A stretch of DNA of 23,967 nt, from positions 1 to 23,967 of IMG/VR virus record IMGVR_UViG_3300036792_000105; one strand, 5' to 3'. The notes under the pieces are model-generated. The model had not been told where the DNA came from. It did not search any database and worked only from the letters and a program-made list of their open reading frames with translations. Of this stretch, positions 1 through 23,967 are shown piece after piece (the stretch's first letter is position 1; the number at the start of each line of letters is the position of its first letter). Both the position numbers and the translations under genes were made by a program. Source of the DNA: a virus.

Positions 1-1589
1 GTGATGCTGACCGCGTCGGAAAGCGCCGAGCCGGACGCAGGGCCTGCGTAGTAGTCGGTGAAGTTGTGATCGCGGCTGGAAGTCGTTCCGTCGTTGCCGA
101 AGTTAACCCAGCCGGAACCCGGCGTGTAGCTGTCGGTGCTGGCCGCGCCCTGCTCGCGGGCGAACGCGGCAAACGCGTACTCGCCCGACTTCGCGACGCT
201 GCCGGACGTAGTGGCCGTCATCGACGCGATGGTGGAGGAGCTGGAACCGCTGGCGTAGGTGCCTGTCGTGTCTACCGGGTCCGCGAGGTTAACGAAACTC
301 AGCTCGAACAGGCTGAACCCGGCGCTGCCCGTGCCCGACCACGACACCGAGACCGACGGAACCGAGTCGCCGCCCGCCGCGATCTTGTAGTAGATGCCGG
401 TCCAGGTCAGCGGAGACGACGGGGCGTTGCCCGAGGAAGCAGCGAGTACCCAGCCGGGGGGAGTTGACGGCACGGTAACGCTCGTAGTCGCCGCACAGGT
501 AACAGTCAGGACAAGTACGTCGCCCGCTGCGGTCGTCTGCCCGCTGCCCCACGCGAGAGAGGGACTGGCACCCGACGTGCTCGTGTAAACCGTGGGAGCG
601 GGAGTGCCGACCTGGAATACCGCGACGGGTGCCGGCGTTACGGGCTGCGCTGTTCCCGTTGCCGTGGCCAGTCCGGCGGTTACACTGCCGGAGTTGGTGA
701 GCGTTACCGGCTGCGCGGTTCCCGTAGCCGTAGCCAGGATCGCAACCGTCGTGTTTCCCCCGGACGCGGTAGGAGCCTGCGCGGTTCCGGTGGCTGTGGC
801 GACGGAGGGCTTGAAAGCGGTAAACGTAAGGTTCTGCGCGGTTCCCGTTGCCGTAGCCAGCCCCGGCGTCAGGTTCGTGTTCGTGACCGCCTGCTTGAGC
901 ACCACGATGGCACCCGAAGTGTAGGACGTCGCGCTGGTCACCGTCGCGGTATCCGACAGGATACTTCCGGAGGCAGGGTTCGCCTGGACGTCGATGGCGG
1001 AGTGACAGGCACTGGCCACAGTGGCGTCGCTGGTCAGGTTGGTCCAGCCGCTGCCCGGAGTGTAGCTGATCGCCGAGGAGATGCTGCTGGAGCGGTTGGC
1101 GAACACCGCGAAGGCGTAGTCTCCCGTTTCCGCTACCGAGCCGCTGGTGTTCACCGACCACGACGTCTCACTGGTGCCGAACTGGCCTGAGCTGAAAGTG
1201 CCGCTTGTCGAAACAGTGGCGGGGACGAACTCAAGCAGCGTTACCGAGCTGCGTGAGTCGGTCGTCACGGTGAACGACGCGGTGAACGACGGGGCCGCGT
1301 CCGACCCGGCGGCGGTCTTAGTCCAGACGTCCACGCGGGAGAACCCGGTGGCTCCGGCGTAGTGGCCCACGTCGATGAGCTGGGTCCAGCCTGTGGTGCC
1401 GGATGCCTGGGCGATGTTCCATGTTGAGCCGCCGCCGCCGTCGCACTCGCAGGTAATGACGGCAACAAGCAGGTCGCCGGCGGTGCGGGGCTGCGTGCCG
1501 GACCAGGTGTTGGTCAGGGTCTCGGTGGCTGAGGAGGTGTACTCGCTGTACGCGGTGGCGGTGGGGGTGCCGACCTGGGTAACAGCCAT
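1..1589 (-). CDS. Large repetitive virion/tail protein, C-terminus off the window
   Basis: The frame is open from an ATG at 1589 to the left edge (at least 529 residues) with no stop. A good ribosome site (GGAGGTGC) lies just upstream on the minus strand. The protein is rich in Ser, Thr, Ala and Gly. It has an N-terminal beta-rich domain (about residues 1-230), then four copies of a motif close to LATATGTAQ (minus strand, + positions 645-671, 711-737, 777-803 and 834-860, spaced 22, 22 and 19 residues), then a second domain resembling the first (from about residue 325). Both domains begin with a VGTP motif and share W..L and GSV..(S/T)G(D/E)YAFA.FA motifs. The duplicated beta domains, linker repeats and position next to head genes suggest an exposed tail or decoration protein. 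This role is inferred; no enzymatic motif was seen. Confidence 0.75.
   Translation of the reverse strand, partial: MAVTQVGTPTATAYSEYTSSATETLTNTWSGTQPRTAGDLLVAVITCECDGGGGSTWNIAQASGTTGWTQLIDVGHYAGATGFSRVDVWTKTAAGSDAAPSFTASFTVTTDSRSSVTLLEFVPATVSTSGTFSSGQFGTSETSWSVNTSGSVAETGDYAFAVFANRSSSISSAISYTPGSGWTNLTSDATVASACHSAIDVQANPASGSILSDTATVTSATSYTSGAIVVLKQAVTNTNLTPGLATATGTAQNLTFTAFKPSVATATGTAQAPTASGGNTTVAILATATGTAQPVTLTNSGSVTAGLATATGTAQPVTPAPVAVFQVGTPAPTVYTSTSGASPSLAWGSGQTTAAGDVLVLTVTCAATTSVTVPSTPPGWVLAASSGNAPSSPLTWTGIYYKIAAGGDSVPSVSVSWSGTGSAGFSLFELSFVNLADPVDTTGTYASGSSSSTIASMTATTSGSVAKSGEYAFAAFAREQGAASTDSYTPGSGWVNFGNDGTTSSRDHNFTDYYAGPASGSALSDAVSI
645..860 (-). repeat. Four copies of an ATATGTAQ-coding repeat
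   Basis: Four near-identical 27-base units at 645, 711, 777 and 834 encode (L/V)ATATGTAQ in frame within the large virion protein. They are spaced 66, 66 and 57 bases apart. They form a low-complexity linker between two similar beta-rich domains. Confidence 0.8.
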
Positions 1590-1828
1590 ACAGCACCTCC
1601 TAGTCAGTTACGCTCAGTATGCCAGGTTTCAAGCCTTTCTTCTTTAGCCGGAATAAGCTATTAGCTTTCAGCGTTACACCGGGCACAACTGAAACCCCGG
1701 CCCGGTGCGCGGCTTCTGCCAATCACAGAACAAGCAAACCAACGACCATGAGGACCGTTGCGAGCGCGCCGTAGGCCCACGAAGCACCGGGACCGGGACA
1801 CCTCAGTCGAACGAAGGGCTAACCAATC
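1590..1828. promoter_or_regulatory. Divergent intergenic region with presumed promoters
   Basis: This gap of about 240 bases separates the divergently transcribed virion protein (minus, start 1589) and the 89-aa gene (plus, start 1829). Divergent promoters are expected here. I see no convincing -35/-10 pair on either strand; the minus strand has a CATACT hexamer near 1615-1620 that could serve as a -10. A GC-rich inverted repeat (CCGGGC...GCCCGG) lies around 1679-1706. The rest shows nothing recognisable. Confidence 0.3.
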
Positions 1829-2098
1829 GTGGTTAAAGGCAGGGCGGAGACGCCCGAGGAGCGCGCCGTTCTGATGCGCGAGCTGCTGGACCTGTGGAAC
1901 GTGCCGCAAGACTTCAGGCTAGGCCAGTTGCTCTATAACGCAATTTCGTACTGGCGCAGGGAAAACGGGCTGTTCTGCGCCGAGCGCAATGTAGCCATGG
2001 AACTCTTCTACGCGGAAGACGACGACCTGCTGACTACGGTCGCGAAGTTCGTCATGGAGCAGTACCCGCCGAAGGATACGTCTTCCACATCTTCCTAG
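1829..2098 (+). CDS. Hypothetical 89-aa protein
   Basis: Not recognised. It uses a GTG start with a moderate purine-rich site (GAAGG) about 10 bases upstream. The sequence is charged and looks like a real helical protein: a Glu/Arg-rich N-terminus, an LLDLWNVPQDFRLGQLLYNA segment, then YWRRENGLF and acidic residues before a Ser/Thr tail. Its 3' end overlaps the convergent gene at 2052-2285 by 47 bases. It stands alone on the plus strand, so its promoter should lie in 1590-1828. Confidence 0.6.
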   Translation: MVKGRAETPEERAVLMRELLDLWNVPQDFRLGQLLYNAISYWRRENGLFCAERNVAMELFYAEDDDLLTTVAKFVMEQYPPKDTSSTSS

Positions 2099-2285
2099 CG
2101 TTCCGCTGAAAGCCGTCGATCACCGCGACGCCCGGCTTGAAGCTGAGGTGCTTGAGCGCGAAAGACAGCTGAAACCTGTCCTGCGTGTAGGTGTTGTACT
2201 CCACGATCATCAGGAACGCGTCGGCTTCCCACTTCGGGAGAACCACCGCCTCACGATCCGGTCCAGGGCTAGCATGCACGTCCAT
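2052..2285 (-). CDS. Hypothetical 77-aa protein
   Basis: Not recognised. The ATG at 2285 lies inside the end of the deaminase gene (76-base overlap). A GTG at 2246 is an alternative start with less overlap. The body (LPKWEADAFLMIVEY, then FALKHLSFKPGVAVIDGF) has alternating hydrophobic strands and helices typical of a folded small protein. The 3' end overlaps the convergent plus-strand gene by 47 bases. It is probably translated from the same message as the upstream methyltransferase and deaminase. Confidence 0.5.
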   Translation of the reverse strand: MDVHASPGPDREAVVLPKWEADAFLMIVEYNTYTQDRFQLSFALKHLSFKPGVAVIDGFQRNARKMWKTYPSAGTAP

Positions 2286-2812
2286 AGCTTCAGGCTAGAG
2301 GCGGGAACTCCGCTGGTCCACTGGCCTCCGTGCCAGATAATATGGGAGTAGCCCGCGCCCTTGAGCAGCTTCCAGCAGCCGTCGCAGGGCTCGTCGGTGA
2401 CGAACATCCACGCGCCCCGGGCGCGCTCTCCGGCCCTTATAGTGGCATTCTGCTCGGCGTGCAGCGCGATGCACTTTCCCGTGCCGGTATCGTAGCTGGA
2501 ACCCGGAGCCACGGACATCGTGCACGGCCACGCTATCTTCGGCCCGCATTCCGCGCAGTGGTACCCGTAATCGAGCGTGCCGTAGTTCATCACCTTGTGG
2601 TGACGGCCCCGGGGACAGGCACCGTCAGACAGGCAGCCGGGTTCGCCCGGAGGAGATCCGTTATATCCCGTCGCCAGGATGTATTTCGTCGTGGGATCGA
2701 CTACGACCGCGCCAACCTGCCGCCGCGTGCAGTCAGCCCTGGCAGACACCGCGTCGGCGACATTGAGAAAGTACGACTCCCAGCTCGGCCGGTGGTTCAC
2801 GGCTTCAGCCAC
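2210..2812 (-). CDS. dCMP deaminase-like zinc enzyme
   Basis: Member of the cytidine/deoxycytidylate deaminase family, which converts dCMP to dUMP for dTMP synthesis. The zinc site is visible as HAEQNA (His plus catalytic Glu, about residues 118-123) and PCDGC (about residues 141-145). An extra Cys cluster (CAECGPKIAWPC, about residues 90-101) resembles the additional zinc-site segment of phage dCMP deaminases. N-terminal RQVGAVVVDP and ILATGYNGSPPG match the family's usual opening. Length of 200 residues is slightly long; the last 20 residues lie over the next gene. It probably starts at GTG 2812, overlapping the methyltransferase stop, so the two are likely translationally coupled. Likely role: nucleotide supply during replication. 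Confidence 0.85.
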   Translation of the reverse strand: MAEAVNHRPSWESYFLNVADAVSARADCTRRQVGAVVVDPTTKYILATGYNGSPPGEPGCLSDGACPRGRHHKVMNYGTLDYGYHCAECGPKIAWPCTMSVAPGSSYDTGTGKCIALHAEQNATIRAGERARGAWMFVTDEPCDGCWKLLKGAGYSHIIWHGGQWTSGVPASSLKLWTCMLALDRIVRRWFSRSGKPTRS

Positions 2813-3357
2813 GCTCCCCTGTTTCCCATGTCCCAGTCATCGACTACGACCTGCCACCCCTGAGGGGTGTTCTGTAGTGCGGCCCCTGCAAAGATCGCGC
2901 CGGGCTTCATGCCGCTGTAGATCTGCTGTTCTAGCTGGTCCTGGAGTTCGACGTCGCGGAAGACGCGGTACATCCACACGATGTCGTAGCCGGCGAAGCC
3001 GTACGGGAACTGAAGGGCGTCTCCTGTCCATGTCGGCCCGCGCTTCTTCTGCGAGCAGATCGTAGCCAGGGTCTCGTCGTACTCGATGCCGAACGGGACA
3101 AGCCCGAACAGGTGCCGGGCTACCATCATCTTCGTGCCGATGCCCGAGCCGACTTCGAGGTAGCCGATGCCGTTCGTCTCGCGCATTACCTCAGCCATGA
3201 TGGCTATGTAATCGGCAAGCTGGAAAGGCATCCACGGCAGCCGGATCTTGTCGCCGCCTTGCAGGTTGAATGCCCACTCGTCTTCGTTCGCCTCGTTTAG
3301 CAGCCGCTGGAGTTCAGCAGCCTGCCCGTAGCCGTAGGGCGCATTTTCGGGAATCAT
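2797..3357 (-). CDS. Class I SAM-dependent methyltransferase
   Basis: 186 residues with a Rossmann-type AdoMet site: YLEVGSGIGTKMMVARHLFG (motif I, about residues 67-86), then an acidic strand end GIEYDE (motif II), and FAGYDIVWMYRVF as motif IV. The late segment SGMKPGAIFAG resembles the strand/turn of small-molecule or sugar methyltransferases. The substrate cannot be read from sequence. It sits upstream of the deaminase with a short overlap. The sugar cassette lies on the far side of a plus-strand gene, so a role in glycan O-methylation is possible but only inferred. Confidence 0.75.
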   Translation of the reverse strand: MIPENAPYGYGQAAELQRLLNEANEDEWAFNLQGGDKIRLPWMPFQLADYIAIMAEVMRETNGIGYLEVGSGIGTKMMVARHLFGLVPFGIEYDETLATICSQKKRGPTWTGDALQFPYGFAGYDIVWMYRVFRDVELQDQLEQQIYSGMKPGAIFAGAALQNTPQGWQVVVDDWDMGNRGAWLKP

Positions 3358-3379
3358 GGCCGCACTCTACCTTAGATCG

Positions 3380-3397
3380 GTACTCCCCGGGGAGTAC
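3380..3397. promoter_or_regulatory. 18-bp perfect palindrome between divergent genes
   Basis: GTACTCCCCGGGGAGTAC is a perfect 18-bp palindrome. It lies between the minus-strand methyltransferase (start 3357) and the plus-strand 72-aa gene (start 3443). Its length, symmetry and position suit a dimeric repressor or activator operator. As RNA it would have no loop, so a terminator is less likely. Confidence 0.5.
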
Positions 3398-3442
3398 ACT
3401 TACTCTTGGAATAACATTTTCAAGGACAACGGAGATAAGCAA

Positions 3443-3661
3443 ATGACGTACGTTAACCCCGTCGCTACGGACACAAGCCTCTACCCCGCGTGGTGGGCGG
3501 CTGCAACTACGGTAGAGCTGATGGACATTCGGGAAGCCACTGCGAGCTTTTCGCCGTCCGACTGCCAGTTCTTCCCATACGGCGTCACCTTCCCGTCTAC
3601 AGCAGGTGCGAATGTGTTCATCCCCTGGACGCAGGTCCAGAGTATTACGCAGACCGCGTAA
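3443..3661 (+). CDS. Hypothetical 72-aa protein
   Basis: Not recognised. The frame is open further upstream, but the ATG at 3443 has the only good ribosome site (GGAG eight bases before) and begins a sensible protein (MTYVNPVATD). It is rich in aromatic residues and small polar residues (YPAWWAAATTVELMDI, FFPYGVTFPSTAGANVFIPW), suggesting a compact beta-rich protein. Its stop codon directly abuts the stop of the convergent epimerase gene. It follows the 18-bp palindrome and may be controlled by it. Confidence 0.55.
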   Translation: MTYVNPVATDTSLYPAWWAAATTVELMDIREATASFSPSDCQFFPYGVTFPSTAGANVFIPWTQVQSITQTA

Positions 3662-4645
3662 CTAAGTAGCTTCAAGGTCAGCTTCCAGCATGAGGGAGAC
3701 GAGACTGCGGAAATCGGTCTCGGGCTTCCAGTCCAACTCCCTCATGATCTTGGAGGGGTCGGCGCAGAGGTAGTCCACTTCAGCGGGCCGGATGAAGGCT
3801 GCGTCGGTTACCACGTAATCCCGCCATTCCAGCCCGGCCATACTGAACACGGTTTCTACCATCTCTTCTACGGAGTAGGTAATTCCCGTGCCGACTACGT
3901 AGTCAGTTGCTTCGGCGTTCTGCATCATCAGGTGCATGGCAGTCACGTAATCGCGTGCGTACCCCCAGTCCCTCCGGGCGCTGAGATTCCCCATGTGCAG
4001 CTCTGTAGCCTTTCGCTGCTTTATAGTGGCAGCGCCCTTTGTCACCTTGCGCACCACGAACTCAGGGGGACGGCGCGGAGACTCGTGATTGAACAGAATG
4101 CCCGACACAGCGAACATGCCGTAGGATTCGCGATAGTTCTGCACCAGATAGTGTCCGTAAGCTTTGGCCGCCCCGTACGGACTGCGCGGGTGGAAAGGCG
4201 TTAGCTCGTTCTGCGGGGATTCGCGGACCTTACCGAACATTTCTGAAGAAGATGCCTGATACAGCTTCACCTGTCCACGGCCTGCTGTCCGGGAGGCTGT
4301 GATTCCGTTGAACAGCCTGACGGCTTCCAGAATCCGCAGAACACCGAGGCCGGTGACTTCTCCTGTAAGCTCCGACTGCTCCCATGAGATCGGTACGTAG
4401 GTAACCGCACCAAGGTTGTACACCTCGTCAGGCTGAGAACGCCCCAACGCTGCCAGGAGGCTCGACTGATCGAGTAGGTCTCCGTGGAGCGTGTACTTGT
4501 CCCCGAGCATGGCCTTAACTGCTGCTTCCCGAGGATTAGCCTGCCCGCGAACAAGCCCGTAAACCTCGTATCCGCGCTCCAGGAGGTATTCGGCGAGGTA
4601 GCTGCCGTCCTGTCCGGTGATCCCGGTGATAAGCGCCGTGGGCAT
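3662..4645 (-). CDS. gmd: GDP-mannose 4,6-dehydratase
   Basis: Short-chain dehydrogenase/reductase of the GMD type, converting GDP-D-mannose to GDP-4-keto-6-deoxy-D-mannose with bound NADP. The N-terminal nucleotide motif is TGITGQDGSYLAEYLLERGY (residues 7-26). The catalytic Ser/Thr region is YQASSSEMFGK and the Tyr-Lys pair is in SPYGAAKAYGH. NHESPRRPPEFVVRKVT and RRDWGYARDYV are GMD-family signatures that separate it from GDP-fucose synthase and UDP-sugar epimerases. The 327 residues are close to family length. The ATG overlaps the stop of the upstream glycosyltransferase (TGATG), so they are coupled. It would provide the sugar nucleotide used by the neighbouring C-methyltransferase and glycosyltransferases. 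Confidence 0.93.
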   Translation of the reverse strand: MPTALITGITGQDGSYLAEYLLERGYEVYGLVRGQANPREAAVKAMLGDKYTLHGDLLDQSSLLAALGRSQPDEVYNLGAVTYVPISWEQSELTGEVTGLGVLRILEAVRLFNGITASRTAGRGQVKLYQASSSEMFGKVRESPQNELTPFHPRSPYGAAKAYGHYLVQNYRESYGMFAVSGILFNHESPRRPPEFVVRKVTKGAATIKQRKATELHMGNLSARRDWGYARDYVTAMHLMMQNAEATDYVVGTGITYSVEEMVETVFSMAGLEWRDYVVTDAAFIRPAEVDYLCADPSKIMRELDWKPETDFRSLVSLMLEADLEAT

Positions 4646-5403
4646 CAGGCCCTCCTAACATCGTAACCGGGACGTCGGCCTGTACTGGGAGTAAAGGTGG
4701 ACCACGGCGTTGCGCGGTTCTTTACCAGGGGCTCAGGAATGTTGTGAACGGTTCCGACAGCCGCGCCCAGCTTTTCCAGAAAGATACCGTCAGAATGGGA
4801 GCAGGTGTTGTAGTCGGGGTCTTCCGGCAGCCACGGCTCCGCCATTCGGTCCAGTACGGACGTGTGCCACATTATAGACGCCCCGTCCATCCGGCAGTCG
4901 AAGTTACCCGCGCCTGAGCGCGGGGCGTCGGCTGCTAGCCCTCCTGTTTGCCTGAAACTTCCGTCCGCGTTCACGGCGTAGATGTTCTCCGCGCAGTACA
5001 CAGCCTGACACGTGGGGTTATCGTCCAAATATCCCACCATCTTCTCGAAGAACGTCAGTTCGTACATATCGTCATCGTAGAACGTGCACATGTACTTTCC
5101 CTTGATCAGCCGCGCCTTGATCACCTGGTTCGTGATATACGAAATGGGGCACGCTACCTCGTGAAGGTCTGCTCTCTCTCCGGTGGTAATCCATTCGACT
5201 AGCGGATGGCCGGAATACTTCTCGTAGAAGCCCCGCATAGTGTCGGCAAGTTCGCTGTCCTTGCCGATCCACTGGCCGGAGTCGGCGACGATCAGTTGGA
5301 AGTCTTTGCGTGTCTGCGCCAGTACACTGTCTATTGCCTCTCCGAGGCTCGGCTTGAGATGTGATACCAGTACGCAGGTAACAGCCGGGAACAGTACTTT
5401 CAC
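4645..5403 (-). CDS. GT-A fold (family 2-like) glycosyltransferase
   Basis: 252-residue glycosyltransferase with the family 2 layout: N-terminal strand PAVTCVLVSHLKPSLGEAIDSVLAQTRKDFQLIVADSG, then the metal-binding DXD region GKYMCTFYDDDMYELTFFEKM (about residues 95-115). No membrane segment is seen, so it should be soluble. The frame is open further upstream, but the GTG at 5403 overlaps the stop of the C-methyltransferase gene (GTGA), which marks the true start. The 3' end overlaps the gmd start. It probably transfers the deoxyhexose made by the cassette. The acceptor is unknown; virion protein is the best guess. Confidence 0.85.
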   Translation of the reverse strand: MKVLFPAVTCVLVSHLKPSLGEAIDSVLAQTRKDFQLIVADSGQWIGKDSELADTMRGFYEKYSGHPLVEWITTGERADLHEVACPISYITNQVIKARLIKGKYMCTFYDDDMYELTFFEKMVGYLDDNPTCQAVYCAENIYAVNADGSFRQTGGLAADAPRSGAGNFDCRMDGASIMWHTSVLDRMAEPWLPEDPDYNTCSHSDGIFLEKLGAAVGTVHNIPEPLVKNRATPWSTFTPSTGRRPGYDVRRA

Positions 5404-6608
5404 AAGATCACCGGCACCGGAATAGGTACGACGAGCTGACCGCCCTTGCGCATGAAAACCTCTTCGCGCCGTAGGATTCCCGGGAGGTAGTTCCAGGCCA
5501 TCACCAGGTAGGCATCCGGCCGTGTGGATTCCTGCTCGGGACTGATAATAGGGATCTTGGTGCCCGGGGTGAACTTGCCGATTTTGTCCGGGGTTAGGTC
5601 CACTACGTAATCGAGCAGATCCGGGCCGATTCCGCAGAAGTTCAGGAGCGTAGAAGATTTGGCCGAAGCCGCGTAACCCGCCACCGTCTTGCCCTGGTCT
5701 TTGAAAGACGTAAGGATCGACAGCAGCTCGTCGCGGACGAACTCGGCGCGGCCCTGCATTCCACTGTACGCAGCCCTGCTGCGCAACCACTTCTCGCTTT
5801 CCCGTATAGCTGCTACGCGGGGGTGCTCAGCGCCGCTGCGGCGCACTGTCACCCTGAGACTTCCGCCTTGTGCACTGCTGTGTTCCGCATCGATGACCTT
5901 GAGACCTCCCGCCTGCTCGCACGCACGGGAAAAAGCATCCAGGGTAAAGAAGCACCTGTGCTCGTGGTACACGTGATCGAACTGGTTGCCCGCGATCAGG
6001 CGCGGCAGGTACTGGAACTCGATAATAGCTGTGCCGAGCGGCGAGAGCACGCGCCTGACGCTTGACAGGAAGCCGAAGAGGTCCGATACGTGCGCTGCCA
6101 CATTACAGGCGATAAGTAGTCCTGCCGCTCCCTGCTCCTCCAGGATGCGTCCCGCTGATTCCCAGTTGAAAGACTCAGCGTAAGTAGGAATACCGTTGAT
6201 GTTAGCCGCTGCCGCTGCCGGACCTGCCGGGTCTATCCCGACAACACGACACCCTTCCTTCTTAAAGTTCTGAAGGAGAGTACCGTCATTCGAGGCTATT
6301 TCCACAGTGAGCATGCGTGCCTGGTACCTGTAACGTCCGAGTGCCCACTGCGCCCAGCGGCGGAAGTACTCGATTGAGGAAGGCGATGCCCCGGTCATGA
6401 ACCCGTAGTCAGAGCCGTACAGTTCCTTGTCGGGAACCACTTCACTGTTCTGCGTCAGCCAGCACTCCTCACACACGACAGCGCCGAGATCATAACGACG
6501 CTCCTCTTCGTCGGCAGACAGCGCGAACCTGTCCGCCAACGGCGTCTTCCCGAGATCCAGGAAGGGGTACAGGCGTGTGCTGGCGCAGCCTGCGCACTTA
6601 GTCTTCAC
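5400..6608 (-). CDS. NDP-sugar C-methyltransferase
   Basis: 402 residues with the three-part layout of NDP-hexose C-methyltransferases (TylC3-like). The N-terminal zinc module has CAGC at residues 4-7 and CEEC at 46-49. The AdoMet domain has VEIASNDGTLLQNFK and GIDPA (about residues 102-127), and the GNQFDHVYHEHRCFFT segment is typical of the family. A C-terminal domain contains GYAASAKSSTLLNFCG and VDLTPDKIGKFTPGTKIPI. The usual substrate is a 4-keto-6-deoxy sugar nucleotide, which is what the adjacent gmd makes. It starts at GTG 6608 behind a strong GAGGAGAG site. Adding a C-methyl group would give a branched deoxysugar. Confidence 0.9.
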   Translation of the reverse strand: MKTKCAGCASTRLYPFLDLGKTPLADRFALSADEEERRYDLGAVVCEECWLTQNSEVVPDKELYGSDYGFMTGASPSSIEYFRRWAQWALGRYRYQARMLTVEIASNDGTLLQNFKKEGCRVVGIDPAGPAAAAANINGIPTYAESFNWESAGRILEEQGAAGLLIACNVAAHVSDLFGFLSSVRRVLSPLGTAIIEFQYLPRLIAGNQFDHVYHEHRCFFTLDAFSRACEQAGGLKVIDAEHSSAQGGSLRVTVRRSGAEHPRVAAIRESEKWLRSRAAYSGMQGRAEFVRDELLSILTSFKDQGKTVAGYAASAKSSTLLNFCGIGPDLLDYVVDLTPDKIGKFTPGTKIPIISPEQESTRPDAYLVMAWNYLPGILRREEVFMRKGGQLVVPIPVPVIL

Positions 6609-6635
6609 GTACTCTCCTCGTCGTTACGGGACAGC

Positions 6636-7664
6636 CTACACGGAAGCGGGCGCAAACAGGGACACATACGCTCCTTCCCAGAGCTGCCAGTTGTTCTCGT
6701 GAGTCAGGGCGCTCGCGTGCTGCTTTCCCTTTTCACCCATCTCCCGGCGCAGATCGGAATTTTCAGCCAGCAGCCGTAGGTATTTTGCCCAGTCGTGTTC
6801 GTTCTTCGCCAGGAATCCATTCTCGCCGTGAACTACGTACTCGCGGTAAGGCTGTACATCTGACGCGATAACCGGAATCCCGCGTGCGTTGTACTCCAGC
6901 GCCTTCAGCGCGGACTTGGACCGGCCGAACACAGTGTCCCTAACGGGCGCGATGCCGATGTCGAAGTCGATCTTCTCGTAGTACTCACGTTCAGTTTCGT
7001 AGATCGCCGTCCACTCACTGAACAGCATCTGGCCCCAGTTCTTCACGTTGAACGAGGGACGATAATCGGTGCCGCTGAGGGAGAGATCCCAGTCATCATT
7101 GCGGTTCAGGAAACGGCGCACAGGGAGAACAGCCTGGTGAATGTCCATTCCGTGACTCGCACCCCCTGCCCAGCCGATCCTCGGCCTCTTGCGCTGCGTG
7201 CGCGGCAGCTCCAGGACGTACTCAGGGACGCAGTTCGGCAGGACTGCCACCCTAGCTGCGCCTGCCTGCTCACGCTGGACGGCAGCAAGAGTTTCCGTAG
7301 TCACGGTAACGAGGTCTGACATACTGGCGTAGGCATAGACGGCTTCCCGAATATCGGGCTTGCTGAACAGGTTATAAGCAGACCAGTTAGCTTTGTCTAC
7401 GCTAAACAGGTCGTCATCGACTTCGTACACGAGCCGGTTGTTTGGCGTACGCGCTTTGCGCCACGTAGGCGTCCCGTCGAACCCCGCAAACCGCTGACCG
7501 ACGATGATGTCGAATTTGCCGCCGTCGCGCAAGTGGTCGATGGACTCTGTTTCGCTCATCACACTGAAGGTAACTTCGTGTCCGTGCTTCGCCAGTTCGC
7601 GAAGAGGCTGTACGAGGCGCACGTGCCCGCAGCCCAGATTGTCGTGGATGGCGAGGATCTTCAC
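6636..7664 (-). CDS. GT-B fold glycosyltransferase (GT4-like)
   Basis: 342-residue glycosyltransferase. The N-terminal MKILAIHDNLGCGHVRLVQPL matches GT-B donor/acceptor domains. The C-terminal half has the nucleotide-sugar signature: FDIGIAPVRDTVFGRSKSALKALEYNARGIPVIASDV with the conserved Glu of the E(x)7E-type region, then YVVHGENGFLA. No membrane segment is visible. It starts at GTG 7664, 32 bases from the divergent 43-aa gene. It is the first gene of the sugar cassette, with the C-methyltransferase 27 bases downstream. A second transferase suggests a glycan of at least two sugars or two different targets. Confidence 0.85.
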   Translation of the reverse strand: MKILAIHDNLGCGHVRLVQPLRELAKHGHEVTFSVMSETESIDHLRDGGKFDIIVGQRFAGFDGTPTWRKARTPNNRLVYEVDDDLFSVDKANWSAYNLFSKPDIREAVYAYASMSDLVTVTTETLAAVQREQAGAARVAVLPNCVPEYVLELPRTQRKRPRIGWAGGASHGMDIHQAVLPVRRFLNRNDDWDLSLSGTDYRPSFNVKNWGQMLFSEWTAIYETEREYYEKIDFDIGIAPVRDTVFGRSKSALKALEYNARGIPVIASDVQPYREYVVHGENGFLAKNEHDWAKYLRLLAENSDLRREMGEKGKQHASALTHENNWQLWEGAYVSLFAPASV

Positions 7665-7696
7665 GCGATCAGCTTATCAGGGAGTAGCATAAAGCC
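7665..7696. promoter_or_regulatory. Short divergent promoter region
   Basis: Only 32 bases separate the starts of the minus-strand glycosyltransferase and the plus-strand 43-aa gene, so their promoters must overlap each other or the coding starts. A TATGCT hexamer on the minus strand (GGCTTTATGCTACT) could be a -10 element for the sugar cassette. No matching -35 is clear. Confidence 0.3.
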
Positions 7697-7828
7697 ATGC
7701 ACCGTTTCGTAGAGCCGACGCCTGTCCGCACGGTAGACCTTCGCGTCGTTGAAGAGATCCTGATGTCGAACGCGAAGATCGCAAGCCAGGAAAAAGACGC
7801 GCAGAAGCGTCAGCAGGCGCGCAAGTAA
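7697..7828 (+). CDS. Hypothetical 43-aa charged protein
   Basis: Not recognised. It begins at ATG 7697, with GGGAG about 12 bases upstream. The 43 residues form an amphipathic helix ending in a very basic tail (EKDAQKRQQARK). A 17-bp perfect inverted repeat starts at the base after its stop codon, which strongly supports a real transcription unit ending here. It lies alone on the plus strand between two minus-strand operons. Size and charge would suit a small nucleic-acid- or protein-binding factor, but nothing shows a function. Confidence 0.55.
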   Translation: MHRFVEPTPVRTVDLRVVEEILMSNAKIASQEKDAQKRQQARK

Positions 7829-7868
7829 CGAAAACCGTAACAGCGTTGTATCGCTGTTACGGTTTTCG
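7829..7868. terminator. 17-bp perfect inverted repeat, bidirectional terminator
   Basis: Arms at 7829-7845 and 7852-7868 pair perfectly over 17 bp with a 6-base loop. Each arm ends in a TTTTCG/CGAAAA edge, so T-rich sequence follows the GC-rich stem on both strands. It lies between the plus-strand 43-aa gene and the 3' end of the minus-strand operon that ends at 7907, and can terminate both. Confidence 0.85.
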
Positions 7869-7906
7869 GTTTCTCCTGGCGGGACAGGGGTGAGGCCAGG
7901 AGAGTC

Positions 7907-8110
7907 TTACGTCTGGTCGCCGGGCTGCGGGTGACCGGCGTTGCCGGTGTGCTCAGCGTGGCTGAAGTGGTCGCCGTGCTCGCCGGCTTCGTCGTCGCAT
8001 TTGTTCCAGCCGGCGACTGCGCCGCTGTCAGACGCGCTGTAGTTGTACATATCGGTGAGGCCGCCGGTCTTGCCGCCGCGAACGACATGCTCTCCGCTAG
8101 GTGCTGCCAT
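7907..8110 (-). CDS. Small Gly/Asp/His-rich protein, 67 aa
   Basis: Not recognised. ATG 8110 follows a GGGGTAGG site. The composition is strongly biased to Gly, Ala, Asp and His (GEHGDHFSHAEHTGNAGH), with a single Cys in WNKCDDEAG. It is the last gene of the run starting at 9808 and is followed by the strong terminator at 7829-7868. It resembles the other low-complexity proteins just upstream, suggesting related small virion or accessory proteins. Confidence 0.5.
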   Translation of the reverse strand: MAAPSGEHVVRGGKTGGLTDMYNYSASDSGAVAGWNKCDDEAGEHGDHFSHAEHTGNAGHPQPGDQT

Positions 8111-8113
8111 TGC

Positions 8114-8320
8114 CTACCCCTTTTCTCCGTGCTGGTGAACCAGCGGTGCGTAGTCGTGAACAACGGGAATGTCCATTGCCGGGTTATCGAGTTCGGTCAA
8201 CGCGGGCATCGGGTTGACAGGCTCGGAACCGGGTGCGCTCTGCGCCGTGTTGGGACGGCTCATCGTGTTGCCGCCGGCCATCGACTCACCTGCGGTCAGG
8301 GCCGTGCCCGGACTTACCAT
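8114..8320 (-). CDS. Small hypothetical protein, 68 aa
   Basis: Not recognised. ATG 8320 has GAAGGA upstream and lies four bases beyond the stop of the preceding 55-aa gene. The frame extends further upstream, but those codons overlap that gene in another frame. The protein is rich in Pro, Met and small residues (NTMSRPNTAQSAPGSEPVNPMPALTELD) and looks disordered, ending in a short HDYAPLVHQHGEKG segment. Confidence 0.5.
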   Translation of the reverse strand: MVSPGTALTAGESMAGGNTMSRPNTAQSAPGSEPVNPMPALTELDNPAMDIPVVHDYAPLVHQHGEKG

Positions 8321-8324
8321 ATGA

Positions 8325-8492
8325 CTAAGATCCTTCACCGGGTGCCTCCTCGTTTCCCTCGAAGCCCATGAGCTTGATCGCGTGGTCGGTGACTGCCTGA
8401 GCACTGAAGCTGTCCATGACGGACTGAGGCAAGGTCGGGATACCGTCCTTTGCCGGAATCTTCGGCACGAGAATTCCAGACAGGTCTTCCAT
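8325..8492 (-). CDS. Small hypothetical protein, 55 aa
   Basis: Not recognised. The reading frame runs from ATG 8492 to TAG at 8325-8327, starting MEDLSGILVPKIPAKDG and ending with an acidic tail (GNEEAPGEGS). It exactly fills the gap between the 148-aa gene (stop at 8495) and the 68-aa gene (start at 8320), giving close packing on all sides. The middle has a helical segment (SVMDSFSAQAVTDHAIKLMG). Confidence 0.6.
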   Translation of the reverse strand: MEDLSGILVPKIPAKDGIPTLPQSVMDSFSAQAVTDHAIKLMGFEGNEEAPGEGS

Positions 8493-8494
8493 GG

Positions 8495-8941
8495 TTAGTG
8501 AACTTCCCGTCCGCCGATCATCGTGTGACCGGAGCCCGCGCCCGTGGACTTGGGAGTCTCAAGGCCCGGGATATGCGTGGGGGAGCCGTACTTGTTGGCC
8601 TGCGCCTCGGTATCAGTCGAACCGCCGCCTTCGCTCATGTACGTGTAAGCGCCGTAGGCGTCCACCGTGTAGTTAGCGCCGCCCTGCGTGCCGGCGTGCT
8701 CGCCTGCGGTACCCGGAGCGCCCGTGTGGTCGTCGTCGTTCTGTGCGCCGTACATCGAGCCCGGGATAGGTGCCTGGAGCGTCGGGTCGGGGGAAGGACC
8801 TGTGCTGCCCGAACCGGGAGCGCCCGTGTTAAGCGGGTTGTGACCTGCGAACAGGCCGCCTTCCGCCTGACCAGGCATGGCAGTCTGGTCGCCGCCGTGG
8901 GTCTTGCCCTTAGCGGGTCCGCCCATAGACTTATCAGCCAT
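8495..8941 (-). CDS. Glycine/threonine-rich low-complexity protein, 148 aa
   Basis: Not recognised. ATG 8941 has a strong GGAGG site seven bases upstream. Almost the whole protein is Gly, Ser, Thr, Ala and Pro with scattered Asp and Gln (GAPGSGSTGPSPDPT, HTGAPGTAGEHAGTQGG). It has one Tyr-rich patch (YTVDAYGAYTYM) and no predicted fold. The next gene starts 3 bases past its stop. Position behind the capsid genes suggests a minor virion protein. Its many Ser and Thr make it a possible glycan acceptor for the nearby transferases, which is inference only. Confidence 0.6.
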   Translation of the reverse strand: MADKSMGGPAKGKTHGGDQTAMPGQAEGGLFAGHNPLNTGAPGSGSTGPSPDPTLQAPIPGSMYGAQNDDDHTGAPGTAGEHAGTQGGANYTVDAYGAYTYMSEGGGSTDTEAQANKYGSPTHIPGLETPKSTGAGSGHTMIGGREVH

Positions 8942-8990
8942 TTAAATGCCTCCTGGAAACGAGTAAGGCTGTACAGTTCCCAGGGTAGCT

Positions 8991-9434
8991 CTAACTGAAC
9001 TTGGCTACAAGCTGCGCCTTGGTCATTGCATCGGCCTGTGTTTCGCCCTTCGATCGCGCGTACGCAATCCAATCTGCTTTGCTGGCGGTCGCGTAGGGCT
9101 TCTTGAATTCCGGGGCTTCGGGTTCGGTGTCGTTATCGGAGTCATCACGGTCGAAGTCGGAATCGTAGTCATCAGCGATTACGGCCTCCTCTACTTCTTC
9201 CGGGGCTTCCGTTCCGTCTAGGCGTCTAAGATTTGACTCGAAGTCAGGGTCAGGTGCTTTCAGCACGTCGAACCCACGGTCTAGATCGGGCGCGTCAGGA
9301 TACTCGGCGTTGAACGCGCCCACGAGCTTTTCGGCTTCCCACTCAGGAACGTCTATGAGCCCCTTGTACCCGGGCCACGGCTGCCCGTCGTAACGAGACC
9401 CTTGGATATCCATGAGCATGCGCACGGTGGGCAC
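8991..9434 (-). CDS. Head-region protein with acidic linker and SAP/HeH-like C-terminus
   Basis: 147 residues from GTG 9434, with GAGGAG eight bases upstream. Three parts are visible: an N-terminal 60 residues (GYKGLIDVPEWEAEKLVGAF), a very acidic linker (DDYDSDFDRDDSDNDTEPEAPE, about residues 88-110), and a C-terminal helix-extended-helix segment SKADWIAYARSKG...MTKAQLVAKF typical of small SAP/HeH or Rho-N-like modules. Such proteins are common beside capsid genes in actinophages. The role may be head completion or DNA contact, inferred from context. Its start lies 3 bases from the stop of the upstream gene. Confidence 0.65.
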   Translation of the reverse strand: MPTVRMLMDIQGSRYDGQPWPGYKGLIDVPEWEAEKLVGAFNAEYPDAPDLDRGFDVLKAPDPDFESNLRRLDGTEAPEEVEEAVIADDYDSDFDRDDSDNDTEPEAPEFKKPYATASKADWIAYARSKGETQADAMTKAQLVAKFS

Positions 9435-9436
9435 CC

Positions 9437-9808
9437 TTAAAGCTCCTCACGAACCGCGTAGTACGCAGATCCCGTCATTGTGCCCGACAGTGTGCCCCCC
9501 ACTGCGCGTAGGTACCGAACGGGAGTGCCGGGTGCTACGGGAACCGAAGCTGCGCCATAGTCAGGAAGGCTTACTTCCTCGTCGGACACTACAGCTACTC
9601 CGCCCGATACCCCGTACCAGTTGATATTGTCTACAGAGCCCTGAAAATTGAAACTGAGCGGCCCTTCCAGGGATGCGTCTGTAGACGACACGACAGCCCA
9701 TACAAGGTAGTTTTCCGTAATCACCCCGAGGTCAACTGAACTACTTGCGTACGGCGTGTTGGTGACGCTAGCGCCTTCTACGACGGTGGCGGGAGTGGAC
9801 CAGCTCAT
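9437..9808 (-). CDS. Hypothetical structural protein, 123 aa
   Basis: The ATG at 9808 is preferred over that at 9814 because AGGAG at about 9817-9821 is then correctly spaced. The frame stays open further upstream, but this would cross the terminator hairpin. The protein is beta-rich with a LVWAVVSST core, FNFQGSVDNINWYGVSGG, and VRYLRAVGGTLSGT. The pattern of one repeated strand set ending in a conserved GxxxGS turn resembles small decoration or head-tail proteins. It is the first gene after the capsid terminator. Confidence 0.6.
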   Translation of the reverse strand: MSWSTPATVVEGASVTNTPYASSSVDLGVITENYLVWAVVSSTDASLEGPLSFNFQGSVDNINWYGVSGGVAVVSDEEVSLPDYGAASVPVAPGTPVRYLRAVGGTLSGTMTGSAYYAVREEL

Positions 9809-9825
9809 GCGCATGTCTCCTAAAA

Positions 9826-9864
9826 TAGAATCGGTCTCAGACCGATAACCTGAGACCGATTCTA
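9826..9864 (-). terminator. 15-bp hairpin terminator after the major capsid gene
   Basis: Arms at 9826-9840 and 9850-9864 are perfect 15-bp complements with a 9-base loop. On the minus strand the stem is followed by ATTTTAGG. It lies 14 bases past the capsid stop and directly abuts the ribosome site of the next gene, so read-through would set the ratio of capsid to downstream proteins. Confidence 0.8.
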
Positions 9865-9878
9865 CCAGCTCTACCGAG

Positions 9879-11114
9879 TTAGGTGTTAGCACCCTTGTAG
9901 AGCTTGATGGAGCTGGTGTCACCGTAGTTTCCGTCACCACGGAGCAGGCAGCGGAAGGTCACCAGGTCAGAACCGAACTGGAAGTCATCCGACCGCTCGA
10001 ACCGGAGGCCGCCGACCAGGCGCACGAAGTACTGGCTGAAGTCACCGAAGGCGACCGGCGTCGCGCTGACTGCCACCGCCGGCATGAACGGGTCGGCCAC
10101 GAGGGGCTTGCCGAGCAGCAGGTCGGGAGCACCCAGAACGGCCGAAGGCTCCCACACGGGGCGCTGGTTCTGGTCCAGGATCTTGCGGAAGCCACCGATG
10201 GTCTTGTCAGCAGCGAGCCAGTAGCAGCTCCTGCTCTGACGGTACGGTGCGATAACCGAGTACTCCAGGTCAACCAGGTCGGCGTACCCCGGGGCACCGC
10301 TGACGCCGGTAGTAACGCCTGTCTTGCCGACGCTTGCGCCTGCAAGGAGTCCTACGCTGATTCCCTGGGTGCCGTTGATCAGCGCGGTACCGAAAGCGTT
10401 GCCGATGGCACGCCCGGCGGACATCGCCAGGTAGCCGAGGAGGTCCACGGCGGTGTCATCGATCAGTTCGCGGGACAGGGAGGTGAGTGCGCCGAACTTA
10501 ACCGAAGCAAGGCTGCGCTGCGTGAACGACGGGTCCTGCTCGGTAATCGACGCACCCTGGCCGGCGGAAGCCGCAGTCAGGTGACTCGAAACCACAGGGA
10601 TCTGGATCGTCTCGCCGCCGGCGGTGTTCAGGACGGAAGGACCGCACTGGAGGAGGCCGCTGACTTCGATCAGGTAGCTGATCAGCTGGTCGTAGAAGTC
10701 AACCGGGACGGTGGAGCTGGCCGAACTGGTGTTGTTCGACAGAAGGTTACGGAGGTTGACGGAGCCCTTGGCCTGACGGTGGACGTCCATCGGGCGGTTG
10801 TCGCCGTCGCCGACCATCCAGCTGCGAAGCTCATCCTTGACCTTGTCGAACTGGCCGCCGCCGCGTGCCTCCACGGGACGCTTCGACATCGTGTTGTAGA
10901 CCTCGTCGGTCTGCTTGGCGCGGGATTCCGCGTCCAGGACAGCCTTCAGGCGCTCATCGATCTTGTCGATCTCGCCGTTCAGGGCCTGCCACTTGCCCTC
11001 TTCCTCGCCGGTAAGAGCGCGCTTCTCCGTGCTGCTGAGGTCGAGCAGTTCCTTAGCCTCGTGCCAAGCCTGCTGCCTGCGGTCACGGAGAGACTTTGCG
11101 ACATCAGATGCCAC
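9879..11114 (-). CDS. HK97-fold major capsid protein
   Basis: 411 residues, matching the HK97-type major capsid family. The N-terminal about 110 residues are a charged coiled-coil delta (scaffold-like) region: LRDRRQQAWHEAKELLDL through RPVEARGGGQFDKVKDELRSW. A capsid body follows, with the usual opening LLSNNTSSASSTVPVDFYDQLI, then GETIQIPVV, SLASVKFGALTSLSRELIDD and GRAIGNAFGTALINGTQG, and ends near LVTFRCLLRGDGNYGDTSSI. The delta domain is expected to be cut by the protease encoded upstream. The start is GTG 11114 behind a perfect GGAGG. It is flanked by hairpin terminators, implying its own promoter and high expression. Confidence 0.95.
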   Translation of the reverse strand: MASDVAKSLRDRRQQAWHEAKELLDLSSTEKRALTGEEEGKWQALNGEIDKIDERLKAVLDAESRAKQTDEVYNTMSKRPVEARGGGQFDKVKDELRSWMVGDGDNRPMDVHRQAKGSVNLRNLLSNNTSSASSTVPVDFYDQLISYLIEVSGLLQCGPSVLNTAGGETIQIPVVSSHLTAASAGQGASITEQDPSFTQRSLASVKFGALTSLSRELIDDTAVDLLGYLAMSAGRAIGNAFGTALINGTQGISVGLLAGASVGKTGVTTGVSGAPGYADLVDLEYSVIAPYRQSRSCYWLAADKTIGGFRKILDQNQRPVWEPSAVLGAPDLLLGKPLVADPFMPAVAVSATPVAFGDFSQYFVRLVGGLRFERSDDFQFGSDLVTFRCLLRGDGNYGDTSSIKLYKGANT

Positions 11115-11211
11115 GATTCCTCCAAAGCAGATAGTTTTGGTCTATCCGGCTCCGGAGTCCACACTTTCAAAGCGGCTACGCCCGGCCACGGGTGTCAATT
11201 ACCTACGGTAA
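11115..11211 (-). promoter_or_regulatory. Putative promoter and leader of the capsid gene
   Basis: About 100 bases lie between the protease terminator and the capsid start. A perfect TTGACA hexamer is read on the minus strand at 11193-11198. No good TATAAT-like box lies 16-18 bases further; a TAGCCG is the nearest. A promoter here is expected from the flanking terminators, but the -10 is not convincing. Confidence 0.35.
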
Positions 11212-11253
11212 ATGAAAATGCGGCCTTCCGCAAAGGGAAAGCCGCATTTTCAT
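11212..11253 (-). terminator. 13-bp hairpin terminator after the protease gene
   Basis: Arms at 11212-11224 and 11241-11253 (ATGAAAATGCGGC and its complement) pair over 13 bp. On the minus strand the descending arm GCCGCATTTTCATTT supplies the T-rich tract. It separates the protease and capsid transcripts. Confidence 0.75.
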
Positions 11254-11277
11254 CGCGGGGGAGCTACCAGGCGGCTT

Positions 11278-12570
11278 TTACTCGCCGTCAGAGTCGAAGA
11301 AGTAAGGGTCGTACCTCTTCTCAAGGAGAGCAGCCAGCTTCAGGCGGTTAGCCTGCGCGGTGTCCACCTTGTGCCCGTTGTCGGTGGTACCTTCAACGGA
11401 ACGCCCCTGGGATTCGGTGCCGCTGCCGTCGCCGCCTTCGCTGTCGGAGTTCTCGTCTTCTTCGTCCAGCTCGTCTTCGTCGGCGGGCGTGTCGGAAGGA
11501 GCGGAATCGACAGGCGGCGTGTCAGCGCGTTCCTCAGCGGGAACCTCAGCCGAGTTGTGCTCCGGCTCCGCCTGCTTGCCGCCCGAGCCCCAGGAAGACG
11601 GCAGCATGTGAGAAAGCCCGAGAGCCTTTGCCCGGCTCTTAATGTGATCGCGGATCTCGCTGTGACTGTCGTTGCCCCGGCCGATGGCGTGGATCGCGTT
11701 GTGCAGGTCTTCCTCGTCGGTAATAGGGTAACTTCCGTCCGGAAGTGCCTCGCCGGACTTAGCGAGCTTCTGCCGTGCGGCGGTGTCGAACTTAGCGCGG
11801 ATCTCAGCCTCGTACCAGGCGGCACGCAGCTCGTCGGCTGTCTGCATTACGGGTTCCTCCTGGGAGTCTTCAACTGTTTCGCGAACTTCTTCAACTTCCT
11901 CCGGCTTTTCCGGGGAAATCATCGGGCGGTCGGAGCGCTTGAACAGCTTGACGCCCATGTTCGACTCCAGCAGCGACCTGATTTCGGTCGGCTCAGCCTG
12001 GAAGCGCACCGCAAGCGACTGGACAGCGCCGTCCATTGCGCGGGTAGCCGCCGTCGCATCGGGATAGGCGGGCGTGATGACCGGGGCCACGTCCACCAGT
12101 TCCACGTTCAGGAGCGTGCGCATCGGGTAGCTGTAGTCGGAAAGGCCCCAGTCGTCGCCGCCTTCGGGAACCCGGAAAGCGAACGAAGAATGCTGGCAGT
12201 CGCCGCGCTGGCACAGCTCCACAGTGTCAGACCGGAAAGACGGGGGCACGACGTCGTACAGCAGCCCGGTTTCATCGAAATCGATGATGCAGGTGCCCGC
12301 ACGCGTAGTTCCGAGCAGGAAGTCGTCGTTGTGGTTGTAACGGCAGACTACGTCGGGCCAGCCTTCGGTCTTGGACTGGTTGAATGCCCGGCTGTTGACC
12401 TTTTCCACGAAGCCGCCGAGCTTGCGCGAAAGCTTGTTGAACACCGAGGCGTAACCGACAATGTGGGGCTGGCCGTTGCCGTCCGCCGACCGCACTTCGG
12501 GACGGAAGGGGTTGATGCGGCGCTCGGGGAAGGCCGAATAGAACTCCCCGGCGCTGTGCACGTCAGTCAT
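11278..12570 (-). CDS. HK97-type prohead protease with long scaffold-like C-terminus
   Basis: 430 residues, about twice a stand-alone prohead protease. Residues about 30-200 form the U35-type protease: IVGYASVFN, then CRYNHNDD carrying the catalytic His, and CQHSSFAFRVPEG carrying the catalytic Ser. A charged segment (EKPEEVEEVRETVEDSQEEP) follows, then a small conserved domain GSYPITDEEDLHNAIHAIGR with HSEIRDHIKSRAKALG (about residues 280-325), seen in many actinophage proteins (DUF6582-like). The acidic C-terminus (DTPADEDELDEEDENSDSE) ends in a helix KLAALLEKRYDPYFF. The acidic tail and end helix resemble internal scaffold proteins. ATG 12570 follows GGAGGG, which may be masked by an upstream CCCTCC. 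Confidence 0.88.
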   Translation of the reverse strand: MTDVHSAGEFYSAFPERRINPFRPEVRSADGNGQPHIVGYASVFNKLSRKLGGFVEKVNSRAFNQSKTEGWPDVVCRYNHNDDFLLGTTRAGTCIIDFDETGLLYDVVPPSFRSDTVELCQRGDCQHSSFAFRVPEGGDDWGLSDYSYPMRTLLNVELVDVAPVITPAYPDATAATRAMDGAVQSLAVRFQAEPTEIRSLLESNMGVKLFKRSDRPMISPEKPEEVEEVRETVEDSQEEPVMQTADELRAAWYEAEIRAKFDTAARQKLAKSGEALPDGSYPITDEEDLHNAIHAIGRGNDSHSEIRDHIKSRAKALGLSHMLPSSWGSGGKQAEPEHNSAEVPAEERADTPPVDSAPSDTPADEDELDEEDENSDSEGGDGSGTESQGRSVEGTTDNGHKVDTAQANRLKLAALLEKRYDPYFFDSDGE

Positions 12571-12573
12571 AAA

Positions 12574-12615
12574 CCCTCCGCGAAACGATAGTTATCATTT
12601 TCAGGGTATGGAGGG
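12574..12615 (-). promoter_or_regulatory. Possible RBS-masking hairpin before the protease
   Basis: On the minus strand CCCTCC (+ 12610-12615), just after the portal stop codon, is the exact complement of the protease ribosome site GGAGGG (+ 12574-12579). Pairing would hide the site across a 30-base loop. Ribosomes finishing the portal gene could open it, coupling protease to portal translation. Confidence 0.35.
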
Positions 12616-12616
12616 A

Positions 12617-14311
12617 TTAACTCTTCTTCAAGCGGGGCCGCACATCGTCGTAATTTTCGACCATGTCCTTGACTACGGCATTGGGCATCTTCATGGTGAA
12701 ACGGTCGTAGTCAACCGAGTTGATCAGGGCTTCGCGCACAGTCGCCAGCCGCAGGATAACGGCCGCCTCGTGCTGTCCCTGTGTTTCGAGTTCACGGGAA
12801 TAGGCATTGAGCATATTGGAGAAGAACTGACCGGGAGCGTTGGCCGGCCCTGCCGGCTGCCCGGTCTGCGGGTCGGGAGCGAACTCCTGGCCGGCGGGCG
12901 TCTTAGTGAGGCCCTTCTTCTGGAGGTCTTCCAGCTTCTGCCCAGCGACGTCCATGAGCAGCACGACCTGGTCCATCATCGACTTCGGGAGCGCGCCTGC
13001 GCGCTGAGCCATGGAGACCATCAGCGTCAGCGGCAGCGACTCACTGCCAGCGCCGTTGGGAAGCGGCGGAAGGTCTTCCAGCTCGCGCAGTTCGTCGGTG
13101 GTGCGCAGTCCCATGTTCCGCTGGATCTGGTAGATCTGGGTACGGGTCTGGAGGTCGGTCTTGAGCAGCGCGTCGGTGTTGAACGCGACGATCCGGCGCA
13201 CGGGCAGAAGACCGCCGAATCCGTGCTCCATCCGCACGAGCCACGGGCGCAGCGCTTCGATCACCTGGAGCTGGTTCTGCTCGACGGTGGAGTAGGTGAG
13301 GCTTCCGCCGTTCAGGCCGCCGACGCGGTTGGGAGGCAGGTCGTAGATAGAGGCGACGTGCGTGGCGTTCAGCTGCATGGCGTCGATAAACTGCGCCTCA
13401 GAAGGCGGCACGGTGACAGGGGTGTAGTCCCAGTCCCTGCCGTACACCAGGGGCTCGCGCCTGCGCATCGTGTTGACGAGCATCCGGCGGATTACAGCTG
13501 CCTGCTCGGAGTCAACTTCCAGTTCCTTGTTCTGGAAAACACCGACCGGGAAGCCGCCGGCCTGATACCAGCTCGTTCCGTAGTGCTGCGCCTCGTGGCC
13601 GGCGAGAATGGTCAGCGCGAACGCGCGCAGCGGCGAAAGCCCCTCGATACGGCCCGGCAGCGCATAGCCCTTGAGGTGGAAAAGATCCTTGTCAGGCCCT
13701 ATCCACTGCATTTCCCGGCCGTAGGCGTAAACCCGCGACGCCAGGGGGTTGAAAGGCTCGTGCTCGTCGCATTCCACGATAACGTGCTCGGGCGGAATCC
13801 ACTCGATGCCCGTGGGGTAACCGAATCCGTCCTTGCCGGTGATAAGTCCCCAGGCATTTCCGTGCAGGGTAAGACTCGACATGCAGGTAAACACCCAGTC
13901 GTACGGCGTGCCGATCACAGAGGGACTGTCAAAGAGACTAGGGCCGGTGTAAGGGGTGCGCCTGCCGTCAGGGTGCTTGGTGTAGACGCCGATCGGTAGA
14001 GACGACGCGTTGTCAGCGAGGATCTTGGTCGCCGCGTAGAGGGCGGGCAGTCCGAGGGCCTTGTCTACGCCGAAAACCTGGCGTGTGGGGTGAACGGGGC
14101 CGCCGACGTCGAACCGCATGAACGGATCTGTCCACGGCTGCCACGGCACGCCGCCGATTGTGCGCTTTTCAACCTTCTTCTGGGCGTGCGCAGCTACATT
14201 CTCAAGAAGCCCCACGGTAAAGTCTCCGGCTGGCGACGTGAGGCCAGAGATTCCTAGATCTCGCTCCTCGAACGTTGGTCGGCGCTCCTGGCTCCCGAAG
14301 GCCGCAGGCAC
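12617..14311 (-). CDS. Phage portal protein (HK97 type)
   Basis: 564 residues with the HK97/SPP1-type portal layout. The N-terminal clip and wing region starts near GLPALYAATKILADNASSLP. It is followed by YDWVFTCMSSLTLHGNAWGL, the strand WIPPEHVIVECD, LFHLKGYALPGRIEGLSPLRAF, and the stem/crown region HYGTSWYQAGGFPVGVF. QLNATHVASIYDLPPNRVGG with STVEQNQLQ is a hallmark segment of this family. The C-terminal 150 residues are a helical crown-like tail with PDPQTGQPAGPANAPG. GTG 14311 is used; a GTG at 14215 has a better GGAGA site, so the first 32 residues are uncertain. It forms the dodecameric DNA entry ring and is the docking site for the terminase. Confidence 0.94.
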   Translation of the reverse strand: MPAAFGSQERRPTFEERDLGISGLTSPAGDFTVGLLENVAAHAQKKVEKRTIGGVPWQPWTDPFMRFDVGGPVHPTRQVFGVDKALGLPALYAATKILADNASSLPIGVYTKHPDGRRTPYTGPSLFDSPSVIGTPYDWVFTCMSSLTLHGNAWGLITGKDGFGYPTGIEWIPPEHVIVECDEHEPFNPLASRVYAYGREMQWIGPDKDLFHLKGYALPGRIEGLSPLRAFALTILAGHEAQHYGTSWYQAGGFPVGVFQNKELEVDSEQAAVIRRMLVNTMRRREPLVYGRDWDYTPVTVPPSEAQFIDAMQLNATHVASIYDLPPNRVGGLNGGSLTYSTVEQNQLQVIEALRPWLVRMEHGFGGLLPVRRIVAFNTDALLKTDLQTRTQIYQIQRNMGLRTTDELRELEDLPPLPNGAGSESLPLTLMVSMAQRAGALPKSMMDQVVLLMDVAGQKLEDLQKKGLTKTPAGQEFAPDPQTGQPAGPANAPGQFFSNMLNAYSRELETQGQHEAAVILRLATVREALINSVDYDRFTMKMPNAVVKDMVENYDDVRPRLKKS

Positions 14312-14329
14312 ACCTTAACTCGAAGGATA

Positions 14330-14605
14330 TTAGCCCTGGTCCTTCGGGACAACCTTAGCACGAGAGCCCTTGTGGAATCCGTACCGGAAGCACTGGCCGG
14401 TCCACTTAACGCGGTTGAATGTCCACAGCACGGAGAAGACAGCCGAAAACCACAGCGTGCCGACGACAGCCCCGGCACCGATGAACACAGCCGCGATCGT
14501 AGTCATCAGCGTCCGGGCCGCGAACTGCACCGGGTGAATTTCCCGCGCCTGTTCCATGATCTCGGCGTTAGACCGGATAACAGGCGCGTGCACGTGAGAG
14601 TCCAT
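14330..14605 (-). CDS. Small membrane protein, 91 aa
   Basis: Not recognised. ATG 14605. A long hydrophobic stretch TLMTTIAAVFIGAGAVVGTLWFSAVFSVLW (about residues 32-61) could form one long or two short membrane helices. A basic C-terminus (GFHKGSRAKVVPKDQG) would favour the cytoplasm. It lies 18 bases upstream of the portal gene and 3 bases beyond the next gene upstream. No holin signature beyond size and membrane segments is visible. Confidence 0.6.
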   Translation of the reverse strand: MDSHVHAPVIRSNAEIMEQAREIHPVQFAARTLMTTIAAVFIGAGAVVGTLWFSAVFSVLWTFNRVKWTGQCFRYGFHKGSRAKVVPKDQG

Positions 14606-14607
14606 GG

Positions 14608-14817
14608 CTAGTAGGTTACCTTGCGCCCCAGCATCTCGGTGATCCAGTCACGGGCATCAAGCGCTTCGGCGGCAATCACCAGGTAGGTAAGCCGCGATTC
14701 CTCGTAGCCCATGACGGCTTCACTGGCGGCTACCTCTTTGCAGCGCTGGGATGCCCGGACGCACATGGACTGGAACGCGTACATCTGCTCCCAGGTCTGC
14801 TCATCTTCGTCACTCAT
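14608..14817 (-). CDS. Small helical protein, 69 aa
   Basis: Not recognised. ATG 14817 lies next to the stop of the potassium-channel gene (8-base overlap). A longer start at 14871 would overlap that gene by 62 bases, so the shorter start is preferred. The protein opens with acidic MSDEDEQTWEQMYAFQ and continues as helices with two Cys (SMCVRASQRCKEVAAS). Confidence 0.5.
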   Translation of the reverse strand: MSDEDEQTWEQMYAFQSMCVRASQRCKEVAASEAVMGYEESRLTYLVIAAEALDARDWITEMLGRKVTY

Positions 14818-15175
14818 CTTCTTCGCTGTTCTCCAGTAGTGCGGGCTGCTGTAGAAGAGTTCGGGTCTCATCGTGCTTCTTGTCTATGTGCTTCTTCAGG
14901 TGCCCGGTTGTCAGCCCGGCGGTCATAAGGGAGTACGCGGCAGCGAATAGCGGGATAACCGTGAACATCATAATCACCGCTATCACCTTTGATCCCGTCG
15001 TAGTGGGAGAGATATCGCCGTAGCCGACCGTGCTGGCCGTTGTGACCGCGTAGTAGAGGCCGTTCCACACAGAGATGTGCTCCACGAGCGCGAACAGCCA
15101 GCCGAGGAACGCGTCAAGGGAAAGCGCCACGGCCATCACCGTCAGTGCGCGCCTAGCATGCGTGGTCAGGTTCAA
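14810..15175 (-). CDS. Minimal two-TM potassium channel
   Basis: 121-residue membrane protein with the canonical K+ selectivity filter: pore helix and filter YYAVTTASTVGYGDISP (about residues 41-57). A first membrane helix (ALTVMAVALSLDAFLGWLFALV, residues 10-31) and a second (KVIAVIMMFTVIPLFAAAYSLMTAG, about 63-87) flank it, giving the KcsA/Ion_trans_2 plan without a voltage sensor. The short charged cytoplasmic tail (HLKKHIDKKHDETRTLL) could drive tetramer coiling. It would sit in the host inner membrane as a tetramer. The start is TTG 15175 behind GGGG; ATG at 15136 is an alternative. It lies in an operon with a MazG-like gene and small proteins. Phage-encoded K+ channels are rare. Confidence 0.88.
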   Translation of the reverse strand: MNLTTHARRALTVMAVALSLDAFLGWLFALVEHISVWNGLYYAVTTASTVGYGDISPTTTGSKVIAVIMMFTVIPLFAAAYSLMTAGLTTGHLKKHIDKKHDETRTLLQQPALLENSEEDE

Positions 15176-15191
15176 CGTTACCCCGTAACGG

Positions 15192-15563
15192 TTAATCCTT
15201 GTTGACGTAGCCGCGTGTGATGACCTTCCACAGCTTCGCCTTGACGTACAACTGGGAATCGACGTCCATGACGGCGAACATCATGAGCGCGGCGATGACT
15301 ACGTCCGCGAGTTCTTCCTGGACGTCCTTGATGTCGCCGTCGCGCCGGGCGAAGCCACGGAAGCGCCGGTACGCCGCGATGAACTCCCCGGCCTCTTCAA
15401 CCACGCACATGGCCTGCGCGTCGCGCCATTCGTCGTCGCTGGCCCCCTGGCGCGCGAAGTGCCGGATCTCCTGCGACAGGTCTTCCATGAAGAACACGAG
15501 CTGGTTGAACGAGAGGTCGTGCAGCTTCTGCTTGAGCATGCTCTCGGTGAATACCTCAGTCAC
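15192..15563 (-). CDS. MazG-like nucleoside triphosphate pyrophosphohydrolase
   Basis: 123 residues with the all-alpha NTP-PPase signature: CVVEEAGEFIAAYRRFRG (EExxE-type helix, about residues 53-70) followed by IKDVQEELADVVIAALMMF (ExxAD helix, about 78-96), the four acidic metal ligands of MazG/dUTPase-like hydrolases. It would hydrolyse NTPs or dNTPs to NMP and pyrophosphate, either cleaning the pool or lowering alarmone. GTG 15563 overlaps the stop of the upstream 77-aa gene (GTGA), so it is translationally coupled. The exact substrate cannot be told. Confidence 0.8.
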   Translation of the reverse strand: MTEVFTESMLKQKLHDLSFNQLVFFMEDLSQEIRHFARQGASDDEWRDAQAMCVVEEAGEFIAAYRRFRGFARRDGDIKDVQEELADVVIAALMMFAVMDVDSQLYVKAKLWKVITRGYVNKD

Positions 15564-15793
15564 CGGACGTTCACCACATACGGGTCGGCCGCTTCGAGTC
15601 CGAGGGCCGTCAGCGCCGTGCGCAGCTCCTTGAGTTCAACTAGGTCGAACGTCATCTCTCGCGTGCCGTCTGCGTTCGTCACAGTCAGCTCGTGAGTCTC
15701 GTGATCGAGATCGAACTCAAGGTTTTCGTACACCAGAGTCGTGCGCTTGGGCTGCGCTATGTTGCTGAATGAGGACGGGAAGTTAATAGTCAC
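15560..15793 (-). CDS. Hypothetical 77-aa protein
   Basis: Not recognised. GTG 15793 overlaps the stop of the upstream gene (GTGA); the frame extends further but that would overlap that gene. The sequence alternates strands and one helix: LVYENLEFDLDHETHELTVT, MTFDLVELKELRTALTALGL. The pattern is a small alpha/beta domain. It is coupled to the MazG-like gene downstream. Confidence 0.6.
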   Translation of the reverse strand: MTINFPSSFSNIAQPKRTTLVYENLEFDLDHETHELTVTNADGTREMTFDLVELKELRTALTALGLEAADPYVVNVR

Positions 15794-16014
15794 GGCTTCA
15801 CCGCCCTCAGCTTGGCCATCGTGTGGGCTTCGTCGCGACGGCGCACCACCACGTTCTTCAGGATGTCCTCGCAGCGGAACCGGAGTTCCGGCTTGCTCGC
15901 GTGCACCCACCGGACGTGCTCCAGGGCCGCGTCGAACTCCTGGGTGCTCGGCGAGTACGTGAGGAGGTATTCCTCAGCGATATCCAGCCTCTCGGCTTCG
16001 TCATTCCGTGCCAT
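15790..16014 (-). CDS. Hypothetical 74-aa protein
   Basis: Not recognised. ATG 16014 overlaps the end of the DUF3310-containing gene by 14 bases. The protein is charged and helical (NDEAERLDIAEEYLLTY, FDAALEHVRWVHASKPELRFRCEDILKNVVVRRRDE) with no motif that I know. It is coupled by a GTGA junction to the next gene. Confidence 0.6.
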   Translation of the reverse strand: MARNDEAERLDIAEEYLLTYSPSTQEFDAALEHVRWVHASKPELRFRCEDILKNVVVRRRDEAHTMAKLRAVKP

Positions 16015-16858
16015 CGGCGCTCACATATCCGTCAGGGTTCAGTGTCATGCCAGTATAAGCGCCCTGGGTGACCTTGAGCGGCCCGAACGTCTCCACGAGG
16101 CTGGACAGGGACCGGGCGGAACGGTCGATGACAGCACTGACCGGCTTTGCGAAGGAGAAACCGTCGATCAGGTACCATACGTCTCCCCCGTCACTGTAGC
16201 GCCAGGTAGCCTCCGCACAGCCTTCCAAGGGCGCTACCTCGGCAAGCTTGTCGCCCTCACCCCAGTCGATGTCGCGCCAGCGGATCGCCACAGGAGCGGT
16301 CTTGGGCATCGACAGGTAGTAATTGTAGCGTCCGGGAGGGTACGCGCCGAGCAGCCACTGAACGGTTCCGGCCCCCAGGACCGGGTCACCGAAGACGGGC
16401 TCCGTGGTGATTCCATAGGTGCCGGTACCCGAAAAGCCCGCTACGGTCGCGACGATCCCGGCGAGGGCTTCCACGGTCCAGTCCACGTGCGCGTTGATCG
16501 TGTAGGAGGCGAAGGGGTCATCAGAGATCTTCACTTCGACAGTCCTGTAGTGCTTCTGGTCGTCGTTCCTCAGGATCATGGCATTGTCAAGGCCCGCACC
16601 CCACAAGTTGTCTTCCGGGGTCAGGGCTGCCGCGTGCGAAGCGCAGGTCCCCTCCATGCGCTTGATCTTCCTGTCCAGGTAGAACCGGGCCTTCTTCAGG
16701 TCCTCCAGTTTGTCGTCCTTTTCGCGCCTGATGTACTTCAGGACGTTGAACAGGTACGCGTCCGCGTCGAAGCCCCACGCCTCGGCTACCTTGATCACTT
16801 CATACGGGTCGTTCTCGCCGCCGTAGTGGGCCGGGTGGTCTACGCTCTCGTCTGCCAT
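16001..16858 (-). CDS. DUF3310 (SaV-like) domain fused to an unknown 200-aa domain
   Basis: 285 residues from ATG 16858. The first about 68 residues match the DUF3310 (SaV protein of unknown function) family common in phages: VDHPAHYGG, YEVIKVAEAWGF, YLFNVLKYIRREKDDKLEDLKKARFYLDRKI. Such proteins usually end there. Here a second, beta-rich domain follows from about residue 95 (KHYRTVEVKISDD, WTVEALAGIVATVAGF, WLLGAYPPGRYNYYLSM, GGDVWYLIDGFSF), with no known relative by eye. DUF3310 function is uncertain; in some phages it accompanies nucleotide-metabolism genes, as here. It is the first gene of the minus operon running to 14330. Confidence 0.75.
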   Translation of the reverse strand: MADESVDHPAHYGGENDPYEVIKVAEAWGFDADAYLFNVLKYIRREKDDKLEDLKKARFYLDRKIKRMEGTCASHAAALTPEDNLWGAGLDNAMILRNDDQKHYRTVEVKISDDPFASYTINAHVDWTVEALAGIVATVAGFSGTGTYGITTEPVFGDPVLGAGTVQWLLGAYPPGRYNYYLSMPKTAPVAIRWRDIDWGEGDKLAEVAPLEGCAEATWRYSDGGDVWYLIDGFSFAKPVSAVIDRSARSLSSLVETFGPLKVTQGAYTGMTLNPDGYVSADGTE

Positions 16859-16936
16859 ACCCGTGTGAACACTTGAACGCTAGAGCGTATTCCCTGGCCA
16901 GCGGTAGACTGTTGCTACCTAGACAGGAGTACGCCG
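16859..16936. promoter_or_regulatory. Divergent promoter region with two small inverted repeats
   Basis: 78 bases separate the minus-strand operon (start 16858) and the plus-strand packaging operon (start 16937). Two short inverted repeats stand side by side: GTGT-GA-ACAC (16863-16872) and ACGCT-AG-AGCGT (16877-16888). These may be operators. No clear -35/-10 pair is seen; AGGAG for the plus gene is at 16925-16929. Confidence 0.4.
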
Positions 16937-17116
16937 TTGCCTGAAGACGAGCCGTTGTTCACGCTGGAGTTCCGGGACGCGCCGCCGCCCCCTCCGCCTA
17001 CGGTGCTGATCCGCAGGAATGGACACCAGGTGCCGATTGTTATGCCGGAGGATCACGCCTTCGAGCTGTACCTGCTGCTGAAGGCCCACTTCGAAGGAGA
17101 CACATGCCCAAGCTGA
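16937..17116 (+). CDS. Small proline-rich protein, 59 aa, TTG start
   Basis: Not recognised. TTG 16937 has AGGAG seven bases upstream. The sequence opens PEDEPLFTLEFRDAPPPPPP, continues TVLIRRNGHQVPIVMPEDHAFELYLLLKAHFEGDT, and ends by overlapping the next gene by 13 bases. A six-proline run separates a short acidic segment from a small alpha/beta part. It is the first gene of the plus-strand packaging operon. Confidence 0.65.
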   Translation: MPEDEPLFTLEFRDAPPPPPPTVLIRRNGHQVPIVMPEDHAFELYLLLKAHFEGDTCPS

Positions 17117-17427
17117 CGATGAGGGACGCAGAGTTCATCAGGGTGTTCGCGGAGTTCGGCTACAAGCCCGTTCCGCTCGCGAAGGAGTACAAGGTGCACC
17201 CTGACTCGGTGCGCAACATCCTGCTCGGCAAGAACTTCAAGCCCGGCTCCGACGTGCCCCGCGTTAACGCGCACCGCAAGCTGGCTGACGACCAGGTCAG
17301 GCGCATCAAGCAGCTGGCAGCCGAAGGCCACGGCGAGCACCACATCTGGAACGCCATGGACCGCGTAGTCGGCCGTTCCACCGTTCGCCAGGTCATGAAC
17401 GGGGTCACCTACCAGGACGTGGTGTAG
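17104..17427 (+). CDS. Helix-turn-helix DNA-binding protein, 107 aa
   Basis: Two helix-turn-helix-like units are visible: YKPVPLAKEYKVHPDSVRNI (about residues 20-39) and IKQLAAEGHGEHHIWNAMDR followed by GRSTVRQVMNG (about residues 68-100). The second resembles the resolvase/NUMOD-type HTH often linked to HNH nucleases, but no HNH is present here. ATG 17104 overlaps the preceding gene. A regulatory role, or DNA recognition in packaging, is inferred. Confidence 0.65.
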   Translation: MPKLTMRDAEFIRVFAEFGYKPVPLAKEYKVHPDSVRNILLGKNFKPGSDVPRVNAHRKLADDQVRRIKQLAAEGHGEHHIWNAMDRVVGRSTVRQVMNGVTYQDVV

Positions 17428-17429
17428 CC

Positions 17430-17858
17430 GTGGCATCCCGGTGGATAGAAAGCGCTGACCGACCTACGTCCTGCACTCGCTGCCATGCCCGGATCGAAGT
17501 CGGCCAGCGGTTCTACTACGTGCGCCGGGGCACGTACCTGTGCGAACTGGACGGATCGGTCGCCGAGCACGAGGAACCGGAAATAGGAGAGGTGGAGTCC
17601 GGTGTTCTAGAAGACCTGAAGGCACTCCCGGACGAAGCCTCCGAGCGTGCCGTGGCTAAGCTGGCCCTGAACAACGCCCGCAGGATCGACAGCGGAGACG
17701 TGGCCGACCGTGACATCGCACCTCTGTACAAGGAACTGCGGCAGATGATCGCCCAGCTGCGACTCGACTTCCCTCCCATAGCAGAAGACGACGAGACCGC
17801 GAAGCGCCGTAAGCGCCGGGAACGGCTGCTGATGATGGACGGCGACCTCTACGACTAG
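17430..17858 (+). CDS. Zinc-ribbon protein, possible small terminase subunit
   Basis: 142 residues from GTG 17430, two bases after the preceding stop. The N-terminus has a zinc ribbon: CTRCHARIEVGQRFYYVRRG with a second Cys in YLCELDG. The rest is helical, with SERAVAKLALNNARRIDSGD, then PLYKELRQMIAQLRLDFPPI and a basic KRRKRRERLLMMDG near the end. Helical small terminases of actinophages often show a comparable KELRQ...L.L segment and lie a few genes before the large subunit, which is the basis for the suggestion. A plain zinc-ribbon regulator is the alternative. Confidence 0.55.
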   Translation: MASRWIESADRPTSCTRCHARIEVGQRFYYVRRGTYLCELDGSVAEHEEPEIGEVESGVLEDLKALPDEASERAVAKLALNNARRIDSGDVADRDIAPLYKELRQMIAQLRLDFPPIAEDDETAKRRKRRERLLMMDGDLYD

Positions 17859-17865
17859 GAGAAAC

Positions 17866-18186
17866 ATGGACATCTCGTACCGTGACATCACCCTCCCAAG
17901 GCAACTGGCGGAAGAAGACAGCCCCCTGTTCTGGGACTACGAGCACATGCGGCGAAGCGCCGGCCAGCTGCCGTACTACCCGAAGATCAGGCTGGCCGAA
18001 GACGTGGCGCTCGGCATCGCGTCGAAGACCCCTTACCCAGCTGCGGTTAGGGTGGCCGTGATGAAGCAGCTCGCCATCTCCCGGGTCATCACGCTCTCGC
18101 AGCTGAGGATTCTCCTGGGGTGGTCGGCTCAGAAAGCACAGGGCGCGCAGGTCGTCCTGAAGAACAACCTCCCGTACCAGGACTAG
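17866..18186 (+). CDS. Hypothetical 106-aa protein
   Basis: Not recognised. ATG 17866 follows AGGAG. The mainly helical sequence (LAEEDSPLFWDYEHMRRSAG, LAEDVALGIASKTPYPAAVRVAVMKQL) ends with VITLSQLRILLGWSAQKAQGAQVVL, which resembles an HTH or winged-helix end. It lies in the packaging operon seven bases after the preceding gene. Confidence 0.6.
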   Translation: MDISYRDITLPRQLAEEDSPLFWDYEHMRRSAGQLPYYPKIRLAEDVALGIASKTPYPAAVRVAVMKQLAISRVITLSQLRILLGWSAQKAQGAQVVLKNNLPYQD

Positions 18187-18188
18187 CG

Positions 18189-18392
18189 GTGAGGTACCCC
18201 AACGGCCTCAAAGACGAGGCGAAGATAGCGGCGGCACTCGGCTGGACTCTCGTGCTGGGAGGCACAGGGCACATGAAGTGGTACGACACGTCAGGCGCAC
18301 TGAAGCTCGTAACGTCCATGACACCGAAGCGGCACGGGAGAGGCATCCTCAACGCGAAGGCCCAGCTCAAGCGAGCGGGGGTAAAGGCATGA
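18189..18392 (+). CDS. HicA-like small protein, 67 aa
   Basis: GTG 18189 gives 67 residues with the HicA/dsRBD-like plan: an N-terminal helix (KDEAKIAAALGWTLVLG), then strand turn GGTGHMKWYDTSG with the family His (residue 34), then VTSMTPKRHGRGILNAKAQLKRAGV, matching the H....l...tl..IL..AG end of HicA. HicA toxins are ribosome-independent mRNA interferases. No HicB antitoxin is adjacent; the next gene is a membrane protein. It may be a lone domain reused for RNA binding, or a toxin whose partner is elsewhere. The stop overlaps the next start (ATGA). Confidence 0.6.
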   Translation: MRYPNGLKDEAKIAAALGWTLVLGGTGHMKWYDTSGALKLVTSMTPKRHGRGILNAKAQLKRAGVKA

Positions 18393-18640
18393 AGAAGCTG
18401 AACCCCGGCACGGCAGGATGGATCTCGGTGGCCGCTGTCGTAATCGCCGCCGACGTCCTCGACGCCCGGACCATGAGCGAGGTTTTCCGCGAAACAGCCC
18501 GCCATCCCGTCGGAGGTCCCGTAATGCTGATCGGGTGGGCGATCCTCACCGCGCACCTGTTCGGCACGCTCCCGCAAAAGTACGACCCGATCCATAACGC
18601 CGCTGAATTCGTCCGGCGCGAGAGGAACCTTAGTGTCTAA
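18389..18640 (+). CDS. Small membrane protein, 83 aa
   Basis: ATG 18389 overlaps the preceding stop (ATGA). Two hydrophobic segments are visible: GWISVAAVVIAADVLDA (about residues 10-26) and GPVMLIGWAILTAHLFGTL (about 43-61), followed by a cytoplasmic-type tail with RRERNL. The spacing and PHNAAEFV-like end (DPIHNAAEFVRR) resemble small actinophage membrane proteins of unknown function (DUF7427-like; recalled, not searched). Confidence 0.6.
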   Translation: MKKLNPGTAGWISVAAVVIAADVLDARTMSEVFRETARHPVGGPVMLIGWAILTAHLFGTLPQKYDPIHNAAEFVRRERNLSV

Positions 18641-18983
18641 GGCCGCACGTCCGTGGACCGACGAAGAACGTGAGCTGGTCCGCAGCAGCCCGAGCACCGA
18701 CACGACGGTCCTGGCTGAAAAACTAGGGCGCACCTACCAGGCGGTAGCCAACCTCCGGTTCCGGATGAAGTCCGGTATCAGGCACAGCACCGCCGACTAC
18801 GACATCCGGCCCTCGGGCTGGTACGAAGAGACCATCGGGCAGATGCTCATCGAGTGCGAAGACGCCTTCAGCGCCTGGAAGCACTACCACCGCTACACCG
18901 AAATCGAGTACCTGGGCAAGACCGGCGACCGCCTGTACACCTGGGTCACTCTCAACTGCTACAGGGACGCCGATGCCGCGTAA
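18633..18983 (+). CDS. SANT/Myb-like HTH protein, 116 aa
   Basis: GTG 18633 (8-base overlap). The N-terminal 45 residues have a SANT/Myb-like or GcrA-like HTH: RPWTDEERELVRSSPSTDTT, then LAEKLGRTYQAVANLRFRM, with the Trp and recognition helix in place. The remainder is acidic/aromatic (SGWYEETIGQMLIECEDAFSAWKHYHRYTE) and not recognised. A site-specific DNA-binding role is likely. Confidence 0.65.
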   Translation: MSKAARPWTDEERELVRSSPSTDTTVLAEKLGRTYQAVANLRFRMKSGIRHSTADYDIRPSGWYEETIGQMLIECEDAFSAWKHYHRYTEIEYLGKTGDRLYTWVTLNCYRDADAA

Positions 18984-19281
18984 TCCCCGGCCTGTCTTCA
19001 ACAGCAGGCCCATTCACAGGCCCGTACCCGAAAAGCCGAACTTCAGGAGCTACAGGGTAGACGTCCAGATGATAAACGGCGTAAATGAGCACGACAGCTG
19101 GTACTGGCACCTTTTCTACAAGGGCGTCAAAGTCAACGGCGGAATCTGCGACAGCGAAAACCAGGCGTACGGGCGCGCTGAGGTTTACAAGACCGAACAC
19201 CACAGCCGCCTCTACTTCGAGCAGCACCTGTGGGACGAAGAGAGCAGCCGGTGGCTCGTTAAGGGAAATGTAGTCCTGTAA
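18973..19281 (+). CDS. Hypothetical 102-aa protein
   Basis: Not recognised. ATG 18973 overlaps the preceding gene by 11 bases. The protein has an N-terminal Pro/Arg-rich segment (RNPRPVFNSRPIHRPVPEKP), then an aromatic-rich beta region (YRVDVQMINGV, SWYWHLFYKGVKVNGG, YFEQHLWDEESSRWLVKG). It ends nine bases before the large terminase gene. Confidence 0.6.
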   Translation: MPRNPRPVFNSRPIHRPVPEKPNFRSYRVDVQMINGVNEHDSWYWHLFYKGVKVNGGICDSENQAYGRAEVYKTEHHSRLYFEQHLWDEESSRWLVKGNVVL

Positions 19282-19290
19282 TGTAATCGT

Positions 19291-20961
19291 ATGGCTACGG
19301 CCCTTATCGACTACGAAGAGGAAATCTTCGGCTCGCAGGAACCTCGGTTGTGGACAGCCCCCGACAGGCACCGCACCGAGGTTTCCGGCTGCCCGTCATG
19401 TGCCGTGAATGACGACGGCTTCCGCGATATAGCCTGCGGGAACTACCTTTCCACCGAAATGCTCGCCTGGGCTAAGGGATTCGGCTACAAGCCCGACCCG
19501 TGGCAAGAATGGGTCATCACCGAAGCCTGCGGCATCAAGCCGAACGGCCGGTGGAGCAGCTTCGAGAACGACGTAATCGTCTCCCGCCAGAACGGCAAGG
19601 GCACAATCCTCGAAATCCGCGAGCTGGCGGGCATGTTCGTACTCGGTGAAGAACTCATCATCCACACTGCCCACGAACTGAAGACCGCGCAGGAGCATTT
19701 CCGCCGCGTTGTATCGACTATTGAGAACTACCCGGCCCTGTCGCGCCGCCTCAAGGGAAAGCCCCGCGCCAGCCACGGTGAAGAAGCCATCGAGCTGTTG
19801 TCAGAGCCTACTCTGATCTTCGGCAGCGGACGACGCCGCATGTACAAGCCGGTAGCGCCCCGTCTGCGGTTCCTGGCGCGGTCCCGTGGTTCGGCTCGTG
19901 GTTTTACCTGTAACTGCCTGATCTACGACGAAGCGATGATCCTCACGGCTGAAGCTGTCGGCGCGTCGATGCCCACCATGGCCGCCGTTCCCAACTCCCA
20001 GATGTGGCTGACGGGCTCGGCCGGCCTGGAAGACTCCGAACAGCTCGGGCGCTCACGGCGCAGGATCGTCCATAACACCAGGGACCTCTTCGGAGCCGAG
20101 TGGAGCATCCGCCCGCACACCGCTACGTGCCCCGTGGACCGTACTCACGGCCGGGCAACGAACAACTACGTGGTCTGCGGCGAGCACGACGACCGTGACG
20201 ACCCGGTGGCGTGGGCGAAGGCCAACCCGGCGTTCGGCTACCGCCTGTCGGCGGACTTCACCAAGAACGAGATGGCTACGCTGGCCGTTGTCGAGTTCGA
20301 CCGCGAGCGCCTGGGCGTCGGCCAGTGGCCTGCGGAGGACGAAGCGTGGAAGGTAGTGTCCGAAGACCTGTTCAAGAGCCTTACCGAGAACCCGGGGACG
20401 CCTGCGCGCACCGCGCAGTTCGCGTTCGCCCTGGACGTCGATGAAGACGGCACCAGCGCGACGATCGCGGTCTCCTGGGTGCACAAGGACGGCTACCTGG
20501 TCATGGAAATCCCCAAGAACTGCTCGCGTCCGGGTACGAACTGGGTTGTGGAGCGCCTGATCGAGCTGGAGGCCAAGTACAAGCCCCTTGCGATCGTCGC
20601 ACCGCGCACCGGACCCGCTGCCGGCCTCGGTGACGACCTCGAAAAGCGCTGGGAGAAGCACCCCAAGTTCGGGTCCATCCTCATCCGGCCCGGGTCGGCC
20701 GACGAGGCAGCGGCGTTCGCGTGGTTCATCCAGCAGTGCAAGGACGATAAGAGGCCGCTGCGGCACCTGGGCCAGGAACGCGGGTACAAGCTATGGCACG
20801 CCGTGGGAACGGCCGAGAAGCGCAATGTAGGCGACGGAGGGGAGACCTGGAGCCGCCGGGACAGCATCACCGACATCACCCCGGCTACGGCCTGCAATCT
20901 GGCGGCATGGGGCCTGAACAAGAAGCGCAGGAACTACAACCTGCTGGCTTCTATCGGGTAG
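19291..20961 (+). CDS. Terminase large subunit
   Basis: 556 residues, typical for an actinophage large terminase. The ATPase has an unusual Walker A loop SRQNGKGT (about residues 97-104), Walker B CLIYDEA with the catalytic Glu (about residues 209-215), and the LTGSAG coupling motif. The nuclease half begins FALDVDEDGTSATIAVSW, supplying the first metal-binding Asp. It cleaves concatemers and drives DNA into the prohead through the portal. ATG 19291 has no good ribosome site, so it may rely on coupling to the gene ending nine bases upstream. It lies on the strand opposite to portal and capsid genes and is the last gene of the plus operon, facing the tRNA array. Confidence 0.95.
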   Translation: MATALIDYEEEIFGSQEPRLWTAPDRHRTEVSGCPSCAVNDDGFRDIACGNYLSTEMLAWAKGFGYKPDPWQEWVITEACGIKPNGRWSSFENDVIVSRQNGKGTILEIRELAGMFVLGEELIIHTAHELKTAQEHFRRVVSTIENYPALSRRLKGKPRASHGEEAIELLSEPTLIFGSGRRRMYKPVAPRLRFLARSRGSARGFTCNCLIYDEAMILTAEAVGASMPTMAAVPNSQMWLTGSAGLEDSEQLGRSRRRIVHNTRDLFGAEWSIRPHTATCPVDRTHGRATNNYVVCGEHDDRDDPVAWAKANPAFGYRLSADFTKNEMATLAVVEFDRERLGVGQWPAEDEAWKVVSEDLFKSLTENPGTPARTAQFAFALDVDEDGTSATIAVSWVHKDGYLVMEIPKNCSRPGTNWVVERLIELEAKYKPLAIVAPRTGPAAGLGDDLEKRWEKHPKFGSILIRPGSADEAAAFAWFIQQCKDDKRPLRHLGQERGYKLWHAVGTAEKRNVGDGGETWSRRDSITDITPATACNLAAWGLNKKRRNYNLLASIG

Positions 20962-20992
20962 CACCTCGGCCCAGTAGCCCTCTCACGGACAC

Positions 20993-21035
20993 CACCGAAG
21001 CGGTTGACTACGATCCGCTAAACCGTGTATCGGTG
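20993..21035. terminator. Hairpin between terminase and tRNA array
   Basis: CACCGA (20993-20998) pairs with TCGGTG (21030-21035), and AGCGG pairs with CCGCT inside it. This two-part stem lies in the 96-base gap between the convergent terminase gene and the tRNA array. There is no clear T-tract on either side, so terminator function is uncertain. Confidence 0.3.
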
Positions 21036-21057
21036 CCTTTGCCGGCTACGCGACCCG

Positions 21058-21137
21058 TGGATCTGCACGGAATCGAACCGTGGTCTCTCTGCCTGCCGAC
21101 ATGCGGTTCTGCGCAGAGATCGAGACCTTCCAGACCC
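21058..21137 (-). ncRNA. tRNA-like element: acceptor and T-arm with one long hairpin
   Basis: A perfect T-arm (CACGG-TTCGATT-CCGTG) sits on a 7-bp acceptor stem (GGGTCTG with CAGATCC, including G3-U70). The 48 bases between do not fold as D and anticodon arms. Instead GGTCT pairs with AGACC and CTCTGC with GCAGAG to give one long stem with a 20-base loop. No GG D-loop and no 7-base anticodon loop is seen. It may be a decayed tRNA or a tRNA mimic. Confidence 0.5.
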
Positions 21138-21156
21138 CACAGTGATAAGCATACAG

Positions 21157-21228
21157 TAGTTCCGCCGGGACTCGAACCCGGATTTGCCGCTTAGGGGGCG
21201 GCAGCTCTCTCCGTTGAACTACGGAACT
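21157..21228 (-). tRNA. tRNA-Arg(CCT)
   Basis: Full cloverleaf: acceptor AGTTCCG/CGGAACT, D stem GTTC/GAGC, anticodon stem GCCGC/GCGGC with loop CCCCTAA (anticodon CCT, codon AGG), T-arm CCGGG-TTCGAGT-CCCGG, A73. Position 33 is C instead of the near-universal U. CCA is not encoded. Confidence 0.85.
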
Positions 21229-21232
21229 TCAG

Positions 21233-21304
21233 ACGCGGATGTCGGAGTCGAACCGACTCATGTGAGGGTTGCAATCTCACGCCTTCCCACTTGGCAAATC
21301 CGCG
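21233..21304 (-). tRNA. tRNA-Cys(GCA)
   Basis: Acceptor CGCGGAT/ATCCGCG, anticodon loop TTGCAAC, T-arm GTCGG-TTCGACT-CCGAC. Discriminator U73, a tRNA-Cys identity base, agrees with the GCA anticodon. Confidence 0.9.
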
Positions 21305-21307
21305 TGG

Positions 21308-21376
21308 TATCTCTGCCGGGAGTCCGACCCGGTTTCCAGCCTTCGGAGGGCCAGATCTCAGTGCGTGAGCAGAGAC
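21308..21376 (-). tRNA. Non-canonical tRNA-Arg(CCG)-like
   Basis: Acceptor GTCTCTG/CAGAGAT (G1-U72), anticodon arm TGGCC-CTCCGAA-GGCTG with U33 and anticodon CCG (Arg, CGG), and a 5-bp T stem. The T-loop is TCGGACT, lacking TTC. The D-arm is a 4-bp stem CTCA/TGAG with a 5-base loop CGCAC, lacking GG; it abuts the acceptor with no bases 8-9 and leaves 3 bases before the anticodon stem. The element at 23535-23602 has the same layout. Confidence 0.6.
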
Positions 21377-21378
21377 AG

Positions 21379-21455
21379 TACCAGTAGATGGAATCGAACC
21401 ACCGTTGCCGAAGCGGTCGGTTTACAGCCGACGTGCCCTCCACAGGCTTACTGGC
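21379..21455 (-). tRNA. tRNA-Tyr(GTA)
   Basis: Acceptor GCCAGTA/TACTGGT (G1-U72), anticodon stem GTCGG/CCGAC with loop CTGTAAA, a 12-base variable region, and T-arm GGTGG-TTCGATT-CCATC, A73. The variable region is short for a class II tRNA-Tyr. Confidence 0.9.
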
Positions 21456-21460
21456 ATGGT

Positions 21461-21556
21461 TCTCGCCGCCTTACGAAGTAACACCACCCTAGACGGTCGG
21501 AACAGGGGGCACCTTCTTCATCCAGACAGACCGCCCAGTAGGACTAGGCGGCGAGA
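21461..21556 (-). ncRNA. Spacer RNA closed by a 10-bp perfect stem
   Basis: TCTCGCCGCC (21461-21470) pairs perfectly with GGCGGCGAGA (21547-21556) around a 76-base interior that holds a 4-bp/3-base hairpin (TTAC-TTC-GTAA) and CGGTC/GACCG. It lies between tRNA-Tyr and tRNA-His. No T-arm or anticodon arm is visible. It may be a processing structure or an unknown RNA. Confidence 0.4.
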
Positions 21557-21557
21557 G

Positions 21558-21630
21558 AGGGTCGTGCGGGAGTCGAACCCGCTCACACTTGGGTCACAGC
21601 CAAGTCTCGCAACCGTTTGAGTTACGACCC
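21558..21630 (-). tRNA. tRNA-His(GTG)
   Basis: Acceptor GGGTCGT/ACGACCC, anticodon stem CTTGG/CCAAG with loop CTGTGAC, and T-arm GCGGG-TTCGACT-CCCGC. The base at -1 is C, not the G typical of tRNA-His. Confidence 0.88.
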
Positions 21631-21632
21631 GG

Positions 21633-21704
21633 TACCTCTCAAGGGAATCGAACCCTAAGTCATCGGTTTGTAGGACCGTTACTCTGCCATTGAGCTAAAG
21701 AGGC
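21633..21704 (-). tRNA. tRNA-Val(TAC)
   Basis: Acceptor GCCTCTT/GAGAGGT (G1-U72), D-loop with AATGG, anticodon loop CCTACAA (TAC) on a 4-bp core stem CGGT/ACCG, and T-arm TAGGG-TTCGATT-CCCTT. Position 33 is C instead of U. Confidence 0.82.
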
Positions 21705-21745
21705 TTGGTCCCCCGTAGATTTCCGCCATAGAGGGGTCAGGCGCG

Positions 21746-21818
21746 TATTGCCGGAGGGAGTCGAACCCCCGCTCTCCTGGTTCGTAGCCAGGTGTATTAT
21801 CCGTTCTACCACGGCAAC
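21746..21818 (-). tRNA. tRNA-Arg(ACG)
   Basis: Acceptor GTTGCCG/CGGCAAT (G1-U72), anticodon stem CCTGG/CCAGG with loop CTACGAA, and T-arm GGGGG-TTCGACT-CCCTC, A73. Reading CGC would require A34 deamination to inosine by host TadA. Confidence 0.9.
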
Positions 21819-21819
21819 G

Positions 21820-21894
21820 CGAGACCAACGGGACTCGAACCCGTACCCTCCACCTTGACAGGGTGGTGCATTATTCCTGTTTTGCTATGATCCC
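21820..21894 (-). tRNA. tRNA-Asp(GTC)
   Basis: Acceptor GGGATCA/TGGTCTC, anticodon stem CCACC/GGTGG with loop CTGTCAA, T-arm ACGGG-TTCGAGT-CCCGT. G73 matches Asp identity. Confidence 0.92.
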
Positions 21895-21899
21895 ATGAC

Positions 21900-22000
21900 C
21901 CCCGTGCGGGAGAGTTGAACTCCGACTCAGTGCCGTTATGCGCATCCCGGTACCAGGCTGACACAGATGCACGCGCACTTCAGATCCCTACGGACACGGG
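21900..22000 (-). ncRNA. tRNA-like element: acceptor and T-arm with one long hairpin (second copy of type)
   Basis: Acceptor CCCGTGT/GCACGGG is 7 bp with one wobble. The T-arm is CGGAG-TTCAACT-CTCCC (C49/C65 mismatch). The about 70 bases between hold a nested hairpin: AGTGC with GCACT outside, GTGCATC with GATGCGC inside. No GG D-loop or anticodon arm is seen. The layout resembles the element at 21058-21137, though the sequences are unrelated. Confidence 0.5.
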
Positions 22001-22022
22001 GACGATGCGGCTTTCACCGCAG

Positions 22023-22095
22023 CTGACCAAGCTGGATTCGAACCAGCATCACCTGGATTAACAGTCCAGTGCTTTTCCAGTTAAGCTATAGGCCA
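22023..22095 (-). tRNA. tRNA-Asn(GTT)
   Basis: Acceptor TGGCCTA/TTGGTCA (one U6-U67 mismatch), anticodon stem CTGGA/TCCAG with loop CTGTTAA, T-arm GCTGG-TTCGAAT-CCAGC, G73. Confidence 0.9.
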
Positions 22096-22099
22096 TGGA

Positions 22100-22166
22100 A
22101 GCGGGAGCCGACTCGAACGGCATCTCCAGATTATGAGCCTGGTATGGTTCCATTCCACTATCCCGC
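22100..22166 (-). tRNA. tRNA-Met(CAT), compact
   Basis: Anticodon stem CCAGG/TCTGG with loop CTCATAA, D-arm TGG-AATGGAA-CCA, T-loop TTCGAGT on a 4-bp stem, and acceptor GCGGGA/TCCCGC. The acceptor plus T stem is two bases shorter than usual, and the gene is only 66 bases plus discriminator. The anticodon stem has no GGG/CCC run, so this is not a typical initiator. Confidence 0.75.
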
Positions 22167-22168
22167 AG

Positions 22169-22239
22169 TAGCCCTACAGGGACTCGAACCCTGTTTACGC
22201 ACTTGAAAGGCGCGCTTCCTACCTATAGAAGATAGGGCC
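22169..22239 (-). tRNA. tRNA-Glu(TTC)
   Basis: Acceptor GGCCCTA/TAGGGCT (G1-U72), anticodon stem CGCGC/GTGCG with loop CTTTCAA, a 4-base variable loop, and T-arm CAGGG-TTCGAGT-CCCTG. Confidence 0.9.
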
Positions 22240-22243
22240 GTAG

Positions 22244-22279
22244 CACCCTCACTATAGCACTGATCAGGTGCCGAGGGTG
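22244..22279 (-). other. 7-bp hairpin between the two tRNA-Glu genes
   Basis: CACCCTC (22244-22250) pairs with GAGGGTG (22273-22279), with GCAC/GTGC inside closing a 7-base loop CTGATCA on the minus strand. There is no T-tract, so it is more likely a processing hairpin or a mini-RNA than a terminator. Confidence 0.45.
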
Positions 22280-22281
22280 AG

Positions 22282-22354
22282 TGCTCGTACAGGGGTTTGA
22301 ACCCTGGATCTCTACCTTGAGAGGGTAGCGACTTAACCGCTTGTCCACACGAGC
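22282..22354 (-). tRNA. tRNA-Glu(CTC)
   Basis: Acceptor GCTCGTG/TACGAGC, anticodon stem CTACC/GGTAG with loop CTCTCAA, T-arm CAGGG-TTCAAAC-CCCTG, A73. It pairs with the neighbouring Glu(TTC) to cover both Glu codons. Confidence 0.9.
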
Positions 22355-22358
22355 AGGG

Positions 22359-22431
22359 TGATTCCCCTGGGACTCGAACCCAGACACACCGGATTAAAAG
22401 TCCGTCGCTCTGCCAATTGCGCTAGAGAATC
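22359..22431 (-). tRNA. tRNA-Lys(TTT)
   Basis: Acceptor GATTCTC/GGGAATC, anticodon loop CTTTTAA on a 4-bp core stem, T-arm CTGGG-TTCGAGT-CCCAG, A73. Confidence 0.9.
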
Positions 22432-22432
22432 G

Positions 22433-22507
22433 TACCGCAGACGGGGCTCGAACCCGTGCATTGCCCCATTATGAGTAGGGTGCCTTAACCAGCTTGGCCA
22501 CTGCGGA
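22433..22507 (-). tRNA. tRNA with CAT anticodon (Met or Ile2)
   Basis: Anticodon arm CCCTA-CTCATAA-TGGGG, acceptor TCCGCAG/CTGCGGT with bases 1 and 72 unpaired (U-U), T-arm ACGGG-TTCGAGC-CCCGT. The 1-72 mismatch is an initiator feature, and the anticodon stem has C-G pairs at its base. It could be initiator Met, elongator Met, or lysidine-modified Ile2. Confidence 0.85.
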
Positions 22508-22508
22508 G

Positions 22509-22581
22509 TACCGACTATAGGAATCGAACCTATCACAAGAACCTTATCAGAGTTCTCCGAGCGACCAGCTCTGCAATCGGC
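22509..22581 (-). tRNA. tRNA-Ile(GAT)
   Basis: Acceptor GCCGATT/AGTCGGT (G1-U72), anticodon arm GAACT-CTGATAA-GGTTC, T-arm ATAGG-TTCGATT-CCTAT, A73. Confidence 0.9.
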
Positions 22582-22653
22582 TTGTCTACCCTTTCACCGG
22601 CTATTCGGGGTTCCCTTTTACAGGATTCCGGTTGGCGATAGTCATTCCAGCCG

Positions 22654-22737
22654 TAGAGGGACGACGAGTCGAACGCCATAGCTTTCACCACGATCCGCTT
22701 TCGAGGCGGTCCCCATCACCGTCAGGGTTGACCCTCC
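22654..22737 (-). tRNA. tRNA-Ser(CGA)
   Basis: Class II with a long variable arm. Acceptor GGAGGGT/TCCCTCT (G1-U72), anticodon loop CTCGAAA on GCGG/CCGC-type pairs, T-arm TGGCG-TTCGACT-CGTCG with two wobbles. The discriminator reads A rather than the usual G for Ser. Confidence 0.8.
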
Positions 22738-22857
22738 ATGTGCCATCGTCCGGGATCAGTTACCCGCTAGCAGGTAAAGGGCGCGCACCCTGGACGTTTA
22801 CCCCGAAGTGCCCCGGTTTGATTTGGAACTTCGAGGAAGGCGTAGGCTACGCCCTAG
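22738..22857 (-). other. 120-base structured spacer between tRNA-Ser genes
   Basis: No tRNA signature is found. Several hairpins are possible on the minus strand: GGCGTA/TACGCC with a 3-base loop, CGAAGT/ACTTCG, GGTAAA/TTTACC enclosing GGG/CCC, and TTACC/GGTAA. Some are mutually exclusive. The density of structure exceeds a plain spacer. No function can be assigned. Confidence 0.35.
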
Positions 22858-22943
22858 AGGAGAGTGCGGGATTCGAACCCGCGAGAGTTTGACCCCTGCC
22901 AAGTTTCCAACCTGGTGCACTAGACCGACTATGCGAACTCTCC
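22858..22943 (-). tRNA. tRNA-Ser(GGA)
   Basis: Class II with long variable arm. Acceptor GGAGAGT/ACTCTCC, anticodon arm CCAGG-TTGGAAA-CTTGG, T-arm GCGGG-TTCGAAT-CCCGC. Confidence 0.9.
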
Positions 22944-22947
22944 AAAG

Positions 22948-23031
22948 CCGAAGGAAGAGTACTCGAAACTCAGGGCTTTCACCCCCATCTCGCTAGCAAC
23001 GAGCGCCCGTGCCCTGACGGGTTTTCCTCCG
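22948..23031 (-). tRNA. tRNA-Ser(GCT)
   Basis: Class II, easy to miss because the T stem is AT-rich (TGAGT-TTCGAGT-ACTCT). Acceptor CGGAGGA/TCCTTCG, D stem CCCGT/ACGGG with CAGGGC loop, anticodon loop TTGCTAG on CTCG/CGAG, long variable arm, and G73 as in Ser tRNAs. Confidence 0.85.
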
Positions 23032-23037
23032 ATGAAA

Positions 23038-23096
23038 GGGACAGAAGCGAGTCGCAGTTTACGCGTTTAATCCACCGGCAGATCTGCTTCTGTCCC
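23038..23096 (-). ncRNA. Spacer RNA closed by an 11-bp perfect stem
   Basis: GGGACAGAAGC (23038-23048) pairs perfectly with GCTTCTGTCCC (23086-23096). Inside is a GCAG/CTGC-type hairpin and a TGCGACT loop reminiscent of a T-loop with one change. At 59 bases it is too short for a normal tRNA. It may be an armless tRNA relic or a processing structure. Confidence 0.4.
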
Positions 23097-23098
23097 CG

Positions 23099-23171
23099 TA
23101 TCCGGTGCGGGACTCGAACCCGCAGCATCACATCTCCTCAAGATGAGTGGTCGGCCATTGCCTAACCGGAC
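23099..23171 (-). tRNA. tRNA-Leu(GAG), short variable arm
   Basis: Acceptor GTCCGGT/ACCGGAT (G1-U72), D region with AATGGCCGACCAC, anticodon loop TTGAGGA on CATC/GATG, variable GATGCT (6 bases), T-arm GCGGG-TTCGAGT-CCCGC, A73. The D-arm is of Leu type, but the long class II variable arm is missing. Confidence 0.85.
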
Positions 23172-23177
23172 GTGCGC

Positions 23178-23219
23178 CGAGAGTGTTCCTACCTGGAGGG
23201 ATTCGAACCCCCACTCTCG
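23178..23219 (-). other. T-arm hairpin enclosed by an 8-bp stem (tRNA remnant?)
   Basis: A T-arm GGGGG-TTCGAAT-CCCTC is followed by AGGTAGGAA and enclosed by CGAGAGTG/CACTCTCG (8 bp, perfect). No matching acceptor 5' strand or anticodon arm fits before the next gene; TTCTC-CTAAGTC-GAGAG upstream would leave only one variable base. Best read as a truncated tRNA or a T-arm minihelix. Confidence 0.45.
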
Positions 23220-23245
23220 ACTTAGGAGAAATGCATTTCCCCTCG

Positions 23246-23316
23246 TGCGGTAACCGGGGCTCGAACCCGGACCCCGAACTTGGCAAGCTCGGATGATTCC
23301 CTTTCACCATTACCAC
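23246..23316 (-). tRNA. tRNA-Gly(GCC)
   Basis: Acceptor GTGGTAA/TTACCGC, anticodon arm CGAGC-TTGCCAA-GTTCG, 4-base variable loop, T-arm CCGGG-TTCGAGC-CCCGG. Confidence 0.9.
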
Positions 23317-23369
23317 TGGGTCCGGTTCCTTTTTGGCTTAGGGAGCCGACAAGCATCTAAGGTTCTGTC

Positions 23370-23451
23370 GTGAACGGGTAATTACTCCGTAAAGGCGTCC
23401 CTTTTCCCGTCTCCCGCGAGGCCCTTACGTCCCCCGGAAACTTCGGTTCAC
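23370..23451 (-). other. Structured spacer between tRNA-Gly and tRNA-Thr
   Basis: GTGAAC (23370-23375) pairs with GTTCAC (23446-23451). Inside, CCG-AAGTTTC-CGG, GTAAGG/CCTTTAC and CGG/CCG stems are possible. No anticodon arm with a 7-base loop was found. Function unknown. Confidence 0.35.
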
Positions 23452-23457
23452 ACAACG

Positions 23458-23530
23458 AGCCACAATCGGGATTCGAACCCGAGACCTCAGCCTTACCATG
23501 GCCGCGCTCTACCGCTGGAGCTATTGTGAC
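23458..23530 (-). tRNA. tRNA-Thr(GGT)
   Basis: Acceptor GTCACAA/TTGTGGC, anticodon arm CGGCC-ATGGTAA-GGCTG, T-arm TCGGG-TTCGAAT-CCCGA. Confidence 0.9.
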
Positions 23531-23534
23531 ATGG

Positions 23535-23602
23535 AGCCTTCGTCGGGTGTCAATCCCAACCTCCCGCGTTACAAGGGCGGGGTCGTAGTCGTACGCGAAG
23601 AC
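23535..23602 (-). tRNA. Non-canonical tRNA-Thr(TGT)-like
   Basis: Acceptor GTCTTCG/CGAAGGC (7 bp), anticodon arm CCGCC-CTTGTAA-CGCGG with U33 and anticodon TGT (Thr, ACA), T stem TTGGG/CCCGA with loop ATTGACA lacking TTC. The D-arm CGTA-CGAC-TACG has a 4-base loop without GG, abuts the acceptor, and leaves 3 bases before the anticodon stem, the same layout as the element at 21308-21376. A standard tRNA scan may miss it. Confidence 0.6.
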
Positions 23603-23606
23603 TTGG

Positions 23607-23680
23607 TACTCAGTGAGGGATTCGAACCCTCAGCATCGCTGGATCTGAACCAACGTGGTCTGCCTGTTGCCTAACCGAGC
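23607..23680 (-). tRNA. tRNA-Leu(CAG), short variable arm
   Basis: Acceptor GCTCGGT/ACTGAGT (G1-U72), Leu-type D region CAACAGGCAGACCAC, anticodon arm GTTGG-TTCAGAT-CCAGC, variable GATGCT, T-arm GAGGG-TTCGAAT-CCCTC, A73. Closely related to the other two Leu genes. Confidence 0.88.
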
Positions 23681-23773
23681 GGGTGCGGCAGTGATCCAGA
23701 TGCTTCCGGGTGATCAAGTCCGGGTTCTCCGAAATCAATTGGGAGCCTGTCGCATGCACTTTTCACCCCAAAG

Positions 23774-23846
23774 CTGCCGCCCCAGGACTCGAACCTGGAA
23801 TCGCCTGCATCAGACGCAGGAGCCTTGCCGTTTTGGCCAGGCGGCA
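23774..23846 (-). tRNA. tRNA-Gln(CTG)
   Basis: Acceptor TGCCGCC/GGCGGCA, anticodon stem CCTGC/GCAGG with loop GTCTGAT, T-arm CCAGG-TTCGAGT-CCTGG, G73. Confidence 0.9.
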
Positions 23847-23850
23847 TTGG

Positions 23851-23925
23851 TACTCAGGATGGGATTCGAACCCACAGCATCAGGGAGTTTGAAACCCCGT
23901 GGTCTGCCTAGTTGCCTACCCGAGC
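23851..23925 (-). tRNA. tRNA-Leu(CAA), short variable arm
   Basis: Acceptor GCTCGGG/CCTGAGT (G1-U72), GGCAGACCAC D region and GATGCT variable loop shared with the other Leu genes, T-arm GTGGG-TTCGAAT-CCCAT. Aligning to the siblings gives loop TTCAAAC with anticodon CAA. A shifted loop TTTCAAA would give TCA (opal suppressor) but breaks the alignment. Confidence 0.8.
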
Positions 23926-23929
23926 ACAG

Positions 23930-23967
23930 TATTCCGAGTGGGGGTCGAACCCACGGCGACGCGGATT
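23930..23967 (-). tRNA. Partial tRNA, anticodon NNA
   Basis: The acceptor 3' strand (TCGGAAT), T-arm GTGGG-TTCGACC-CCCAC, variable loop and the 3' anticodon strand are present. The window ends three bases into the anticodon loop, so only position 36 (A) is known. Confidence 0.75.

Follow-up and report, generated by a model that had tools for sequence, protein, structure and literature searches.

Two compact genes in the tRNA array of an uncultivated phage, probably from the actinobacterial host group, appear from their sequences and relatives to encode functional decoding tRNAs that combine a compact core of the tRNA-Pyl type with a rewired elbow, a reading to which we give a probability of about 0.8. 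Both genes lie in the window, the whole 23,967-nucleotide stretch of DNA analysed here (Table 1). They are conserved in sequence and array slot, show compensatory pairing among relatives and retain their identity determinants. The two RNAs would thus presumably be transcribed, processed, charged and used by the ribosome, the Arg gene decoding CGG and the Thr gene ACA/ACG; in the window, CGG makes up 22% of Arg codons, and ACA and ACG together 41% of Thr codons.

Table 1. Positions of the tRNA array, its two compact genes and the neighbouring terminase gene in the window
Feature	Position	Strand	Basis
Large terminase gene	19291..20961	+	homology to annotated phage terminases
tRNA array with both compact genes, 21 ARAGORN genes; directly after terminase gene	21156..23925	-	
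Compact tRNA-Arg(CCG) including encoded CCA	21305..21376	-	sequence; descriptor scan; covariation in alignment A3
Arg body; CCA	21308-21376; 21305-21307	-	sequence
Arg D-loop CGCAC (G18 = 21364, C19 = 21363, A20 = 21362)	21361..21365	-	register from relatives with CGGAC
Arg anticodon CCG (in loop CTCCGAA, 21342-21348)	21344..21346	-	sequence; descriptor scan
Arg T-loop TCGGACT (U54 = 21327, C55 = 21326, G56 = 21325)	21321..21327	-	sequence, relatives
Compact tRNA-Thr(TGT) including encoded CCA	23532..23602	-	sequence; descriptor scan; homologues
Thr body; CCA	23535-23602; 23532-23534	-	sequence
Thr D-loop CGAC (G18 = 23590, A19 = 23589)	23588..23591	-	sequence
Thr anticodon TGT (in loop CTTGTAA, 23569-23575)	23571..23573	-	sequence; descriptor scan
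Thr T-loop ATTGACA (A54 = 23554, U55 = 23553, U56 = 23552)	23548..23554	-	sequence

A sequence-only reading of this DNA had located both genes, and its coordinates and anticodons are borne out by the sequence and by a descriptor scan; the genes are real, with the strand corrected to minus for both and a CCA encoded in both, a feature of only 2 of the 21 other array tRNAs. ARAGORN, run on the window, calls neither gene, and the Rfam tRNA model RF00005 leaves both unmatched at E<=1 as well as at E<=0.001, so that array annotation overlooks entire isoacceptors. A descriptor of the shared layout finds exactly 2 places in the window, compared with 0.1 per dinucleotide-shuffled window. Across 1.9 Mb of related loci it gives 37 matches vs 14 in the shuffled comparison, and 12 vs 0 when a following NCCA is added. 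The exact sequences occur on one contig only, as might be expected of a chance fold or an assembly artefact, but the excess over shuffled windows argues against that explanation and homologues on independent contigs refute it, leaving it a negligible likelihood.

The relatives were located through the large terminase gene; a whole-window near-identity search of phage records and a BLASTN search of four compact tRNAs against phages matched nothing. Syntenic genes occupy the same array slots in six related loci. Homologues of the compact Thr gene fill its slot in L012 and L013/L015, with another in L044, and in some of the six loci the slot holds a canonical Thr(TGT). In an alignment of nine compact Arg tRNAs (A3), compensatory changes occur in 22 of 23 pairs, and 96.1% of alignment cells are paired, vs 32-47% when the alignment is slid; acceptor and anticodon pairing is therefore retained in homologues. 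These data uphold the earlier proposal of a genuine and unusual common architecture that random decay did not produce. Both genes belong to a larger compact family, some members of which carry ordinary GG and TTC. Evasion of standard tRNA finders and loops that depart from consensus would also fit degenerate tRNA pseudogenes, the array being large and in part redundant. That reading, which we consider highly improbable, is contradicted by the compensatory changes that keep every stem and by the covariation of the loops; the encoded CCA and the constancy of the anticodons across phages likewise argue against it.

Both genes have a 7-bp acceptor stem, an anticodon loop of seven bases that includes U33 and a purine at position 37, and a 5-bp T-stem with a 7-base loop (a 7/5 acceptor/T-stem split), in agreement with the good acceptor and anticodon arms first described for them. 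Of the elongator features, they lack bases 8-9, a normal-sized D-loop and the letters G18G19 and T54-U55-C56; the original description of a 4-bp D-stem with a small loop, no bases 8-9 and a T-loop without literal TTC is accurate, the D-loop having five bases in the Arg gene and four in the Thr gene. The three bases placed before the anticodon stem are, judging from relatives, a two-base link plus one side of a sixth stem pair (26-44). Among 67 distinct compact Arg relatives, all but one form this pair, using five types of base pair; relatives also indicate a three-base variable loop. The shared core would accordingly comprise a 4-bp D-stem with a 3-5 base loop and no bases 8-9, the two-base link, a six-pair anticodon stem and the three-base variable loop, an arrangement of the tRNA-Pyl type. 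Both genes retain G18, R57 and A58. Because position 55 is C in the Arg gene and position 54 is A in the Thr gene, the 18-55 contact of the former and the 54-58 contact of the latter are non-standard. The Thr gene, like L044, has a C-C mismatch at 31-39, and the minimum-energy prediction for the Arg gene, which ignores tertiary contacts and modifications, favours a non-cloverleaf fold by 2.6 kcal/mol.

The G19-C56 tertiary pair, which holds the corner of nearly all other tRNAs together, is regarded as an invariant feature and serves as a contact for the ribosome, RNase P and numerous enzymes. In most family members the small D-loop would present G18-G19 to the TTC of the T-loop, whereas in the window genes G19-C56 is apparently replaced by C19-G56 (Arg) and A19-U56 (Thr); a third phage group has U19-A56, and most other relatives have G19-C56. 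A scan of IMG/VR and GTDB contigs, with positions 19 and 56 unconstrained, yielded 67 distinct structured compact Arg tRNAs, 66 of them Watson-Crick at 19-56 (60 GC, 2 CG, 2 UA and 2 AU; the remaining one is GU), vs 11 of 43 sequences that matched the pattern but had no tRNA structure. None of 200,000 permutations reached 66 such pairs, a figure that overstates independence because swapped close relatives represent one lineage each; about five independent origins of the swaps were counted. L389 and L369 are alike across most of the gene and differ jointly at positions 19 and 56, and the Arg C19-G56 compensates for the G19-C56 of its relatives. In a separate Thr scan, 4 of 4 structured rows are paired at 19-56, the other 24 rows being mixed; the Thr loops are identical in L013/L015, and the Thr gene of L539 has G19-C56. 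The elbow thus appears rewired rather than lost, since one matching pair is exchanged for another, and the proposal that GG, TTC and their docking had disappeared is, on this family-wide covariation, a misreading of a swapped tertiary pair. Replacement by other Watson-Crick pairs would preserve the L-shaped fold and a flat surface at the elbow while changing the letters. All four Watson-Crick versions of 19-56 occur naturally in related genes of the same size, which makes it directly testable whether the elbow requires particular letters or only a pair.

The default explanation for the changed letters is that a small and flexible core drifted by compensatory mutation; alternatively, the change may allow the tRNAs to avoid a host factor recognising G19-C56. 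Under the latter, host defence factors that cut or modify tRNAs would read G18G19/TPsiC, and a swap would keep the fold while dropping the mark. Phage tRNAs do counter tRNA-cutting defences (PMC10264068, PMC11555353), two genes of one array carry two different swaps (in the window and in L013), and L044 shares A19-U56 between its compact Thr and a canonical-size tRNA-Cys. Almost every canonical-size tRNA in these arrays has C56 (378/386), so the swaps are concentrated. However, an elbow-reading nuclease is so far hypothetical, G19-C56 persists in most compact tRNAs, the escapes in PMC10264068 sit in the anticodon loop, and compensatory drift explains the same pattern. An adaptive origin is therefore rather unlikely, and we are equally doubtful of its broader form, in which large phages of this group would recode elbows under selection with other Watson-Crick pairs (in compact Arg and Thr tRNAs and, in some phages, His and Cys tRNAs) to evade host nucleases, modification or defence enzymes but not the ribosome.

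Retained identity determinants bear on whether these RNAs decode at all. Recognition of tRNA-Thr involves anticodon bases G35 and U36; the Thr gene has a TGT anticodon, and its U73 matches the canonical Thr(GGT) of the array (23457-23530). Determinants of tRNA-Arg are A20, the main one for bacterial ArgRS, together with C35, U/G36 and A/G73 (PMC9976931). The Arg gene has A20, the CCG anticodon and A73, and A20, a position left unforced, is kept in every compact Arg tRNA inspected. The elbow is read by the ribosomal L1 stalk, L5 and RNase P (PMC4810234), so a changed elbow could divert tRNA-shaped RNAs to another job, as decoy, regulator or non-ribosomal amino-acid donor. Most Kribbella genomes also carry compact Arg(CCG) alongside canonical Arg(CCG), which renders the former dispensable for decoding there; the idea that it is the sole CGG reader in Kribbella was dropped for the standard motif in the same genomes. 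Such a role, raised as an option in the sequence-only reading, is nevertheless quite improbable given the conserved A20 and anticodon bases, the exchange of the Thr slot with canonical Thr(TGT), and the Watson-Crick 19-56 pair, from which a similar flat face is expected.

Among the known systems closest to the decoding tRNAs proposed here is tRNA-Pyl, which has an acceptor-to-D-stem gap of 0-1 base, a six-pair anticodon stem, a three-base variable loop, a 4-5 base D-loop without GG and a T-loop without TTC; in M. alvus tRNA-Pyl the linker is absent and the D-loop has four bases (PMC6337575, PMC7609411). The Arg gene shows all of these core features (linker, D-loop, stem and variable loop), and the Thr gene all save for C-C 31-39. 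Pure tRNA-Pyl identity is rejected, the anticodons being CCG and TGT rather than CUA. The Arg A20 and a covariation-backed 19-56 pair also set the window genes apart from tRNA-Pyl, described as lacking invariant interloop pairs (PMC6337575, PMC7609411). Engineered ZtRNA, on a scaffold of the tRNA-Pyl type, is charged and active in vivo; ZtRNA (GG/UUCRA) and bovine mitochondrial tRNA-Ser(UGA) combine a compact core with canonical interloop pairs, like L010, L011, L012 and L014 (PMC6337575). In contrast to ZtRNA, the phage-array tRNAs are natural, and the window genes have a C-G or A-U elbow instead of G-C; that such a scaffold serves ordinary amino acids is useful for building orthogonal tRNAs. 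Open-access literature, with most subscription papers outside the search scope, yielded neither tRNA-Pyl-like phage tRNAs nor a report of natural 19-56 swaps.

The compact scaffold is nonetheless present, unremarked, in Kribbella chromosomes and cultured Streptomyces phages, cultured relatives being recovered with the Percastrophe Arg query; capsid-based sampling of 22 extra records gave no additional compact array at the level of the Arg model. Beephvirinae Streptomyces phages (Immanuel3, FlowerPower and Manuel groups) carry compact tRNA-Arg(CCT), Ala(TGC) and Trp(CCA), annotated as ordinary tRNAs or missed, and the Ala and Trp genes led us to drop a restriction of the compact form to Arg and Thr. 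Like the window genes, they have no linker and a 4-bp D-stem, with a 3-4 base D-loop; unlike them, the members read keep G19-C56. Mukai et al. reportedly mined 8/4 and 9/3 tRNAs and allo-tRNAs as non-canonical in 2017, some of them in phages. Those molecules have an altered acceptor/T-stem split and long variable arms (PMC7609411), whereas the window genes keep the 7/5 split and shorten the core.

The window, an IMG/VR virus record of 23,967 bases, carries a block of structural genes and a large terminase gene, followed on the minus strand by an array of 21 tRNA genes recognised by ARAGORN; no phage record matches it at the DNA level. The terminase is <60% identical to its relatives in cultured phages (~35% at best among the matches listed), and because these mostly infect actinobacteria, the host is probably an actinobacterium. 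A terminase-based search gave nine loci, six of which share the array with gene order largely kept; the relatives are mostly metagenomic. The Ser(GCT)-like gene of the window has homologues in the same slot of three related loci (L010, L012 and L014) and resembles the 8/4 tRNAs reportedly described by Mukai et al.

Coordinates of genes and elements in the window and, where named, in related loci
Feature	Location	Strand	Remarks
Large terminase	19291-20961	+	
Compact tRNA-Arg(CCG)	21305-21376	-	GTCTCTG CTCA CGCAC TGAG AT C TGGCC CTCCGAA GGCTG G AAA CCGGG TCGGACT CCCGG CAGAGAT A CCA
Tyr/His gap	21456-21556	-	101 bases; 11-bp closing stem TCTCGCCGCCT/AGGCGGCGAGA; z -2.5
Ser(CGA)-like gene	22654-22738	-	in Ile/Ser gap; similar stretch in L014; not reported by ARAGORN
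Ser(GCT)-like gene	22947-23033	-	long variable arm, 4-bp T-stem, enlarged D-stem; not reported by ARAGORN
Leu/Gly gap	23172-23244	-	contains T-arm-like GGGGGTTCGAATCCC and hairpins; folding z -3.8; kept in L013 8020-8091 (-)
Compact tRNA-Thr(TGT)	23532-23602	-	GTCTTCG CGTA CGAC TACG AC C CCGCC CTTGTAA CGCGG G AGG TTGGG ATTGACA CCCGA CGAAGGC T CCA
SeC(tca) per ARAGORN	23848-23925	-	most relatives have Leu(CAA) in this slot, the probable identity here too
tRNA-Cys, canonical size	L044 3661-3732	+	
tRNA-His(GTG), normal length	L012 3980-4164; L014 13135-13230 (-)		D-loop AAAAATTGA
Chromosomal compact Arg(CCG)	L464, L456, L463, L492 and other Kribbella loci		

ARAGORN reports neither compact gene in the window, and neither matches the Rfam tRNA model at E<=1. 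A descriptor based on structure alone matches these two sites in the window and no others, versus 0.1 in shuffled windows; over 1.9 Mb of related loci it yields 37 matches versus 14 in shuffles, and 12 versus 0 when NCCA must follow. Both genes encode CCA, as do only 2 of the 21 other array genes. The Thr gene has one stem mismatch and non-standard letters at 54-58. Compact Arg tRNAs adjoin Cys in L010, L012, L013/L015 and L014, and one lies near this slot in L011. Following Thr(GGT), L012 and L013/L015 have a compact Thr(TGT), and L010, L011 and L014 have an ordinary one in this slot; structures with the same anticodon thus replace one another, as would be expected of a decoding tRNA.

The core was examined in a gap-free alignment of nine compact Arg tRNAs, counting the pairs of the four stems as well as two additional ones, 26-44 and the tertiary 19-56. 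Homologues keep the acceptor and anticodon pairing: 96.1% of cells are paired, and 22 of 23 pairs have changed on both sides, whereas pairing falls to 32-47% when the partner is slid. Pair 26-44, the sixth of the anticodon stem, holds in 66/67 distinct compact Arg sequences with five pair types. The three bases described after the D-arm in the sequence-only reading are therefore present but not all unpaired, the third belonging to the anticodon stem. From this covariation, the core has no linker, a 4-bp D-stem, two link bases, a six-pair anticodon stem and a three-base variable loop.

That reading also held GG and TTC to be lost together, and docking with them. The letters are indeed missing, but docking is probably not lost, since 19-56 has been exchanged for another matching pair. 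The third bases of the D- and T-loops vary jointly among compact Arg tRNAs: relatives with D-loop CGGAC have T-loop TTCGACT, the window gene combines CGCAC with TCGGACT, its L013 counterpart CGCAA with TTGGACT, and in two large phages TTAGACT accompanies CGTAT or CGTAC. In a scan of IMG/VR and one genome per GTDB species, with 19 and 56 both unconstrained, cases were not hand-chosen and were sorted by stem pairing alone. Among 67 distinct structured sequences, 66 are Watson-Crick at 19-56 (GC 60, AU 2, CG 2, UA 2) and one is GU, versus 11 of 43 distinct unstructured ones; 66 was reached in 0/200,000 permutations. Since GC predominates and relatives do not count as independent cases, weight is placed on the swaps, seen in Arg(CCG) of the window and L013, Arg(TCT) of G004/G005/G032, Arg(TCT) of L369, Arg(TCG) of L429 and the Thr(TGT) group. 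They represent about five origins, counted by group without a formal tree. L389 and L369 have otherwise similar genes and differ at both 19 and 56.

In a second such scan, for Thr, all four structured rows are Watson-Crick at 19-56 (GC in one, AU in three); the 24 rows without structure are mixed. C56 occurs in 378/386 canonical-size tRNA-like matches of the same arrays, exceptions including antisense artefacts. The L044 tRNA-Cys has AA in place of GG and T-loop TGTGACT, giving A19-U56, a swap common to this gene and the compact Thr of that phage. The tRNA-His(GTG) of L012 and L014 lacks GG and, in its T-loop AGAGTTA, TTC; it possibly has U19-A56, and one acceptor pair covaries between the two.

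A20, on which E. coli ArgRS chiefly relies to recognise tRNA-Arg (PMC9976931), is present in every compact Arg tRNA of the alignment and of a further set examined with this position unconstrained, even where base 19 has changed, and missing from compact Thr tRNAs; being built into the later scan pattern, it gains no evidence from that scan. The window makes good use of the codons read by the two genes. For the ribosome and RNase P, the recognition surface of the elbow is the flat face formed by pair 19-56 (PMC4810234). Any Watson-Crick pair at that position would probably present such a face. Sequence, conservation, slot, pairing and determinants have been established; the Arg and Thr RNAs are predicted to be made, processed, charged and used.

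In cultured Streptomyces phages, the scaffold is used for Arg(CCT), Ala(TGC) and Trp genes, which annotation either overlooks or lists as normal tRNAs. Most of 38 Kribbella genomes have a chromosomal compact Arg(CCG) beside the canonical one. A compact scaffold serving several ordinary amino acids appears new, and exchange of 19-56 through all four Watson-Crick forms appears to be the chief novelty; no published description of it turned up among the open-access papers searched. The elbow-swapped genes count as a new tRNA variant rather than as a separate class of molecule. Their core has the same layout as tRNA-Pyl (PMC6337575, PMC7609411). The compact layout is no obstacle, since engineered tRNAs built on the tRNA-Pyl scaffold, among them ZtRNA with GG/UUCRA, become charged and function in vivo (PMC6337575).
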